NCBI RefSeq assembly: GCF_001077815.2 | Contig: NZ_CP011310.1 | Location: 558,001-622,000 of the forward strand | Reading direction: 5' to 3' | Source of the DNA: Aurantiacibacter atlanticus | GTDB taxonomy: Bacteria; Pseudomonadota; Alphaproteobacteria; Sphingomonadales; Sphingomonadaceae | DNA length: 64,000 nucleotides | Shown: positions 1 through 64,000 of the stretch, one piece after another | How the letters are laid out: each line of letters starts with the position of its first letter | How positions within the stretch are numbered: position 1 is the stretch's first letter | Made by a program: the position numbers and the translations under genes | Notes under the pieces: generated by a model | The model's input: the letters and a program-made list of their open reading frames with translations, nothing else | Databases searched by the model: none | What the model was told of the DNA's origin: nothing

Positions 1-377
1 AAGACCCCACCAAGACCAAGCAGCTTCGCAAAGCGCTGGACGATCTGTCGGAAGAGGGTGTGATCCAGGTGTTCTATCCGGTCATCGGCGGATCAAGCAT
101 TGTGGGCGTGGTCGGTCAGTTGCAGCTCGAGGTGCTCGTCAGTCGGCTTGCGGCGGAATATAAGGTCGAGGCCGGACTGGAAGCATCGCCCTTTGCGACG
201 GCGCGCTGGCTCAAGGGCCCGCAGGAGAAGATCGACGAGTTCGAGCGGTTCAATCAGGGCAATCTGGCGCATGACCGCGATGGGGACACCGTATTCATGG
301 CCAAAAGCCCGTGGGACGTTGGCTATCAGCAGGAAAAGAACCCGGAGATTACCTTCTCGGCCACGAAGGAACGTTAG
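1..377 (+). CDS. prfC: Peptide chain release factor 3, C-terminal part (cut by window start)
   Basis: RF3 is the translational GTPase that recycles RF1 and RF2 from the ribosome after termination. Only the C-terminal ~125 residues are present; the open frame enters at base 3 and stops at 375-377. The visible part has the run DPTKTKQLRKALDDLSEEGV followed by a VVGQLQLEVL segment, which is the conserved domain III region of RF3, and the frame ends in EITFSATKER. The GTPase domain lies upstream of the window. Similar elongation-factor-like GTPases share parts of this domain, but the order of motifs fits RF3 best. Confidence 0.9.
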   Translation, partial: DPTKTKQLRKALDDLSEEGVIQVFYPVIGGSSIVGVVGQLQLEVLVSRLAAEYKVEAGLEASPFATARWLKGPQEKIDEFERFNQGNLAHDRDGDTVFMAKSPWDVGYQQEKNPEITFSATKER

Positions 378-567
378 GCTTGCGCAGTTCTGGCGCTTGG
401 CACAGAACATGCTCCATGAACGCTCTGAGTCCGACAGTGCAAATTCTGTCACCAGCCGAAAGCAGACCGACGGAACAGTTCGGCACGGCTGATATTGTCG
501 GCTGCACGTTCGCACGCCCATGGCGCCGTCATGATCTCTTCATCGGCGCACTGAAGGATTTACTCTG
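378..567. other. Intergenic gap between prfC and the PNPOx gene
   Basis: I see no convincing gene, terminator or promoter in these 190 bases. The next gene starts at ATG 568 after the sequence aaggatttactctg, which has a weak AAGGA-type ribosome binding site. Confidence 0.5.
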
Positions 568-1128
568 ATGGCAGACTTCACCGATACGCTGACGCAGAAA
601 CACATCGCGATGATTGAGGCCCAACCGGTTTTTTTCGTCGCCACTGCTGCGCTGGATGCGCGAATTAACCTTTCGCCAAAAGGTCTGATGGAAACATTCC
701 GCGTGCTTTCGCCGTCACGGGTGGCCTATCTCGACCTGTCTGGCTCGGGCAATGAAACCAACGCTCACTTGCTGGCAGACGGACGTATCACGCTGATGTT
801 CTGCAATTTCCAGCAACCTGCTCTGATCCTGCGGATTTATGGGACAGGAATACCTGTTTTGCCGCAGGATGATGGCTGGGCCGACCTCGCACAGCATTTC
901 ACCATGCTGCCCGGCACGAGACAGATCTTCGACATCAATATCGACAGCGTCCAGACCAGTTGTGGCTGGGGTGTGCCCCTCATGGAACTTGATCACCATC
1001 GTGAAACGCTGGTGAAATATCACACTGGCCGCGATGCGAAGGAGTTTGTTGAACATCGCCAGGCGGCAGTCAGCAGCATAGACGGGCTGCCCACGCGGCC
1101 GACGGATCGTTATATCTCTGGCGAATAG
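568..1128 (+). CDS. Pyridoxamine 5'-phosphate oxidase-fold family protein
   Basis: A 186-residue cytoplasmic protein of the FMN-binding split-barrel type. The N-terminal half has the pattern typical of this group: a short lead helix, FFVATAA, then NLSPKG and a strand-rich core ending in LMFCNF and LRIYGTG. Family members bind FMN, F420 or haem and reduce small substrates; the reaction here cannot be read from sequence. It stands alone between prfC and an EEP-family gene and shows no obvious operon partner. True PdxH is longer at the C terminus and has a substrate-binding Arg-rich tail that is not seen here, so this is probably not the vitamin B6 enzyme. Confidence 0.75.
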   Translation: MADFTDTLTQKHIAMIEAQPVFFVATAALDARINLSPKGLMETFRVLSPSRVAYLDLSGSGNETNAHLLADGRITLMFCNFQQPALILRIYGTGIPVLPQDDGWADLAQHFTMLPGTRQIFDINIDSVQTSCGWGVPLMELDHHRETLVKYHTGRDAKEFVEHRQAAVSSIDGLPTRPTDRYISGE

Positions 1129-1243
1129 CGTCCGGAAATTTGGATTGCATGCAAGCCATCTGGAACGCGATGCCACGCTGCGGCTTTATCCTCATATCCC
1201 CAATGGGCCCACGGCGCTGAACGCCTGATAAGGTAAAACCCGC

Positions 1244-1933
1244 GTGCAACTGACTTTCGGCAGCTACAATATTCACAAGAGCGTGGGCGTAGACAAACAG
1301 CGCAATCCCATGCGCATCCTAGACGTGATCGACGAGCTGGAGGCCGATATCGTTGCTCTGCAAGAGGTGGATATCCGGTTTGGGGACCGGCAAAGCGTAC
1401 TCGATCTTGCCGACATCACGAGCCGTGGCTGGCAGGTGGCGGCGGTGCCGACAAAGCCTGCAAGTCTTGGCTGGCATGGCAATGCGATTCTGGTGCGTCA
1501 GTCGATCGAAATCGTCTCGGTCGAAGCGGAAGATTTGCCGCGCATTGAACCGCGCGGTGCAGTGAGGGCCAAGCTAAATGCAGGCGGGTCAGAAATATGC
1601 GTGACCGCGATGCATCTCGACCTGAGCGGGTTGCAGCGCAAACGCCAGTTTGCCCATCTGTGCACCAATAGCCGCGCGCCCGGTGTGCCCGCTGTCATGC
1701 TGGGCGATTGCAATGAATGGATCAAGCCGATTGGCGGGGAACGCGGACTTGCCGCATATTGGGAGATGGTGGCGCCGGGTCGAAGCTTTCCTTCGCGAAA
1801 GCCGCTTCTGCCACTCGACCGGCTGATGCATACACCGCACTGGCACCTGGATAAGGCCGAGGTGCATAACAGCGTGCTTTCTCGCCAGGCCTCGGATCAC
1901 CTGCCGATCCGCGTTACCCTGTCGCTGCCCTAA
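1244..1933 (+). CDS. Endonuclease/exonuclease/phosphatase (EEP) family protein
   Basis: 229 residues starting at GTG 1244. The metal-dependent phosphodiesterase fold is indicated by SYNIHK (Asn9), LQEVD (Glu41), a GDCNEW motif in the middle and SDH (Ser217-Asp218-His219) near the C terminus, which are the catalytic Asn, Glu and Asp/His of the DNase I-like superfamily. Members cut nucleic acids, phospholipids or inositol phosphates; sequence does not decide which. No signal peptide is apparent, so cytoplasmic action is likely. GTG is chosen because the MQLTFGSYNIHK start matches the usual first strand of the fold. Confidence 0.85.
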   Translation: MQLTFGSYNIHKSVGVDKQRNPMRILDVIDELEADIVALQEVDIRFGDRQSVLDLADITSRGWQVAAVPTKPASLGWHGNAILVRQSIEIVSVEAEDLPRIEPRGAVRAKLNAGGSEICVTAMHLDLSGLQRKRQFAHLCTNSRAPGVPAVMLGDCNEWIKPIGGERGLAAYWEMVAPGRSFPSRKPLLPLDRLMHTPHWHLDKAEVHNSVLSRQASDHLPIRVTLSLP

Positions 1934-2008
1934 AATTAAGCGCCTCTGCCCGCTTTTTGTGCGCTTGCTAACAAGCTTGCGGCACGGATTGGGGAGACTT
2001 TGCCGTAA

Positions 2009-2431
<423 letters not shown>

Positions 2432-2445
2432 AGGGATCAGCAAAC

Positions 2446-3807
2446 ATGAACGCATATCTGCTAAAACTGGGCGCGGCAGGATTGACCGCGCTGCTCGTAT
2501 CGCATCCGGTTCTTGCCGCAAGTGCCGTCGAAGCGGCACCGGTGGCAGAAGCCGCGGCCGAAGCGGTCGATCCTGTCGCAGAGGCGGTGGGTGGCGGCAC
2601 TGCCTATATCCTGAACACTCTCCTGTTCCTGATCGGTGGTTTTCTGGTCATGTGGATGGCGGCAGGCTTCGCCATGCTTGAGGCAGGCCTCGTGCGCACC
2701 AAAAATACGTCGACCCAGTGCCTCAAGAATATCGGGCTCTATTCGATTGCCGGCCTGATGTTCTGGGTGATTGGCTACAACATTGCCTATCCGGGCGATT
2801 TCAACGGGATCATCGGCGGCTTCACCGGGTGGTATCCGATGCAGGATGTTGGTGTTGCCGATGTGGGAACGGGCTATTCGGTCGCCTCTGACTGGTTCTT
2901 CCAGATGGTCTTCTGCGCGACCACAGCCTCGATCGTGTCGGGCACTGTGGCAGAGCGCGTGAAGATCGTTCCTTTCTTCATTTTCGTGACCATCCTGACC
3001 GGCGTGATCTACCCGGTCGTGGTGAGCTGGGAATGGGGCGGCGGCTTCCTAGATCAGATGGGCTTCTCCGATTTCGCCGGTTCTACACTGGTACACTCGA
3101 CAGGTGGCTGGGCTGCTCTCATGGGTGCACTCATCATCGGGCCGCGTCTCGGGCGCTATACCAACGGGAAAGTGAATGTCTTCCCCGGCTCCAACATCCC
3201 CCTGGCGACGCTTGGCACATTCATTCTGTGGCTCGGCTGGTTCGGTTTTAACGGCGCTTCGCAACTTGCGATGGGCACCGTGGGCGATGTGTCCGACGTA
3301 TCGAAGATTTTCGTCAATACGAATATGGCAGCGGCAGCCGGTGTAGTGGTAGCCATTATCGCTACGCAACTTCGCTATGGCAAAGCCGATATAACGATGG
3401 CGCTAAACGGTGCATTGGCCGGGCTTGTCGCGATCACTGCAGAGCCGCTTGCGCCAAATGTTGGCACTGCAATCGTCATTGGCGGTATCGGCGGTATACT
3501 GCCTGTGGTGTTTGTGCCGCTGCTCGACAAGCTACAGATCGATGATGTCGTCGGTGCTATTCCGGTCCACCTCGTGGCAGGCATCTGGGGCACTCTGGCA
3601 GTCGCGATCAGCACGCCAGAGGTTCTGGTCGCGCAGATTGTAGGGATCATTGCCACAGCAGTCTGGGTCAGTGCCGTCAGCGCTATCATCTGGTTCGCTC
3701 TCAAGGCAACCATCGGTGTCCGGCCGAGCGAAGAGGTCGAATTGGCCGGCCTCGATGTTCACGAGACAGGTGTCGAAGCCTATCCCGGGCTCGCGAACCA
3801 GGCGTAA
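2446..3807 (+). CDS. amtB: Ammonium transporter AmtB
   Basis: About 453 residues. A cleavable signal peptide (residues 1 to about 24, ending in LAASA) is followed by an Ala/Glu/Pro-rich spacer and the 11-helix Amt channel. The two pore histidines are visible in HSTGGWAAL and AIPVHLVAGIWGT. It conducts ammonium across the inner membrane and is gated by GlnK. ATG 2446 is preferred to the GTG at 2428 because GAAGGGA lies about 10 bases before it and because it begins the signal peptide. It is co-transcribed with glnK from the sigma-54 promoter and ends before a strong terminator. Confidence 0.95.
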   Translation: MNAYLLKLGAAGLTALLVSHPVLAASAVEAAPVAEAAAEAVDPVAEAVGGGTAYILNTLLFLIGGFLVMWMAAGFAMLEAGLVRTKNTSTQCLKNIGLYSIAGLMFWVIGYNIAYPGDFNGIIGGFTGWYPMQDVGVADVGTGYSVASDWFFQMVFCATTASIVSGTVAERVKIVPFFIFVTILTGVIYPVVVSWEWGGGFLDQMGFSDFAGSTLVHSTGGWAALMGALIIGPRLGRYTNGKVNVFPGSNIPLATLGTFILWLGWFGFNGASQLAMGTVGDVSDVSKIFVNTNMAAAAGVVVAIIATQLRYGKADITMALNGALAGLVAITAEPLAPNVGTAIVIGGIGGILPVVFVPLLDKLQIDDVVGAIPVHLVAGIWGTLAVAISTPEVLVAQIVGIIATAVWVSAVSAIIWFALKATIGVRPSEEVELAGLDVHETGVEAYPGLANQA

Positions 3808-3895
3808 ACCCGTTACCACCTTGGCGGGGTCAGGGTTTTCTCTCTCCCCCTCGACCCCGCCTCTCCACGTTCCTCCTGCGAACAAACTACTTTGA

Positions 3896-3927
3896 GGGTC
3901 GGAGCCTAGCGCTCCGACCCCTTTTTT
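3896..3927 (+). terminator. Intrinsic terminator of glnK-amtB
   Basis: A perfect 10-bp stem, GGGTCGGAGC (3896-3905) with GCTCCGACCC (3911-3920), loop CTAGC, followed by C and six T (3922-3927). This is a canonical Rho-independent terminator about 90 bases after the amtB stop. Confidence 0.95.
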
Positions 3928-4301
3928 ATTGCTTACCGCACGCGGCGCGGCGGCTCCATAAACCGAGGAAGCAATCCGCAATCCGCAATTCTGCCGCGAC
4001 CGGCGAAATTGTCGGATGCAAGAATCTTGTTTTCTGGCATGCTTGCGGTGGTCGCGCACTCAAGGGGTCTTTCGTAAAGTTACATATTTGCAACAGTTTC
4101 TGCGCCAATGTGATCACGGCCACAGGAACGCAAGCACCCTGCGCAGGTTTGCTATACCATTGAAGGGCACGTGATTTCATGATGCGTTGAAGTCATGTTT
4201 CCCTTATAGGGGAAATCAAGTAGTTCAGGTTTGATTGCCGGTTTCGAGATTTCTAGGCGGCGTTCAAGAAGCAGCATCAGGGTTCAAAAGGGATTTTATT
4301 T
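3928..4301. other. Intergenic region upstream of the OmpA-family gene
   Basis: No gene is supported here. It presumably carries the promoter and leader of the porin gene at 4302. A small inverted repeat TTTCCC-ttata-GGGGAAA lies at 4198-4215. The porin start is preceded by AAGGGA at about 4285-4290. Confidence 0.5.
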
Positions 4302-5375
4302 ATGCGTAAGATTGTTCTCGGGTTGGGAGTTGCGGCTACCGCAATTTCAGCACCCGCGATGGCTCGCGATGGAGAGGGTTATTTCGGGGCAGAAGCAGGC
4401 CTTGTGTTCCCGGAAGACTTCGACACTGACGTAAATGGCTTGGACGACGCCGGCGAAACCAACACCGACAGGGGTTGGGAAGGTGCCGCCTTTGTGGGGT
4501 ATGACTGGGGCCGTCTGCGCACTGAACTTGAAGGTTCCTACAAGGAATTCGGCGCTACGCAATATACTGGCAATGCCGGGACAGAAGCATATGACGGCGA
4601 ATTCAATCAAATTGCGGCGATGGCTAACCTGCTGCTCGATTTTGGCGGTCAGGATGGTATCGGTTTCGCGATTGGTGCTGGCGCGGGCCGGACATGGCTC
4701 GACGTCAATACGCCCCCGGTGAGCAATGGTGCTGCTGAAATCAATGACGATGAGAGCGATTGGGCTTGGCAGGCTCTGGCGCAGTTGCGCTTCCCTATCA
4801 ACGAGAGTGTCGAACTGACGGCGAAATACAAGTATTTCAGCACGCAGGAATTCACGATGACCGATACTCTTGGTCGTACCAATGAATTTGAGCTTGCAAC
4901 TCATTCTGCACTAGTCGGACTGCTGGTGAATTTCGGTGGGGCCGAGCCTCCTCCGCCGCCACCCCCGCCGCCGCCTCCGCCGCCACCCCCGCCTCCTCCT
5001 CCCCCGCCTCCGCCGCAGGTGCAATGCAATACGGGTCCCTACATCGTCTTCTTTGATTGGGATGAGTCCCACATCACGTCTGAAGCGGAAACAGTGCTCA
5101 ATAGTGCCGTTACTGCGTACAGCGATTGCGGCAGCGCCAGTATCATGCTGGCGGGGCACACTGACCGTTCGGGCAGCGCGACATATAATGTCGGTCTGTC
5201 GGAGCGCCGCAACGACTCGGTCCAGAGCTATCTGACCGGCCGCGGCATCCCGGCGGCTCGTATTTCTGCCGAAGCCTTTGGCGAAAGCATGCCCCGCGTT
5301 GCTACTGCAGACGGTGTGCGCGAATTGCAAAATCGCCGCGTGGAAGTGACCTACGGTCCGGGCTCGGGCAACTAG
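4302..5375 (+). CDS. OmpA-family outer-membrane porin with polyproline linker
   Basis: 357 residues. A signal peptide (MRKIVLGLGVAATAISAPAMA) is followed by a beta-barrel of about 195 residues that starts EGYFGAEAG. Next come 23 consecutive prolines (codons 4947-5015), then an OmpA C-terminal domain of about 110 residues. The latter has the peptidoglycan-binding signature GHTDRSG...LSERR, with the Asp and Arg that hold diaminopimelate, and ends in NRRVEV. It should anchor the outer membrane to peptidoglycan. The linker is unusually long and pure for the family. The gene stands alone between two terminators. Confidence 0.93.
   Translation: MRKIVLGLGVAATAISAPAMARDGEGYFGAEAGLVFPEDFDTDVNGLDDAGETNTDRGWEGAAFVGYDWGRLRTELEGSYKEFGATQYTGNAGTEAYDGEFNQIAAMANLLLDFGGQDGIGFAIGAGAGRTWLDVNTPPVSNGAAEINDDESDWAWQALAQLRFPINESVELTAKYKYFSTQEFTMTDTLGRTNEFELATHSALVGLLVNFGGAEPPPPPPPPPPPPPPPPPPPPPPPQVQCNTGPYIVFFDWDESHITSEAETVLNSAVTAYSDCGSASIMLAGHTDRSGSATYNVGLSERRNDSVQSYLTGRGIPAARISAEAFGESMPRVATADGVRELQNRRVEVTYGPGSGN
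4947..5015 (+). repeat. Polyproline-coding repeat tract
   Basis: Sixty-nine bases of CCN codons encode 23 prolines. Codons 2-7 and 10-15 are the same hexacodon (CCT CCG CCG CCA CCC CCG), so the tract contains a 24-base duplicated unit. Mixed CCN codons reduce pure slippage, but length change by recombination is likely. Confidence 0.9.
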
Positions 5376-5396
5376 GTTCGTTACAGACTGAAAACG

Positions 5397-5434
5397 AAAA
5401 TGGGGTCGGGAGAGAGGTCTCCCGGCCCCATTTT
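5397..5434 (+). terminator. Intrinsic terminator of the OmpA-family gene
   Basis: Inverted repeat AAAATGGGG(t)CGGGAGA paired with TCTCCCGGCCCCATTTT, with A and T tracts on opposite sides. It lies 21 bases after the porin stop and could work in both directions. Confidence 0.85.
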
Positions 5435-5894
5435 CATGGCCTGGGCAGAGGGATTTCCTTCTCTTGTCAGTGTTTCCGAATCATGCAGGACGTTTCGCGG
5501 CTTTCAACAAGGAACCCGCCCGGTCCGTGCCCCATATAGGATCCTCTGAGTCGCCGAGTGCCTCGTGAGTGACTGCTCGGTGTCCCGTCGGACGTAAAGG
5601 AACCCACTCTCTCGTATCGTACTTGCTCATACCTCATGTAGGGGCGATGTGCGCAGAGAAATCCAGTATTCCCGCCTCCCATCTGGCGAGCAGATGCCAA
5701 TCCAGAACTGCCAAAAGGCCATGTCCATACCTCGCCTTCGGCCTGTTATCTTAAAACATTCGCGTCGACCGCCATTTACGTCTATAAGCCTCTAATTGAA
5801 GTGGTGGGGCAGATCCGCCGCTTCTCAATTGGCGGGAATATCGTCCGCATCGTCGATTGAAGTTTCAGGACGGAACTGAAGGTTTGTTGATTTC
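5435..5894. other. Long intergenic region and probable leader of the cold-shock gene
   Basis: About 460 bases with no supported gene. Long untranslated leaders are usual before cold-shock genes, where they change fold with temperature. I could not identify a defined RNA structure or a cold-box by eye. The start codon at 5895 is preceded by GAAGG at about 5878-5882. Confidence 0.45.
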
Positions 5895-6656
5895 ATGGGT
5901 TACGACAAAGGACGTCGCGGACGGGGACGTGACAAGCGCGATAATTTCGGTGGTGAAGGGTTCGATCCTTTTATGGATGGCGGGCCGCCTCCGATGGAGA
6001 GCGGCGGCTGGCGCGATGGCGGGAATGACCGATTCGGCGGCGGCGACCGCTTTAATGACGATCGTGGCGGCGGCAACCGGGGCGGTGGCTTCGGCGGCGG
6101 CAATCGTGGCGGCGGCTTCGGCGGCAGCGGCGGTGGTGCTCCACGCGGCGGCGGTGGCGGCGGGGGTATGCCTGCTCAGGTGGTTGGCACCGGCCAGGGC
6201 AAGGTAAAGTTTTTCAACGCTCAGAAGGGTTTTGGCTTTATCCAGCGTGATGAGGGTGGCGAAGATGTTTTCGTTCACATCAGCCAGGTCGAGCGTGCCG
6301 GTCTGGAAGGGCTCGCCGAAGGTCAGGAATTGCAATTCAACCTTGTAGATCGCGGCGGAAAAGTTTCGGCTGCCGATCTTCAGGTCGTTGGCGATGTGAT
6401 CGCAGTCGAGCAGCGTGCTCCTCAACGCGAACTGACGGGCGAGAAGGCCGTCGGCACGGTGAAATTCTTCAACGCCATGAAGGGATTTGGCTTCATCACG
6501 CGTGATGATGGCAAGGAAGATGCCTTCGTTCACATCAGCGCAGTGGAGCGTTCGGGCCTGCCCGGGATTGCCGAGGGTGATCGTTTCGAGTTCGATCTCG
6601 AAGTCGACCGACGCGGGAAGCATTCGGCTGTCAATCTGGTGCCGGTTCAAGGTTGA
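5895..6656 (+). CDS. Double cold-shock-domain protein with Gly/Arg-rich N terminus
   Basis: 253 residues. Residues 1-97 are low-complexity and rich in Gly, Arg and Asp, with repeats such as GGGNRGGGFGGGNRGGGFGG. Two cold-shock domains follow: one at about 101-166 (RNP1 KGFGFIQ at 111-117, RNP2 VFVHIS at 125-130) and one at about 186-252 (KGFGFIT at 196-202, AFVHIS at 210-215). These domains bind single-stranded RNA or DNA and act as RNA chaperones. Tandem CSD proteins are common in alphaproteobacteria, but without this extended RGG-like tail in the cases I know. Cytoplasmic. Confidence 0.92.
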   Translation: MGYDKGRRGRGRDKRDNFGGEGFDPFMDGGPPPMESGGWRDGGNDRFGGGDRFNDDRGGGNRGGGFGGGNRGGGFGGSGGGAPRGGGGGGGMPAQVVGTGQGKVKFFNAQKGFGFIQRDEGGEDVFVHISQVERAGLEGLAEGQELQFNLVDRGGKVSAADLQVVGDVIAVEQRAPQRELTGEKAVGTVKFFNAMKGFGFITRDDGKEDAFVHISAVERSGLPGIAEGDRFEFDLEVDRRGKHSAVNLVPVQG

Positions 6657-6669
6657 ACTTGCAGGAGAT

Positions 6670-6693
6670 GCGGCCGGATGTTTGACCGGCCGC
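6670..6693 (+). terminator. Stem-loop after the cold-shock gene
   Basis: Perfect 8-bp stem GCGGCCGG (6670-6677) with CCGGCCGC (6686-6693) and an 8-base loop. It has no U-run of its own. A second hairpin GGCGGTCG/CGGCCGCC at 6721-6746 is followed by the T-rich CTCTCTTTATTTT, and the two together probably end the transcript. Confidence 0.6.
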
Positions 6694-6720
6694 CCACTCC
6701 ATCTTAGAGAAGAGTGATCA

Positions 6721-6759
6721 GGCGGTCGGCCCAAGGCTCGGCCGCCCTCTCTTTATTTT
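6721..6759 (+). terminator. Second hairpin with T-rich tail before argD
   Basis: GGCGGTCG (6721-6728) pairs with CGGCCGCC (6739-6746) with one G-U pair, followed by CTCTCTTTATTTT. It acts as a probable terminator between the cold-shock gene and argD, whose own ribosome binding site lies just downstream. Confidence 0.6.
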
Positions 6760-6776
6760 GGGATGGAGTTATCCTC

Positions 6777-7967
6777 ATGACGATTACCCCGTTGATGCCC
6801 GTATATCCCCGGTGCGGCGTTCGTCCTGTGCGTGGGGAACATTGCCACCTGATAGACGAAGATGGCACGCGTTATCTCGACTTTGCCTCGGGTATCGCGG
6901 TCAATCTGCTGGGTCACAGTCACAAGGGGCTTATTGGAGCGATTCAGCGACAGGCGGAAACGCTGATGCACGTATCGAACCTCTACGGTAGCCCGCAAGG
7001 TGAGGCTCTGGCTTCACGTCTTGTCGAGAAGACTTTTGCAGATACCGTTTTCTTCACCAATTCGGGCGCCGAGGCAGTTGAAACTGCCATCAAAACTGCG
7101 CGCGCCTATCATCAGCATGCCGGGAATGACGAAAAGTTTGAATTGATTACCTTCAAGAATGCCTTTCACGGACGCACGATGGCAACAATCAGCGCCTCCA
7201 ATCAGGAGAAGATGCACAAGGGCTTCGAGCCATTGCTGCCAGGTTTTCGCTATGTCGATTTTGATGATCTGGAAGGCGCGAAGGCTGCCATCGGCCCTAA
7301 CACAGCAGGCTTCTTGGTAGAGCCGATACAGGGCGAAGGAGGGATCCGTCCGGGGTCGCAAGACTTCATCAAGGGTTTGCGCGATCTGGCCGACGCGCAT
7401 GATCTGATGCTGGTATTCGATGAAGTTCAGTGCGGCGTCGCACGCACAGGCACTCTATACGCATATGAGCAATATGACGTGCAACCCGATATCATGGCGA
7501 CTGCGAAGGGCATCGGCGGCGGCTTCCCGCTTGGCGCCTGCCTTGCGACAGAGAAGGCTGCGCGCGGCATGACCTTTGGAACGCATGGCTCTACCTACGG
7601 TGGCAATCCCTTGGCGATAGCAGCAGGAATGGCTGTCTTGGATGCGGTCGCCAATGATGATTTTTTAAGCGAGGTTCGCACTAAGGGAGAGCGTCTGCGC
7701 AGCCGCCTGGAACAGTTCATCGGCAACTACCCCGATCTTTTCGAGGAAGTACGCGGAAAGGGATTGATGCTGGGGATGAAGATGAAGTGCGAGCCAAGGC
7801 CGTTTATGATCCACTTGCGAGATCACCACCAATTGCTGACCGTAGCGGCAGGTGATTCCACCTTGCGGCTTTTACCCCCGCTGGTAATCGGTGACGCGGA
7901 AATGGACGAATTTTTCGACAAGCTGTCTGCAGGAGCCGCCAGTTTTGAGCCGGAACGGGCTGCATGA
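6777..7967 (+). CDS. argD: Acetylornithine aminotransferase
   Basis: 396-residue class-III PLP aminotransferase. It transfers the amino group from glutamate to N-acetylglutamate semialdehyde in arginine synthesis and often serves succinyl-diaminopimelate synthesis too. Visible motifs are [11 protein letters not shown], the PLP-holding FDEVQCG around residues 214-220 and the Schiff-base lysine Lys244 in [13 protein letters not shown] 6777 is used because GGAG lies 8 bases before it and it begins [12 protein letters not shown]; an earlier in-frame start at 6714 would lie within the terminator region. It overlaps argF by ATGA. Confidence 0.95.
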
Positions 7968-8902
7968 CGCAAGCGCGTCACTTCCTCGATCTTTCCGACG
8001 CTGGCGGGAATGACATTGCGGCCATGCTGATCGACGCTATCGATCGCAAGGCAAAGCGTGGCGGGTGGCCCAAGGGGCGAAGCGATGCCGACGCCCCGCT
8101 GGCGGGCTACGTGCTAGCTCTTGTTTTCGAGAAGAGTTCTACCAGAACGCGCGTCAGCTTCGATATGGCGATGCGCCAATTGGGTGGAAGCGCTTTAATC
8201 CTCGATGCCGGGACGTCGCAATTGGGTAGGGGAGAATCTGTCGCCGATACGGCTCGCGTTCTCAGCCGAATGGTCGACGCGATCATGGTGCGGACAGATG
8301 ATCACGCCAAGATCGAAGAAATGGCGCGCCATGCTACCGTTCCTGTCATCAACGGACTGACGGATCGTTCGCACCCGTGCCAGATCGTGGCCGATTTACT
8401 CACGCTGGTCGAAAACAAAAAGCCCTTACCCGGGCTTGAAATCGCCTGGTTCGGGGATGGCAACAATGTGCTCCATTCCATCTTGGAAGCTGCGGCCTTG
8501 ATGCGTTTCAATGTGCGTGTAGCAACTCCGGAGGGTTTCACTCCGGAACAGGAATTCGTCGAATTGGCGCGAGAAGCCGGTTGTACGATAACCCTCACTC
8601 AAGATGCAGGCGCGGCAGCATCAGGAGTGGATGTCATCATCACCGATACATGGGTTTCCATGGGGCAGTCCGATTCGGAGGAAAAACTGGCCCTGATGCA
8701 GCCATATCGCGTTGATGATGCCTTGATCGCAATGGCAAAGGATGATGCCATCTTCCTGCATTGCCTGCCAGCCCATGTTGGTGACGAAGTGAGTGCGCAA
8801 GTCTTCGAAGGACCGCAGTCGGTTGTGTTTGATGAAGCCGAAAACCGGATCCACGCCCAGAAATCCATTCTGCTGTGGTGCTTCGGGCTACTGGGTCGCT
8901 AA
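7964..8902 (+). CDS. argF: Ornithine carbamoyltransferase
   Basis: 312 residues. It makes citrulline from ornithine and carbamoyl phosphate in arginine synthesis. The carbamoyl-phosphate motif STRTR is at residues 59-63, HPCQ at 137-140, and the ornithine-loop HCLP at 266-269, so the active site is complete. It overlaps argD by four bases (ATGA), so the two are translationally coupled. The order argD-argF-hslO is common in sphingomonads. Confidence 0.96.
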
Positions 8903-8939
8903 ACCTTCCAATGGGCCTCGCGCTCCCCATATCGCGCGC

Positions 8940-9839
8940 ATGAGAGATTCACAAATCCAGACCTATTCGGATCGCCTGCTCGGTTTCACCATCCCGGCGC
9001 GCAACAGCCGCGGTCGTGTGGTCAGGCTGGAACGGGTGCTGGAAGAGATCCTTTCAGCGCACGACTATCCGGTCGCCCTCAAGCATTGCCTAGCAGAGGC
9101 ACTTGTGCTGACGGCCTTGATGGGGGGGCTATTGAAGGGCGAAAGCGATCAATTGACGTTGCAAGCGCAAGGCAAGGGCGGGGCCGCAAGTCTGCTGGTC
9201 TGCGATTATCGAGATGGCGAGCTTCGCGCCTATATCCAGGAGAATCCGGATTGCGATTCGCATGCAGGTGCCAGCGCTTCCCTTGGCACGTTGTTCGGTG
9301 CCGGGCATTTGGCGATTACCTTCGACATCGCGAAAACGGGAAAACGATATCAGGGTATCGTGCCGCTCGAAGGTGAATCGCTGTCAGCAGCAGTTGAAAG
9401 CTATTTTGCGCAAAGCGAGCAGGTGCCGACACGGATAATAACTGCGGTCCAGTCGGCGGGGGAAAAGGCGTTCGCTGCCGGTTTCCTGCTTCAACATCTT
9501 CCTGATGGAGAAGAAGGCCGCGAACGTTTGCATGTCCGCATGGACGATTCCGAATGGGAGCATGTCTCTATCATGGCTGAAAGCTTGCGGCATGAAGAGT
9601 TGGCAGATTCCCAACTTCCTCTGGAGGATCTCCTGTGGAGGCTTTATCATGAAGAGCCACAGATTTTGGTCGATCCCGCTCTGGAGGAGCTCAGCAAAGG
9701 CTGTCGTTGCACGCGAGTACATTTTGAGGAGGTCTTGGCGCGTTTCCCGAAAGAGGATCGCAGACAGATGGTTGATGACGACGGGATAATTCTGGTCGAT
9801 TGCGCGTTCTGTTCGAAGAAATTTGCGATTCAGGATTGA
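8940..9839 (+). CDS. hslO: Redox-regulated chaperone Hsp33
   Basis: 299 residues. Under oxidative stress Hsp33 loses zinc, forms disulfides and becomes a holdase for unfolding proteins in the cytoplasm. The four zinc cysteines are present as C255-R-C257 and C288-A-F-C291. The N-terminal domain begins with a normal TYSDRLLGFTIP segment. ATG 8940 is chosen by comparison with the family's start; no strong ribosome binding site is seen. It follows argF by 37 bases on the same strand and is probably in the same transcript. Confidence 0.94.
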   Translation: MRDSQIQTYSDRLLGFTIPARNSRGRVVRLERVLEEILSAHDYPVALKHCLAEALVLTALMGGLLKGESDQLTLQAQGKGGAASLLVCDYRDGELRAYIQENPDCDSHAGASASLGTLFGAGHLAITFDIAKTGKRYQGIVPLEGESLSAAVESYFAQSEQVPTRIITAVQSAGEKAFAAGFLLQHLPDGEEGRERLHVRMDDSEWEHVSIMAESLRHEELADSQLPLEDLLWRLYHEEPQILVDPALEELSKGCRCTRVHFEEVLARFPKEDRRQMVDDDGIILVDCAFCSKKFAIQD

Positions 9840-9916
9840 GATGGATTGCATTCAACGATTCGTCGCTCGGAAAGAGCAATTGGTCGTTCGTCAACAAATA
9901 TGCTAAGAAGGCCAGA

Positions 9917-10339
9917 ATGCTGATGAGGATTTTCAAAATGCCGATTGGGATTGCTGGCAGATTGGCCGGAGGCGCATTGGCGGCTGCTTTCGCCGTAATG
10001 CCTGCTACGGCGCAAGCGCCCGAGCTCGCGATGTTAAGCACTTTAGACCGGGGAAGCTGGACCTTCAGCTTACGGTCAAATGGTCCGACTGAACGGATAT
10101 GCATGCGTACTGGCCGCGAGTTCATTCAGCTTCGTCATCGACAACCAGGGTGTGAACAATTCGTGGTGCAAGACGAAGCTGACGAAGTCACCGTTCAATA
10201 TACCTGCCGTGGCAATGGCTATGGCCGCACTACCATTCGCAAGGAAGGGGACCGGTTGGTGCAGATCCGGAGTCAAGGCATTAGGGCTGGCTCGCCATTT
10301 TCTGTGGAAGGCGAGGCGCGGTACGCCGGTCGTTGCTAA
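9917..10339 (+). CDS. Secreted DUF3617-like protein
   Basis: About 140 residues. A signal peptide ending in VMPATAQA is followed by a small domain rich in strands with four cysteines (ICMR, PGCEQF, YTCRG, AGRC), the layout of the periplasmic DUF3617 family found widely in sphingomonads. Function is unknown. Start ATG 9917 has AAGAAGG five bases upstream; ATG 9923 is an alternative. It lies between hslO and queC on the same strand. Confidence 0.7.
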   Translation: MLMRIFKMPIGIAGRLAGGALAAAFAVMPATAQAPELAMLSTLDRGSWTFSLRSNGPTERICMRTGREFIQLRHRQPGCEQFVVQDEADEVTVQYTCRGNGYGRTTIRKEGDRLVQIRSQGIRAGSPFSVEGEARYAGRC

Positions 10340-10385
10340 TTGCAGCCTACTTGCCCGGCGGCTGCCGCGAGTTTAGCCCAGTATC

Positions 10386-11087
10386 ATGACACAGACTGAT
10401 AAGATCGCGGTCGTCCTGCTGTCTGGTGGGCTCGATTCCATGGTAACAGCCGCAATCGCGCGAGAAAACGGTTATCGGCTGCAGGCACTTTCGATCAATT
10501 ACGGCCAACGGCATTTCTGTGAATTGAATTCAGCCAGCACTATCGCCGATAAGCTGGGGGTCGAACGCCATGTCGTTCTGCCTCTTGATCTAAGGCAATT
10601 TGGCGGGTCCGCACTCACTGACGATATCGACGTGCCCAAGGCAGGCGTAGCGCAAGATGAGATCCCTGTTACTTACGTGCCAGCCCGAAATCTGTTGTTT
10701 CTTGCGTTGACCACCGCATTTGCGGAGAGCGCGGGTGCGAGCGACATCTTTATCGGAGTCAACGCACTCGATTATTCCGGATATCCTGATTGCCGGCCTG
10801 AATTTATCGCCAGCTTTGCTGAAACGGCGCGTTTGGGCACTAGGCAAGGCGTGGAAGGGACGCCATTCGTGATCCACGCCCCGCTCCAGCATTTTACAAA
10901 GGCTGATATTGCTCGCGAATGCGCCCGACTGGATCTTGATCCAGCCTGGAGCTGGTCATGCTACGATCCTACCGCTGACGGTATTGCATGTGGCCTGTGT
11001 GATAGCTGCAGACTACGTCGCAAAGGGTTTGCGGAGGCCGGCGTGATGGATACTACCGCTTACGCGGCTCCCTTTGCCGCTGACTAG
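10386..11087 (+). CDS. queC: 7-cyano-7-deazaguanine synthase
   Basis: 233 residues. It converts 7-carboxy-7-deazaguanine to preQ0 with ATP and ammonia, a step in queuosine tRNA modification. The PP-loop ATPase motif SGGLDS is at residues 13-18, and the zinc site is complete with C192, C202, C205 and C208. No queD or queE neighbour is present in the window. The preQ1 pathway is therefore split across the genome. Confidence 0.95.
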   Translation: MTQTDKIAVVLLSGGLDSMVTAAIARENGYRLQALSINYGQRHFCELNSASTIADKLGVERHVVLPLDLRQFGGSALTDDIDVPKAGVAQDEIPVTYVPARNLLFLALTTAFAESAGASDIFIGVNALDYSGYPDCRPEFIASFAETARLGTRQGVEGTPFVIHAPLQHFTKADIARECARLDLDPAWSWSCYDPTADGIACGLCDSCRLRRKGFAEAGVMDTTAYAAPFAAD

Positions 11088-11118
11088 ATTTTTTACCACC
11101 CTCTACAGATGGCGGAAA

Positions 11119-11649
11119 TCAGCTTCGTGTCAAAATTCCGCAAGCCACGCGGCTACCGGCAGCCCCTGCAGGATCAGTGCGATTATCGTCTGCCTTCTCG
11201 TGTACAACGATTGCAGTGCCATCGGCATCAAAAACATTGTCTTCTACCGAACTGAGAGTGCCCCTTAAAATCGTACTCATGGTTCCCGAACCGTCGCTAG
11301 CAATAGTCACATTGGGCAAGTCCCCCAGATGGGCACCTTGAGGATTGCGCAGGCCGTGTTGTGCATTGCCTGGATTCAGATGGCCGCCAGCCGAGGTAAA
11401 ATCGGAAGCGCTGCAATCGCCGGTCGTGTGTAGGTGCACCCCATGTTCGCCCTGAGTCAGCCCGGTGAAACTAGCGTTGATAGTCACTTCCCCGCCCAGC
11501 GAAAACATTCTTGCCGTTCCAATCTGTGCCCCCTGTCGGTCGCGTATCATGGCGGTGCCGACTTCTGTAGCGGCGGTTTCATACGCTGTCTGGCAGCCAG
11601 CGAGAGTCATAATGACTAAAGGGAGGGGGATCAGCGTATGACGTGACAT
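11119..11649 (-). CDS. sodC: Superoxide dismutase [Cu-Zn], lipoprotein
   Basis: 176 residues. A lipoprotein signal ends in LAGC (Cys19), so it is anchored in an envelope membrane facing the periplasm. Metal ligands are complete: H72, H74, H90, H98, H107, D110 and H150, with the disulfide pair C79-C170. It dismutes superoxide from outside sources. The gene follows the GTA cluster on the same strand by 55 bases and could receive read-through from it. Its Shine-Dalgarno lies in a hairpin (11657-11680). Confidence 0.94.
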   Translation of the reverse strand: MSRHTLIPLPLVIMTLAGCQTAYETAATEVGTAMIRDRQGAQIGTARMFSLGGEVTINASFTGLTQGEHGVHLHTTGDCSASDFTSAGGHLNPGNAQHGLRNPQGAHLGDLPNVTIASDGSGTMSTILRGTLSSVEDNVFDADGTAIVVHEKADDNRTDPAGAAGSRVACGILTRS

Positions 11650-11656
11650 ATCTTGC

Positions 11657-11680
11657 TTTCCTTTGCTTGAAGAAAGGAAA
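11657..11680 (-). promoter_or_regulatory. Hairpin that covers the sodC ribosome binding site
   Basis: On the minus strand TTTCCTTT (11680-11673) pairs with AAAGGAAA (11664-11657) across an 8-base loop. The right arm contains the AAGGAAAG Shine-Dalgarno of sodC, whose ATG is at 11649. The stem is perfect but AT-rich, so it would melt easily. A role in translation control is inference. Confidence 0.5.
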
Positions 11681-11703
11681 CTCTCCGCGGCCCAAAAGTG
11701 TTC

Positions 11704-12162
11704 CTAATTTTCAGGTAAAATCCCTGCGGTCACTAGAGCCGAAATCAAGGCAACAATCGTTTCGCGGGCTTCTGTATCTTCGGTGGCGCCAGCCATTGGT
11801 GTGGGGATAGCAGCGATGCGTTGCCAAGAGCCATCAAAACGCACCACTGATCCGCTGGCAATTTCCGTAACAGACATGCCAAGCTTTGGTTGGAGGTAAA
11901 TCCAGTTTGCCGACTGTCGGCACGCGATGCCGCCCGAATTGGTTGCCCACTCGCCAGTGGGTTGTGTCCCGATGATCCAGCAATCACCTTCATTGGGGCT
12001 GGCGGGCGGATCATTCGCTTCACCTTCGACCACAGGATGGATCAAGCTATCAAGGCGCGCCAACGCTTCGTTGATTGTGAATTCCTTTTGCGCCTGCGCC
12101 ACGAACAGATTCGGTAGGTTAAATCGGGGCGTGGTCGATGTGAAACTGATGGGATTGGTCAT
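11704..12162 (-). CDS. DUF2793 protein at the 3' end of the GTA cluster
   Basis: 152 residues. The DUF2793 pattern is clear: LPNLFVAQAQKEFTINEALARLD at the start, then DCWIIG and GEWA, then a C-terminal helical part. Members sit at the end of GTA and prophage tail modules and are thought to be tail-tip or fibre-associated, possibly for cell attachment. The gene starts nine bases after the gp15 stop. Confidence 0.8.
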   Translation of the reverse strand: MTNPISFTSTTPRFNLPNLFVAQAQKEFTINEALARLDSLIHPVVEGEANDPPASPNEGDCWIIGTQPTGEWATNSGGIACRQSANWIYLQPKLGMSVTEIASGSVVRFDGSWQRIAAIPTPMAGATEDTEARETIVALISALVTAGILPEN

Positions 12163-12170
12163 GGTGGGCC

Positions 12171-14354
12171 TCAGTGTATTGTGGTGAGGAGAAGAGGGAG
12201 CGAACGCGCATATGTGCCAATCTGTCGTACCCAGATCGGCTCACCCAGATATTGGGCGCGCAGATTATTGAAGGCAGAAGCCTCAATGGTGAGTGAGGAA
12301 ATTGGGCTCTGCCAGCGTGTCAGTGGAAGATCTGGACTACCGAGGCCAATTTCATAGCTTTCGACCTGCTCTGCCAGCGGAACTTCGACATCAGCCGGCC
12401 AGGACCACGCGCCGCGCGCGCGCCTGATCCATTGCAGTGCCAGGCTGCCATCCTGCATGATTTTCGCTTTTGGATGGACCGGGGCAAGCGGACGTTGGGT
12501 AATGCCCGGGGATGCGATTGAGGCCACGAGCGGATCGGCATCTGCAAGGCCAATAGCGGCAATAGCAGAGGCGTCGCCAAGCTGCGCCGGATCAATTGCA
12601 ATGGGATTTTCATCCAGCAGGACGAACGGCGCCTCTATTACCGCGCCCAACTGCGCCTCATGCTCGGTGCCGCCCCGACCACGTAGCAGGTGTGACAGCT
12701 GCCAATGCGATCCGCCCAAATGCTCGACATTGGCAAACTGGATGACCTCCTTGCCGACCACTGCGCGATTGGCGCCTTGTGCCAGATCTTCAAGGCTTCG
12801 GCTCTCCACCGCGAAATCTTGAGATAGAAGCTCAACAGTGAGGAGGGTTTCCCGGTCAACGATGCAGCTTGGTCCTGGGGGCAAGGGCGCAATCATCTTG
12901 CCTGTGATACTTCGCCGCGAACCGGTTTCTCCTATTGGGGACAAACTGCCCTTAATATCGGCATAGAGTGCAGCGCCGGTCCATCCAGATGATGATGAGG
13001 ACGCAGCGGCGAATACCTGCCGCTGATCGCCATATCCGGCTCCGTTCCAAGGTAATTCAAAAGCGTGCAATACGGTAGGGGTGGCAACATTGTCGGTGGG
13101 TGTTAGCGAACGACCTGGAGAGGTTGCGATCGCCGCGCTTTTGCGCTGCGGCACGCGCTGCAGTTCAAGCTCCAAACCGTTCTCGCGCCATTCCCAAGCG
13201 TCAATACGCCACTTTCCGGGTTTGTGCGGCACTGAAACGATTTGACCGGGTGATAGTCGGGGATCGATCTGCGCGATGCGGTAGGCCAGCCGGTCCTGTG
13301 ACCATGCGGCTCGCTCGGCTGCACCATCGGCCAGTTGCTTGGCCGAAGTCGCATAGAGCGCGCCGGGAAATTCGATGATGCGGCTACGTCCCGCATTCGC
13401 TTTGCCGCCCGCACGCTGAAGCCCTACCTGATAGTCGCGCTCCACATCATAATAACGCAAACCTGCCGGCACCTGACTGGAATCTGCACGAAAGCGCTCA
13501 GACTTGCCGCTAATCCCACCAAAACTTTCGCCCTGTTGATCGACGATCGGCGCGGGAAGAATGAGTTCGGGTTCGCTTTCCGGATTAGCATCGCCAATGG
13601 TCAAGCGGTCATCGGCTGTATTGCTCGTCAGAGGATAAATTCGATCAATCGCGGAGAGGTTTTCGGCAAGAGATCCGCCATTGTCGGAAAAGCCCTTTAG
13701 GGACGACAGTGTCCGCGCCACCTTAATGTCTGATCCCGCGGGCGCGACCAACTGCGCAAGGCTCACCTCGCCCTCATCGGCAAAGACCTCGAATGTAAGT
13801 GCCGGAATGCGGTTGCCAAAGTCAGCGAGCTGCAAATCCTCGAACACGCAATATGCAAAACCACGAAAAGCTGAGCTCTGGGCACCTTCGGCTGCGGCTA
13901 TCAGGGGGTCCGGTTGCTGATCGCCAGTGCCCGTATAAAGGCGCATTGCTCCGCCGACTTTCAAGTCGTCTGCGGCACCGCGCAACAAATTGCCGTCTGC
14001 CCATATTCGGCCAATCCGGGAAATCGGCCTGCTTGCCAGCGCAACCGCGAATGACGAGGAGTAGCTATAGGTGACGGTCGACGGACTGCCTTTGCCGCCC
14101 CCGCTTCTCTCACGCGATTCTTTCAGATCGGTGGCCCATATGATTGTCCCGGCAACGCGCATCTTGCCGAAATGTCTGCCAATCGGCGAACCATAGCTGG
14201 AGGTCGTAACCTGTAGCTCTGTCAGCCGGGGGCCTTCGCGGTCCGATGGCTTTGACAGCGCGCCATCAATCTGGCTGCCGATGAGTGTTCCGATCGAACC
14301 GCCAATCGGGCCGCCAAGGGCTGTGCCTACGGCAGTGAGGACAAGTGTAGCCAT
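12171..14354 (-). CDS. GTA baseplate/tail-tip protein (gp15-like hub)
   Basis: 727 residues from ATG 14354, which has AAAGG eight bases upstream. An in-frame extension to 14453 would overlap the NlpC/P60 gene and is rejected. The start is hydrophobic and Gly-rich (TALGGPIGGSIGTLIGSQIDG), followed by LQVTTSSYGSPIGRHFGKMRVAGTI-type sequence, the hallmark of the phage-tail-3 host-specificity proteins. Rhodobacter gp15 is far longer (about 1,300 residues, from memory), so this protein seems to lack a domain. A TIM-barrel-like region is instead joined to the DUF2460 gene upstream. Confidence 0.85.
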   Translation of the reverse strand: MATLVLTAVGTALGGPIGGSIGTLIGSQIDGALSKPSDREGPRLTELQVTTSSYGSPIGRHFGKMRVAGTIIWATDLKESRERSGGGKGSPSTVTYSYSSSFAVALASRPISRIGRIWADGNLLRGAADDLKVGGAMRLYTGTGDQQPDPLIAAAEGAQSSAFRGFAYCVFEDLQLADFGNRIPALTFEVFADEGEVSLAQLVAPAGSDIKVARTLSSLKGFSDNGGSLAENLSAIDRIYPLTSNTADDRLTIGDANPESEPELILPAPIVDQQGESFGGISGKSERFRADSSQVPAGLRYYDVERDYQVGLQRAGGKANAGRSRIIEFPGALYATSAKQLADGAAERAAWSQDRLAYRIAQIDPRLSPGQIVSVPHKPGKWRIDAWEWRENGLELELQRVPQRKSAAIATSPGRSLTPTDNVATPTVLHAFELPWNGAGYGDQRQVFAAASSSSSGWTGAALYADIKGSLSPIGETGSRRSITGKMIAPLPPGPSCIVDRETLLTVELLSQDFAVESRSLEDLAQGANRAVVGKEVIQFANVEHLGGSHWQLSHLLRGRGGTEHEAQLGAVIEAPFVLLDENPIAIDPAQLGDASAIAAIGLADADPLVASIASPGITQRPLAPVHPKAKIMQDGSLALQWIRRARGAWSWPADVEVPLAEQVESYEIGLGSPDLPLTRWQSPISSLTIEASAFNNLRAQYLGEPIWVRQIGTYARSLPLLLTTIH

Positions 14355-14370
14355 TGATAGGCCTTTCAAA

Positions 14371-14775
14371 TCAGGTAAGTCGCCAATGACCGTAATCGGA
14401 CAGGGGTGAAGGAAAGGGCGAGATGACGACACGCCCCAAGCCGGCATGAGCATGGATCAGACGTGCAGTATTATCGGCGACCGCGAGGTGCAATTGACCA
14501 GGCGAAGGTTTTAGAATGATGAGGTCTCCCCGCAGGATGACACCTGCGGTCTGATGGAAACCCGCGGCTTCGAAGAGCAGATGAAAGCGCAAGCAATCTC
14601 TGTTTCGCAGCGAGTAATAGGGAATGTCCGGCGGTGTTCTGCCAATCGCCAGAAGTGCTGTTGTGACAAGACCTACGCAGTCGAGGCCGGTCCTCTTATC
14701 GCGTCCCCGGAGCCGAAACCGCGTTCCCACCAAGGCCCGCGCTGATTTGGCAAATGCCAATCCGTCAGCACTCAT
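14371..14775 (-). CDS. GTA NlpC/P60 peptidoglycan peptidase (gp14)
   Basis: 134 residues. The catalytic cysteine is Cys33 in LDCVGL, with His96 (QLHLAVAD) as the probable base and a polar residue near His108-His110. Such tail-tip enzymes open peptidoglycan during DNA delivery to the recipient cell. It overlaps gp13 by ATGA and is followed by gp15 after 16 bases. Confidence 0.9.
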   Translation of the reverse strand: MSADGLAFAKSARALVGTRFRLRGRDKRTGLDCVGLVTTALLAIGRTPPDIPYYSLRNRDCLRFHLLFEAAGFHQTAGVILRGDLIILKPSPGQLHLAVADNTARLIHAHAGLGRVVISPFPSPLSDYGHWRLT

Positions 14776-15593
14776 CCCGAACTGACTGGATAACGAGCCA
14801 AGAGGTCATTCCCGGGAAGATGCGGCTCCCCGCGAAAGTTGACGGCATTGCCGAAGCGCGAAGAACACGTTGACATGGTATGGTCGCAACCTTCGCGCAG
14901 GATGGCGAGGTCACCTTGCGCAATGCCATCCGAGAGTGATTGGTCGAGATAGAGCAGGGTCCCCTCAGCTTCGATAATTTGCATGGTAATACCAGCCAAA
15001 GGACCGTCGACCCATTTGACGCTACCTCCATGCATTGCCGCATCGGCAGGAGCGCCGATAAAAGATACGCTGCCTGTTTCCATATCGAGCGATTCGACTC
15101 GAAGAAGATGGGTAAAGCGCGCTGGACTGATCCCGCATCCAGTGCCGCAGAACTCTGCGCGGCATGTGGGACTGGTACGCGGAACGACATCGATGTCGAG
15201 GCTTGCCTTGGCGGATCGCAATTCAGCTTCGAAAGCGCCATCTTCTTGCGATATATTGCCAAGCTCTCCCTGGAACAGCGTGGCGCGATCGTGTGTCTCC
15301 CAATCGATCAACCCAATGGCGATACGCGCTCCGACATATTTTCCCGCCTCCAGATCGGCAGCAGAGATTGAATCATGCGCAAGCACGCCTTCTACTTCGA
15401 CCGCGTCGCTGGAAAGGCCGGCGGTGCGGCGGATTGCGGACGGAATCATGCCTGGTGCTGCGCGATAGGTGAAGTTGGCAAAAACAAGATCGCGATCATG
15501 GCTTGTAAAACCCAGCGCGACGCCATCCCGGCGCTTGATGCTCCACCAGGTGGCCACGCCTTCAAGTTCGTTAGCGAAAAAGATGTGGCTCAT
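14772..15593 (-). CDS. GTA DUF2163 protein (gp13)
   Basis: 273 residues. A typical DUF2163/phage BR0599-like protein: TSHDRDL near the N terminus and the C-terminal signature REGCDHTMSTCSSRF-NAVNFRGEP. The paired cysteines match iron-binding sites described for tail-tip hub proteins, although binding is not shown here. It forms part of the baseplate. ATGA overlaps occur on both sides (gp12 and gp14). Confidence 0.92.
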   Translation of the reverse strand: MSHIFFANELEGVATWWSIKRRDGVALGFTSHDRDLVFANFTYRAAPGMIPSAIRRTAGLSSDAVEVEGVLAHDSISAADLEAGKYVGARIAIGLIDWETHDRATLFQGELGNISQEDGAFEAELRSAKASLDIDVVPRTSPTCRAEFCGTGCGISPARFTHLLRVESLDMETGSVSFIGAPADAAMHGGSVKWVDGPLAGITMQIIEAEGTLLYLDQSLSDGIAQGDLAILREGCDHTMSTCSSRFGNAVNFRGEPHLPGNDLLARYPVSSG

Positions 15594-17908
15594 ACGTCCT
15601 CACGCAATTCGATGAGCGGGACTGAAGGTGCATCACCAGCAGCGAAGGTCGCATTGGTAATGTCCAGCCGGTCTTCTGCAAAGCGCACTGGCACATCGAA
15701 AAGGAACCCGCACCGCAATTTAGCGCCCATTGCAGGAGCGTCAGTGAAAATGATTTTGCCACCAAGTTCATAGTGCCAGTTCGTGTTGGGCAATCCATCC
15801 ACGCTGACGAGCAGCGTCTGAGTGCGAGGGCGCGTGATGAAACGCTTTTGCGCGTCGGTTCCGCTTCCATAAAATTTGCACAGGCGATATGTGGCCGTCA
15901 GACCGTCTCCTGTGCCAAGGGGTTGGTCCATCATAGTCGGGCTTCCGGTCAGCCCGTTCGTACTGAAATCAAACGGGTCAGATAGACGAAAACCGCGTGC
16001 CGGCCCGCGCCGCGCACGAAAAAATTCGAGCAGCACGCCAAGTTCGGAATGAGATCTTATGCCCGGCCCGACATCGTAATGAAGTCGTGCGTCGCTCCAT
16101 TGGCTGTTGCGGCGTTCATGCCCTGATGCGGTCAATGAAATGGTGGTAGAAAATTCGGGGCTTACTCCAGTGTCCTGGCCCAATGCCAGCGGATAGATCA
16201 GGTCGTCGAAGGCTTGCACATCATTCTCCTGGTAAGGCAGGCGGACATATCCATCGCGCAGCACCTGCGGCAGCGCCCAGATGAAACTGCGCAAAATTCC
16301 GCGTCCAATTGCGTCATCTATCCCTGCGTCGATGCGCGGCCAGAATTCCTCTGCATCGGATGGCTGGAGCACAAATCCCGCTAGATATTCTTGCTTCCCA
16401 ATCGGGTAGTTCAGATGCTGCTGCACAAAATCATAGGCCTTCAGGCGCAGCGCCTCGGCGCCGTGTGCAAGCCAGTCGTAATCTTCCAGCTGCAACCGGT
16501 CATAGGCAGGCCATGCCCATCCGGCGGGCATATTCGCGCGTTGAAGCTCGGGGCGCGCCGGATCGAGGATTGTTGGTGTGAACAGCAAGAGCAGCACCTT
16601 TGCGGCACCTGCCGCGTGCGCCCTGATGGCGTCACGCAAATCATTGGTTGAAGTAGCCAGTTGCGATCCTGCCCAGTCGAGCAGTGCCAGTTGGTCAGCG
16701 TCAAGCGGCCCTGAAAGGTCTTCGATCTGCGCAGCCGCCGGCTGCAACTGCATCGCTGCATCATCGTAAAGACAGATTTCATCTTCAGCGGTTACCCACC
16801 ACCAAGGCTCCCCGATCTGTACGACGACCGAAACGCCCGCTGTCATCATCAGATCAACGAAATCCAGCGCCATCTGGCGCAGGAACGCCATCGCTTCGTC
16901 CGATGCTGGCGACAGCAAGGTGGAGGGCGGGACCCATCCGGTTAGGGCGGGCGCACCCGCAAAACTGCGCTGTTTCCAGGCAGAAGGACAATGTTCGTCG
17001 AATAATTCGTAGGAAATCGACAATATGGGTTCGAAATCCAACTGCTTGCACCGGGCGAAAAAGTCGGCGTGCCAGGCCATGCACGGATCGCACAGCCCGT
17101 CTCCGGCGCTTGGCAGAAGTGAGCCGTCAGCCTGCTGCACCAGCCGATAATAATGGCTCATCCCGACATAGTGGACGAGCGATCCGCGATAGCCGAGATG
17201 CAGCGTATTGCGCAGCAATCGTGCAGGCGTGAGGTTATAGCTGTCATCATAGGCAGTTGCCATTCCAAGGCCGTGGGCAGGAAGCACAGGATCGCCGATA
17301 GTCAGGATCGCCCCTGCGCCGTCGCATGTTATGTCCTGCAATTCGATCCAGCCATTTGCGCGCGCAATCAGCAATCCCGTGTCGGCGGGATCGTAATCCA
17401 TCGGGGCAAGCGAAATGAAAATGCGATCGATGTCCAGTGGATGGACTAGCGCGCCATCGGCAAGCCAGCCTTCGCGCAGATCCGAAAAGGGCAGTATAAT
17501 CGTGGCGTCATCGGGGTTCCCGCTGGCGTAATTCCACAGCCGCACATACCAGGTCCGTGCATTGCCTGCGGCGTCACGGCCCTCGATAGTGAGTGTGGGG
17601 CCATGCACCGTATCGAGCGGCAGGACACCGCCAGACCGCCAGTGGAAGGACAGGCTGGTATGGGCGTAATCGCGCTGCGTGTCATAGCCAAGCAGCGGGT
17701 GATCGTAGCGGTCCTCACTTTCCCAGATCAGTCCAGCAAGTGCATCGCAATGGTGGAATTCGCAATCCACACGCAGCGCATCAGGCGCGGTTGAAACCAC
17801 GCTTGCCATCATCGGGCGCGGGAAATCGACTGTCCAGAGACGCGGATCGAAGCGCTGGATGAAATCAGTTTCCTGACCGTCGAGACCTGTGGCGAGCCAG
17901 TAAGCCAT
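15590..17908 (-). CDS. GTA distal tail protein: TIM-barrel-like domain fused to DUF2460 (gp12)
   Basis: 772 residues. The last ~200 residues are DUF2460 (LALGQDTGVSPEFSTTI, SELGVLLEFFRARRG, GFRLSDPFDF), the distal tail/baseplate component. The first ~560 residues are not DUF2460. They have repeated strand-helix blocks and acid-rich spots such as QIGEPWWWV and LSISYELFDEH that suggest a glycosidase-like TIM barrel. Rhodobacter gp12 is only about 210 residues, so this is a fusion. A sugar-binding or glycan-cleaving role at the tail tip is possible but not proven. Confidence 0.8.
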   Translation of the reverse strand: MAYWLATGLDGQETDFIQRFDPRLWTVDFPRPMMASVVSTAPDALRVDCEFHHCDALAGLIWESEDRYDHPLLGYDTQRDYAHTSLSFHWRSGGVLPLDTVHGPTLTIEGRDAAGNARTWYVRLWNYASGNPDDATIILPFSDLREGWLADGALVHPLDIDRIFISLAPMDYDPADTGLLIARANGWIELQDITCDGAGAILTIGDPVLPAHGLGMATAYDDSYNLTPARLLRNTLHLGYRGSLVHYVGMSHYYRLVQQADGSLLPSAGDGLCDPCMAWHADFFARCKQLDFEPILSISYELFDEHCPSAWKQRSFAGAPALTGWVPPSTLLSPASDEAMAFLRQMALDFVDLMMTAGVSVVVQIGEPWWWVTAEDEICLYDDAAMQLQPAAAQIEDLSGPLDADQLALLDWAGSQLATSTNDLRDAIRAHAAGAAKVLLLLFTPTILDPARPELQRANMPAGWAWPAYDRLQLEDYDWLAHGAEALRLKAYDFVQQHLNYPIGKQEYLAGFVLQPSDAEEFWPRIDAGIDDAIGRGILRSFIWALPQVLRDGYVRLPYQENDVQAFDDLIYPLALGQDTGVSPEFSTTISLTASGHERRNSQWSDARLHYDVGPGIRSHSELGVLLEFFRARRGPARGFRLSDPFDFSTNGLTGSPTMMDQPLGTGDGLTATYRLCKFYGSGTDAQKRFITRPRTQTLLVSVDGLPNTNWHYELGGKIIFTDAPAMGAKLRCGFLFDVPVRFAEDRLDITNATFAAGDAPSVPLIELREDV

Positions 17909-17920
17909 AATCTGTCCCTC

Positions 17921-18502
17921 TCAATGGTCGCGCATGACGCGGGCGACGGCGCTGGCGATTTGGCGTGTCGATCGGCGCAGAATAACCGGCCCCTCAGTTC
18001 CGCGCGGCGCGGCAAGGTTGATTGCGACCCGCACATCGCGTGTTCCGGCGTTACTGCCTGGGCCCGCTTCAATCCTTCCCGAGCTTGTCGGAACAAAGAG
18101 TTCTGGCCCTTTTTCACCAACGAGATAGGCAGAACCCGGTCCCACAGGACCGCCGGTGGCACGTCCGGGAAGACCCAGCAGAGACCCGAAAAGGCCGCTC
18201 AGCGCTGATCCGAAGCCAGCGCTGCTGGCCGAAGATCCACCAAATAGATTTCCGATACCCGACTGAATTGCTTGGGCAGCGATTTCGTTCATCGATCGCA
18301 AAGCAACAGATTTCAGGTCATCGAAGCCCAGCTTGCCGCGCCTGATGGCCGACAGCAGTCCGCTTTCCAGCACGCTTCCGGCCTTGGTAAAGCCATCCAG
18401 CAGCGATCCATCAAGCGTGCTGCGCATCGCTTCGATGTCAGATTTGAAGCCGCTGGTTGTGGCGCGCACATCGACCATCAGCGTTTCGATTTCATCATCC
18501 AT
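17921..18502 (-). CDS. GTA tail tape-measure protein (gp11)
   Basis: 193 residues from ATG 18502 (GGAG ten bases upstream; a GTG at 18511 is the alternative). The N-terminal half is helical, the middle is rich in Gly and Ser (NLFGGSSASSAGFGSALSGLFGSLLGLPG), and GEKGPELFVP follows, a signature of tape-measure proteins. The length fits the short GTA tail. It overlaps the preceding chaperone gene by eight bases. Confidence 0.88.
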   Translation of the reverse strand: MDDEIETLMVDVRATTSGFKSDIEAMRSTLDGSLLDGFTKAGSVLESGLLSAIRRGKLGFDDLKSVALRSMNEIAAQAIQSGIGNLFGGSSASSAGFGSALSGLFGSLLGLPGRATGGPVGPGSAYLVGEKGPELFVPTSSGRIEAGPGSNAGTRDVRVAINLAAPRGTEGPVILRRSTRQIASAVARVMRDH

Positions 18503-18692
18503 GGCTGTCACGCTCCATCATGTGTTCAAGGGTTTCACGGCTGACTGAATGTTCTGCAGGTGCGTCTTTGGCGAACAGGATTGCGGCCAGCTCTGACGGA
18601 GTGGCATTCCAGAACCATGGTGGAGGCCAGCCAAGCATTCGGCCTGCAGCGCCTGACAATCGTCGTGCCGCGTCAGCGAAAGTCTCGCTCAC
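18495..18692 (-). CDS. Phage tail assembly chaperone-like small protein
   Basis: 65 residues, starting at GTG 18692, which overlaps the stop of the gene before it (GTGA). The core RMLGWPPPWFWNATPSELAAIL fits the small TAC family (DUF2376-like), which assists loading of tape-measure protein during tail building. Its position directly before gp11 agrees. Confidence 0.8.
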   Translation of the reverse strand: MSETFADAARRLSGAAGRMLGWPPPWFWNATPSELAAILFAKDAPAEHSVSRETLEHMMERDSHG

Positions 18693-18997
18693 ACCCGACC
18701 CTGGAGGATTTGTGCGAGCAGGATGCGCAGAGGCGCCATTGCGGAGGCAAGTCCGGCTTGCATCACCGCTTCACCCACGTCTTCGCGGGATATTTGGCCT
18801 TGTTCTACGAGACAGTGCCAGAACAGCGCCGCCAGGTCGGCGAGGCGCAATTCGCCTTCACTTGCCTGTTCTACCAGGGTGAATAAAGGGCCGAGCTCTT
18901 CTTCGGCGGCTACCAGTGCAGTAAAGCTCGGGCGCAGGATGCGCATGGTTCCGGCAATCATGAAGGCTGCTTCGCCGCGTTCTGGATTGGCGCTCAT
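18689..18997 (-). CDS. GTA gp10-family tail chaperone
   Basis: 102 residues. It matches the gene transfer agent gp10 family by its short strand-rich start (GEAAFMIAGTMRILRPSFTAL) and helical remainder with EEELGPLF. It is thought to chaperone tail assembly. It overlaps gp9 by ATGA and the next small gene by GTGA. Confidence 0.85.
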   Translation of the reverse strand: MSANPERGEAAFMIAGTMRILRPSFTALVAAEEELGPLFTLVEQASEGELRLADLAALFWHCLVEQGQISREDVGEAVMQAGLASAMAPLRILLAQILQGRV

Positions 18998-19401
18998 GCA
19001 GGCACAACCGCGCCCGAACTTTCGAGCTGCAATGTATAATTGCGTTCACCATTGAAATCGCCGGCATAGTCGAGCCGTTGGACAAGAAAACGTCCGCGCA
19101 GGCGCTCGCCATCTTCGAAGGACAGCTCATATTCCTCGATCGTGCCGGCCAGTGCATGGGCGCGGATGGATGTTTCAGCAGCGCTGGCGAGGAAAATGCC
19201 TGCGGCGCTAACCGATACAGAACGCACGCCCGCGCCGGAAAGCAGATCACGCCAGCCACCCGATTCCTTGTGCGTCACGACAACGGCATCCCCGTTGATC
19301 GACATCTGCGTGGTCCTGAGACCGGCAACGGTCTGGTAGGTGGGTGGCTGGGCGTCATCCCCGATCTTGAGCAGGAAGGCAGAGCCTTTTTGGGCTGTCA
19401 T
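18994..19401 (-). CDS. GTA major tail tube protein (gp9, TP901-1 type)
   Basis: 135 residues. The start MTAQKGSAFLLKIG and the later DLLSGAGVRSVSVSAAGIF are the TP901-1 major tail protein pattern; the protein stacks in rings to form the tail tube. It lies 23 bases after gp8 and is coupled to gp10 by ATGA. Confidence 0.9.
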   Translation of the reverse strand: MTAQKGSAFLLKIGDDAQPPTYQTVAGLRTTQMSINGDAVVVTHKESGGWRDLLSGAGVRSVSVSAAGIFLASAAETSIRAHALAGTIEEYELSFEDGERLRGRFLVQRLDYAGDFNGERNYTLQLESSGAVVPA

Positions 19402-19424
19402 GGATGAATTCTCCGTTGGATTGA

Positions 19425-19814
19425 TCAGGCTTCGAGCAGGCGGAAGCGGTATTCGAGCAGCACGGCGCGGCGGTTTTGCGGACGCTGTTCTGCACGGGCG
19501 CGCAGAAATGCGGTCGTGACAATCTGGAAGCCGTCCTGCGCGGAAGGCAGCATTTCAATGCGGCTTTCGATGGCGGCGACCAAATTGGCGGTTTCATCAG
19601 GCTGTTCGCCGCGATTATGCAGTTCCAGTGCGATCCGTACTTCGCGGCCCTTGCGCTGCTTGGTGCTCCAGTCGGTGCTGGCGCTGGCAGCCAGACCGAG
19701 CCACGGAAGCTGGGCGCGCGAAGGCGCTTCCTCCGCTACATCATTGAGAGCGGCACCAAGGGCCGGATCACTTTTGAGCCATTGAATCAGGACATTGCGC
19801 AATCTGGTTTCCAT
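19425..19814 (-). CDS. GTA DUF3168 tail terminator/connector (gp8)
   Basis: 129 residues of the DUF3168 family: METRLRNVLIQWLKSDPALG at the start and PQNRRAVLLEYRFRLLE at the end. It is a small head-tail joining protein of tailed phages and GTAs. It is followed by gp9 in the same direction. Confidence 0.88.
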   Translation of the reverse strand: METRLRNVLIQWLKSDPALGAALNDVAEEAPSRAQLPWLGLAASASTDWSTKQRKGREVRIALELHNRGEQPDETANLVAAIESRIEMLPSAQDGFQIVTTAFLRARAEQRPQNRRAVLLEYRFRLLEA

Positions 19815-19816
19815 AG

Positions 19817-19987
19817 TCAGTCATTCCTGCTGAAAAGCGGCCAAAGCAGCCGAGCATCGCGCCAGTGCGCGCTGTCGCCATTCCTGATGCGCAGTCTGTT
19901 TTCGGCATGTGCCATCGCCAGTTTGGTCGCTTGGCTGGCGAGACGGGCGATGAGCCCGCTGTCCGATCGCGAGCTTGTGGTAATCAT
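19817..19987 (-). CDS. Small GTA protein of unknown function in the gp7 position
   Basis: 56 residues. ATG 19987 forms an ATGA overlap with the gp6 stop (19984-19987), and the stop is two bases before gp8, so the spacing strongly suggests a real, coupled gene. The sequence is helical, basic and Ala-rich (ARLASQATKLAMAHAENRLR). In the Rhodobacter GTA this slot is taken by the longer gp7 head-tail adaptor (about 112 residues). Whether this is a shortened gp7 or a replacement cannot be told. Confidence 0.6.
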   Translation of the reverse strand: MITTSSRSDSGLIARLASQATKLAMAHAENRLRIRNGDSAHWRDARLLWPLFSRND

Positions 19988-20532
19988 ACGAGCCGCAGCC
20001 TGCGCCATGGCTGCCAGAGTGCGACCACAGCTGCGGGCGGTGTGCCATCAGAACCGCCCTCATTGCGCATGCGATAGGAATGTGCGGCAAGCCGGATGAT
20101 GCCGTGGCGCAAGCCCACCGGGAGGCTTTCCCAATCCACTGCCAGACCAGCGACAAAACCGAGTGCAATCCGCCCTTCTTCGACAGGCACCAGAAGATTG
20201 ACTCGCCCACAACCATCCGCCGTGATGTCAAACAGGTAATCTCCGGTATCGAGCATGCGGCGCGTACCATCAGGCGCGATGGCGTGAACCGAAGTGATGG
20301 CCTGCACTGGATTGGTCGACAGCCTGTGCCATCGGCGCAGGGCAGGCAGCATTTCCTCGCATGTCGATTGCAAGGACATCTGCCGCGTAAAGCCCTCGCA
20401 GGCTTCTATTGCAGCGCGCAACAGGGCAATGAGCGCGGCATCGTCCCGTGTAGTGGTGATGGCGAGCCATTGCTTGAGCTCATTCAGAGCAGTTCCCGCC
20501 AGTAAGGTCGGCGCGACGATTGCCCGCTTCAT
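19984..20532 (-). CDS. GTA head-tail connector (gp6)
   Basis: 182 residues. The phage gp6-like connector pattern is seen: LNELKQWLAITTTRDDAALIALLRAA, EACEGFTRQ, and DWESLPVGLRHGIIRLAAHSYR. It joins the portal to the tail. ATG 20532 has GGAGA six bases upstream; an open extension to 20664 runs into the hairpin region and is rejected. Confidence 0.87.
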   Translation of the reverse strand: MKRAIVAPTLLAGTALNELKQWLAITTTRDDAALIALLRAAIEACEGFTRQMSLQSTCEEMLPALRRWHRLSTNPVQAITSVHAIAPDGTRRMLDTGDYLFDITADGCGRVNLLVPVEEGRIALGFVAGLAVDWESLPVGLRHGIIRLAAHSYRMRNEGGSDGTPPAAVVALWQPWRRLRLV

Positions 20533-20560
20533 GGCGGTCTCCTTCGAATGATGAATAAAG

Positions 20561-20626
20561 GGCGCACCCGCCCGCCGGAGGAAGGGTTTGGCTCGACGGC
20601 GGACGGGCACGCGGGGAGGGTGCGCC
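20561..20626 (-). terminator. Long hairpin between capsid and gp6 genes
   Basis: The outer arms GGCGCACCC (20561-20569) and GGGTGCGCC (20618-20626) are perfect 9-mers. Inner GC-rich blocks GCCCGCCG and CGGCGGaCGGGC can extend the stem. On the minus strand the hairpin is followed by CTTTATTC, a short U-containing stretch. It may be a leaky terminator or an RNA-stabilising barrier after the capsid gene. Confidence 0.6.
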
Positions 20627-20657
20627 ACGCCTTGGCCGGAATTAGCCGGCTGGCGTG
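20626..20657 (-). repeat. Second hairpin after the capsid gene
   Basis: CACGCC-tt-GGCCGG pairs with GCCGGC-t-GGCGTG around an AATTA loop (20626-20657). It is one of three adjacent hairpins in the 162-base gap between gp5 and gp6. Confidence 0.6.
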
Positions 20658-20674
20658 CGCACATCCTCCCGACA

Positions 20675-20694
20675 CAGCGCAGGTTGGTGCGCTG
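20675..20694 (-). repeat. Hairpin touching the capsid stop codon
   Basis: Perfect 7-bp stem CAGCGCA (20675-20681) with TGCGCTG (20688-20694) and a 6-base loop. It lies immediately after the major capsid stop codon (20695-20697). Such a 3' hairpin can protect the upstream mRNA from exonucleases. Confidence 0.65.
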
Positions 20695-21876
20695 TTAGGC
20701 TTCGATTTTCAGCAGTTTGATGGCTGAACTATCAAGAACCTGTCCACCGACGCGCTTCGTCGCGTAAAAATGCACGAAGGGCTTGTTGGTGAACGGATCG
20801 CGCAGCACCTGCGTGGCGCTGCGTTCGGCGATGACATAGCCTGCCTTGAAATTACCGAAGGCGATAGGCGTCGAATCCGCAGCGATATCGGGCATGTCCT
20901 CGGCTTCGACAACGGGGTAGCCGAGCAAGCGATCGGGCTGGCCTTCGACCATGCCAGGCTGCCACAGGAATGCGCCATCGGTGGTCTTCAATTTACGCAC
21001 TTCGGACAAGGTGGCCGAATTCATCACCCAGCTCGCGCCCTGACGGTGTCCGGCCTTCATCGTGTGGACCAGATCGATAAGGCGGCTTTCCGGAGTGGAG
21101 GAAAAACCCTGTGCGTCGCCTGATCCGATATACTGGATCGAGCCAAAGGGCCGCACCACGTCACCCGCCAGCGAGGTTGGCGAGGAGAGGAAGCCGAGCG
21201 GCTGGTCGATACCATTGCCGCCGACAAAAGCTGCCCCTTCGGCGCGGGCAAATTCCATCGCGATTTCGGATGCCAGCCATGCTTCGAGGTCGAAAGCCGC
21301 ATCATCGAGCATGGCCTGACTGGCTGCGGGATTGGCGTAAAGCTCGCCCGAAGGCGGGGCTACTTCGGCAAATTCCGGCGTGGCGGTCTCTGGACGCAGC
21401 GCGGTTTCGCCGACCCAGCCCGATGCCGTGCCGCCGGTGGTGACAAGTTTGCGATAGCCAGCGCTGCCAACCTGCACGACCTGTGCAAGCTGGCGGATCG
21501 GAGAAATTTCCTTCAGCTCGCTGGCGATCATCGCATCGATTTCACGGGGCACTGCAAAGCCGCCATCCTGCGGCACCGCGCCAGAGATCGACTTGATTTC
21601 GCTCTCGCGGCCACGGCGCAGATAGCCGTCGACAAAACCCTTCACTTCGGCGCTCTGGGCCAGATTGCCCTCGGCATTGCCGATGACCGGGCGCGCTGCA
21701 GCGCGGCTGACCTTGTCGAGCCGTGCCTTCACTTCATCGACATCGGTGCGCAGGCCCTTGATGGCGGTGTCGGCCTTGTCCTGACGGGCGACGATGTCGA
21801 AGCTTTCGGTCATCGCTTCGTCGGCAATCGGGGCGGAATTCGGAGTGGAAATTTGAAAGTCCATTGGGGCATTCAC
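20695..21876 (-). CDS. GTA major capsid protein (gp5, HK97 fold)
   Basis: 393 residues. The N-terminal ~100 residues form a charged, helical region with a coiled-coil-like DKADTAIKGLRTDVDEVKARLDK part, the delta domain removed by the protease in HK97-like systems. The HK97 capsid body follows with AVPQDGGFAVPREIDAMI, MLDDAAFDLEAWLASEI and AFVGGNGIDQPLGFL. It builds the DNA-holding head. The start at 21876 has AAGG just upstream. Confidence 0.94.
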   Translation of the reverse strand: MNAPMDFQISTPNSAPIADEAMTESFDIVARQDKADTAIKGLRTDVDEVKARLDKVSRAAARPVIGNAEGNLAQSAEVKGFVDGYLRRGRESEIKSISGAVPQDGGFAVPREIDAMIASELKEISPIRQLAQVVQVGSAGYRKLVTTGGTASGWVGETALRPETATPEFAEVAPPSGELYANPAASQAMLDDAAFDLEAWLASEIAMEFARAEGAAFVGGNGIDQPLGFLSSPTSLAGDVVRPFGSIQYIGSGDAQGFSSTPESRLIDLVHTMKAGHRQGASWVMNSATLSEVRKLKTTDGAFLWQPGMVEGQPDRLLGYPVVEAEDMPDIAADSTPIAFGNFKAGYVIAERSATQVLRDPFTNKPFVHFYATKRVGGQVLDSSAIKLLKIEA

Positions 21877-21918
21877 CTTTTCGCTGGGGTAGTTTTGGGG
21901 TGGGATTTAGTTCGGTTT

Positions 21919-22341
21919 TCAAGAAACGAGATGCACGCGTGCGCCATGCTGGAGTGGGTGGTTGACGAGGCTGACCTCAAACAGGTCGATGTCTTCCAGC
22001 ACGCGGCCGCCGCCAGCGTCGGGCGACAAATGGCGAAAGCCTCGCGCGCGATAGCCAAAGCTCAACCCGTTCACTGTCCTGGCAAGCAGGGCCGTCACCG
22101 CGCGGCTTTGCGGATTGTCCAGCCGTGCGATGATGCGCAGACCGCGCTGGTCTTCGCGCGCCAGTTCAACTGTGCCGATGCGTTGTTCGGGGCGATGCTG
22201 CCAATAGAGCGGGATGGGATCACGCCGCTCTGCCAGCGTCCGGGCGAAGGCGCCGGGCAGGATCGTGTCGCGCGCGCTATCGGCAATGTCGAACAGGGCG
22301 GCATAGCCCGCAATGCGCAAGGCCGGTGAACGCGCAGTCAT
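21919..22341 (-). CDS. GTA prohead protease (gp4)
   Basis: 140 residues from ATG 22341, which overlaps the previous stop by ATGA. The HK97 prohead protease family features are IAGYAALFDIADSARD, PGAFARTL, the catalytic-region YWQHRPEQRIG and VNGLSFGYR, EVSLVNHP. It cleaves the capsid N-terminal region during head maturation. It precedes gp5 by 42 bases. Confidence 0.9.
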   Translation of the reverse strand: MTARSPALRIAGYAALFDIADSARDTILPGAFARTLAERRDPIPLYWQHRPEQRIGTVELAREDQRGLRIIARLDNPQSRAVTALLARTVNGLSFGYRARGFRHLSPDAGGGRVLEDIDLFEVSLVNHPLQHGARVHLVS

Positions 22342-22646
22342 CGCAGCACGTCCGCCACGCCTAAGCGCACCGCTATGCCGATCAGCAACAGCGCGCCGAT
22401 GACGCGTACGAACCAGTCGATTGCCGCTTTCCACGCGCTGGCCTTGGCTGTGCGCCATGCGGCGAGCAGATCGCGCAATTCATCGAGATCGTCATGTGCG
22501 TTTTCATCCGCCAATCCGAGCCGGTCGAGTACGCGGCGCGCGCCAACTTCACTCGATTCTTCGACAATGGCGCGCAGTGTCACAAGATCAGCACCGCCGT
22601 CTTTCGCCTGCGCCATCAGCGCGGCGAGCATATCTTCACGGGTCAT
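22338..22646 (-). CDS. Small DUF6127-like membrane protein in the GTA cluster
   Basis: 102 residues starting at ATG 22646 (ATGA overlap with portal). The first ~75 residues are acidic and helical (MTREDMLAALMAQAKDGGADL...). One transmembrane helix follows near the C terminus (IGALLLIGIAVRLGVADVL). The position between portal and protease is constant in sphingomonad GTAs as far as I recall, and an extra small gene occurs there in the Rhodobacter GTA. Its function is unknown; a membrane link for packaging or lysis is only a guess. Confidence 0.75.
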   Translation of the reverse strand: MTREDMLAALMAQAKDGGADLVTLRAIVEESSEVGARRVLDRLGLADENAHDDLDELRDLLAAWRTAKASAWKAAIDWFVRVIGALLLIGIAVRLGVADVLR

Positions 22647-23800
22647 TGAAGGCCTCCTTCGCGAATGCCGAGCATGGCGCGCTTCTCGTGGGCTTCGAGG
22701 AAATCGGCCTCGCTCACCTGCTTCCAGAGTTTCTCGCGGTCTTCCGAAAGCGCCGGAACCTTGTCGAGGTCTACGGCCAGAGCGAGGTCGGGGAACCATG
22801 GCTCCAGACCCTCGGCGAGGCCGGACAGGATTTTGCCCGCCAATGGCAGCAGGGTAAGCCGCCACAAGGCGCGATTTGCCTCGCGATAATTGGCGTAAGT
22901 GTTATCTCCTGGCAGCCCGAGCAGCATCGGCGGCACGCCAAAGGCCAGCGCAATATCGCGGGCCGCAGCTGCTTTCAGTTCGGCAAAATCCATGTCGGCT
23001 GGCGACAATGAAAGGCTCTGCCACTTCAGACCGCCTTCAAGCAGCATGGGCCGACCTGCATTCCCGCCGCCCTGATAGGCCTGTGCGAGTTCGGCCTTCA
23101 GGCGATCGAACTGGTCGCTCGTAAGGCCGGCAGCATCAGCGCCGCCATCATAAACCAGTGCGCCCGATGGACGCGCCGCATTTTCAAGCAGCGCACGGTT
23201 CCATGCAGAGGCCGCATTATGGATGGCCACCGCTTGTTCAGCAGCAGAAAGGCAGCCAGCGCCATAATGGTCGTCCGCCGGATGATACGCCTTGAGGTGA
23301 ATGAGGCTTGGCCAGCCATCCTCGTCTTCCACCGGCAATTCCAGCGTGCGCTCGCCCAGTTTGTAACGATAGCTCTGCGGCCAGCCATCGGGGCCGGGCA
23401 CAACGCTGACACGTTCCGGACGCAGCGCGAACAGTTCGATCGGCTTTCCCGAAGCATCGCGGGCAATCTGGACAAAGCCATTTCCATGCAGCAGCAAATG
23501 CGCAGCAAGCGTCTCCAGCAGAGATTGGCCTGCACTCGTCGCCCGCACCAGCGCCAGCGCATCTTGCGCAGCAGAATCCACGGGCGCATTGCCCACACCT
23601 TCCGCCACAATCCGCACCGCGCGCTGCGCCACCGGATTATCGAGAAAGGCGTGGTTGACGGCCTTGCGATAATCGAACGCAGGGCGCGCGCCGCCGGTTT
23701 CGTAAGTCCACCCCCAGGGCGACTGGAAGCTGCGTGCCAAGGGCACACGGGCAGCGCCACCGCCCTTGAAGGCAGTGCGCAGCGTGTCGATGAAAGACAT
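22643..23800 (-). CDS. GTA portal protein (gp3, HK97 family)
   Basis: 385 residues. Portal signatures include NPVAQRAVRIVAEGVG, HLLLHGNGFVQIARD, and DHYGAGCLSAAEQAVAIHNAAS. The dodecameric ring forms the DNA entrance and exit of the head and docks the terminase. The C-terminal part (IAREANRALWRLTLLPL-like) fits the stem and wing. It follows terL after 24 bases. Confidence 0.93.
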   Translation of the reverse strand: MSFIDTLRTAFKGGGAARVPLARSFQSPWGWTYETGGARPAFDYRKAVNHAFLDNPVAQRAVRIVAEGVGNAPVDSAAQDALALVRATSAGQSLLETLAAHLLLHGNGFVQIARDASGKPIELFALRPERVSVVPGPDGWPQSYRYKLGERTLELPVEDEDGWPSLIHLKAYHPADDHYGAGCLSAAEQAVAIHNAASAWNRALLENAARPSGALVYDGGADAAGLTSDQFDRLKAELAQAYQGGGNAGRPMLLEGGLKWQSLSLSPADMDFAELKAAAARDIALAFGVPPMLLGLPGDNTYANYREANRALWRLTLLPLAGKILSGLAEGLEPWFPDLALAVDLDKVPALSEDREKLWKQVSEADFLEAHEKRAMLGIREGGLQ

Positions 23801-23824
23801 CGGCTTTCCTTTATGTATGGTGTT

Positions 23825-25156
23825 TCAAATCCGGCGAACGGCCGGCTTGCTCCTTTGGGAGAGCATCAATTCGGTCATGGCCCAGACCATCGCGTCGGCC
23901 CGGTCAGGGCTATTGCCCGGCCCTTCGTAAGAGCCGCCTGTCATTATTCCGCACAGCTGGTCTTCCAGACTGGCGAACTGGCCGACATGGCGGACGCGGC
24001 CCGTTTCGTAGAGCGCGGCAACCGGCTCTGCGCGGGCTGATTTGCCGCGGCTGGCGTGGACCAGCCTGATCGGCATCTGGCAGTCGGCGGCGCGCAGCAC
24101 GCTCGCCACCATGTCGCCGCCCTGATTGGCCTCCGCGATCACGCGGTCCGCCTTCCATTCCGCACATATGGCGGCGACCTTGCTTGCCCAGCGTTCCGGA
24201 CTGGCCCCGCCGATGGAAGCATCGGCCAGGACATGGCCGTTGCCATCGGCGCAGATGCCGGCCACCACGATACCGCATTCGTCGCCGCGCGCCGAAGCTG
24301 GGGGATCGACCCCTACCACGATGCGCACCATGTCTTCGAGGCAGGCGGGCAAGCGGCATCGTTCAAGCAATGACCGGGTCCACAAGGCACCTTCGATATC
24401 GGTCAGCAATTCGCCATCGAGTTCCTGCCGCCCCAGCGCGCTGGAGCCATATTGCGCATGCATCGAGCGCACAAAGCGTGACGGAAGATTGTGCGCATTG
24501 TCCATCGTGCGCCCGCGTGTCAGCACTGCATCGCCCTTGTCGGCTTCTGCGAACAGGCGCTGCACCAGCGGCACGGCGCGCGGCGTCGTGGTGGCAAGAG
24601 CCTGCGGCAGTTCGCCGAGGCGCAGGCCCATCTGCAAATTGTCCCATGCCTGTGCCGCCCGGTCCGAAGAATTATCCCATTTGCCGATTTCATCGCACCA
24701 GGCATGCGAATGTTGCGGACCGCGCAAGCTTTCCGGTTCACCTGCCGTATATAGCGTTGCCTGCGCGCCATTGGGCCAGACCAGCCTTCGGCGCGAAGCT
24801 TCGAACAGCGGCCGCGCGCCGCGGCCATGCACCGACATGATGCCGCTTTCGCCATCGACCATCACGGCGCGCGCTTCGGTCAGCGAACTGGCGACAAGCG
24901 CGATACGTGAACGTGGATTGCTATATGCAATATTGCGCACCCATTCAGCGCCCGTGCGGGTCTTGCCGAAGCCGCGTCCGGCGCAGACCATCCAGTTACG
25001 CCATTCACCCCGCGGGGGCATTTGTTCGGGGCGTGCCCAGAAGGGCCAATGTGCCTCCAGCTTACGGCGTTCATCTTCGGATAGTTGGGCGAGAAGAGCG
25101 TAGCAATCGGGGGGTTCCAGGCCGACAATAAATTGACGGTGATCGCTCGTCTTCAT
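23825..25156 (-). CDS. GTA large terminase (gp2)
   Basis: 443 residues. The packaging ATPase has Walker A AGRGFGKT at residues 59-66 and Walker B acidic pair Asp155-Glu156 in HAWCDEIGKW. The C-terminal nuclease has the first metal Asp in VVGVDPPAS, with later acidic positions near NSPDRADAMVWA. It cuts and pumps about headful lengths of chromosomal DNA into the GTA head. It overlaps gp1 by ATGA. Confidence 0.95.
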   Translation of the reverse strand: MKTSDHRQFIVGLEPPDCYALLAQLSEDERRKLEAHWPFWARPEQMPPRGEWRNWMVCAGRGFGKTRTGAEWVRNIAYSNPRSRIALVASSLTEARAVMVDGESGIMSVHGRGARPLFEASRRRLVWPNGAQATLYTAGEPESLRGPQHSHAWCDEIGKWDNSSDRAAQAWDNLQMGLRLGELPQALATTTPRAVPLVQRLFAEADKGDAVLTRGRTMDNAHNLPSRFVRSMHAQYGSSALGRQELDGELLTDIEGALWTRSLLERCRLPACLEDMVRIVVGVDPPASARGDECGIVVAGICADGNGHVLADASIGGASPERWASKVAAICAEWKADRVIAEANQGGDMVASVLRAADCQMPIRLVHASRGKSARAEPVAALYETGRVRHVGQFASLEDQLCGIMTGGSYEGPGNSPDRADAMVWAMTELMLSQRSKPAVRRI

Positions 25157-25632
25157 TGCGGACTGGCGACCTTGTCCTGCTCCTCCGCCTGCATCTGCTT
25201 CATGGCAGCATCGCGCTTGCGCATGAGGTCAATTTTCGCATTGAGCGATTCCAGCACGCTTTCTTCGTCCACTTCATCCTGCAAGGCCCGCTGGTGCGCC
25301 ACCGTGTCCCGATGAAGGGTGAGCAGGCGCAGCGCGTTGGCGATGTCGAACTTGTTGTCATCCTTGCCCGTGCCCGCCCGCAGGCGGTGCAGCGTTTCCA
25401 TTTCCAGATGCTCGTATCCTTCGATCAGAGCCGCATTCCAGGCGGCGCGGAATTCGGGGTCGAGACGCCTTGTCTTATAAGCCCGGCTGGTAGACGCGCC
25501 TGACATGCGTGCGGCTTCTGAAACATTGGACGTTTCAGCCAACGTATCGAGAAACAGACCGCGCCAGTGACGATCGATATCGGGTCTCTCGCCAATTCTT
25601 TGCGTTGCTCGTAGTTTTATCTGGGTGCCCAT
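25153..25632 (-). CDS. GTA small terminase (gp1)
   Basis: 159 residues. An HTH-like segment ETSNVSEAARMSGASTSRAYKTR near residues 31-53 and a C-terminal coiled coil (EESVLESLNAKIDLMRKRDAAMKQMQ) match small terminase subunits, which load DNA onto the large subunit. In GTAs the sequence specificity is low, which lets random host DNA be packaged. It is the first gene of the cluster, with a structured leader upstream. Confidence 0.85.
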   Translation of the reverse strand: MGTQIKLRATQRIGERPDIDRHWRGLFLDTLAETSNVSEAARMSGASTSRAYKTRRLDPEFRAAWNAALIEGYEHLEMETLHRLRAGTGKDDNKFDIANALRLLTLHRDTVAHQRALQDEVDEESVLESLNAKIDLMRKRDAAMKQMQAEEQDKVASPQ

Positions 25633-25671
25633 CCTGTGAAAATCCCCGTTTTCGGTGGTGCGAGTTGCAAC

Positions 25672-25706
25672 GAAAAAAGGGCGGACCCTTCAAGAAAGGG
25701 CCGCCT
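25672..25706 (-). terminator. Intrinsic terminator in the GTA leader, before gp1
   Basis: On the minus strand GGCGGCCCTT pairs with AAGGG-u-CCGCC (25705-25680, one bulge, loop TCTTG), followed by C and six T (25678-25673). The form is canonical, and it points into the GTA cluster 40 bases before the gp1 start at 25632. No minus-strand gene lies upstream within reach, so it seems to act on the GTA transcript itself. Confidence 0.8.
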
Positions 25707-25736
25707 TGGCGACTCGGTTTTTTGCGATGTTCCGTT

Positions 25737-25765
25737 TCTCTAACCAAAAAGCGTCACAATGTCAA
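25737..25765 (-). promoter_or_regulatory. Candidate sigma-70 promoter of the GTA cluster
   Basis: On the minus strand a perfect -35 TTGACA (25765-25760) is followed after 17 bases by a weak -10 TAGAGA (25742-25737). Transcription would begin near 25730, just before the leader terminator. The weak -10 suggests need for an activator. A CtrA-like TTAACC motif is only partly matched (CTAACCAA, 25740-25747). Confidence 0.55.
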
Positions 25766-25860
25766 CAATAAAGTACCAAATAGGTAATATCGTAGGACTT
25801 GCGCCTTGGCAATGGCTGGCCTAGTTGCGCATTTTCCTCTGCGGGACGGGAATTTTACGT

Positions 25861-26517
25861 ATGATGGGCTTGCTACGCGGCCTTTATGACTGGACGATGG
25901 CCAAGGCCTCGCATCCCAAGGCGGAGTGGTGGCTGGCGCTTTTCGCCTTTGTCGAATCCAGTTTCTTCCCAATACCCCCGCACCCGCTGCTTGGCCTGAT
26001 GTGCCTGGCCGAACCGACCAAGGCGATCCGCTTTGCCCTGATCTGCACTGTCGCATCCGTGGTGGGCGGATTGTTCGGCTACCTTATCGGCTATTTTCTT
26101 TATGAAGCTGTTGGCGTCTGGCTGATCGGTGCGCTGGGCCTGACCGAGAGCTTCCCGATTGCCGCCTGCTACATTCGAGAACAGGGAGCTGCTGCAGTAT
26201 TCCTTGCCGCAGGAACGCCGATCCCCTTCAAGCTGATGACGATAACCGCGGGCTTCATCGAGATGAACCTCGTCACTTTCACCATTGCTGCAATTGCGGG
26301 AAGGGCGCTCATTTTCATGGTGGTGGGCGTATTGTTCCGCGTGTTCGGTGCGCCGATCAAGCGGATTATCGACGAATATCTCGGCACGGTCACAACGATT
26401 TTCGTCGTGCTGGTGGTGGCAGGCTTTGTAGCGATTACGCAATTGCGCGGGGATGGCGATGGGGCAGCGGACCCCACTGATCCCTGCGCCAGTGTGACTT
26501 CACTCGAGCAGCTTTAG
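25861..26517 (+). CDS. YqaA/DedA-type membrane protein
   Basis: About 218 residues from ATG 25861. It has several membrane segments and the VTT/SNARE-associated family features: a re-entrant ESSFFPIPPHPLLGLM near the start, GGLFGYLIGYFLYEAVG, and the conserved GTPIPFKLMTITAGFIEMNL. DedA-family members move or scramble lipid carriers and affect envelope stress. The C-terminal tail is polar. It is divergent from the GTA cluster. Confidence 0.88.
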   Translation: MMGLLRGLYDWTMAKASHPKAEWWLALFAFVESSFFPIPPHPLLGLMCLAEPTKAIRFALICTVASVVGGLFGYLIGYFLYEAVGVWLIGALGLTESFPIAACYIREQGAAAVFLAAGTPIPFKLMTITAGFIEMNLVTFTIAAIAGRALIFMVVGVLFRVFGAPIKRIIDEYLGTVTTIFVVLVVAGFVAITQLRGDGDGAADPTDPCASVTSLEQL

Positions 26518-26549
26518 CGCAGGCTTTCCCGCCGCAGCGCAGGCCGGCG

Positions 26550-27812
26550 CTAGATAATTCCGACTGCCTTGCCAGCCCGTTCGAACATGTCGAGAATCTC
26601 GCCCACTTCTTCATCGCTGTGCTCTGCGCATAGCGAGCAGCGTAGCAATGTCATATTGGCAGGCGTTGCTGGCGGCCTTGCCAGATTGACGTAGAGCCCT
26701 TCCTGCAGCAGCGCGCTCCACATGGCGGCACCACGTTCCAGATCGGGCATCAGGACGGCCACGATGGCACTTTGCGGCTCATCGGTACCAAGTTCAAAGC
26801 CGAGGCTCTTCAGACCGCCATGCAGTCGTCCTGAATTCTTCCAGAGATGCGCGCGCTTTTCCGTCGCGGTCATCAGTTTGCGGATTGATGTTGCCGCCGT
26901 TGCGACCACCGAAGGCGGCAGACTTGCGGTAAAGACATAGGGGCGGCAAACTAGGCGTAATATCTCGAACTTGGGATGGTTCGACACGCAGAAACCACCA
27001 ACCGTGCCAACGCTTTTCGAAAAGGTGCCGATGATGAAATCGACATCATCCAATACGCCAGCATCTTCCACAACACCGCGACCGTGTTCACCGATGAAGC
27101 CCATGGAATGCGCTTCGTCCACCAGCACCATTGCGCCATTGTCCTTGGCGACCTTCACCATTTCCTTCAGCGGAGCGATATCGCCCAGCATCGAATAGAC
27201 GCCTTCAAGCACCACCAGCTTTCCCGCGCCTTCGGGAATGCGCTTCAGGCGCTTTTCCATGGCTTCTATGTCATTATGCTTGAATGGCACGATCTCGGCA
27301 TTGCCCATCGCGCAGCCATCCCAAATGCTGGCATGGCTATCGATATCGAGCACGACGTAATCGCCTTTGCCAGCGACGGTTGAGATGATCCCCAGATTGG
27401 CTTGATAGCCGGTCGAAAAGACCATGGCGTGTTCCATGTCATAGAACTCGCGCAGCGCATCCTCGCATTCCTTGTGGCCCTGATAGGTGCCGTTGAGAAC
27501 GCGGCTGCCCGTGGTGCCGGATCCGAAATCCGCCAATGCCTGTGTTCCAGCTGCTATCACATCGGGATCGAAGGTCATGCCCATATAATTATAGGTGCCG
27601 AGCAATATGGTCTCACGCCCGTTGCATATCGCCCGCGTGGGCGAAAGCACCTGCTCCATCACCAGCGAAAACGGGTCGTCCACGCCGCTCGCCAGCAAGT
27701 TGGTGCGCATGGCGATTGTAGAATCGAACTTGGTGAACAGGTCAGTAGCTTCACCAGCCGCAACATCGGTTTCCCCAGCCAATTGTCCTGTAGACGCGCC
27801 TGCTCCGGTCAT
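26550..27812 (-). CDS. spt: Serine palmitoyltransferase
   Basis: 420 residues. It condenses serine with palmitoyl-CoA or acyl-ACP to 3-ketodihydrosphingosine, the first step of sphingolipid synthesis. PLP residues correspond to the Sphingomonas paucimobilis enzyme with an offset of one: His160, Asp232, His235 and Schiff-base Lys266 (GTFSKSVG). Related alpha-oxoamine synthases (KBL, ALAS, BioF) share the fold, but the length and the adjacent acyl carrier protein support SPT. It starts eight bases after the ACP stop. Confidence 0.94.
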   Translation of the reverse strand: MTGAGASTGQLAGETDVAAGEATDLFTKFDSTIAMRTNLLASGVDDPFSLVMEQVLSPTRAICNGRETILLGTYNYMGMTFDPDVIAAGTQALADFGSGTTGSRVLNGTYQGHKECEDALREFYDMEHAMVFSTGYQANLGIISTVAGKGDYVVLDIDSHASIWDGCAMGNAEIVPFKHNDIEAMEKRLKRIPEGAGKLVVLEGVYSMLGDIAPLKEMVKVAKDNGAMVLVDEAHSMGFIGEHGRGVVEDAGVLDDVDFIIGTFSKSVGTVGGFCVSNHPKFEILRLVCRPYVFTASLPPSVVATAATSIRKLMTATEKRAHLWKNSGRLHGGLKSLGFELGTDEPQSAIVAVLMPDLERGAAMWSALLQEGLYVNLARPPATPANMTLLRCSLCAEHSDEEVGEILDMFERAGKAVGII

Positions 27813-27820
27813 TTGCAGTG

Positions 27821-28063
27821 TTACTCCCCGAGCATCTTGGCGACAGCATCGACCAGATGGCCATAGGTTTCAATTTCGGCCTGCTGGTTCATGGAAATGA
27901 TGATATCGAACTCATCCTCGATCGCGGCTACGAAATCCATGACCGTGAGGCTATCGAATTCAAGATCGCCGGCAAATGTGGTCGCATCACTGATCTCTAC
28001 ACCCTTCTTGTTAAAGGGCTCCAAAATAGCGCGGATGCGGGTGTCGACTGCGGCACGATCCAT
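27821..28063 (-). CDS. Acyl carrier protein of the sphingolipid locus
   Basis: 80 residues. The phosphopantetheine site is Ser38 in FDSLTVMDF. It differs from the fatty-acid-synthesis ACP and lies directly upstream of spt, as in other sphingolipid-making alphaproteobacteria where a dedicated ACP helps supply the acyl chain. The next gene's ribosome binding site GGGGAG overlaps its stop. Confidence 0.92.
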   Translation of the reverse strand: MDRAAVDTRIRAILEPFNKKGVEISDATTFAGDLEFDSLTVMDFVAAIEDEFDIIISMNQQAEIETYGHLVDAVAKMLGE

Positions 28064-28210
28064 TAAAGGTCCAATCCTTGAGGCTTATAATTGCGCACCA
28101 CATAGTGCGCGCGCCGGTCCGCGGCAAATCTTTACAGACCGAGAGGTGTCGAGAAGCAGGTGTGCAGCGCCGCGTGTGCGTGGCGAAGCGACTACGCCAG
28201 CAGCAGAGTA

Positions 28211-28600
28211 TCAGGCAGACAGCTGTTGCTGATCGCTGTCCATCAGGCCGCGCACGGCAGCCATGAATGGCCCAATGCTTACCGGCTTGGACAGATACCC
28301 TTCAGCGCCGGATTCGCGGATACGTTCTTCATCGCCCTTACCGGCATAGGCCGTTACTGCCAGCACGGGCACTTTGGCGAGGTCATTATCGCATTTGAGC
28401 ATGGCAATCAGGTCCAAGCCCGAAACATCCTGAAGCTGGATGTCCATGACCACAAGATTCGGATAAAAGGCCCGCGCGGCCTCAATGGCGAGCTTGCCAT
28501 CGGCCACGGGTTCAACGGAAAATCCGCTCGCCTGCAAGACATCGCAGAAAAGTTTCCGGTTGAGATCGTTGTCCTCGACAACGAGGATTCTCTTCGTCAT
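28211..28600 (-). CDS. divK: DivK-like single-domain response regulator
   Basis: 129 residues, only a receiver domain. The acidic pocket Glu9-Asp10, phosphorylation Asp53 (VVMDIQL), Thr83 and Lys105 (YLSKPVS) are present. DivK-type proteins relay cell-fate signals through DivL-CckA to CtrA. The position next to a DUF3572 gene is typical of alphaproteobacterial divK. No PleD follows it here, so naming rests on similarity and context. Confidence 0.82.
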   Translation of the reverse strand: MTKRILVVEDNDLNRKLFCDVLQASGFSVEPVADGKLAIEAARAFYPNLVVMDIQLQDVSGLDLIAMLKCDNDLAKVPVLAVTAYAGKGDEERIRESGAEGYLSKPVSIGPFMAAVRGLMDSDQQQLSA

Positions 28601-28691
28601 TGCGCCCCCAACGGCCCGTTTAACACGGAACCTTGTTATTTCCCTTATACCCTAAATAAGGAACGTTACAATTCTCCGAGAATGTAAAAAT

Positions 28692-28946
28692 TTGTATAAT
28701 GATAATTCCACTCTCGCTCTCATCGCGCTGGGCTGGGTGCTGGCTGAGCCGGATCGGGCACACCGCTTCCTTGATCTCACCGGCCTGACGCCAGAGAGCC
28801 TGCGTGAAGCAGCTGACGATCCGGCAACGCACCGCGCTGTATTCGATTTTCTGGCCGCGCATGAACCCGATCTCATCGCCGCAGCGGCAATGCTGAATGT
28901 GGAACCCGAGAGCCTGATCAGGGCGCAACAGGAGTTACAGGCATGA
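28692..28946 (+). CDS. DUF3572 family protein
   Basis: 84 residues, mainly helical, with the family core ALIALGWVLAEPDRAHRFLDLTGL and FLAAHEPDLIAAA. The start is TTG 28692 because no ATG or GTG is available in frame. Function unknown. It is divergent from divK and overlaps the HAD gene by ATGA. Confidence 0.82.
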   Translation: MYNDNSTLALIALGWVLAEPDRAHRFLDLTGLTPESLREAADDPATHRAVFDFLAAHEPDLIAAAAMLNVEPESLIRAQQELQA

Positions 28947-29569
28947 ACCGTCCTCTGTTGGTGACCGATTGCGATGAGGTGCTGATTCACATGGTCCGCC
29001 ATTTTCGTGATTGGCTGGACCGCGAGCATGAAATCGATTTTACGCTGGAAGGTGAACCCTTCATCGATTCAATGAGACGGCGCGGAGAAAAAAATCCGGT
29101 TGAAAGCGAGGAAGTCTGGCGCCTGCTCGGCAAGTTCTTTGATACCGAAATGGACTCGCAGAAACCGATCGCCGGCGCACTGGAATCAATCGCCGAAATT
29201 CAGCGTTATGCGGATGTGGTCGTGCTCACCAATCTGGCCGATGCGCGCAATGCTGCGCGCAAGATGCAACTGCAGCGGCTGGGAATGGAAGCCTCTGTCT
29301 TTACCAACCAGGGGCCGAAAGGCGGCGCGCTAAAACGGATTGTCGAAGAACACGGCGCACGGCGCGTGGTATTTGTCGATGATATCGCGCAGCATCATGC
29401 CTCTGCGAAGATTGAAATTCCGCATGTCCACCGACTGCATCTATGTGGAGAGCCCAAGATTGCGGGTCATATCCAATGCGCACATGTTGCAGGCGATGCC
29501 CATGCCCGGATAGACAATTGGGATCAGGCGCTCCCATGGATACTTGAAACCTTGCACTCAGGAGACTGA
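28943..29569 (+). CDS. HAD-superfamily hydrolase
   Basis: 208 residues. The nucleophile motif is VTDCDEVL (Asp8 and Asp10), motif II is VVLTNLAD, the motif III lysine is in GPKGGALK, and motif IV is VVFVDDIAQHH. It is probably a cytoplasmic phosphatase, substrate unknown. It is coupled to the DUF3572 gene by ATGA and lies just before the RidA gene. Confidence 0.86.
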   Translation: MNRPLLVTDCDEVLIHMVRHFRDWLDREHEIDFTLEGEPFIDSMRRRGEKNPVESEEVWRLLGKFFDTEMDSQKPIAGALESIAEIQRYADVVVLTNLADARNAARKMQLQRLGMEASVFTNQGPKGGALKRIVEEHGARRVVFVDDIAQHHASAKIEIPHVHRLHLCGEPKIAGHIQCAHVAGDAHARIDNWDQALPWILETLHSGD

Positions 29570-29570
29570 C

Positions 29571-30047
29571 ATGGCCGATACTGCCAGCAGCATTGCAGAC
29601 CGTTTGACCCAGCTTGGCATCACCTTGCCCGAAGCTGCCGCACCTGTGGCGGCATATGTCCCGGTGGTTGTCGCGGGAAACATTGCGCATGTTTCAGGCC
29701 AATTGCCTTTCATTGATGGCGCATTGGTGACCGGACGACTGGGAGAGGATGTCGCGCTGGAACGCGGGCAGGCCGCTGCGCGGGCATGCGGTTTGATGAT
29801 CCTGGCCCAACTCAAGAATGCCGGCATCGCGCTTGATCGGGTGGAACGAATCGTCAAGCTCGGTGCCTTCGTCAATTGCACCGCCGATTTCACCGATCAG
29901 CCCAAGGTTGCCAATGGCGCGTCCGAATTGATGTTTGAGGTTTTTCAGGAAGCGGGGCGCCATGCCCGTGCGGCTGTGGGCGTTCCCAGCCTGCCACTTG
30001 ACGCAGCGGTAGAAGTCGACGCGGTCATCGCGCTTGGCGATGGATGA
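29571..30047 (+). CDS. RidA family protein
   Basis: 158 residues. The YjgF/YER057c/UK114 fold is seen in NIAHVSGQLPF, ERIVKLGAFVNCT and HARAAVGVPSLPLDAAVEVDAV, where the conserved Arg in HARAAVG binds substrate carboxylate. RidA proteins hydrolyse reactive enamine intermediates from PLP enzymes. ATG 29571 has GGAG six bases upstream. It overlaps the next gene by eight bases. Confidence 0.92.
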   Translation: MADTASSIADRLTQLGITLPEAAAPVAAYVPVVVAGNIAHVSGQLPFIDGALVTGRLGEDVALERGQAAARACGLMILAQLKNAGIALDRVERIVKLGAFVNCTADFTDQPKVANGASELMFEVFQEAGRHARAAVGVPSLPLDAAVEVDAVIALGDG

Positions 30048-30780
30048 CACAGGCTCCTGGCTGACGCGGCAGGCCTATGCGCATCGCGGCCTGCACGATC
30101 GCGCTGTTCCGGAAAACTCGCTCGCCGCATTTTCCGCCGCGATAGAACGGGGGCTGGGGATCGAATGCGATCTTCGCGTCAGTATGGATGGCCGCGCGAT
30201 GGTGTTCCACGATGCTGCACTGGAGCGGCTGACCGGGCAAGCCGGGCTGACGCAGGCGCATAGCGTGGGCGATCTGACTGCACTCAGGCTGGGCGGAAGC
30301 GACCAATATATTCCAACCCTGCGCGATATGCTGGACCTAGTGGCAGGACGTGTGCCGTTGCTGCTTGAGCTCAAGACTGACCGGCGGGAAAGCGTGCACA
30401 AGCTGTGCCGTGCGGTGCGGCGCGACATCATCGGATATGAAGGCGATATCGCAGTAATGAGCTTTGATCCGCGCATCGGGAACTGGTTTGCAAAGCGCCT
30501 GCCCGATATGATGCGCGGCCTTGTCATCACAGAGGAAAACGCGCGGACAATGTCGGGCGCGGCGCGGCGGCGGCTGGCGGTGCGCCATGCAAAGCCGCAC
30601 TTCCTTGCCTATGATGTGCGTGACCTGTCCAGCAATTTTGCCGCACGGCACAAGCATAAGGGTTTGCCTATACTGACCTGGACTGTGCGCAGCGCCTCTC
30701 TGCTCGATACGGCGCTTGAATTCGGCGCTGTGCCGATTCTCGAAAGCGAGGGGCTGGCGGCGTGGGCGCAGGCTTCCTAG
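30040..30780 (+). CDS. Glycerophosphodiester phosphodiesterase
   Basis: 246 residues. The GDPD motifs are present: AHRG with the first His, ENSLAAF, IECDLRVSMDG with the metal acids and FHD. It cleaves glycerophosphodiesters to glycerol 3-phosphate and alcohol. No signal peptide, so cytoplasmic. ATG 30040 lies inside the end of the RidA gene. Confidence 0.93.
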   Translation: MDDTGSWLTRQAYAHRGLHDRAVPENSLAAFSAAIERGLGIECDLRVSMDGRAMVFHDAALERLTGQAGLTQAHSVGDLTALRLGGSDQYIPTLRDMLDLVAGRVPLLLELKTDRRESVHKLCRAVRRDIIGYEGDIAVMSFDPRIGNWFAKRLPDMMRGLVITEENARTMSGAARRRLAVRHAKPHFLAYDVRDLSSNFAARHKHKGLPILTWTVRSASLLDTALEFGAVPILESEGLAAWAQAS

Positions 30781-30790
30781 ATTGATCCCC

Positions 30791-31927
30791 ATGGCTGATG
30801 GCGATCTGACCGCACGTATCCTTCCCGCGACAGGCGGCATCGAAAAAGCCCAGTGGGACAGGCTGGCAGGCGCCTCCAATCCTTTCGTATCGCATGATTT
30901 CCTTACCATCATGGAGGACTCGGGAAGCGTGGGTCCCGGGACCGGATGGCAAAGCGCAACGCTGGTGCTGGAAGACGGTGCGGGCACGCTTCTGGGGGCC
31001 ATGCCGAGCTATCTCAAGCAGCATAGCCAGGGCGAATATGTCTTTGACCATGCCTGGGCTGATGCCTTTGAAAGGGCAGGCGGCGCATATTATCCCAAAT
31101 TGCAGATTTGCGCGCCATTTACGCCTGCGACCGGGCCTCGCCTGCTGCTTGAAGACCCGCAATATGCTCTGCCATTGCTGCGTGGAGCAGAACAATTCGT
31201 GGTCAATAATGACTGGTCGAGCGCGCATGCAACCTTTGTCGAACCTGCGCAGATCGATATGTTCGCCGAGGCTGGATGGCTGGAACGGCACGACATCCAG
31301 TTTCACTGGACCAATCGCGAATTTGTCGATTTCGAGGATTTCCTCGCTTCGCTAACGTCCAGAAAGCGCAAGGAGCTGCGCCGCGAACGGCGGCTGGCCA
31401 ATGACGGGATCGAAATTCGTCAAATGTGCGGCGCTGATATCCAGCCCGAACATTGGGATGCCTTCTGGCTGTTCTATCAGGATACCGGCGCGCGCAAATG
31501 GGGCACCCCCTATCTGACACGGGAGGCTTTCGATTTGATGGGGCAAAGGATGGGTGACCGCCTCCTTTTGTTGCTCGCATTCGAGGATGGCCTGCCGATT
31601 GCAGGTGCACTCAATTTCATTGGCTCAGAAGCGCTATATGGCCGCTATTGGGGCTGTCTCGTGGACAAGCCATTCCTTCATTTCGAGTTATGTTATTATC
31701 GCGCGATCGACGCTGCGATTGAACGCGGTCTCAGCCGGGTAGAGGCGGGTGCGCAGGGCGGCCACAAGCTGGCGCGCGGGTATGAACCGATTGCCACTGC
31801 GTCGATGCATTTCATTGCCGATCCGGGCTTTCGCCAGGCCGTGTCCGACTTTCTTGAACAGGAACGGCGCGGCGTGGCGATGGATCGGATGCACCTGTCG
31901 CGCCGTATGCCTTTCAAGAAGGGCTGA
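30791..31927 (+). CDS. GNAT-fold protein of the DUF482/peptidogalycan type
   Basis: 378 residues. The family features are NPFVSHDFLTIMEDSGSVG, GWQ, YLKQHSQGEYVFDHAWADAF, LTSRKRKELRRERR, TGARKWGTPYLTREAF and EAGAQGGHKLARGYEP. Members resemble FemAB or GNAT acyltransferases; substrate is not known. It follows GDPD by ten bases and probably ends this operon. Confidence 0.9.
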   Translation: MADGDLTARILPATGGIEKAQWDRLAGASNPFVSHDFLTIMEDSGSVGPGTGWQSATLVLEDGAGTLLGAMPSYLKQHSQGEYVFDHAWADAFERAGGAYYPKLQICAPFTPATGPRLLLEDPQYALPLLRGAEQFVVNNDWSSAHATFVEPAQIDMFAEAGWLERHDIQFHWTNREFVDFEDFLASLTSRKRKELRRERRLANDGIEIRQMCGADIQPEHWDAFWLFYQDTGARKWGTPYLTREAFDLMGQRMGDRLLLLLAFEDGLPIAGALNFIGSEALYGRYWGCLVDKPFLHFELCYYRAIDAAIERGLSRVEAGAQGGHKLARGYEPIATASMHFIADPGFRQAVSDFLEQERRGVAMDRMHLSRRMPFKKG

Positions 31928-31940
31928 CCGCTACGCCAGT

Positions 31941-32273
31941 TCAGGCCGCCCGGGCGTCTCCGCAGCGCAGCCATTCGCGGGCGCGGCGCTGGGCTTCGCA
32001 AATATCGCGGGCGGTCATTTCATCGGAGATATCAGCGCGGCACCAATTGGCCTCCTCATGACCGCGGCTTGCGGCTAGATTGAACCATTTATGCGCTTCG
32101 ATAAGGTCGCAATCGACGCCGTGGCTGCCAGTGGAATATACCACGCCGAGATCGTAATAGGCATCAATGCAGCCATCGGCTGCGGCTGCGAGACAGTTTG
32201 CCACCAGCATATCGCTGCCGTTGACATCGGCGGGTTGAATTTTTGCGAAAGTCTCGATCTTGGCAAGTTCCAT
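31941..32273 (-). CDS. Sel1-like repeat protein
   Basis: 110 residues with one clear Sel1 repeat (AYYDLGVVYSTG...CDLIEAHKWFNLAASRGHEEA). These helical repeats scaffold protein contacts; function unknown. ATG 32273 is preferred to an earlier TTG at 32327. The gene is convergent with the GNAT gene; a CtrA-like site lies about 80 bases upstream. Confidence 0.78.
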   Translation of the reverse strand: MELAKIETFAKIQPADVNGSDMLVANCLAAAADGCIDAYYDLGVVYSTGSHGVDCDLIEAHKWFNLAASRGHEEANWCRADISDEMTARDICEAQRRAREWLRCGDARAA

Positions 32274-32595
32274 GATCTTTGGTCCCCAATTGCTGCCGAA
32301 CGCAATGTCCGGCTTTCCCTGCGCCAATGTTTGACCATCGTGGTCAAGAAATGGTTAACGCCTCGCCGCCTTTTCTCACAAGCGCCCCTCGCGCGCCGGG
32401 TAGCGCCCCTGTGGATGACGACAGATATGACCTTTATCCCTTCATCTCGAACAGATTGCCGCTTGTGCCACCTGTAAACGATCCTTATAGGCGCGCCCCT
32501 ACTACTGGCTTTTGTGGCGTCCCATTCAAAAGCCCGGCGGCTGAGCAAGAGCCGCAACAATGGGCAAGGCCCAAGGAAGGGATCCGGAGCACCCG
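32274..32595. other. Gap between the divergent Sel1 and dksA genes
   Basis: About 320 bases without a gene. It should hold both promoters. The exact CtrA half-site TTAACCAT occurs on the minus strand at 32358-32351. No other structure was found. Confidence 0.5.
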
Positions 32596-33054
32596 ATGGC
32601 AAGTGCCGCGCATGACGACATAGATATTCTGACCAAAGCAAAGCGCGCCTTGCCGCGCGATTACACGCCCAGTGACGACGAAGAATACATGTCTCCACGG
32701 CAGTTGAATTATTTCCGTGTTCTGCTGCTCGAATGGAAGAAATCCGTTGTCGCTGCATCGGAGGGAACGCTGCAAAGCCTGCAGGATGGCCCGATTCGTG
32801 AACCCGATCTCAATGATCGTGCTTCCAGTGAAACCGACTGGGGCATTGAATTGCGCACGCGCGATCGGCAGCGCAAGCTGGGCGCAAAGATTGATGCGGC
32901 GATGCGCCGGATCGACGAAGGCGAATATGGCTGGTGCAGCAAAACTGGTGAACCTATCGGCATCAGTCGCCTGATAGCGCGTCCGATCGCCACCATGACC
33001 GTGGAAGCGCAGGCCGCGCATGAACGGCGTGAAAAGATTTCGCGTGATGATTGA
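32596..33054 (+). CDS. dksA: DksA with a single zinc-site cysteine
   Basis: 152 residues. The RNA polymerase-binding coiled-coil tip motif DxxDxA is present as D71-L-N-D74-R-A76. The zinc finger has only Cys114 of the usual four cysteines; the others are replaced (SKT, MTVEAQ). This is the alphaproteobacterial form, expected not to bind zinc. DksA works with ppGpp to retune transcription, including rRNA. ATG 32596 has GGAG six bases upstream. Confidence 0.92.
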   Translation: MASAAHDDIDILTKAKRALPRDYTPSDDEEYMSPRQLNYFRVLLLEWKKSVVAASEGTLQSLQDGPIREPDLNDRASSETDWGIELRTRDRQRKLGAKIDAAMRRIDEGEYGWCSKTGEPIGISRLIARPIATMTVEAQAAHERREKISRDD

Positions 33055-33090
33055 CCCGAATTGGGACAGGCTGTTGTTACTCCCCCAGAA

Positions 33091-33105
33091 TTAACCCATG
33101 GTTAG
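33091..33105. promoter_or_regulatory. Palindrome upstream of the PilZ gene (possible CtrA site)
   Basis: TTAACCCATGGTTAG is an inverted repeat with the near-consensus CtrA half ATGGTTA. It lies about 80 bases before the PilZ start at 33184. CtrA binding is not shown by sequence alone. Confidence 0.4.
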
Positions 33106-33183
33106 GCGATCTGCGCAAAGGCGAAGGTTGCAATCCACGCTCGCGCTATTGTGTCGGGCAAGTTCTTGAGGGCAAGGTAACGC

Positions 33184-33513
33184 ATGAGCAATGTCGATAC
33201 TCGTCAGGTAGGGCGTGACAGCTTGTTTTTGCTGGCACAGGTGCGCCTTGATGGCCAGGACACCAATGCCCGCGTGAAAGTGCGGAATCTTTCCGCCGGC
33301 GGGATGATGGCCGAAGGCGATCTCAAGGTCGTTCGCGGCGTGCGCGTCGAAGTGGAATTGCGCAACATCGGCTGGGTCGAAGGCACGGTGGCCTGGAAGC
33401 AGGGCAATCGTTTCGGCATCGCTTTTATCGATGAAATCGATCCCAAGCTTGCCCGCGCTCCCGTAGCGGCATCTGCGGCGAGCCTTCCCAGCAACGGCAT
33501 GCGCAAGATCTGA
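33184..33513 (+). CDS. PilZ domain protein
   Basis: 109 residues. The c-di-GMP-binding motif is represented by an Arg-containing N-terminal part (GRDSLFLLAQVR) and NLSAGG; the barrel continues to RFGIAFIDEID. PilZ proteins convert c-di-GMP levels into changes of motility or polymer export. The N-terminal RxxxR is not exact, so binding may be altered. No operon partner. Confidence 0.85.
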   Translation: MSNVDTRQVGRDSLFLLAQVRLDGQDTNARVKVRNLSAGGMMAEGDLKVVRGVRVEVELRNIGWVEGTVAWKQGNRFGIAFIDEIDPKLARAPVAASAASLPSNGMRKI

Positions 33514-33631
33514 AGCCCGCTTCTCGTCTGCACATCGTCGCCTGCGGCGCTTTCACTGACGACAAATCATGGGCATGCCTTTGAAGGCCGGAGCTTGAAG
33601 CAATTTGCGCCCGGGCCTATCGCAACGGGCG

Positions 33632-35188
33632 ATGGAGATGCCCCGACAAATGCACTGCCGCCGTCCCTTGGCCTTTAGGGCAATCGCCATGGCCATATGC
33701 CTTGCGATGGTGACAGCCTGCGGATCAAGCGATGACGGGGCGCTCGACGTTGTGCTGATCGGCACGCCTGAGTCGGTGTATACTCAGGATCTGCGCCTGT
33801 CTCCCGGCGCGCAAATCCTGCGCGCCGCTACACAGGGCGGGCTGGTTGCCCTTGATGCTCATGGCGAAGTGGTTCCCGCGCTGGCAGAAACATGGCTCCC
33901 GACTGAAGACGGGCTGAGCTATATCTTCCGCCTGCGCGATATCCCCTGGCCCGACGGCAGCGAAATGACTGCGGCAAGTGCACGAGCGGCGCTGGAAAGA
34001 GCGATCGGCGGCCTGGAAGGGACAGCGCTGGCGCAAGACCTTGCGCCTATAGAAGAAGTGCGCGCCATGGCCGGAAGGGTGATTGAAATCAGGCTTTCCG
34101 CGCCAGAACCGGACCTTCTCAAGCTGCTCGCCCAGTCAGAGCTGGCCTTGCGGCATGAAGGCGGTTTCACAGGTCCGATGATTCTCACCCGTGAAACCGC
34201 TGATGAGGAGAACGCGGAAGAGGGCGATGCAGCGGCTGGACGGTTCGCAAGGCTTGATTTCAAGCCGCCGCTTGAACGCGGGATGCCCATGGCCGATAAC
34301 TGGCAGGACCACGTGCGCGAAGTGGAAATCACCGTGGCGCAGGCGCGCGAAGCCATCGTCATGTTCGAAGCTGGCGATGTGGAACTGGTGCTGGCAGGCG
34401 ATCTAGGCGGACTGCCACTGGTTGATACAGGGCCGCTTTCATCAGGGACCTTGCGCGTCGATGCGACCTTCGGCCTTTTCGGTCTGCATGTGCGGCGCGA
34501 TGGCGGGCTGCTCGGCAACAATGGCGTTCGCGAGGCGCTGGCCATGGCCATTGATCGAGAAGGGCTGCTGGCGACTTTCAACATCGGCGGCCTTGTTCCG
34601 ACAACGCGGCCCGTTTCGCCCGGCCTGCCCGGCGATCCCGGTTTTATCGCTGAACGATGGCGTGACATGGTGCTGGCTGAACGGCGGCAGGAAGCTGCTG
34701 TGCGAATCGACGCCTGGCGACGCCAGTTCGACGATGGTGATCTGTCGCAGCCAGCACGGCTGACGATCACAATGGGCGAAGGGCCGGGCTGGGATCGCCT
34801 GTTGCAGGAACTGGACGCGCAAATGGCGCAAATCGGCATAACAATCGAACGGTCCGAAACTGCACGCACTGCCGATCTTGCCCTGATGGACAAGATTGCA
34901 CGCTATCCGGCCCCGCGGTGGTTTCTCAACCAATTCCATTGCGGGCTGGAGTTGGGCCTGTGTAGCGAGGCTGCGGATGAGCTGGTGGCACAGGCCATGC
35001 AGCAGATGGATCTTTCCGCGCGCGCCAGTCTGATGGCGCAGGCAGAGGCCGAACTGATGGCGGAAAATGTCTATATTCCGATTGGTGCACCGCTGCGCTG
35101 GTCGCTGGTGCGCGGCGGAGTTGAAGGGTTTGAAGCCAATATCTACGGATTTCATCCCTTGCCGCCGATGGCGCAAAGACCCAGATAG
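33632..35188 (+). CDS. Peptide/oligopeptide-type ABC substrate-binding lipoprotein
   Basis: About 518 residues from ATG 33632 (start uncertain; 33638 and 33650 are possible). A lipoprotein signal ends in VTAC. The SBP_bac_5 body includes LAETWLPTEDGLSYIFRLRDIPWPDGSEMTA, REALAMAIDREGLL and GAPLRWSLVRGGVEGF. It should bind peptides or related solutes in the periplasm. No permease or ATPase gene is nearby, so its transporter partner is elsewhere or absent. Confidence 0.88.
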   Translation: MEMPRQMHCRRPLAFRAIAMAICLAMVTACGSSDDGALDVVLIGTPESVYTQDLRLSPGAQILRAATQGGLVALDAHGEVVPALAETWLPTEDGLSYIFRLRDIPWPDGSEMTAASARAALERAIGGLEGTALAQDLAPIEEVRAMAGRVIEIRLSAPEPDLLKLLAQSELALRHEGGFTGPMILTRETADEENAEEGDAAAGRFARLDFKPPLERGMPMADNWQDHVREVEITVAQAREAIVMFEAGDVELVLAGDLGGLPLVDTGPLSSGTLRVDATFGLFGLHVRRDGGLLGNNGVREALAMAIDREGLLATFNIGGLVPTTRPVSPGLPGDPGFIAERWRDMVLAERRQEAAVRIDAWRRQFDDGDLSQPARLTITMGEGPGWDRLLQELDAQMAQIGITIERSETARTADLALMDKIARYPAPRWFLNQFHCGLELGLCSEAADELVAQAMQQMDLSARASLMAQAEAELMAENVYIPIGAPLRWSLVRGGVEGFEANIYGFHPLPPMAQRPR

Positions 35189-35209
35189 GGAGCAAGGAGA
35201 GTTTAGTTC

Positions 35210-35668
35210 ATGGCGGAAAATCAGAAGCCTGTCCCGATCCGGCCTGCCCCCGAAGATGATCCCGTGCGGCCCGGCCCGATGGTTGGCGATCTGCCGCTGG
35301 GCAATGATCCCCAATCCATCAGGCGTCGGATAGAGGCGATGGAGCAGGTGCTGGAACGCAGTTTCGTCATTCCCGGCCTGGGGCGCCCCGTTGGCCTTGA
35401 TGCAATTATCGGACTGGTTCCGGTGGTGGGTGATATCATCGCGATGGGCATGGGTGCCTATATCGTGTGGGAAGCGCGCAATCTGAAAATGCCCAAGTGG
35501 AAATTGCTGCGCATGGCGGGCAATGTCGTTTTTGACAGCGCGGTAGGCGCAGTGCCGGTTGTGGGCGATGTATTTGACTTCATGTTCCGCTCAAACAGCC
35601 GCAATCTGCGGATTGTGAGGAAGCATCTCGACAAGCATCATCCGCACACCAAGGTGATCGACCAGTAG
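35210..35668 (+). CDS. DUF4112 family membrane protein
   Basis: 152 residues with two hydrophobic segments containing the family motif twice: LDAIIGLVPVVGDIIAM and VFDSAVGAVPVVGDVFDF. Function unknown. It is 21 bases after the substrate-binding protein gene with a good AAGGAGA ribosome binding site. Confidence 0.87.
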   Translation: MAENQKPVPIRPAPEDDPVRPGPMVGDLPLGNDPQSIRRRIEAMEQVLERSFVIPGLGRPVGLDAIIGLVPVVGDIIAMGMGAYIVWEARNLKMPKWKLLRMAGNVVFDSAVGAVPVVGDVFDFMFRSNSRNLRIVRKHLDKHHPHTKVIDQ

Positions 35669-35714
35669 AGCAGCGGATAGTTTCTTTTGCACCCGCTTTG
35701 GCTTAGGTAAATGC

Positions 35715-36509
35715 ATGGCCAAAACCGATGTAACCTATTCCTCCTATCTCGATCTCAACCGTATTCTGGCGGCGCAGCATCCCGCCTCCGATGCGCATGA
35801 CGAGTTTCTGTTCATCATTGTGCACCAGGCGAGCGAATTGTGGCTCAAACTGTGCCTGCACGAATTGGAGGCAGCGCGTGAACTGGTGATTGCGGATGAT
35901 CTTCCGCCCGCTTTCAAGATGCTCAGCCGCGTGGCGCAGGCGCAGCGCCAGCTGATCGCCAGCTGGGATGTTCTCGCCACGATGACTCCGCATGATTATT
36001 CACTCATCCGTCCGCATCTGGGCGGGTCGAGCGGGTTTCAGTCGGCGCAATACCGCTTGATGGAATTCATCCTTGGCGGGCGCAATCCGGATATGGTGAC
36101 GATGCATGAAGCGACGCCGAACGTGGCAGAAAAGCTGCACGCCGAACTCGCCCGCCCAAGCCTTTATGGAGAAGTCTTGCGGTTGCTGCGCAGGCGCGGG
36201 TTTGCCATCCCGGAAGGCTTGGTAGGGGCAGAATTCAATGGTCCACATAAGCCCATGGATGAAGTGACCGAAGCATGGGCGCAGGTCTATCGCCATCCCA
36301 GGACCCATTGGGATCTATATGAACTGGCTGAAAAACTGGTCGATCTGGAATATCATTTCCAGCGCTGGCGTTTCGGCCATCTGAAGACCGTGGAGCGGAT
36401 TATCGGTTTCAAGAAAGGCACCGGCGGCACAGCTGGCGTGCCTTATCTGGAAAGCGTGCTGAAGCTTGGCTTCTTCCCCGAACTGCTGGCCGTGAGAACA
36501 GAACTTTGA
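35715..36509 (+). CDS. kynA: Tryptophan 2,3-dioxygenase
   Basis: 264 residues. A haem enzyme that opens the indole ring to N-formylkynurenine. Signatures include SYLDLNRILAAQHP, FIIVHQASELWLKL, HLGGSSGFQSAQYR and the haem-region GHLKTVERIIGFKKGTGGTAGVPYL. It is coupled to kynureninase by a 4-base overlap. Formamidase (kynB) is not in the window. Confidence 0.96.
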   Translation: MAKTDVTYSSYLDLNRILAAQHPASDAHDEFLFIIVHQASELWLKLCLHELEAARELVIADDLPPAFKMLSRVAQAQRQLIASWDVLATMTPHDYSLIRPHLGGSSGFQSAQYRLMEFILGGRNPDMVTMHEATPNVAEKLHAELARPSLYGEVLRLLRRRGFAIPEGLVGAEFNGPHKPMDEVTEAWAQVYRHPRTHWDLYELAEKLVDLEYHFQRWRFGHLKTVERIIGFKKGTGGTAGVPYLESVLKLGFFPELLAVRTEL

Positions 36510-37732
36510 ATGATCTGGCGCAGGAAGCTGCACGGCTGGATGCAGCCGATCCGCTGGCCATATGCCGCAGCGAATTCCTGATCGATGATGATCTGGCCTA
36601 TCTGGATGGCAATTCGCTGGGCGCATTGCCCAAGGCGGCGCCGGCGCGGGTGGCACAGGTGGTGCAAAAGGAATGGGGCGAGCAATTGATCGCCAGCTGG
36701 AATGATGCCGGATGGATTGGGTTGCCGCAAAAAATGGGTAGCAAGATCGCGCCGTTGATTGGTGCGCAGACGCATGAGGTGATTGCTACGGACACCACCT
36801 CAATCAACCTTTTCAAGCTGATATCGGCGGCGCTGGCGATGCGGCCGGGCCGCAAGCAGGTGCTGAGCGAGCCGGGCAATTTCCCCAGCGATCTCTACAT
36901 GATCGAAGGTTTGGAAGCGCAGGGCCTTGCCGAGCGGCGGTTGGCGGAGCGCGGCGATATTGAAGCTGCGCTAGATGAGAATGTCGCGCTTCTGCTGCTC
37001 ACCCATGTGCATTACAAGACTGGCGAGATGTTTGACATGGTGCGCCTGACCAAGGCCGCGCATGATGTGGGTGCGCTGGTCCTGTGGGATTTGTCGCATT
37101 CGGCAGGCGCAGTGCCGGTTGATCTGAATGGCGCCAATGCTGATTTCGCGGTTGGCTGCGGCTACAAATATCTCAACGGAGGCCCCGGCGCGCCAGCCTT
37201 CGCATTCGTTGCCGAGGGGCATCTGGCGAACCTTCAGCAACCACTGAGTGGGTGGATGGGGCACAACGCGCCATTTGCTTTTGAAGATGATTATCAACCT
37301 GCACAGGGCGTCGACCGCCTGCTGTGCAGCACGCCGTCTGTCATCGCCATGAGCGCGCTGGAAGTGGGCGTCGATTTGATCGCGATGATCGGGATGGGAC
37401 CGCTGGTCGAAAAATCACGCGCCCTGTCAGAATTCACCCGTGCAGCGATGGCGAGGCACGTCCCCGAGCTGACCTGCATCAGCCCCGCCGACCCGGCGCA
37501 ACGCGGCAGCCAGCTCTCGTTCCGCCACGAACATTCCTACGAGCTATGCCAAGCCTTGATTGCCCGCAAAGTGATCGGAGATTTCCGCGCACCCGATGTA
37601 CTGCGCGTAGGCTTCGCCCCTGCCTACGTCCGCTATGCCGACTGCGCCCGGCTAGTGAGCGAATTACGCGATATTCTCGACAGTGGGGAATGGCAGAAGC
37701 CGGAATATGCGGAGCGCGGGGCCGTGACCTGA
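36506..37732 (+). CDS. kynU: Kynureninase
   Basis: 408 residues, PLP enzyme that cuts kynurenine to anthranilate and alanine. Schiff-base Lys221 is in GCGYKYLNGGPGAP, and WDLSHSAGAVPVDL holds the PLP Asp. The start is TTG 36506 in a TTGA overlap with the kynA stop; no in-frame ATG lies near. With kynA it forms the tryptophan-to-anthranilate route. Confidence 0.95.
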   Translation: MNDLAQEAARLDAADPLAICRSEFLIDDDLAYLDGNSLGALPKAAPARVAQVVQKEWGEQLIASWNDAGWIGLPQKMGSKIAPLIGAQTHEVIATDTTSINLFKLISAALAMRPGRKQVLSEPGNFPSDLYMIEGLEAQGLAERRLAERGDIEAALDENVALLLLTHVHYKTGEMFDMVRLTKAAHDVGALVLWDLSHSAGAVPVDLNGANADFAVGCGYKYLNGGPGAPAFAFVAEGHLANLQQPLSGWMGHNAPFAFEDDYQPAQGVDRLLCSTPSVIAMSALEVGVDLIAMIGMGPLVEKSRALSEFTRAAMARHVPELTCISPADPAQRGSQLSFRHEHSYELCQALIARKVIGDFRAPDVLRVGFAPAYVRYADCARLVSELRDILDSGEWQKPEYAERGAVT

Positions 37733-37793
37733 CCTGAGGAAGAAGTCTCTGCATGGAAATCGAAGACACGACCGCATGCGGGTTGAGCCAACC

Positions 37794-38402
37794 TCAAGCC
37801 TCCAGCTCGATGTCCCAGTAAAGCCAGTCTCGCCACGTCTCATGCAGGAAGTTGGGTGGGAAGCTCTTGCCTTGTTGTTGCAATTGCCAGCTTGTCGGGC
37901 GGATGGGCTGATATTGCAGATGCATGCCCGCCTCTTTCGGGGTGCGGCCGCCCTTTTTCATGTTGCACGGCGCGCAAGCGGTGGCGATGTTTTCCCACGT
38001 GGTTTTGCCGCCCTGCCGTCGGGGTACGACGTGATCGTAGGTAAGGTCCTTTTGCACGCCGCAATATTGGCAGGAGAATCTGTCACGCAGGAAGAGGTTG
38101 AACCGGGTGAAGGCAGGGAACTGGCTCGGCTTCACATATTGCCGCAGCGCGATCACGCTGGGCACTTTCATATCCAGCGATTGTGAATGCACTGCGCGGT
38201 CATAGGTGGCGACGATATCGACCCGTTCGAGGAATACCGCCTTGATCGCCGTCTGCCACGGCCACAGGCTGAGTGGGTAATAGGATAGCGGAGTGTAATC
38301 CGCATTCAACACCAGTGCGGGGCAGCTTTCCAGCCGCCGGTGTGGATCTTCATGGGCGCTGCGGAATACGGCGGCCCGTTCAATCAGTTCGGTTTTGAAC
38401 AC
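37794..38402 (-). CDS. HNH endonuclease
   Basis: 202 residues from GTG 38402, which has GGAGG nine bases upstream. An RdmE-type HNH nuclease: ALVLNADYTPLSYYPLSLWPW at the N terminus; the HNH module CQYC, LTYDHVVPRRQGGKTTWENIATAC, CNMKKGGRTP has the metal and zinc residues in place. It probably nicks or cuts DNA. An open frame upstream to 38642 would overlap gluQ and is rejected. Confidence 0.9.
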   Translation of the reverse strand: MFKTELIERAAVFRSAHEDPHRRLESCPALVLNADYTPLSYYPLSLWPWQTAIKAVFLERVDIVATYDRAVHSQSLDMKVPSVIALRQYVKPSQFPAFTRFNLFLRDRFSCQYCGVQKDLTYDHVVPRRQGGKTTWENIATACAPCNMKKGGRTPKEAGMHLQYQPIRPTSWQLQQQGKSFPPNFLHETWRDWLYWDIELEA

Positions 38403-38472
38403 GTGCGGTGTCCTCCCAGATGGAAGTAAAGATGCACTTGCACGAAAAAGCGTCAACCCTGTTACAGACAGG

Positions 38473-38493
38473 TTATTCACAGGGATATTCACA
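38473..38493 (+). promoter_or_regulatory. Pair of DnaA-box-like sites between HNH and gluQ
   Basis: TTATTCACA at 38473-38481 matches the DnaA box TTATNCACA exactly, and ATATTCACA at 38485-38493 differs by one base. Both are in the same orientation three bases apart. They could allow DnaA control of either divergent gene. Confidence 0.45.
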
Positions 38494-38538
38494 TGGATAC
38501 CAACAAGCCACACCTTCTGGCATGAGTTTTCAAGGCCA

Positions 38539-39390
38539 ATGATCACCACGCGCTTTGCCCCCAGCCCCAACGGCTCGCTCCATCTGGGCCATGCATATTC
38601 GGCCATTGTTGCGCATGATCTGGCGGCAGAGGCGGGCGGCACGTTCCTCTTGCGGATCGAGGATATCGACGGAGAACGATCGCGCCCCGACCTTGCCGAG
38701 GAATTTCGCCAAGACCTCGAATGGCTGGGCCTTAACTGGGAAGAAACGCCCCCTCAGTCGTCACGCGTCGCCAGCTATGTCGCGGCTGCACAGCAATTAA
38801 AGGCACAGGAATTGCTTTATCCCTGCCGCTGCACACGCGCGCAAATCGCCGCAGCAGCAAAGGATTTCGGTCCCGATGGCCCGGTCTATCCGGGGATATG
38901 CAAACATGCCACCATCCCCGAAGACGAGCCGGTGGCATGGCGGCTGGACGTCGCCCGCGCGATGGAATTGACCGGCGCGCTGACATGGCATGATGCACTG
39001 GCGGGCGAGCAAGAGGCGCGACCCGATTTGGCGGGCGATGTGATGTTGGTCCGCAAGGATGCGGCAACGCCTGCCAGCTATCACCTTGCTGCCACGATCG
39101 ATGATGCCGCAGACGCGGTTACCCTGGTTACGCGCGGGGCAGACCTGTTTGCTGCGACACACATCCACCGGTTGCTACAGGCGCTTCTCGGCTTGGCGGT
39201 GCCGCGATGGCATCATCATGCGCTGTTGCTGGATGCAAGCGGCAAGAAACTTGCCAAAAGGCGCGATTCCGCTTCGCTGGCGGACCGGCGTAAGGCAGGA
39301 GAAAACGGCAAGGCACTGGCGCAAAGCCTGCGTATGGGCCAAATGCCGTGTGGAATTACCCTCTCACGCTACCCACATGGTGTAACATGA
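38539..39390 (+). CDS. gluQ: Glutamyl-Q tRNA(Asp) synthetase
   Basis: 283 residues. A truncated GluRS-like enzyme that attaches glutamate to queuosine on tRNA(Asp). The HIGH-type HLGH follows RFAPSPNGSLHLGHAYSA; RIEDID, zinc-site CRCTR with the later YPGICKH, and the KMSKS-like KKLAKR are present. It lacks the anticodon-binding domain of GltX, as expected. It pairs functionally with queC. Confidence 0.94.
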   Translation: MITTRFAPSPNGSLHLGHAYSAIVAHDLAAEAGGTFLLRIEDIDGERSRPDLAEEFRQDLEWLGLNWEETPPQSSRVASYVAAAQQLKAQELLYPCRCTRAQIAAAAKDFGPDGPVYPGICKHATIPEDEPVAWRLDVARAMELTGALTWHDALAGEQEARPDLAGDVMLVRKDAATPASYHLAATIDDAADAVTLVTRGADLFAATHIHRLLQALLGLAVPRWHHHALLLDASGKKLAKRRDSASLADRRKAGENGKALAQSLRMGQMPCGITLSRYPHGVT

Positions 39391-39614
39391 ACACATTTCT
39401 CATCATCCTGCTCGCCCTGTTTGCCATCATGGTGATCGTTTCGCTCGTCCGCGGCGTAATCGCTTTTTTACAGACCACGAAAATCGATCTGGAAAAAGGT
39501 GGAGAGAATTCCGAAGCGCTGCAGATCAAGCAGAACCAGGCGATGTTCTCCCGCATCAAATATCAGGCGCTGGCCGTGGTTGTGATAGCGATATTGCTTG
39601 CAGTAAACAGTTGA
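39387..39614 (+). CDS. HIG1-domain (twin transmembrane helix) small protein
   Basis: 75 residues. Two membrane helices flank a polar loop, with the HIG1-like pattern KQNQAMFSRIKYQALAVVVIAILLAV. Mitochondrial relatives assist cytochrome oxidase. It overlaps the gluQ stop by ATGA and precedes the cobalamin adenosyltransferase gene, an order common in sphingomonads. Confidence 0.82.
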   Translation: MNTFLIILLALFAIMVIVSLVRGVIAFLQTTKIDLEKGGENSEALQIKQNQAMFSRIKYQALAVVVIAILLAVNS

Positions 39615-39654
39615 TCTACAAAGATTAGCTGGCTCGCGGCTTGAAGGGGGCGAC

Positions 39655-40230
39655 ATGGTAAAACTCAACCGCATCTACACCCGCACGGGCGATGATGGCA
39701 CAACCGGCCTTGTCGATGGGTCGCGCTTGCCCAAACATGCGCCGCGCATGGAAGCGGTGGGCGCCGTGGACGAGGCAAACGCCACGCTCGGCATGGCTGC
39801 ACAGATGCTGGAAGGCCAGAACCTTGCTGATATCGTGCGTTTGCAGAACGACATGTTCGACCTGGGGGCAGATCTTGCCACACCCGCACAGGAGGGAGAC
39901 GATTTCGCCCCGTCTGAAATGGTATTGCGCATCGTTCCGGCGCAGGTCGAATGGATTGAGACCCGCATCGATGCGCTCAATGCCGATCTTCAACCGCTGA
40001 CCAGCTTTATTCTTCCCGGTGGTAGCGAGGCGGCAGCACGGCTCCACCTTGCGCGCACCGCGACGCGGCGGGCCGAACGCAGCATAGCCGCCCTCATCAC
40101 GCAGGAACCGGTAAATCCAGCGGCATCGGCCTTTATCAATCGTCTGTCAGATTACCTTTTCGTGCTGTCTCGCGCTGTCAATGACGGCGGGGCCGGGGAC
40201 GTTTTGTGGACGCCGGGGGCAAACCGCTAA
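39655..40230 (+). CDS. Cob(I)alamin adenosyltransferase, PduO type
   Basis: 191 residues. It makes adenosylcobalamin from cob(I)alamin and ATP. The family start KIYTRTGDDGTTGLVDG-like sequence, EAVGAVDEANATLG, and the late RTATRRAERSIAAL and FINRLSDYLFVLSR are complete. Strong ribosome binding site GAAGGGGG. No B12 riboswitch was seen. Confidence 0.94.
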   Translation: MVKLNRIYTRTGDDGTTGLVDGSRLPKHAPRMEAVGAVDEANATLGMAAQMLEGQNLADIVRLQNDMFDLGADLATPAQEGDDFAPSEMVLRIVPAQVEWIETRIDALNADLQPLTSFILPGGSEAAARLHLARTATRRAERSIAALITQEPVNPAASAFINRLSDYLFVLSRAVNDGGAGDVLWTPGANR

Positions 40231-40293
40231 AGCGTTTATTTGGCGGGAACATGCTCCCCGTCCGGACCGTTGGTTTCTCAAAGGAGAATTCAA

Positions 40294-40638
40294 TTGTCTC
40301 ATACTGATCCAAAATCGCAGGAACAGCGCCAGTCCGATCTCGCGGCGGAAAACCATAACGACGAACAGGATGATCACCGCGCACAGGCACAGGAAGTTGC
40401 CGAGCAGGCGCAGGATCCTTCCTCTCGCAAGGCAAGCCCGACCGAATCGACCAAGGGTCCCGGAAAAAGCGATCTGATGGGCGATTCCACGCAGGATACC
40501 GTCGATCACATGCGCGATATGGAAAGTTCGGGCCGGGTCGACATGCACGCCTATGATGGTGAGCCCAATCATGACGACAATGTCGATAAATATGGCAAGG
40601 CCGCCAAGCCTGACGGGCTGCGTGGCGACGGTACCTGA
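40294..40638 (+). CDS. Hydrophilic, disordered small protein
   Basis: 114 residues from TTG 40294, which has AAGGAG seven bases upstream. It is rich in Asp, Glu, Gln, His and Lys, with no membrane segment or known domain. Its C-terminal part has MRDMESSGRVDMHAYDGEPNHDDN. Sphingomonad proteins of this kind are uncharacterised; a stress-related hydrophilin role is only a guess. Confidence 0.65.
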   Translation: MSHTDPKSQEQRQSDLAAENHNDEQDDHRAQAQEVAEQAQDPSSRKASPTESTKGPGKSDLMGDSTQDTVDHMRDMESSGRVDMHAYDGEPNHDDNVDKYGKAAKPDGLRGDGT

Positions 40639-40688
40639 TCTGATATTTGAAGTAAGCTAACCGGCCGCCCGGGTCGTGACAGATGCTT

Positions 40689-40722
40689 TGGCTGACATGT
40701 GGCACTACCCGCATGTCAGCCA
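40689..40722. terminator. Hairpin between two convergent genes
   Basis: Perfect 11-bp stem TGGCTGACATG (40689-40699) with CATGTCAGCCA (40712-40722) and a 12-base loop. The right arm reaches into the stop region of the DUF202 gene (40716). It could serve both strands, but there is no U-run. Confidence 0.55.
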
Positions 40723-41129
40723 CTTATGCTTCCGTCATTCAGGAACCACAGTCCGAAGGTCAGCAGAAGCGCGCCTGCGGAAATCGACCACGCAATGAGC
40801 CTGATGTTGGGCAATTTGGGTGAATCCACCGCATGGGAAGACAAGCGATCGAAGGCCTTGCACGCCCGCCTTTCAGCACCCAGCGCGAAAACGATGGCTA
40901 GCAGAATGAACAGCGTGGCAATGGCTTTTGCCAGCCAGGGCGGATCAAGCTTGCCAAACAGCGCATTGAAACCGATCCCTATGGCGATGGCGGCAAAGGC
41001 GGTGCGCATCCAGCCCGCAAATGTGCGTTCCAATGCCATGATTGTGCGATCTTCGGCCCAATTGGTGCGGTTTTCCGCCCACTTGGTGTTCTTGTCATCG
41101 CCCTGATCGGCTGGATCGTCCTGCGCCAT
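40716..41129 (-). CDS. DUF202 (YidH) family membrane protein
   Basis: 137 residues. A charged N terminus with NRTNWAEDRTIMALERTFAGWMRTA, the DUF202 hallmark, is followed by three membrane helices. Function unknown. It lies downstream of mutS on the same strand, separated by 43 bases. Confidence 0.88.
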   Translation of the reverse strand: MAQDDPADQGDDKNTKWAENRTNWAEDRTIMALERTFAGWMRTAFAAIAIGIGFNALFGKLDPPWLAKAIATLFILLAIVFALGAERRACKAFDRLSSHAVDSPKLPNIRLIAWSISAGALLLTFGLWFLNDGSISG

Positions 41130-41172
41130 GCAGGCAGATTAGGGCCGCACCGGCGAATTGCAAACTGCTCGG

Positions 41173-43794
41173 CTACTTCTCATTCGCCTCGCGCTTCAGA
41201 TCATACAATAAATCCAGCGCCTCACGCGGGGCGAGGGCATCTATATCGAGCGATTGCAGCCTTTCGCGAAATGCGTCGCGAGTATCGGCAGGCACCTCCA
41301 TGGCGGCAGCAAACAATGGCAAATCGCCCAGCCCCGCGGCAAGCCCGCCTGTTTCGGCGCGGCCCTTTTCGAGCTTGTCGAGCACAGAGCGCGCTCGCTT
41401 GACGACCGGGGCAGGAACGCCGGCCAGCTTGGCCACCGCAAGTCCATAGCTGCGGTCCGCCGCGCCCTTTGTAACTTCATGCAGCAATACCAGATCGCCC
41501 TTCCATTCCTTGGCGCGAACATGATGCAGGCTCAACGCCTCGCAAGTGTCGGCGAGCCGCGCCATTTCATGATAATGGGTGGCAAAAAGGCAGCGGCTGG
41601 TGTTGGTTTCATGGATGGCTTCGGCCACCGCCCATGCCAGCGCGAGCCCGTCATAGGTGGACGTGCCGCGCCCCACCTCGTCCAGAATTACGAAGCTGCG
41701 CGGCCCTGCCTGGCTGAGAATGGCGGCGGTTTCGACCATTTCGACCATGAATGTGGAACGTCCGCGCGCCAGATTGTCCGACGCGCCCACACGGCTGAAC
41801 AATTGGTCCACCAGCCCGATACGCGCCGCCCGCGCCGGAACGAAGCCGCCCGCCTGTGCAAGCAGAATGATAAGCGCGTTCTGTCGCAGGAAGGTAGATT
41901 TGCCGCCCATATTTGGTCCGCCAACCAGCCACAGCCTGTCTTCGGCTGAAAGCGCGCAATCATTGGCGACGAAGCGTTCCTTGCCCGCCTGCGCGGCCAG
42001 CGCGCCTTCCACCACCGGATGGCGTCCGGCCTCGATCGCAAGGATGGGTTCCTCAACAATTTGCGGGACACACCATTCAGCCTCGGAAGCGCGTTCGGCC
42101 TGCCCCGCACTTACATCGAGCCGGGCAAGCGCGGCGGCGGTAGCGGCGATGGCTTCGCTGCGCTGGGCCACCCGTTCTGTCAGCTCCTCGAAATGTGCTT
42201 CCTCGGCAGCCAGCGCATGGCCGCCCGCCTCGGCAATGCGCGATGCCTCTTCATGCAGGGTGAGGGAATTGAAGCGCACCGCATTGGCCATGGTCTGGCG
42301 ATGGGTGAATCCACTGTCTGCTTCCATCAGCTTGTCGGCATGCTTGGCGGGCACTTCAATGAAATAGCCTAGCACGCCATTATGCCTGATCTTGAGTGCA
42401 GGCGTGCCTGTATCTTCGCGATATCGCGCTTCCATCGCGGCGATTGCTCGGCGGGCATTGCCCGAAACCTCGCGGAGTTCATCCAGTGCGTGGTCGAAGC
42501 CTTCAGCGATGAACCCTCCATTCTGCCGCTCTGTCGGCGGTGCGGGGACAAGCGCGCGGGTCAGAAGATCGGTCAATTCCGCATGGCCGACCAGGTTTGG
42601 CAGGAGATATTCGAGCAAAGCCGGTCGATCGGGCTTTGCGCGCATCATCTCGCTGATCTGTCGCGCCTGAATCAGTCCGTCACGCACTTGGCCAAGATCA
42701 CGCGGTGAGCCGCGCCCTGCCACGAGCCGCCCCAATGCGCGGCCAATATCGGGCATGTTGCGCAAGGCCCTGCGTAAATCGGCGCGCAACAGCGGGTCGT
42801 CGTGAAAATATCTCACCGATGCGAGGCGTTTTCCTATGCGGGCCCTGTCGGCCAACGGGGCTGACAAATCCTCTGCCAGAAGCCGCGCACCTGCGCCTGT
42901 CACACAGCGATCCACTGCGGCGATAAGCGAATGGGAGCGTGTGCCTTGCTGATTGGCGAGAATTTCAAGGCTGGCACGGGTCGATTCATCCATTGCCATG
43001 AATTCAGCCGAAGGGCGCGCTACAGGTGGCAGGAGCAGCGGCAATTCGCCGCGACCGGCATGTTCAAGATAAGCGATTAATCCACCTGCCGCAGCCAACA
43101 TGGCGCGGGAAAACTGGCCAAACCCATCCAGCGTGGCAACGCCGTGCACCGTCTTCAGTCGTGCTTCACCTGCATCGCTGGCGAAACTGGCAGGCGGTCG
43201 TCTCACGCCATCTGCAGGGTCATGTGACCAGTCTTCGGGCACCACGATTTCGCTTGCCCCGATCCGTGCCAGTGCTGCGCCCAGTCTTTCGGGCGGAAAT
43301 TCTTCAAGCACCATTGCGCCTGTCGAAATGTCGCAAGCGGCAAGCCCGCAGCTTCCGCGCAGATCGCACACCGCCGCAAGCATGTTTGCGCGGCGCGGCT
43401 CAAGCAGAGCCTCTTCGGTCAATGTGCCTGCAGTCACAAAGCGCACGATGCTGCGTTTCACCAGCGCCTTTGACGCATGCCCTTCTGCGCGAGCGCGCTC
43501 TTTCGCCTGTTCAGGAGTTTCCACCTGCTCTGCAATTGCGACACGGCAGCCGCCCTTGATCAGCCGAGCGAGATAGCCTTCTGCCGAATGCACTGGCACG
43601 CCGCACATCGGCACGGGCCTGCCTTCATATTCCCCCCGCGTGGTCAGCGCGATATCAAGCACGCCGGCCGCTGTGCGGGCATCATCGAAAAACATCTCGA
43701 AAAAGTCGCCCATGCGAAAAAACAGCAGGCAATCCCCAGCCTCTGCCTTGAGGTCGAAATATTGCTGCATCATCGGAGTTGCTGTGCCGGCCAT
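41173..43794 (-). CDS. mutS: DNA mismatch repair protein MutS
   Basis: 873 residues, full length. The mismatch-reading FxE motif is in the N-terminal FFRMGDFFEMFFDDA. The ATPase has Walker A GGPNMGGKST near residue 625-634, followed by VDQLFSRVGASDNL and VILDEVGRGTSTYDGLALAW (Walker B and signature). It recognises mispairs and recruits MutL. It starts back to back with the malic enzyme gene. Confidence 0.97.
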   Translation of the reverse strand: MAGTATPMMQQYFDLKAEAGDCLLFFRMGDFFEMFFDDARTAAGVLDIALTTRGEYEGRPVPMCGVPVHSAEGYLARLIKGGCRVAIAEQVETPEQAKERARAEGHASKALVKRSIVRFVTAGTLTEEALLEPRRANMLAAVCDLRGSCGLAACDISTGAMVLEEFPPERLGAALARIGASEIVVPEDWSHDPADGVRRPPASFASDAGEARLKTVHGVATLDGFGQFSRAMLAAAGGLIAYLEHAGRGELPLLLPPVARPSAEFMAMDESTRASLEILANQQGTRSHSLIAAVDRCVTGAGARLLAEDLSAPLADRARIGKRLASVRYFHDDPLLRADLRRALRNMPDIGRALGRLVAGRGSPRDLGQVRDGLIQARQISEMMRAKPDRPALLEYLLPNLVGHAELTDLLTRALVPAPPTERQNGGFIAEGFDHALDELREVSGNARRAIAAMEARYREDTGTPALKIRHNGVLGYFIEVPAKHADKLMEADSGFTHRQTMANAVRFNSLTLHEEASRIAEAGGHALAAEEAHFEELTERVAQRSEAIAATAAALARLDVSAGQAERASEAEWCVPQIVEEPILAIEAGRHPVVEGALAAQAGKERFVANDCALSAEDRLWLVGGPNMGGKSTFLRQNALIILLAQAGGFVPARAARIGLVDQLFSRVGASDNLARGRSTFMVEMVETAAILSQAGPRSFVILDEVGRGTSTYDGLALAWAVAEAIHETNTSRCLFATHYHEMARLADTCEALSLHHVRAKEWKGDLVLLHEVTKGAADRSYGLAVAKLAGVPAPVVKRARSVLDKLEKGRAETGGLAAGLGDLPLFAAAMEVPADTRDAFRERLQSLDIDALAPREALDLLYDLKREANEK

Positions 43795-43909
43795 GGATGA
43801 CGGCGGCGGTAGCGGGAAATGGAATGATTCGGGAAGGGGCGAGATGCCAGCTTTCCCCTATCCCCGCGCGCCAAGTGCCTCTATGCGGAGTGAATACAGG
43901 AGAACAAGC

Positions 43910-46171
43910 TTGGAAGACGAACCCAATCAGAGTTTCACGGCGCGCGAGGCGCTGTTCTATCACGAGACGATCCGCCCCGGTAAAATCGAGATCATCGCAT
44001 CCAAGCCGATGACAACGCAGCGCGATTTGAGCCTCGCCTATTCGCCCGGCGTAGCGGCCCCGGTTGAAGCGATTGCCAAAGATCCCGCACTGGCTGCGAA
44101 ATATACCGCGCGATCAAACCTCGTGGCGGTGATTTCCAACGGCACCGCAATCCTTGGCCTTGGCAATCTGGGCGCACTGGCATCCAAGCCGGTGATGGAA
44201 GGCAAGGCTGTCCTGTTCAAACGCTTTGCCGATGTGGATTCGATCGATATCGAGCTCGATACCGAAGACCCTGACAAGTTTATCGAAGCGGTGGCTTTGA
44301 TGGAGCCGTCCTTTGGCGGCATCAATCTTGAAGACATTGCTGCGCCTGAATGTTTCATCATCGAACAGGCCTTGCGTGAACGGATGAAAATTCCGGTCAT
44401 GCATGATGATCAGCACGGCACCGCGATTATCGCTGCTGCGGGCCTTCTCAACGCGGCGCATCTCACCGGACGCGATCTGAAGGATTGTCGCATGGTGGTA
44501 AATGGTGCCGGTGCCAGTGCGCTGGCCTGCACCGCCCTGATCAAGGCGATGGGTATACCGCATGAAAATGTCATTGTGTGCGACAGGTCGGGCCCGATTT
44601 ACATCGGCCGCGAGAATGTCGATCAGTGGAAAAGCGCGCATGCGGTCGATACGCCGCACCGAACACTGGAAGAGGCGCTGGTAGGCGCGGATATTTTCCT
44701 CGGCCTGTCTGCAGCTGGCGCCTTGAAGGCCGAATGGGTGGAAAAGATGGCCGAACAGCCAATCATTTTCGCCATGGCCAATCCCGTGCCCGAAATCATG
44801 CCAGATGTTGCGAAAGCCGCACGTCCAGATGCCATCATCGCAACCGGACGCAGCGATTTTCCCAACCAGGTCAATAATGTGCTGGGCTTCCCTTTCATTT
44901 TCCGTGGTGCGCTGGATGTGCGCGCCACCGCTATCAATGAAGAAATGAAAGTTGCTGCTGCCCGCGCTATCGCCACGCTGGCGAGGGAGCGCGTGCCTGA
45001 TGAAGTCGCCGCGGCCTACGGCATCAACCACAAGTTCGGTCGGGAATATATCATCCCCGCACCATTCGACCCCCGCCTGATGGAGCGGGTGTCCTGCGCG
45101 GTTGCCAAGGCGGCGATGGATTCAGGCGTTGCCCAGGATCCGGTTGCAGATTTTGACGAATATACGCTGCAATTGCGCGCACGTCTCAATCCTACGACAT
45201 CGGCGCTGACCCGCGTTTATGAAGACGCCAAGGCCAATCCCAAACGCTGGGTTTTTGCCGAGGCGGAAGAAGATGTCGCGCTGCGTGCAGCGATCCAGTT
45301 CCGCGATTTTGGCTATGGCACCCCGATTTTGGTGGGTCGCACCGAAAAGGTGCTGGAAAAGCTGCGCGAACTTTCAGTCGATGATCCCGAGAGCTTTGAA
45401 ATCGCCAATTCGGCCAATTACGACCAGATCGAACCGATGGTGGACTATCTCTACAAGCGGTTGCAGCGGCGCGGCTATACCGAACGAGATGTGCGGCGCA
45501 TGGTCAATCAGGAACGTAACGTCTTCGCCGCGCTGCTGGTGGCGCTGGGTCATGGTGACGGGATGATCACCGGTCTTACCCGCACTTACAGCCAGGCTGC
45601 GCGAGAAATCAGCCACGTTATCGATGCAAAGCCCGGGGCAACGCCTTTCGGTGTGCATATGATCATCGGCAAGAACCACACGACCTTTTTGGCTGATACG
45701 ACCATCAATGAACGCCCCACCGCCGAACAGCTGGCCAATATCGCGGTGGAAACGGCTGCGGTTGCGCGGCGTATGGGGCATGAACCGCGTGTGGCATTTC
45801 TGTCCTACTCTACCTTCGGTAACCCTTCGGGCAAATGGCTGGGTGCGATCCGCGATGCCGTGGCGATCTTGGACGAGAACGACCCGGGTTTTGAATATGA
45901 AGGCGAAATGGCGCCCGATGCCGCGCTCAATCCCAAGGTGATGGCAATGTATCCGTTCAGCCGCCTGTCCGGACCTGCCAATGTGCTCATTATGCCCGGC
46001 CTGCAGAGCGCGAATTTGTCTGCCAAGCTGCTGCGTGAACTATCGGGCGATGCGACAATCGGGCCGTTGATGATCGGATCGGAAAAGCCGGTGCAGATCG
46101 CCCCGATGACAGCCATCGCACCCGATGTGCTGACCTTGGCTGTGTTGGCCAGTGCAGGGATTGTCGGCTGA
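43910..46171 (+). CDS. maeB: NADP-dependent malic enzyme fused to phosphotransacetylase-like domain
   Basis: 753 residues from TTG 43910 (AGGAGA six to seven bases upstream), giving the usual 750-760-residue length. The malic enzyme part (to about residue 430) has LSLAYSPGVAAP, IPVMHDDQHGTAIIAAAGLLNA and NGAGASALACTALI. The remainder is a PTA-like domain thought to regulate the enzyme by acetyl-CoA. It makes pyruvate, CO2 and NADPH from malate. The longer frame upstream to 43640 overlaps mutS. Confidence 0.94.
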   Translation: MEDEPNQSFTAREALFYHETIRPGKIEIIASKPMTTQRDLSLAYSPGVAAPVEAIAKDPALAAKYTARSNLVAVISNGTAILGLGNLGALASKPVMEGKAVLFKRFADVDSIDIELDTEDPDKFIEAVALMEPSFGGINLEDIAAPECFIIEQALRERMKIPVMHDDQHGTAIIAAAGLLNAAHLTGRDLKDCRMVVNGAGASALACTALIKAMGIPHENVIVCDRSGPIYIGRENVDQWKSAHAVDTPHRTLEEALVGADIFLGLSAAGALKAEWVEKMAEQPIIFAMANPVPEIMPDVAKAARPDAIIATGRSDFPNQVNNVLGFPFIFRGALDVRATAINEEMKVAAARAIATLARERVPDEVAAAYGINHKFGREYIIPAPFDPRLMERVSCAVAKAAMDSGVAQDPVADFDEYTLQLRARLNPTTSALTRVYEDAKANPKRWVFAEAEEDVALRAAIQFRDFGYGTPILVGRTEKVLEKLRELSVDDPESFEIANSANYDQIEPMVDYLYKRLQRRGYTERDVRRMVNQERNVFAALLVALGHGDGMITGLTRTYSQAAREISHVIDAKPGATPFGVHMIIGKNHTTFLADTTINERPTAEQLANIAVETAAVARRMGHEPRVAFLSYSTFGNPSGKWLGAIRDAVAILDENDPGFEYEGEMAPDAALNPKVMAMYPFSRLSGPANVLIMPGLQSANLSAKLLRELSGDATIGPLMIGSEKPVQIAPMTAIAPDVLTLAVLASAGIVG

Positions 46172-46181
46172 GAAAAATCTG

Positions 46182-46221
46182 TGGCACGTCGGATGCTGTT
46201 TAAGCCTCCGGCGTGCCATTT
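46182..46221 (+). terminator. Terminator of maeB
   Basis: TGGCACGTCGGA (46182-46193) pairs with TCCGGCGTGCCA (46207-46218), a 12-bp stem with one G-U pair, then TTTAT. It lies ten bases after the maeB stop. Confidence 0.8.
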
Positions 46222-46314
46222 ATCGCCGTGTGACCATTTATTGCACTTAGCGATAGCTGCATTTTACGGCAGGCATGCGCTCATTTGCCCTGTTTTTTAG
46301 TCCTCAAGAGCCCT

Positions 46315-47931
46315 TTAGGTTTTTCTGAGCATCGTCACGATGAAAGCCATGACGGCTACGATCGCAATGCTGATACCAACCGCACTCGACTGCTGCGATA
46401 CAATCGCCGCAGCGACAAGCATGCCTGACGCTGCGATGCTGATAGCAAGCTGACGCCCCGACTTGCGTATCGTGGCAGCGATCAGCTCATCTGGGTTACT
46501 TTCTACCGCAACTTCGATTTTGCCTGTCCGCGCGTATCTTTCCAGGTGCCCGGCAAGTTCCGGAATTCTCGACGTTAGTGCCGCCACACTGGTGATTGCT
46601 GACTTCCCGATTGCAAACGCCCGCCGCGGATCAAGGCGTTCCAGCATCAGTTCACGGGCAAGTGGAGCAAGCTCCGCGGCGATGTCGAAATCCGGTTTAA
46701 GCCGCCGCACGACGCCTTCGGCAATCAGTAGAGTTCTCAGCATCAGCGCGAGATCAGGGGGCAAACCCAGATGATGGGTGCGCAGAATGGCAAATGTCGC
46801 CTCGAAAATCGCTGAAAGCTGAATCTGGGCGAGCAACGTCCCCTTGAACTGATCAATCAGCGCCGCGATGTCGTCCTCAAGGGCGCTCCGGTCAACTGCC
46901 GGCCTTCCCGCCCAATCCAGAAGGACATCCACCGCCTGGGCATGGTTTTCGCCTGCTATGGCAAGAATGAGCCGCACTATTTCATCGCGGCGTGCCGGTG
47001 AAAGTCGCCCTACTGCTCCGAAGTCGATAAATGCCAATGGCCCGTCCGGCTGGACCCAGACGTTGCCCGGATGCGGGTCTGCATGGAAAAGGCCATTGAA
47101 CAAGATCATGCGCAGAACGGCCTGGGAATAGGACGTGGCCGCAAGGTGTGGATCGATATTCTCGAGCGCTCTTTCGTCCGATACCGAAAAGCCGGAAAGG
47201 CGCTGCTGAACATTCACTCTGTGGCTGGTGTATTCCCAGTAAAACTTGGGCACGGTTATGCCCAATGTTTTCAGAAATTCGCCCAACTCTTCTGCCGCAC
47301 GTGCTTCTGATGACAGGTCCATCTCATCTGAAAGACCTTTGGAAAAGGCGCGCAAGAGTTCATCGGGGCGGAGGCGTGCGACCTCTGGCATCCGGCGTTC
47401 GGCCAGCCGGGCGAGCCGTCTGAGAAGTCGCAAGTCAGCATCGACAATTCGGGCCATGCCTGGCCGCCGGACCTTCACAACCACTTCTTCACCGGATTTC
47501 AGCCTTGCCGCGTGCACTTGCGCGATTGAGGCCGCAGCGATCGGTGTCCTGTCAAAGCTGGAAAAAACCTCCTCCGGCGCAGCACCCAGATCCTCCAGCA
47601 GGACGGAAGCGATATCTTCGTAAGGCAATGGTGCCACATTATCCTGCAGCGTTGCCAGGGCGCCTGTCCATTCTGGCCCGAGCAGATCGTCGCGTGTCGC
47701 GAGAATCTGGCCAAGTTTGACTGCGACGGGCCCAAGATCCTGCAAAAGTTCCACCAGCGTTTCAGGGCGCGTCGGCAAAGGTTCGGCACTAGCGGTGCGA
47801 TCAATGCCCAGTCTTGCAGAAACGCCACGCCAGCCATGTTTGGCGAACATGCGGGTGATGTATTGAAGTCGGGCTAATTCTCCCTGAGGTCTTGTATCCT
47901 CCGGCAATTTTTCATCCTTTCGAGGGGACAT
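46315..47931 (-). CDS. ABC1/UbiB-family atypical kinase
   Basis: 538 residues. The family features are the KxGQ motif (VAVKLGQILATRDDLL), PIAAASIAQVHAARL (Ala-rich loop), HADPHPGNVWV and FIDFGAVGRLS, and two membrane helices at the C terminus. UbiB proteins support ubiquinone synthesis by ATPase activity. Whether this is the main UbiB or a second paralog cannot be told; no ubi genes are adjacent. Confidence 0.9.
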   Translation of the reverse strand: MSPRKDEKLPEDTRPQGELARLQYITRMFAKHGWRGVSARLGIDRTASAEPLPTRPETLVELLQDLGPVAVKLGQILATRDDLLGPEWTGALATLQDNVAPLPYEDIASVLLEDLGAAPEEVFSSFDRTPIAAASIAQVHAARLKSGEEVVVKVRRPGMARIVDADLRLLRRLARLAERRMPEVARLRPDELLRAFSKGLSDEMDLSSEARAAEELGEFLKTLGITVPKFYWEYTSHRVNVQQRLSGFSVSDERALENIDPHLAATSYSQAVLRMILFNGLFHADPHPGNVWVQPDGPLAFIDFGAVGRLSPARRDEIVRLILAIAGENHAQAVDVLLDWAGRPAVDRSALEDDIAALIDQFKGTLLAQIQLSAIFEATFAILRTHHLGLPPDLALMLRTLLIAEGVVRRLKPDFDIAAELAPLARELMLERLDPRRAFAIGKSAITSVAALTSRIPELAGHLERYARTGKIEVAVESNPDELIAATIRKSGRQLAISIAASGMLVAAAIVSQQSSAVGISIAIVAVMAFIVTMLRKT

Positions 47932-48068
47932 TATAGCGAATCCAGCCTGCGCTGATCCCTATGTCCACAATCTACAATCGTCATCCTGTCTACACGGAGT
48001 ATCGAAATCATTCGGCGGCGTATGATGGGCGGCATGGCGTTCGGTTTCAACGGATCAGCAAACGGTGT

Positions 48069-49529
48069 TCAACTTCCTTCATCCGGGCCTTCCCAGCCTA
48101 GACCCAGTGATTTCTGGATCGCAATATAACTTGCGGTCAATGCGGCTATCGCTTGTTGTAAGTTCGCCTCTGCCATCAGGCGCTCTCGTTCGGCTGCATT
48201 CAGATGGGCACGCGAGATGACCCCTGCCTCATGACGCTGTCGATTGAGCTCTGCTGAGTGCGTTGCCGATTGCTCCACCAGAGCAAGCGCGGCCACGGTG
48301 CGTCGCTGTTGGGCAAAGCGTGACAGTGAATTTTCTGCGTCCTGCAAAGCTCCAAGCACGATCTCTCGGTATCGCGCTTCGGCCTCGGTTTGCGCTGCCT
48401 CGGCCTGGTCGATGCCCGCAGCAGTTCGTCCGAAATCGAGGAATCCCCACTGCAATTGCGGCACTGCGATGGCCGAAAGATCAGCAAGATCAAACACATC
48501 AGAAGGGGAAGTGCCACCGATCCCGAGAATGCCCATAAATGAAATCTTGGGGAAACGTGCGGCCTCTACCACACCGATCCTTGCAGTGGCGGCGGCGAGG
48601 TTGCGTTCAGCCGCGCGAATGTCGGGCCGCCGGGCGATGAGCGAGGCGGGGTCTCCGATATTCACCTGCTCTGGCGGAAGCGGCAATGGCACTGGCCCTG
48701 CGAGAAAATCATCAAGGTTGCCCGGTGCCAGTCCGACAAGGACCGCAAGTGCATTCAGATAAGTCTCTGCATCGGCTTCCGTCGCGGCCAGATCGGCATT
48801 GAGCGACTGCAGAATGCTGTTCGCCTGGCCTATCGGGAATGCCGCGATCGCGCCCTGTTGGTGACGCTGGATTGTTAATTGCAGGGTTTCCTCCTGCAAG
48901 GTCACTTGCTGGCGCAGTGACGCGATACGCAGCTGGCGCTCGCGCAATGCAATATAGGCGCGTGCGACTTCAGCCGTCAGCTGAACTTGCGCATCAGCTG
49001 CAGTGGCGACAGACCCAGCTGCGAGCGCATTGGCTGCTTCGATCTTTCGCTGCTGGCCGCCTGCCAGATCGATCTCCCAATTGGCGCTGAGTCCCAGATT
49101 ATAGATGCTGAGTGAGGAATTCTCCTCATCGACTGGCGGCCCACCTTGAGGTGGGCTGTTATTCGTTTGGAGGTCCAGTCCCGGCACTTCAGCCTGAATG
49201 CTTGTTGCCTGAGCGCCAGCAGTCGGCCAGCGATTGGCGCGCTCCTGTTCAACCGAAGCTCTGGCCTGCGCGATTCTCGCCTGGGCAGCCTCAAGTCCCG
49301 GATTGCCAATAATCGCCATCTGTTCAAGCTCGGTCAGCACGGGATCGTCGAGCGCGACCCACCAGTTTGCGAGCAATGGCATGGCCGAGGATGTGTCCGC
49401 CTGTTGACGTGCGAAAGCGGCGTCAGGAACGCGGGCGCTGGCAAGGTCCGGTGGCCCGGCATAGTCAGGGCCTACAGTGCATGCCGAAAGGAAGGTCAAA
49501 GCCAGCAGGAACGGAATTGGATTTTTCAT
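48069..49529 (-). CDS. Outer-membrane factor of tripartite efflux pump (NodT type)
   Basis: 486 residues. A lipoprotein signal ends in LSAC (Cys17), then TVGPDYAGP, the usual start of NodT/OprM-type factors. Two OEP domains follow with long coiled-coil segments, and RRPDIRAAERNLAAATARIGVVEAARFPKISF is the family signature. It forms the outer-membrane exit of the EmrAB-like pump whose genes lie upstream; only seven bases separate it from the MFS gene. Confidence 0.94.
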   Translation of the reverse strand: MKNPIPFLLALTFLSACTVGPDYAGPPDLASARVPDAAFARQQADTSSAMPLLANWWVALDDPVLTELEQMAIIGNPGLEAAQARIAQARASVEQERANRWPTAGAQATSIQAEVPGLDLQTNNSPPQGGPPVDEENSSLSIYNLGLSANWEIDLAGGQQRKIEAANALAAGSVATAADAQVQLTAEVARAYIALRERQLRIASLRQQVTLQEETLQLTIQRHQQGAIAAFPIGQANSILQSLNADLAATEADAETYLNALAVLVGLAPGNLDDFLAGPVPLPLPPEQVNIGDPASLIARRPDIRAAERNLAAATARIGVVEAARFPKISFMGILGIGGTSPSDVFDLADLSAIAVPQLQWGFLDFGRTAAGIDQAEAAQTEAEARYREIVLGALQDAENSLSRFAQQRRTVAALALVEQSATHSAELNRQRHEAGVISRAHLNAAERERLMAEANLQQAIAALTASYIAIQKSLGLGWEGPDEGS

Positions 49530-49536
49530 TCATACC

Positions 49537-51090
49537 TCAATGCATGGACAGTGACATGTCTTTGGGAAGCGGACGAAGGAACAGCACCAAAGGTAACGTC
49601 AAAAGGGTCGCAACGCCCATGATCCAGAAGATATCATTATATGTCATGACGAAGGCTTCTCGCTGGATTATGGCGCCTAGTGATCGCATCGCGGCGTCGG
49701 CGCTTCCATATGCGTGCGCTAACCCATCAAGATAATCCTGCAGCAGCGGATCGTTGCGCGAAAGTGTTTCTTCCATCCGCCTGCTATGCAGCCACATCCG
49801 TTGATCCTGAAACGACGCAAGCGCCGCGAGAGCGAATGAGCCTCCCAGATTGCGGGCGGCATTGAATATTCCTGATGCATCGCCAGCATCTTCCTTGGCA
49901 ACAGATGCGATGGTGGCCTGGTTGAGAAACATCATCGTCAGGATCATTCCGACGCCGCGAAGGAGCTGGCTTTCGGTGAATACTGCACCGCCCGATTCAG
50001 CGGTAAGGCTCGTGCTGATGAAGCAGCTCAAGGCCATGAAACCCATACCGGCCCCCACGGCAATCCTGATATCGAGCCGTCGGATAACTACCGGAAGAAA
50101 GGGCATTATGACGAATGCCGGAACGCCCATCCAGAAAATGACCTTGCCGGTTTGAAACGCGTTGTAATCCGAAATGAGCGACAGGAATTGGGGAATTACG
50201 AACATGGAACCATACATCACCATGCCCAGCGCAAGCGCCATGATACTGACGCTGGCGAACTGACGGTTGAGAAGGATCTTGAGACGCAAGACAGGCTTTG
50301 CCGCAAAAATCTGGCCGGTGAACAACAGGGCGAACCCGATTATCGAGATGCCGGTAAGGCTGACGATGAAGCTTGAAGAAAACCATTCTTCGCGGTGCCC
50401 TTCTTCAAGCATGATCGTCAGCCCTCCAAGACCAAGGATCAAACCGATAATGCCCGCCCAATCAGCATTCCGCAGGTAATCCCAGTCTGGTTTTTCGTGT
50501 GGAAGACCAAGGAGGAGCAGGAGCAACAGGACCCCGCATACCGGCACGTTGACGAAGAAGGCGTAGTGCCAGCTCAAATTCTCTGTCAGCCAGCCACCCA
50601 GCAGCGGCCCGAGAACCGGGCCGAGGATCACTGTCATGCCGAACAACGCCATACCGATCGGTTGCTGGCTGGGCGGGAGCCGCTTGGCGACTATCGTCAT
50701 CGCCGTCGGGATCAACAGGCCGCCCATCAGACCTTGTCCGGTCCGCCCGACAACCATCGTCATCAGATCGGTAGCGACGCCGCAAAGAATGGAAAAACCC
50801 GTAAATGCACTGACCGCTATCAAGAGAAGTGTTCTGAGGCCAAGAAGCCTTTCAAGCCAGGCGCTGAGCGGAATGACAACGATTTCCGCCACCAGAAAAG
50901 ACGTGGCAATCCAGGTGCCTTCAGTGACGCTTGCGCCGATCTCTCCCTGGATGACAGGAAGAGCCGAATTGACGATCGAAACATCGAGCGTCGCCAATAG
51001 CGCGCCCAAGGCGCCTGCCGCAACGGCAATCCATGCGGACGCGTCCGCACGTTCCGGGACGCGGCTGGCAGGTTGGACGTCGGTCGCCAT
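49537..51090 (-). CDS. emrB: EmrB/QacA-type drug exporter (DHA2 family, MFS)
   Basis: 517 residues from ATG 51090, which has AGGA six bases upstream; a TTG at 51096 gives a TTGA overlap but no better ribosome site. It has 14 predicted membrane helices and motifs LATLDVSIVNSALPVI (helix 1), WLERLLGLRTLL (motif A region) and LGPVLGPLLGGWLTEN (motif C). It uses proton motive force to expel hydrophobic compounds. Confidence 0.93.
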   Translation of the reverse strand: MATDVQPASRVPERADASAWIAVAAGALGALLATLDVSIVNSALPVIQGEIGASVTEGTWIATSFLVAEIVVIPLSAWLERLLGLRTLLLIAVSAFTGFSILCGVATDLMTMVVGRTGQGLMGGLLIPTAMTIVAKRLPPSQQPIGMALFGMTVILGPVLGPLLGGWLTENLSWHYAFFVNVPVCGVLLLLLLLGLPHEKPDWDYLRNADWAGIIGLILGLGGLTIMLEEGHREEWFSSSFIVSLTGISIIGFALLFTGQIFAAKPVLRLKILLNRQFASVSIMALALGMVMYGSMFVIPQFLSLISDYNAFQTGKVIFWMGVPAFVIMPFLPVVIRRLDIRIAVGAGMGFMALSCFISTSLTAESGGAVFTESQLLRGVGMILTMMFLNQATIASVAKEDAGDASGIFNAARNLGGSFALAALASFQDQRMWLHSRRMEETLSRNDPLLQDYLDGLAHAYGSADAAMRSLGAIIQREAFVMTYNDIFWIMGVATLLTLPLVLFLRPLPKDMSLSMH

Positions 51091-51092
51091 CG

Positions 51093-52226
51093 TCAATCCT
51101 GCGCGGCTGCTTCGCGAAGATCGTCCAATTGCCCCTTGGCCGACCGGGTATCTACCGTCACAACCACGGACATCCCCGGAACGAGCAATTGGCGCACTTC
51201 CGGCGATGCGGCAATTGCGATCCGTACAGGAACGCGCTGGACGATCTTGGTAAAGTTCCCCGTCGCATTTTCCGGCGGCAGAATAGAAAATTCAGCGCCC
51301 GTGCCCGGGGCAATACTCGCGATATGGCCGTCGATATCGAGGTCCGACAAGGCATCGACTTCGATGGCCACCGGTTGCCCTACCCGCATAAGTCCGACCT
51401 GCGTTTCCTTGAAATTGGCTTCGATGAAGATCTGTTCGACAGGCACAACGCTCATCAAGCGTGTACCCGGCTGGACGAATTGTCCCTGGCGGACTGCAAC
51501 GTCCCCCACGCGTCCGGAAATACTGGCGCGTAACAGGGTCGATTCCACATTAAGCTGTGCGGCCTCCAGCTGTGCCCGCGCTGCATCGGCCTGCGACCGA
51601 GCTTGACCAACCTGTTCCCCAAGCGTTCCGATACGTAGCTGTGAAGCCCGCAAAGCGGCCTGGCTGGCATCGACCTGCGCTCTCGCCATGCGCGCCTGGG
51701 CGCGAAGCTGGTCCAGTCGCTCACGCGGTTCGGCACCCGATGCGGCCAGCGGTTCGTATCGTCGAAGTTGATCGGCTGCCAACGCTGCCTCTGCGCGAGC
51801 AGAGGCCAGTTGAGCTTGTGCCTGAGAAATCGCCGCCCGTTGTTCGCCAATCTGCGCACGCACAGTTTGTGCATTAGCGAGCGATGCCTCTATCTGGGCC
51901 TGGACCTGGGCTTCTTGCGCGCGGTAATCCCGCACATCAAGTTGCACCAATGGGTCCCCCTCCTGCACATCCTGGTTTTCCTCAACCAGAACGCGATCAA
52001 CATAGCCGCCGATCTTGGGGGCCACTATAACCGCATCGGCTGCGATATAGGCGTTGTCGGTACTTTGAAAATACTTCCCTGTGGTCTGATAGTCCCAGTA
52101 CCACCACGCACCAATTAGTAGCAGCGCAATAGCGCCAATAATCAGCGCCAGCCTTACTTTGCGCGACTTCAAGGGGGATGATCGCTTGGCCGCGTCAAGG
52201 TCTTCTGAGGTTTCGGTTTCAGTCAC
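51093..52226 (-). CDS. emrA: EmrA/HlyD-type membrane fusion protein
   Basis: 377 residues starting with GTG 52226 (GTGA overlap with the hydrolase stop). One N-terminal membrane helix (LALIIGAIALLLIGAWWYW), a biotinyl-lipoyl-like part (DAVIVAPKIGGYVDRVLVEENQDVQEGD), a long coiled-coil hairpin rich in Ala and Gln, and the beta-barrel domain follow. It bridges the MFS pump to the outer-membrane factor. Confidence 0.93.
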   Translation of the reverse strand: MTETETSEDLDAAKRSSPLKSRKVRLALIIGAIALLLIGAWWYWDYQTTGKYFQSTDNAYIAADAVIVAPKIGGYVDRVLVEENQDVQEGDPLVQLDVRDYRAQEAQVQAQIEASLANAQTVRAQIGEQRAAISQAQAQLASARAEAALAADQLRRYEPLAASGAEPRERLDQLRAQARMARAQVDASQAALRASQLRIGTLGEQVGQARSQADAARAQLEAAQLNVESTLLRASISGRVGDVAVRQGQFVQPGTRLMSVVPVEQIFIEANFKETQVGLMRVGQPVAIEVDALSDLDIDGHIASIAPGTGAEFSILPPENATGNFTKIVQRVPVRIAIAASPEVRQLLVPGMSVVVTVDTRSAKGQLDDLREAAAQD

Positions 52227-53107
52227 AACGCTCGTTTCTTTCCGTGTACTTGATCGAGGAAGGTGAGGATGGCTGAGCAGAAGGCGTCGTTGCGATCACC
52301 GACAACCATATGCCCGGCTCCGGCAATATCAGTATATTGCGCATCGGGCACGAGCTCACGCAGATGCGCTACGGCGTCTTCCGACACCAGGTCGCTTGAT
52401 CCACCACGGATCAAATTTACAGGCAGCGTCAATTTGGAGACTGCCTTGCTGAGAGATTTCAGAACGTCTTCCTGAGCATCATTGCCATCGCTGCGCGACT
52501 TGGTGAGGGTCTCGATGAATTTTGGGTCCCAATGCCAATAATAGCGGCCATCATCACGCTTCCTCAGGTAACGATCGAGATTGCCTGATGATTTTCGTTC
52601 GCGGCGGTGCGGAAGATAATCTGCTATGACCTTCGCTGCCTCCTCTGGCGAGGCGAAGCCATCATTTATATGGGCTTGCATGAAGCCGATCACGCGCGAT
52701 ACGCCGGCTTCTTCCATTTTCGGGGCGACATCGACCAGCGTAAGCGATGCAAAACTGTCTGGCGCCAATTCTCCCGCGGCGATCATCCCGGCCATGCCGC
52801 CAAGGGATGCCCCCACCAATGCAGGTGGCCGGTCCAGTTGATCGGATATCGCAACAAGATCAGCGGCAAAATCGGCGATATCATAGGCGCCATCGGCGGA
52901 CCACTCGCTATCGCCATGACCGCGCAAATCGATAGCTATCGCCCGATAGCCAGCAGCCCCGATTTTCCGTCCGACCCGCGTCCACGCCAATCGGGTTTGC
53001 CCGCCACCATGCGCGAGCAAAACCGGGAAACCGTCGCCGGGGCCGAATTCACTCGCAATGAGTTCCAGACCCGCAAGGCCTCCAAATTTGATGTCGTTAG
53101 TCGGCAT
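52223..53107 (-). CDS. Alpha/beta hydrolase at the head of the efflux operon
   Basis: 294 residues. The fold is clear from LLAHGGGQTRLAW (oxyanion hole), IAIDLRGHGDSEW, the nucleophile elbow VGASLGGMAG and the catalytic His in GAGHMVVGDR. No signal peptide, so cytoplasmic. It could cleave an ester or amide in the compound handled by the pump. Coupled translation with emrA supports a shared job. It is divergent from the MarR gene by 56 bases. Confidence 0.9.
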   Translation of the reverse strand: MPTNDIKFGGLAGLELIASEFGPGDGFPVLLAHGGGQTRLAWTRVGRKIGAAGYRAIAIDLRGHGDSEWSADGAYDIADFAADLVAISDQLDRPPALVGASLGGMAGMIAAGELAPDSFASLTLVDVAPKMEEAGVSRVIGFMQAHINDGFASPEEAAKVIADYLPHRRERKSSGNLDRYLRKRDDGRYYWHWDPKFIETLTKSRSDGNDAQEDVLKSLSKAVSKLTLPVNLIRGGSSDLVSEDAVAHLRELVPDAQYTDIAGAGHMVVGDRNDAFCSAILTFLDQVHGKKRAL

Positions 53108-53121
53108 TTGCCGCGCTATAT

Positions 53122-53144
53122 AGTAAACTGCCTTACAGTAAACT
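53122..53144. promoter_or_regulatory. Direct repeat between hydrolase and MarR genes (probable MarR operator)
   Basis: AGTAAACT occurs twice (53122-53129 and 53137-53144), spaced 15 bases start to start, with an inner ACTG-cctta-CAGT inverted repeat. It lies in the 56-base divergent promoter, where MarR regulators typically bind and repress both genes. Confidence 0.6.
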
Positions 53145-53163
53145 ACTTTATCTTCCTGCGAAT

Positions 53164-53685
53164 ATGTTTATCAATATGCCAATGACCAAGGATATAGATC
53201 AGCACAAGGCCCCTGAAGGCGCGAGCTTCCTTACGGAAACCGATGAGCTCGTCTTTCTGCTAGAGGAGGTGCCAAGACGGCTGCGGCAGGCCTTCGATGA
53301 CGCGCTCAAACACTTTAGTCTCACGCGGACACAATGGCGAACATTGGCATATGTGTTCCGGACAGAGGGACTTACGCAGACTGAGCTGGCGCATTGCGTA
53401 GAATTGGAGCGGGCCAGCATCGGTCAGGCGATCGACCGTCTTGAAGAATTGAATTATGTCGAGCGGCGGAAGGGGGACAGCGACAGGCGCGTCTGGCAGA
53501 TTTACCTGCGGCCTTCCGCTCACCAACTCTTGCCCGAGCTGAGGCGTGAAGCCGATGCCGTATACGAGAAAATGCTCAATGGCATCGCTAAGTCTGAAAG
53601 AGCCAGGCTTCATAAAACCCTGGGCGATTTGTCGAGGAATTTAGCGAAAAGCCTCGTTGCGCGCGAGATTGAAGCGTCAAATTAA
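53164..53685 (+). CDS. MarR-family transcription regulator
   Basis: 173 residues. The winged helix is marked by LTRTQWRTLAYVFRTEGLTQTELAHCVELERASIGQAIDRLEELNYVERRKGDSDRRVWQIYL, with the DxRxW-type wing. It should repress the divergent pump operon until a ligand binds. ATG 53164 is used; ATG 53176 or 53182 are alternatives because no strong ribosome site is seen. Confidence 0.93.
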   Translation: MFINMPMTKDIDQHKAPEGASFLTETDELVFLLEEVPRRLRQAFDDALKHFSLTRTQWRTLAYVFRTEGLTQTELAHCVELERASIGQAIDRLEELNYVERRKGDSDRRVWQIYLRPSAHQLLPELRREADAVYEKMLNGIAKSERARLHKTLGDLSRNLAKSLVAREIEASN

Positions 53686-53843
53686 CAGCTGATCAGATGT
53701 TTGCACGGGCAGCACTTTTCGGCATAAAGTCACCTCGTGATCGACTGCGTAGCCTTCGAAAAGCCTGCGCGTTTTGCCACCCCTCCCGCCTTCGGGCTTC
53801 CATTTGTCGCAGCCCGATGTGTATATTCCCGTCAGAATGTCGC

Positions 53844-53858
53844 CGTTCAAAATGAACG
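53844..53858. promoter_or_regulatory. Perfect palindrome upstream of the TetR gene
   Basis: CGTTCA-aaa-TGAACG is a perfect 15-base odd palindrome, 37 bases before the TetR start. This is a likely autoregulatory operator. It resembles, with half-sites reversed, the palindrome at 57898-57912. Confidence 0.6.
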
Positions 53859-53895
53859 ATAGACGCGACGGGCGAATGAGAATAGTGTAGCATCA

Positions 53896-54552
53896 ATGGC
53901 GCGACAGAACGAAACTGAAGACAATCAGAATGGCAAGCGCCGAGAGAAATTGATACAGGCGGCAGCTCGTCTGTTCAACAAGAATGGCTACGACAGAACG
54001 ACGGTGAGGCAAATTGCTGCCGAGGTTGGGCTGACGTCGGGTAGCATTTTCTATTATTTCGAAAGCAAGGAAGTTCTTCTCGAAGAGGTGATCGCGTTCG
54101 GGATGAAATCCGGCCTCGTCCTCGTGGAAGAATTCCTGTCAGGTGTAACGGGGCCCCTTTCTCGCTTTCATGCGCTTCTTGCATCGCATCTGTCAGCTAT
54201 CACCGGACGACCGGGAGATGCGCATGAAGTGTCTTTTTCGGCGTGGAAGAGCCTGCCTCCTGAATCCCGACAGCGATTGCGGAGTCTCAATCAGCTGTAT
54301 CGCGAAATCTGGATGCAATCTCTTACTGAATTGAAGGCGCATGGATATCTTCACAGCAGTCCTGAACACTGCCGACTTGTGTTGATTGCCGCCCTTAATT
54401 GGTCACCAGTCTGGACAGACGTGACCACGAAATCGCAGCTCAACAAAACCGTCGACCATTTTTGTTCCGTTCTGCTCAATATGACAGATGCGGAATTTCG
54501 CGATCTCCTGATGGCGGAGCAGGCTGAGGAAGCCGCCAAAGCAGAGGCGTGA
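53896..54552 (+). CDS. TetR-family transcription regulator
   Basis: 218 residues. The N-terminal HTH is typical: KLIQAAARLFNKNGYDRTTVRQIAAEVGLTSGSIFYYFESKEVLL. The C-terminal ligand domain is helical and of the fatty-acyl or aromatic-sensor type by position only. It probably controls the TonB receptor and catabolic genes that follow; acyl-CoA or aromatic ligands are common for such neighbours. Confidence 0.92.
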   Translation: MARQNETEDNQNGKRREKLIQAAARLFNKNGYDRTTVRQIAAEVGLTSGSIFYYFESKEVLLEEVIAFGMKSGLVLVEEFLSGVTGPLSRFHALLASHLSAITGRPGDAHEVSFSAWKSLPPESRQRLRSLNQLYREIWMQSLTELKAHGYLHSSPEHCRLVLIAALNWSPVWTDVTTKSQLNKTVDHFCSVLLNMTDAEFRDLLMAEQAEEAAKAEA

Positions 54553-55046
54553 GACCCTCCTTTTGCTCATCTCGAGCCGAGAGCCTGATCCGGCCCCAAT
54601 AGCCAAATCCATAAACGGAACCTGCATGACCGAGTTTGTGTCAGCCTGATGAGCAAGGCCGACGCAGCGCGTAGGACATTGGTCAGCTCCAGCAGACCCT
54701 TCCCCGAGCTTTCCGGCGCCAGACGTACCCTGATAACGATATGCACGGGAACAGGGTTACGGCAGGTGCGACCGTGTTTGAGGCGCTACCATGGAGCAAT
54801 CGCGCACTATGGTTTCGCGCCTAGTATCAACCCTCCCGAAACCAAGCGCGCGCCAGCCTTGACGGGCGGCGGCCTTGATAGTGCGGCGCTGTCAACGCGG
54901 CTGGCATGACGAACCACATGGCATCGAACATGCATCAGGTGGTTGAATATTTGACAAACCAATCTCGATGTCTCATTGAGCGCTTGGTCAAACACATGGG
55001 GCAGTCGTTGAGAGCGGCCGCTTTCCATGCCTGAGGGGAGAGAATT
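54553..55046. other. Intergenic region before the TonB-dependent receptor
   Basis: About 490 bases without a convincing gene. TTGACA at about 54952-54957 could be a -35 box. A loose inverted arrangement of TTTGACaaaCCAA and TTGGTCAAA lies around 54951-54996. The receptor's ribosome site GAGGGGAG is at 55033-55040. Confidence 0.5.
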
Positions 55047-57437
55047 ATGAAAATGAGTGCTTCTACGTCCATTGTAGCGATTCGGGGCGCGCTACTGGCT
55101 GCCTGTGCGCCTGTCGCGCTGGTGCCCGCTGCTGCATTTGCCCAGGATCAAGATCCAGAGGCGGCTGAAGCCGCCCAGGTTGAAACGCGTAGTGAAGAGC
55201 GCGGGCTTAACACGATCGTGGTTACAGCCCAGAAGCGCGAGGAATCGGTTCAGTCCGTTCCCGTCGCCATTTCCGCTTTTGCGGGTGATGCCCTGGAAAA
55301 CGGGCAAGTCACATCAACTACCGATTTGGCCCAGTTAACACCGGGGCTTACATTTAATACATTCCAGCCTGGTCAGCCGGAAATTTCGATCCGTGGCGTT
55401 GGCACGAAGGAAGATGGCGCGGGTGCATCTGACTCCACTCTGGTGATGGTCGATGGCGTCTATATCGCAGCCCGATCAGCATCAAACATCGATATCTTCG
55501 ATCTCGAACGCGTGGAAATTCTGCGAGGACCTCAGGGCACTCTCTTTGGTAAGAATTCGATCGGCGGCGTTATTAACTACGTAACCCGGAAGCCCGATGA
55601 TATCTTCCGTGTAAGATTGCGTCAGACTGTCGGCAATTACGATCAGTTCGATACTGCAGGCGTGGTTAATGTGCCGCTGGCAGATAATCTCTTCACGAAG
55701 TTCTCTTTCAGCCGCAGGGCCTTTGGCGGTTATGATGAATGGATCATTCCAGGTCAGGACGAACAGCCCTGGCGCACTCCGGCCCAAAGCACACAGATCG
55801 GCGGAAATAACCAGTTTGCCTGGCGTTCGCAGACCTTGTGGGAAGCTACGGACACTCTGGAGGTTCTGCTTTCCTTTGATGGTGTCGATGAAGAGCTAGG
55901 CAATATCAACCGCCAGCCCATCGGTTCGACCGGCCCGCTTCACGACTGCGGTTGCGCATCCGATCCTATCGCTGTCGATATCGCTCTGGGCGGCGCTGAC
56001 TCGGTTCGCACCTATCTGGGCGAAGAGGACAATGGCGGCGAACGTGACGCCTTCGGTGTGACATTAGAGCTCACCAACGAATTTTCCTTTGGTACCCTCA
56101 CCTTTAGCGGAGCGTATCGCGAATCTGATTATTACTTCACACATGACGACACTGGACTGCCCCCTTCGCCGCCAGTGGATTTGACGGGATCGAACGGAAA
56201 TCCCAACGATCTTCTGTTGGGTGATCCGAGCATCGGGTTCACTTTCGACAACAGTGACATTGTGTGGGAAGATTCTGAGCAGTTCACCGGAGAAGTGCGC
56301 CTTGCCTCCAACCCCGGCCGCTTCAACTGGCAGGTCGGTGCGTTTGCCACGAGCGAGCAGATCAATCGTTCTGAAGGCATTTTCTTCACCGCGCTGGCTG
56401 ATGCGTCGCTCGATCCCAATCTGGCGATCGCTACCATGCTGTTCGACGGATGGGCCGTGGCCACCTATGCCCAAGTGGGATATGAATTGACGGATCGTTT
56501 GTCCGTGACCCTTGGCGGTCGTTATTCCTACGAAGAAAAAGAGATCGTCGCATTTAACGAGATGGCGACTTCGCCAGACTTGCAGCTCGTCCTGTCCGCA
56601 TTTCCTCCCACAGAAGGAGAGGATAGCTGGGAGAATTTCTCTTGGAGAGTGGCGCTGGATTACGAAATTGCCGACGATGTTATGGCCTATGGTACCATAT
56701 CAACCGGCTTCAAGAGTGGTGGCTTTACCGGCTCCGCAACAACAGCCGAGGGCGCTACTACACCGTTTGAACCTGAAGAGGCTACCAACTATGAAGTTGG
56801 TTTGAAGGGCGATTTCTTTGATCGTAGTTTGCGCGTCAACCTTTCCGCGTTCTACGTCGATTATAAGGACCTTCAGGTCACTCGCTTCTTCCAGCCGGCG
56901 GGCTCGGTTGCAGGGGAGTTCATTACCGAAAACGCCGCGAATGCCGAGATCAAGGGTTTTGAAGCCGAGTTCACTGCTCTGCTGACGGACAATCTTGAGA
57001 TTGGTGGCTTCTACTCATACCTCGACGCAACCTTCGCTGATTTCTTTGGCACTCCGGACATTTCCGGTGGTGGCGATTTCTCGGGGAATGACTTGCGCCA
57101 AGCCCCTGAGCATAGCGTTGGTGGCCATATTCAATATGAGGCCGATCTGGGCGGAGATTCAGGCAGCTTGACCGCCAATGTCAGCGGCAGATATCAAAGC
57201 CTGGCTTACACCAATGTCGATAACAATCCGCTTGATGTGATTCCTTCACACACCGTGGGAGATGCATGGCTCGCCTGGAATTCCGCTGATGATCAATGGA
57301 TGGTTCAGGCTTGGGTCAAGAACTTCACTGATGAAGTTTATCGCACGCACGTCTTTACCCAGCGCGGTAATCGCATTGGCTTTGGTACATTCGCACCACC
57401 GCGGACGTATGGTATGACGGTTCAGTTCAGCTATTAA
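55047..57437 (+). CDS. TonB-dependent outer-membrane receptor
   Basis: 796 residues. Signal peptide ending in AAAFAQ, TonB box-like NTIVVTAQKREESVQSVPVAI, plug domain (FDLERVEILRGPQGTLFGKNSIGGVINYVT), and a barrel ending in an aromatic tail (TYGMTVQFSY). It is the class found in large numbers in sphingomonads for uptake of carbohydrates, siderophores or aromatics. Placed between a TetR and dioxygenase genes, it likely imports the substrate of this island. Confidence 0.93.
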   Translation: MKMSASTSIVAIRGALLAACAPVALVPAAAFAQDQDPEAAEAAQVETRSEERGLNTIVVTAQKREESVQSVPVAISAFAGDALENGQVTSTTDLAQLTPGLTFNTFQPGQPEISIRGVGTKEDGAGASDSTLVMVDGVYIAARSASNIDIFDLERVEILRGPQGTLFGKNSIGGVINYVTRKPDDIFRVRLRQTVGNYDQFDTAGVVNVPLADNLFTKFSFSRRAFGGYDEWIIPGQDEQPWRTPAQSTQIGGNNQFAWRSQTLWEATDTLEVLLSFDGVDEELGNINRQPIGSTGPLHDCGCASDPIAVDIALGGADSVRTYLGEEDNGGERDAFGVTLELTNEFSFGTLTFSGAYRESDYYFTHDDTGLPPSPPVDLTGSNGNPNDLLLGDPSIGFTFDNSDIVWEDSEQFTGEVRLASNPGRFNWQVGAFATSEQINRSEGIFFTALADASLDPNLAIATMLFDGWAVATYAQVGYELTDRLSVTLGGRYSYEEKEIVAFNEMATSPDLQLVLSAFPPTEGEDSWENFSWRVALDYEIADDVMAYGTISTGFKSGGFTGSATTAEGATTPFEPEEATNYEVGLKGDFFDRSLRVNLSAFYVDYKDLQVTRFFQPAGSVAGEFITENAANAEIKGFEAEFTALLTDNLEIGGFYSYLDATFADFFGTPDISGGGDFSGNDLRQAPEHSVGGHIQYEADLGGDSGSLTANVSGRYQSLAYTNVDNNPLDVIPSHTVGDAWLAWNSADDQWMVQAWVKNFTDEVYRTHVFTQRGNRIGFGTFAPPRTYGMTVQFSY

Positions 57438-57484
57438 TTCTCATTGAGGCCAATAGTCGGACGTAAGTAGATTTCATCGCAGAT

Positions 57485-57508
57485 TCCTGCTGGCGCATGC
57501 CAGCAGGA
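57485..57508 (+). terminator. Hairpin after the TonB receptor gene
   Basis: Perfect 10-bp stem TCCTGCTGGC/GCCAGCAGGA with loop GCAT, 47 bases after the receptor stop. It has no U-run, so it may be a processing or stability element rather than a full terminator. Confidence 0.6.
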
Positions 57509-57897
57509 TCGGAATAGAGGGAAGAGTGCTTTCATGCGTATCGCGGCCAGGTTTTATACAATTGCACGTATTTGATCTGGATGAAGCACTCACTCCCTGT
57601 CGAGACCATCGGGGTGTCGATATTGTCTCTTCCGAGGGCCGCCGGGCCTATCTGTGAGCTTATGCGGAGTTCAATTATCATAGCATGATATGGGGTTCTT
57701 GAGGGCGCGTTTAGATTTCAAGATTGACATCGGGCCAACGCGTCATGGTAGCATGCGTTGCCAAGCCACATATTTCCTGGATTCTTCCGGTGCGGGTGCA
57801 AAAAATTTTGGGAAGGGCCTGTCTTATGATGAGCAGGAAGTCGTGAGAGTTTTGTCGGCGTTTATACCCGATTAATGGTGCTCTGCATAATTGGCTT

Positions 57898-57912
57898 CGT
57901 GAACTGTTCACG
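57898..57912. promoter_or_regulatory. Perfect palindrome before the Rieske ferredoxin gene
   Basis: CGTGAAC-t-GTTCACG is a perfect 15-base palindrome, 36 bases before the GTG at 57948. It is a probable operator for a dimeric regulator. Confidence 0.6.
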
Positions 57913-57947
57913 CGACTGAATTGCGGTGTCTTACAGAGGAACAATGA

Positions 57948-58289
57948 GTGTTCGTTGAAGTTTGCAAAAGTACTGAAATTTCGGACGGTGACGTAATGCG
58001 GTTCCTGCCAGAAGGATCCGAAGACGCGATCGCCGTCTGTAATTCAGAAGGCGAATTCTATGCAATTTCGGACAGGTGCTCGCATGGTAACTGGAGCCTT
58101 GCCGAGGGCATAATAGAGAACTGCCATTTGGAATGTGTCCTCCACGGTTCTGCATTCGATCTGAAGACGGGCTGGCCAGACAAACTCCCGGCGACAAAAC
58201 CGGTCAAGGTTTTCGATGTAAAGGTCGAAGATGGTGCTGTGCTGGTCGACCTTTCTTCAGGCAGAATCAGCGATCAGGGCGCGCATTGA
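57948..58289 (+). CDS. Rieske-type [2Fe-2S] ferredoxin of a dioxygenase system
   Basis: 113 residues from GTG 57948 (AGAGGA upstream). The Rieske cluster ligands are C44-x-H46 and C63-x-x-H66. It is the size of the BphF/NdoA-type soluble ferredoxin that carries electrons to ring-hydroxylating dioxygenases. It overlaps the next gene by TTGA. The reductase gene is not in the window. Confidence 0.93.
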   Translation: MFVEVCKSTEISDGDVMRFLPEGSEDAIAVCNSEGEFYAISDRCSHGNWSLAEGIIENCHLECVLHGSAFDLKTGWPDKLPATKPVKVFDVKVEDGAVLVDLSSGRISDQGAH

Positions 58290-58669
58290 CGCGGGCCAAC
58301 CAAGGCGCGGATGACGCAGCAGCGAATGATCCGCTCGCGTCCGCTACACATGGTGGATCGCAGACCTATCGCATCACCATTCCAGAAATCGATCTCTCTG
58401 CATCCTGCAAGGAAGGGGAGAGTGTTCTTGCTGCCATGGTCAGACATGGCATCAAACGGATTCCTTCGGGGTGTCACGGCGGCGGCTGCGGCGTTTGCAA
58501 GATCAAGATCGATGCCGGTCAATACAAGGCTGGGAAGATGAGCCTAAGCGCAATCTCGCGCGAAGAGATGGACAAGGGGTACGCCTTGGCGTGCAAGACC
58601 TTTGCCAAGGAAGACCTGGAGATCGCCGTGGTTGGGGCAATGCGCAAGTCTTGGAAACTCACCCCCTGA
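58286..58669 (+). CDS. XylT-like plant-type [2Fe-2S] ferredoxin
   Basis: 127 residues from TTG 58286 (TTGA overlap with the Rieske ferredoxin). Cluster ligands are C63, C68 and C71 in SGCHGGGCGVCK plus C103 in LACKTF. The layout resembles XylT/NahT-type ferredoxins, which reactivate catechol 2,3-dioxygenase. No extradiol dioxygenase is in the window. It may instead supply a dioxygenase. A non-conserved 25-residue N-terminal extension is present. Confidence 0.88.
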   Translation: MTRANQGADDAAANDPLASATHGGSQTYRITIPEIDLSASCKEGESVLAAMVRHGIKRIPSGCHGGGCGVCKIKIDAGQYKAGKMSLSAISREEMDKGYALACKTFAKEDLEIAVVGAMRKSWKLTP

Positions 58670-58680
58670 CCTTCGCCTAG

Positions 58681-60315
58681 TTACTCCGCTGGCTCCACGG
58701 CTTTCGCTTTCTCACGTAGTTCGTATTTCTGAATCTTGCCGGTTGCGGTTTTCGGCAATTCTTGAACGGTTACGCGAGTCGGGCATTTGAAATGTGCCAG
58801 GCGATCACGGCAAAATTCGATGATTTCGCTGGGCGTAACATCCTTCCCCTGAGCTGTCTCAATAAAGGCGTGCGGTGTTTCACCCCACTTTTCATGAGGA
58901 GCGGCCACAACTGCGGCTGCAGACACCGCAGGATGTTTGTACAAGACCCCCTCCACCTCGATGCTGGAGATGTTCTCTCCGCCTGAAATGATAATATCCT
59001 TGGAGCGGTCCTTGATCTCTACGTATCCGCCCTGATGCCAGACAGCGAGGTCGCCACTATGGAAGTATCCCCCGGCAAGCGCGCTCTCTGTAGCCTGAGG
59101 GTTCTTGTAATATTCTGACATGACAACATTGCCGCGGAACATCACTTCGCCAATCGTTTCGCCATCTTGGGGAACTGGCTGCATGGTTTCCGGATCTAAT
59201 ACGGCAACTTCTTCGACCATAGGATAGCCGACGCCCTGCCTTGCCTTCAAAACCGCTTGATCATCGGCGGGCAATTCGTCCCATTCAGGAAGCCATTCGC
59301 AAACAGAACAGGGACCATAAACTTCGGTAAGGCCATATGTATGGGTAATCTCGAAGCCCGAGGCTTGCGCTTTTTCCAACAATGCAGAAGGCGGTGCGGC
59401 GCCGGCTGTCATGATCGACAGAGGAGCGCTGCCTGTTCTATTTGCAGCATCTGCGGCATCAACCAGCATGCGAACGACGATGGGCGCTCCGCACAGATGG
59501 GTCACGCTATGCTCGTCAATGAGACTGAGTAGATTTTGTGGGTCCACGCCGCGGACGCAGACATTGACGCCACCCTGAAGCGCAATCGTCCATGGGAAAC
59601 ACCAGCCGTTGCAATGGAAGAGCGGCAGGGACCACAGATAGACGCAAAAACGAGGCATTTCCCAGGCAAGCGAATTGCCGACGGAGTTCAGATACGCGCC
59701 CCTATGGTGCAGTAATACCCCCTTCGGATCGCCCGTGGTCCCCGATGTATAATTGAGCGCAATTGGATCCAATTCGTCTAAATCAAACTCTGGCAGCGTT
59801 GCTTCCGCCCCGGTTTTCAGAAAGTCTTCATAAGAACAATCCGCAAATTCCGGTGCGCTCCCTGCTTCCGCATCTTCAATATCAACCACCAGAATGTCGC
59901 GCGAGGATTTCGCTATCGCTTCGCCTACGACCTGCGAATAATGTCTGTCGACGAGGAATACGCGGGCTTCGGCATGCTCGATAATGAAGGCAACTGCCTC
60001 TGCATCAAGTCGGGTATTGATCGCATTGATGATACCCCCAGCCATGGGGATTCCGTAACACGCCTCCAGCGCCGCAGGGATATTGTCTGCCAGAATTGAA
60101 ACTGTCTCACCTTTTTGCAATCCCGCGCCTGCAAGTGCGCCAGCGAGATTATGGCACCGGGCAGAAAACTGCGACCAGGTCCAGCTTTGCGTGCCAAAGA
60201 TGACGGCAGGACGATCAGCAAATACCTGTGCACTTCGCCTCAAGAAACTCAAAGGAGTTAAAGAAGAGAAGTTGGCAGATGTGACCAGATTTCCTGAATT
60301 AATATTACTAGGCAA
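58681..60315 (-). CDS. Acyl-CoA synthetase (AMP-forming)
   Basis: 544 residues. The AMP-binding P-loop is NYTSGTTGDPKGVLLHH; other motifs are TYGLTEVYGP, GYFHSGDLAVW, DRSKDIIISGGENISSIEVE and the catalytic lysine near TATGKIQKYEL. It activates a medium or aromatic-linked carboxylic acid to its CoA thioester in the cytoplasm. The start is TTG 60315 after AAGGGA. It is convergent with the ferredoxin genes and divergent from the dioxygenase. Confidence 0.92.
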   Translation of the reverse strand: MPSNINSGNLVTSANFSSLTPLSFLRRSAQVFADRPAVIFGTQSWTWSQFSARCHNLAGALAGAGLQKGETVSILADNIPAALEACYGIPMAGGIINAINTRLDAEAVAFIIEHAEARVFLVDRHYSQVVGEAIAKSSRDILVVDIEDAEAGSAPEFADCSYEDFLKTGAEATLPEFDLDELDPIALNYTSGTTGDPKGVLLHHRGAYLNSVGNSLAWEMPRFCVYLWSLPLFHCNGWCFPWTIALQGGVNVCVRGVDPQNLLSLIDEHSVTHLCGAPIVVRMLVDAADAANRTGSAPLSIMTAGAAPPSALLEKAQASGFEITHTYGLTEVYGPCSVCEWLPEWDELPADDQAVLKARQGVGYPMVEEVAVLDPETMQPVPQDGETIGEVMFRGNVVMSEYYKNPQATESALAGGYFHSGDLAVWHQGGYVEIKDRSKDIIISGGENISSIEVEGVLYKHPAVSAAAVVAAPHEKWGETPHAFIETAQGKDVTPSEIIEFCRDRLAHFKCPTRVTVQELPKTATGKIQKYELREKAKAVEPAE

Positions 60316-60786
60316 AATCCAATTCCCTTAACAATATTGGGTAGTTCTAAGAAGTACGGCAAATTTTAGAACATTCATACTATCTAACTATATATATCGC
60401 GCCCTGACGTAAGGTGTCGATAATGCAAATGCTTCATGGCGACGGGTTCGTTGTGATATTTGTCACGCTTAAGTGGCCGAAGTCTTTTGTCAACCCAGAT
60501 CAAAACATGGACCAATTCTCATCGGCGGATCTCCGAAACGTTGCACAGACGGAAACATCCTACCGATCCAGCACCAGATTTCTGGCAGTAAAATCAGTAC
60601 TGCAGCGCGTAGGGGCGGGGCAAAGCGGCGTGTGCGCCTCGCTCAATATCCCGGCAAGAGTTTTGATAACGAGATGGTCCTTGACAGCATTGCTATCCCA
60701 ATCTAACAAACTAACCAAGCGATCAATTAGTAACTCGCAGGTTTCGGTCCTGCAATGAATGCACAGCGCCCCGAGGAGAGCACGAC
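60316..60786. other. Divergent promoter region of the catabolic island
   Basis: About 470 bases between the CoA ligase and dioxygenase genes. It contains a CRP-like site at 60452-60467. Short open frames on either strand lack recognisable homology. It should hold promoters for both directions. Confidence 0.55.
60452..60467. promoter_or_regulatory. CRP/FNR-like binding site
   Basis: TGTGA-tatttg-TCACG matches the CRP consensus TGTGA-N6-TCACA in nine of ten positions. It lies between two divergent catabolic operons, as would fit catabolite or redox control. Confidence 0.55.
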
Positions 60787-62085
60787 ATGCAAAATGAAAC
60801 TCAGGCATCCAGAGCCAATGGTTATGAAGATCTGATCACCGATGATCGCGTTCATTCCTCCCTCTACACCGATGATGATGTGTTCGAAGATGAAATGGCG
60901 TCCATCTTCCGCAACGGCTGGGTCTTCATTTGTCACGAATCGGAAATTGCGGGCCCTGGAGATTTTGTAAGGCGCAACGTCGGACGCGATCCGGTCTTTG
61001 CGATTCGGGCGCGAGATGGCGAAATTTCCGTCATTGAAAACCGCTGCGCGCATCGCGGAAACATTATTTGCCAAGAAGACAGCGGCACCGCCAAGGCGCT
61101 TGTGTGTCAATATCATGGCTGGGCTTACGACACCAAGGGCGCTCTGATTGACGTGCCATATCCCGCTGGTTTCAAGGGGGACTTTGCATGCCACGGGCTT
61201 GAGCGTTTGCCAAAGGTAGATAGCTATCGCGGTTTCGTTTTCGCATCGTACAATGCTGATGTGCCTTCGCTGCTCGACCACCTGGGTAAAGCGACCGCGC
61301 TGATCGATCAGGCAGCAGAAATGTCTCCTGTAGGCCGCCTAAGGCTTTCGGGCGGATGGATTACCCACCGGTTTAACTGCAACTGGAAAATGTTGCCGGA
61401 AAACGACACGGACGGCTATCACGTTAACTTCGTGCACCCCTCTTTCGCCCAGGCGATCCGGTCGAATTACGATGAGGCTGTGCTGCAGGATGAGGAAAGC
61501 CTCAAATCGCAAGCGAAGGATTGGGGCAACGGCCATACCGAGCTGAACTTCTCTCCGTCATACACAAAGTCGCTGGAGTGGTTCGGGTGCGCTGCAGATC
61601 GTTATCCTGCATATACCAAGGCTATGACGGATGCCTATGGTGCTGAAAAGGGCGAGAGCATCCTTCTGGATGGGCCGCCGCATGCAGTCATCTTTCCCAA
61701 TCTGTTCCTCGGCGAAATGAACATTGGACGGTTTGAACCCGTAAGCCCCGGGGTCTGTCTGCATATACACACGCCGATGTATCTCGAGGGCGTCGATGAC
61801 GATGTCAATCATCGCATATTGCGCCAGTCCGAGGGTGCGCTTGGGCCGACCGCCTTCCTCCTCGCCGACGATTGCGTCATCGCTGAGCGTACGCAAGGTG
61901 CCCTGGCCGGCGAGGGTGGCTGGCTGGATCTAAGCCGTGGATCCGAACGGGAAGTCACGGATGAATCCGGTATTGTTGTCGGCCATCTCACGGACGAAAC
62001 CTCAAACCGTGGTTTCTGGCGTCATTACAAGAAAGTCATGCTGGCATCCGATCCGCAGCCGTCTCCGGCAGTCGCTGTAGCGTAA
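60787..62085 (+). CDS. Aromatic-ring-hydroxylating dioxygenase, large (alpha) subunit
   Basis: 432 residues. Rieske centre C87-x-H89 and C107-x-x-H110; mononuclear iron ligands H212 and H217 with bridging Asp209 in the DxxH-x4-H pattern; a third acidic ligand near 361-362. It adds both atoms of O2 to an aromatic ring. The CQYHGWAYD and paired beta subunit place it with alpha3-beta3 enzymes such as the benzoate type; substrate unknown. Ribosome site GAGGAGA. Confidence 0.95.
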   Translation: MQNETQASRANGYEDLITDDRVHSSLYTDDDVFEDEMASIFRNGWVFICHESEIAGPGDFVRRNVGRDPVFAIRARDGEISVIENRCAHRGNIICQEDSGTAKALVCQYHGWAYDTKGALIDVPYPAGFKGDFACHGLERLPKVDSYRGFVFASYNADVPSLLDHLGKATALIDQAAEMSPVGRLRLSGGWITHRFNCNWKMLPENDTDGYHVNFVHPSFAQAIRSNYDEAVLQDEESLKSQAKDWGNGHTELNFSPSYTKSLEWFGCAADRYPAYTKAMTDAYGAEKGESILLDGPPHAVIFPNLFLGEMNIGRFEPVSPGVCLHIHTPMYLEGVDDDVNHRILRQSEGALGPTAFLLADDCVIAERTQGALAGEGGWLDLSRGSEREVTDESGIVVGHLTDETSNRGFWRHYKKVMLASDPQPSPAVAVA

Positions 62086-62143
62086 TTTGATCGCGGCCGA
62101 GCGTATCGGCAAACACACTAAATATACTGAGGATGGCGAGGCC

Positions 62144-62632
62144 ATGGTTACAATTGAAGAGCGTGTGCGGATTGAAGAATTTTTGTTCAAGGAGGCGCGG
62201 CTCGCTGATGAATCCTGCTATTCTGAATGGGAGGCCTTGGTTGACGATGATATGCATTACTGGGTGCCTGTCAAAGAAGATCAGAAGCAGGAATCCGATC
62301 AGGTTTCGCTTCTCAATGACAACCGTGCGCGTCTTGCCACTCGCATTCGCCAGTTGAATACCGGTGTTCGGCATGCGCAATTGCCGCCTTCTCGCATGCG
62401 CCGGGTCATCTCGAACATTGAAATCGAAGCCACGGGCAATGATGAATATCTCGTCCGATCAAATGTCGTTCTTTATGAATACAGGCTTCAGGCGGTTAAA
62501 GAGATGGAAGTATGGCCTGCGCGCGTATTACATAAGCTGCGGGAAAAGGACGGCGAACTGAAAATGTTCGCCAAGCACATCTTCCTGCTTAATTCTGAAG
62601 GGCCCATTCGGGGTCTCTCCTTCATCATCTAA
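62144..62632 (+). CDS. Aromatic-ring-hydroxylating dioxygenase, small (beta) subunit
   Basis: 162 residues from ATG 62144. The cystatin-like fold of the beta subunit is seen in ERVRIEEFLFKEARLADESCYSEWEALVDDDMHYWVPV and PPSRMRRVISNIEIEA. It gives structural support to the alpha subunit in a hexamer. It follows alpha by 58 bases; an upstream TTG at 62087 is possible. Confidence 0.9.
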   Translation: MVTIEERVRIEEFLFKEARLADESCYSEWEALVDDDMHYWVPVKEDQKQESDQVSLLNDNRARLATRIRQLNTGVRHAQLPPSRMRRVISNIEIEATGNDEYLVRSNVVLYEYRLQAVKEMEVWPARVLHKLREKDGELKMFAKHIFLLNSEGPIRGLSFII

Positions 62633-62670
62633 AGCCTGGGAGGCAATTTCCGGATTATCGCAAAAACACA

Positions 62671-63855
62671 ATGAATACACTCAGGAAAAATTCAGCAAAG
62701 GCAGCCATTACCGGGCTGGGAGAAAGCGCATTTTCCCGCAAACCCGGCTCGACGCCCAGGGTTCTGGCCGTTGAGGCTTGTCTTGCTGCTGTTGCTGATC
62801 GTGCGATTGACATGAGTGCAATTGATGGGCTGTTGCTGAACAGGAGCCCGATCGAAGATGGTAGTGTCCTCCCGCTCCATCTGAAACGCGATCTCTGCTT
62901 GGGCGATTTGTCCTTGCTGGCGAGTATCGAAGCGGAAGGCAGTTCTGCGATACAGATGATCCAATATGCCAGTGCCGCGATTGCGGCCGGCACGGCGACC
63001 AATGTACTGTGTGTTTTCGCCGATGCACCTGTAGGCGCCGCTGGTGCAGGTGCCTCCTATTCCATATCCATGGACATGACAGGTCTGCCCGGGTGGGATG
63101 AGTGGAATGGCCTGATCGGTGCGACAAGCGGCTTCGCACTGTCGGCCCAGCGCTATTTCCACCTTCATGGCGCTGATTCACACACGCTATATGCATCAGC
63201 TGCGGCAGACAGGGAATGGGCCTCGCATAATCCCAAGGCGTTTCTCCGTGATCCGCTGAGTGAGGACGAGTATTTCAATTCCCGCTGGATTGTGGAGCCG
63301 TTGAGGTTGTTTGACTGCGCTTATCCAGTGAATGGCGCTGTAGCGGTGTTGGTTAGCGCAGCGCAGGATGCGGAGGACGGCCCCAATCCACCTGTCTATC
63401 TGCATGCTTTCGGACAAGGTCATTCCGGGGCCCGACATTTCGCCGGTAATGAGCCGGAAACACTAACTGGCGCAGAAATTGCGGCTCGAACTCTGTTGAA
63501 CGGGATTGGCGCGACGCCAGCATTATTCGACTATTGCGAATTCTATGCCCCTTTCAGCATCAGCACAATTCTCTCCCTTGAGAATTATGGATTGTGTCAA
63601 CCGGGTGAGGCAGGGGAAATGATCGCCAGCGGCGCGACGCGGCCCGGCGGCCAACTGCCGATAAATACCGGGGGTGGGCATCTTTCATCCTATTATCTCC
63701 AGGGAATGACGCCAGTTCATGAGGCGGTTATTCAGGCGCGCGGTCATGGGGGTGAGCGCCAGGTGCCCAATAATGATGTCGGACTTGCCACAGGCTTTGG
63801 CGGTCGGATGGAATATCATGCGGCAATGACCGTCAGCCCACACAGGCAGTTGTAA
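62671..63855 (+). CDS. Thiolase-fold protein without the nucleophilic Cys (Ltp2-like)
   Basis: 394 residues of the SCP-x thiolase group. The region normally holding the first catalytic cysteine reads GSSAIQMIQYASAAIAAG, so the cysteine is absent. The late conserved parts are DYCEFYAPFSISTILSLENYG and NTGGGHLSSYY. Such proteins with a DUF35 partner cleave side chains by retro-aldol chemistry in steroid degradation. The next gene is a DUF35 protein, which supports this. Substrate unknown. Confidence 0.85.
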   Translation: MNTLRKNSAKAAITGLGESAFSRKPGSTPRVLAVEACLAAVADRAIDMSAIDGLLLNRSPIEDGSVLPLHLKRDLCLGDLSLLASIEAEGSSAIQMIQYASAAIAAGTATNVLCVFADAPVGAAGAGASYSISMDMTGLPGWDEWNGLIGATSGFALSAQRYFHLHGADSHTLYASAAADREWASHNPKAFLRDPLSEDEYFNSRWIVEPLRLFDCAYPVNGAVAVLVSAAQDAEDGPNPPVYLHAFGQGHSGARHFAGNEPETLTGAEIAARTLLNGIGATPALFDYCEFYAPFSISTILSLENYGLCQPGEAGEMIASGATRPGGQLPINTGGGHLSSYYLQGMTPVHEAVIQARGHGGERQVPNNDVGLATGFGGRMEYHAAMTVSPHRQL

Positions 63856-63856
63856 A

Positions 63857-64000
63857 ATGGCGGATCGTATTGGCATATCACCCCTGACGGAAAACGGACC
63901 CTTCGTTGGCGAAATCCGGGAGCGGGCCGAGGCTGGCACTCTTTGCTGTTTGCAATGTTCGAACGGCTGCGGCGTGACGGACTATGCCGCGCGGATCTGT
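63857..64000 (+). CDS. DUF35 OB-fold/Zn-ribbon protein, cut by window end
   Basis: The frame begins at ATG 63857, one base after the thiolase stop, and runs off the window end. The visible 48 residues carry a Zn-ribbon-like cluster (TLCCLQCSNGC then YAARIC), matching the start of DUF35 proteins that form a complex with Ltp2-like thiolase-fold aldolases. It is too short for certainty. Confidence 0.7.
   Translation, partial: MADRIGISPLTENGPFVGEIRERAEAGTLCCLQCSNGCGVTDYAARIC

Follow-up and report, generated by a model that had tools for sequence, protein, structure and literature searches.

GTA producers die, and it therefore matters what holds the GTA operon shut. We addressed this question at an RcGTA-like cluster of Aurantiacibacter atlanticus, within a window of 64,000 nucleotides (contig NZ_CP011310.1, positions 558,001 to 622,000) whose own numbering is used below. 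The cluster was recognized by matches to terminase, portal, protease, capsid, non-contractile tail sheath and an Rcc01698-like protein. It begins on the minus strand with gp1 (25153..25632, ATG at 25632), an open reading frame with no Pfam match whose relatives in the genus precede the terminase, and continues with the large terminase (23825..25156, minus strand; PF17289, PF03237). The original prediction had placed a strong terminator in the leader of gp1 and proposed that it gates the cluster, i.e., that most transcripts stop there unless an antiterminator, a leader-binding protein or a phage-Q-like factor acts; such a gate, it was suggested, could account for the small share of cells that make particles.

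The leader hairpin GGCGGCCCTTTCTTGAAGGGTCCGCC spans 25705-25680 on the minus strand and is followed by a C and by TTTTTT at 25678-25673, with 40 nt from the end of the T-run to the gp1 ATG at 25632, exactly as predicted. Folded alone, hairpin plus tail (35 nt) reached -18 kcal/mol compared with a shuffle mean of -9.6 (z -3.34, none of 200 shuffles equal); the fold of the entire 103 nt up to gp1 was not unusual (z -0.61). Its sequence is that of an intrinsic (Rho-independent) terminator, i.e., a G+C-rich stem-loop with a U-tract directly after it, and we annotate 25673..25705 (minus strand) as a putative leader terminator with a U6 tract on the basis of sequence, fold, conservation and covariation. 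A consensus scan of 20-32 kb gave 15 terminator-like sites, with 11.4 (sd 3.4) expected from shuffles, and a second scan of both strands of the 64 kb (dG ≤ -13, at least five T in eight, no shuffle control) gave 28 sites, among which the leader hairpin ranked eighth at -17.0. As terminator-like sites are about as many here as in shuffles, the window alone is no proof of a terminator, and the proof that the leader hairpin exceeds chance is comparative.

We therefore compared GTA leaders among relatives. Relatives of gp1 were sought in 40 genomes of the GTDB genus, which yielded 35 readable leaders; in the other five genomes the contig begins inside the leader (G014), gp1 lies at the contig end (G019), or gp1 matches were only weak and partial (G015, G020, G038). 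A wider sample was drawn from the matches of a sequence model, R1, built from 30 uninterrupted genus promoters. It added 73 leaders from other genera, chosen via the promoter model, and gp1 or terminase was found downstream in 71 of them (none for L145 and L163). Excluded from the resulting set of 108 were duplicates, loci in which the promoter pattern was not matched (L187-L190, L233) and loci in which no GTA gene was found downstream within the stretch (L205, L218, L234, L173, L174, L176). As a leader hairpin we counted a structure with dG ≤ -13 kcal/mol, at least six pairs and TTT within 1 nt, located in the first 120 nt from the predicted start.

Such a terminator-like hairpin occurs in 73 of the 108 leaders and in 18 of 34 genera, i.e., in 34 of 35 readable leaders within the genus and in 39 of 73 elsewhere. 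By the same rule, hairpins were found in only 12 of 324 dinucleotide shuffles and in 3 of 108 stretches at +200 to +320. Antisense leaders scored 24 of 108, a count that is raised because the hairpin reads both ways. The T-tract begins within the interval +45 to +82, counted from the predicted start, in all 73 hairpin leaders. Its initial run is three T long in 22 leaders, four in 15, five in 28 and six in 8. The hairpin sequence itself varies strongly from genus to genus. These comparisons indicate that the GTA leader terminator goes beyond chance, and they support the predicted strong terminator well. A literature search, thin on subscription journals, returned no description of a GTA leader terminator in sphingomonads.

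Conserved pairing of the stem across sphingomonad GTA leaders, for which the original prediction had called, was analyzed in an alignment of 40 hand-chosen hairpins (28 distinct ones of the 34 in the genus and 12 of the 39 others). The stem pairs covary: both-sided changes occurred in seven of ten pairs, and 87% of cells were paired. We counted 28 cells with both-sided change compared with 8.6 (sd 2.7) after shuffling, none of 500 shuffles being as high, and with 8-16 in slid versions of the alignment; kinship was ignored in these counts. RNAalifold, run on the same alignment, reported six pairs, four of them with double changes, and a small covariation term of -0.19.

The hairpin stands behind a conserved promoter. 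The perfect -35 box claimed earlier, TTGACA at 25760..25765 on the minus strand, was confirmed by direct reading and shows no variation in 30 aligned uninterrupted genus promoters, which over 98 positions have a mean column identity of 82%. At 17 bp from it lies the predicted -10 box TAGAGA (25737..25742, minus strand); it belongs to a conserved TTAGAGA and is a poor TATAAT match (three of six consensus positions at this spacing), and a consensus promoter scanner did not list this promoter. Readings as a sigma54 or an EcfG promoter were judged by eye and dropped. The spacer holds a conserved near-dyad (C/T)GT-N-ACG with a free centre base (25752..25758, minus strand), and the first transcribed bases, predicted +1 to +21, form a conserved initial element (25710..25730, minus strand), the start site being a prediction. 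The promoter core recurs at Novosphingobium, Erythrobacter and Citromicrobium loci that were located via gp1 and not via the promoter. The GTA promoter is conserved over a wider range than the leader hairpin. Neither this wide conservation of promoter and first transcribed bases nor the repeat shared with gafZ, the GANTC site or the relatives lacking the hairpin figured in the original prediction.

A gate of this kind would need a partner, and a candidate is encoded elsewhere in the genome. A GafZ homologue (DUF6456) lies at C1:1722040-1722420 (E 1.1e-38), and GafZ was found in 39 of 40 genus genomes, the one genome without it being 69% complete. Among 297 genomes of the order, the promoter element was found in 203 under strict promoter filters and GafZ in 242; as raw counts that ignore kinship, 199 genomes had both, 4 the element alone (G208, G212, G216, G312), 43 GafZ alone and 51 neither. 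DUF6456 is also the annotation carried by GafA homologues, as given in PMC9638019 and PMC9765227. The GafZ family search produced matches in Caulobacter as well. By sequence, this genome has both a DUF6456 homologue and a predicted terminator inside the GTA transcription unit, two of the marks of GafZ-type antitermination.

In phage lambda, the promoter pR' is followed by a leader and by the terminator tR' ahead of the late genes, and a dedicated antiterminator, Q, serves this switch; the lambda leader is longer than the GTA leader here. We think it probable that the GTA cluster is governed by a phage-style late switch in which the leader hairpin serves as an intrinsic terminator kept by selection and the antiterminator GafZ lets transcription through. 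Polymerase would initiate at the conserved sigma70-type promoter, and most polymerases would halt about 55 nt after the start, at the leader hairpin. GafZ would join the polymerase at the promoter and carry it past the hairpin, so that the GTA operon (gp1, terminase, portal, capsid, tail) would be made only with GafZ, much as late genes depend on Q at pR'/tR'. These functional steps, i.e., termination at the hairpin in the cell, action of the genome's own GafZ at this locus and the manner of GafZ loading, are what we infer for this genus. As a terminator the hairpin is ordinary; its place, its conservation and its partner gene may represent a new form of GafZ-type GTA control. A leader terminator kept in many genera, together with an antiterminator gene, offers a simple gate that can be tested; it also suggests retention of the late switch by a domesticated phage. 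Moreover, the conserved promoter element offers defined bases at which GafZ loading and a link to CcrM and GcrA (see below) could be tested.

The proposed switch builds on Caulobacter crescentus, where, according to PMC11150451, GafZ is an experimentally supported antiterminator with which some polymerase passes both terGTA and E. coli rrnB T1, and which apparently moves along with polymerase and Nus factors. Both systems have an RcGTA-type cluster, a GafZ homologue and a terminator inside the transcription unit. They differ in the terminator, since Caulobacter terGTA is described as three 150-bp repeats after the first gene, whereas a simple hairpin precedes the first gene here. Caulobacter GafZ requires an element between -35 and -10, where an inverted repeat is found (PMC11150451); the short near-dyad at 25752..25758 takes the same place as this ZBE and, by position alone, is a weakly indicated candidate for a GafZ site. 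The promoters differ as well: in Caulobacter the -35 is degenerate and both GafY and IHF are needed, whereas the -35 here is consensus. A near-consensus -35 made the Caulobacter promoter about six times weaker, yet active with or without GafYZ (PMC11150451). In the simplest view, initiation in this genus would be less restricted than in Caulobacter, and the block would lie at elongation, where GafZ would lift it. With lambda, the shared layout comprises promoter, leader terminator and antiterminator, but GafZ is described in PMC11150451 as having no sequence or predicted structural similarity to known antiterminators. For Rhodobacter capsulatus RcGTA, PMC9638019 reports that the C-terminal region of GafA binds a promoter fragment with -35, -10 and TSS, which puts a DUF6456 protein at these elements. 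In contrast to the situation here, GafA is a single polypeptide acting through the omega subunit, and the main text of that report does not use the word "terminator".

A terminator in this position might instead be a passive insulator that damps promoter leak or upstream read-through and is simply overwhelmed upon activation, with no antiterminator acting. The gene layout gives this reading some room. The earlier claim that no minus-strand gene lies upstream holds locally, as the adjoining gene is divergent (VTT-like, plus strand from 25861, its VTT domain match just below the cut-off), but about 0.8 kb upstream a minus-strand aminotransferase gene (26550-27812) is directed at the GTA cluster, and neither of the two window scans lists a terminator at its end. 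Some leaders without a hairpin fit an insulator as well. However, an insulator would be expected upstream of the promoter, whereas the T-tract lies downstream of it in every one of the 73 hairpin leaders; GafZ is moreover conserved, and its Caulobacter relative antiterminates. We hence regard a passive insulator as unlikely.

That the locus serves to make the terminated RNA (about 57 nt), acting as a small regulatory RNA, seems very improbable to us: the consensus -35 and the conservation of the first 21 nt would suit it, but no Rfam family was matched, sequence and length vary between about +22 and the stem, and the conserved 5' part is retained in leaders without the hairpin.

We give as little credit to a cis-acting RNA attenuator, riboswitch or leader peptide, in which an alternative fold or a translated upstream open reading frame would open the hairpin. 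One possible competitor for the 5' arm of the terminator in the window is the 5-bp hairpin GUCGC/GCGGC, but it is no better than shuffles. Across the 73 hairpin leaders, folding of the stretch that ends at mid-hairpin is weaker than in shuffles (mean z +0.59, sd 0.72), whereas the whole leader is strongly folded (mean z -3.68). Candidate upstream reading frames (start more than 20 nt before the T-tract, at least five codons, stop within the 120 nt scanned) occur in only 8 of the 73. The Rfam search returned no family at gathering scores, and we attributed to chance two weak matches that appeared below threshold when the E-value limit was relaxed. Leaders, Rfam, reading frames and fold tests thus revealed neither mutually exclusive conserved pairing nor a leader peptide, and with no excess of upstream pairing and few upstream reading frames an RNA attenuator is unlikely. 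Of the gates offered by the original prediction, the phage-Q-like factor fits best, given GafZ in 39 of 40 genomes and a Caulobacter homologue that antiterminates, and the attenuator is not supported. Hairpins at 5' ends can protect mRNAs, but that the leader hairpin acts in stabilizing or processing the GTA mRNA at its 5' end, with no termination, is hardly credible, because at least three T directly follow every counted hairpin (by definition), with five or six in 36 of the 73, and because the hairpin lies inside the leader and not at its 5' end.

The leader hairpin is absent from 35 of the 108 leaders although the promoter is mostly kept. In the 13 loci named Novosphingobium, no terminator was found between promoter and gp1; one of them, L118, shows two terminator-like matches, one upstream of the -35 and one inside gp1, and in another, L102, the pattern search found no promoter. 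Such Novosphingobium-like loci mostly retain TTGACA, which speaks against a plain trade-off between restricted initiation and a block at elongation. The promoter element and GafZ therefore cannot exist solely for the hairpin, and another block must exist where TTGACA is kept without it, perhaps the XRE-associated repeat described below. The single genus leader without a terminator, L025, retains the promoter and most of the initial element.

Outside the order, in other orders of the class, 36 genomes had a terminase match, and 20 of these were inspected. A T-run hairpin just before gp1 was seen by eye in L249, L257, L259 and L264, but in these 20 genomes there was no clear sense excess (20 sense versus 18 antisense hairpins with TTT, 8 versus 5 with at least five T in eight). 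In L249 and L259 a same-strand open frame ends upstream, and the hairpins may therefore end other genes. For both reasons we dropped the other-order hairpins as support for the proposed late switch.

A second layer of control is suggested by the gafZ loci. In all 39 of them a divergent XRE-type gene stands upstream of gafZ, 74-100% identical to the copy in the own genome, and 37 of the loci have TAACC-N5-GGTT upstream of gafZ. GafY, which in Caulobacter is an activator and not the antiterminator, was not found beside gafZ in these 39 loci. Extra DnaA_C (GafY-like) domains occur in four of 40 genomes (G005, G007, G035, G037), none adjoining gafZ, with the proviso that Pfam may miss GafY. A similar repeat precedes the GTA promoter: in the window, the imperfect inverted repeat TTACC-N5-GGTAC (25773..25787, minus strand; family form TAACC-N5-GGTTA) is a candidate operator on the strength of the repeat counts. 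In 98 of 103 GTA promoters ACC-N5-GG occurs in the 45 nt before the -35, compared with 6.6% of random windows, and its gap to the -35 is 10 bp in 87 of the 103; the fuller AACC-N5-GGTT is present in 27. The repeats before gafZ and before the GTA -35 are thus possibly a shared operator. The XRE repressor would probably keep gafZ off and, via the similar repeat, perhaps the GTA promoter too. In Caulobacter, the LexA-like repressor RogA is reported to bind a gafYZ promoter that holds GGAA-N4-TTCC repeats (PMC9632790).

The initial element also contains a CcrM-type motif, GAGTC at 25715-25711 on the minus strand. GANTC is found, at about +16, in 104 of 108 leaders, most non-genus ones having been selected by a model in which this site is included, and its N is free (T 53, G 41, A 9, C 1). 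The form YGAKTCG occurs in 87 of 108, at +15 in 84. In the sets chosen via gp1 alone, GANTC is present in 34 of 35 genus leaders and in 24 of 31 elsewhere, two more having no promoter found; one of the seven non-genus misses, L107, is misplaced, and the loci named Citromicrobium (L098, L114) lack GANTC. According to PMC7987155, the CcrM site to which GcrA responds has the form YGAKTCG/YGAKTCK, with Brevundimonas showing no clear preference for YGAKTCG. As at methylation-dependent GcrA/CcrM promoters, the GTA leaders carry GANTC, for the most part as YGAKTCG, no more than 40 bp from the predicted start. The genome encodes GcrA. The conserved GANTC suggests CcrM/GcrA control of the GTA promoter; alternatively, it could be a dyad for a binding protein, with no methylation involved. 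A hairpin CGAT...NTCG in the initial element was discarded by eye, as the N of GANTC varies without a matching change opposite.

From here one may speculate that RcGTA-type elements kept the ancestral phage late switch, with its late promoter, a leader terminator ahead of the terminase genes and an antiterminator that is today's GafZ, and that sphingomonads also wired it to the cell cycle via the GcrA-type CcrM site at about +15 of the GTA promoter, an idea we hold tentatively and consider rather doubtful. Particle production would then hinge on whether the GTA locus is replicated and methylated. In a 2022 comparative study (PMC9836097), the link between CtrA, CcrM methylation and the GTA cluster is called uninvestigated to its authors' knowledge. 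At 24 of the 39 gafZ loci YGAKTCG is likewise present upstream, within about 170 nt of the gene. The GTA promoter together with its initial element recurs as additional copies at L173, L174 and L176, in two genomes of other genera; no GTA gene was found nearby, and by eye they adjoin mpl-like, porin/transporter-like and tyrA-like genes.

In several relatives the promoter is interrupted. The sequence GGGTTTGTAAAAGACACAAACGCC in L005, L009, L016, L018 and L030 was at first read as an alternative promoter, i.e., as a sign of two promoter types; this reading was dropped because GGGTTTGTAAAAGACACAAACGCC belongs to a transposon of the IS1595 family, forming its right end, and this transposon splits promoter from leader. 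The right end precedes the leader in five genus genomes (G005, G017, G025, G027, G032); the family assignment comes from PF12762 (E 2.8e-33) in the one element tested. Where both ends were seen, the transposon has 25-bp inverted ends like GGCGATTATGTACTTTACAAACCCA with 0-4 mismatches to the best copy. It is flanked at the same promoter place by an 8-bp duplication, TAGAGAAA in G005, G017 and G032 and ACATAAGT in G027, while the contig of G025 holds the right end only. In a sixth genome, G015, the left end lies at the promoter with other DNA at the right. The inserted transposon thus separates the GTA promoter from leader and operon at the same place in at least five congeners and in some other genera (L165-L169 and L171, i.e., G017, G032, G005, G027, G015 and G025; L113; L178 and L181-L183).

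Exact matches to the end pattern numbered nine in the 40 genus genomes, all inside these elements, the pattern missing the variant ends of G017. In 397 family genomes there were nine matches in eight genomes: five at GTA promoters by script, L181 by eye, L179 probably, and L184 and L185 elsewhere. L181 was placed at the GTA promoter from its match to L113 and L114, and L113 and L181 possibly come from one genome. The transposon end as an operator shared with gafZ loci was rejected, with one weak match in 30 loci. The transposon carries further genes, e.g., one with a SocA/Panacea domain in G017, and GafZ of transposon-bearing genomes reaches 97% identity to that of relatives with an uninterrupted promoter.
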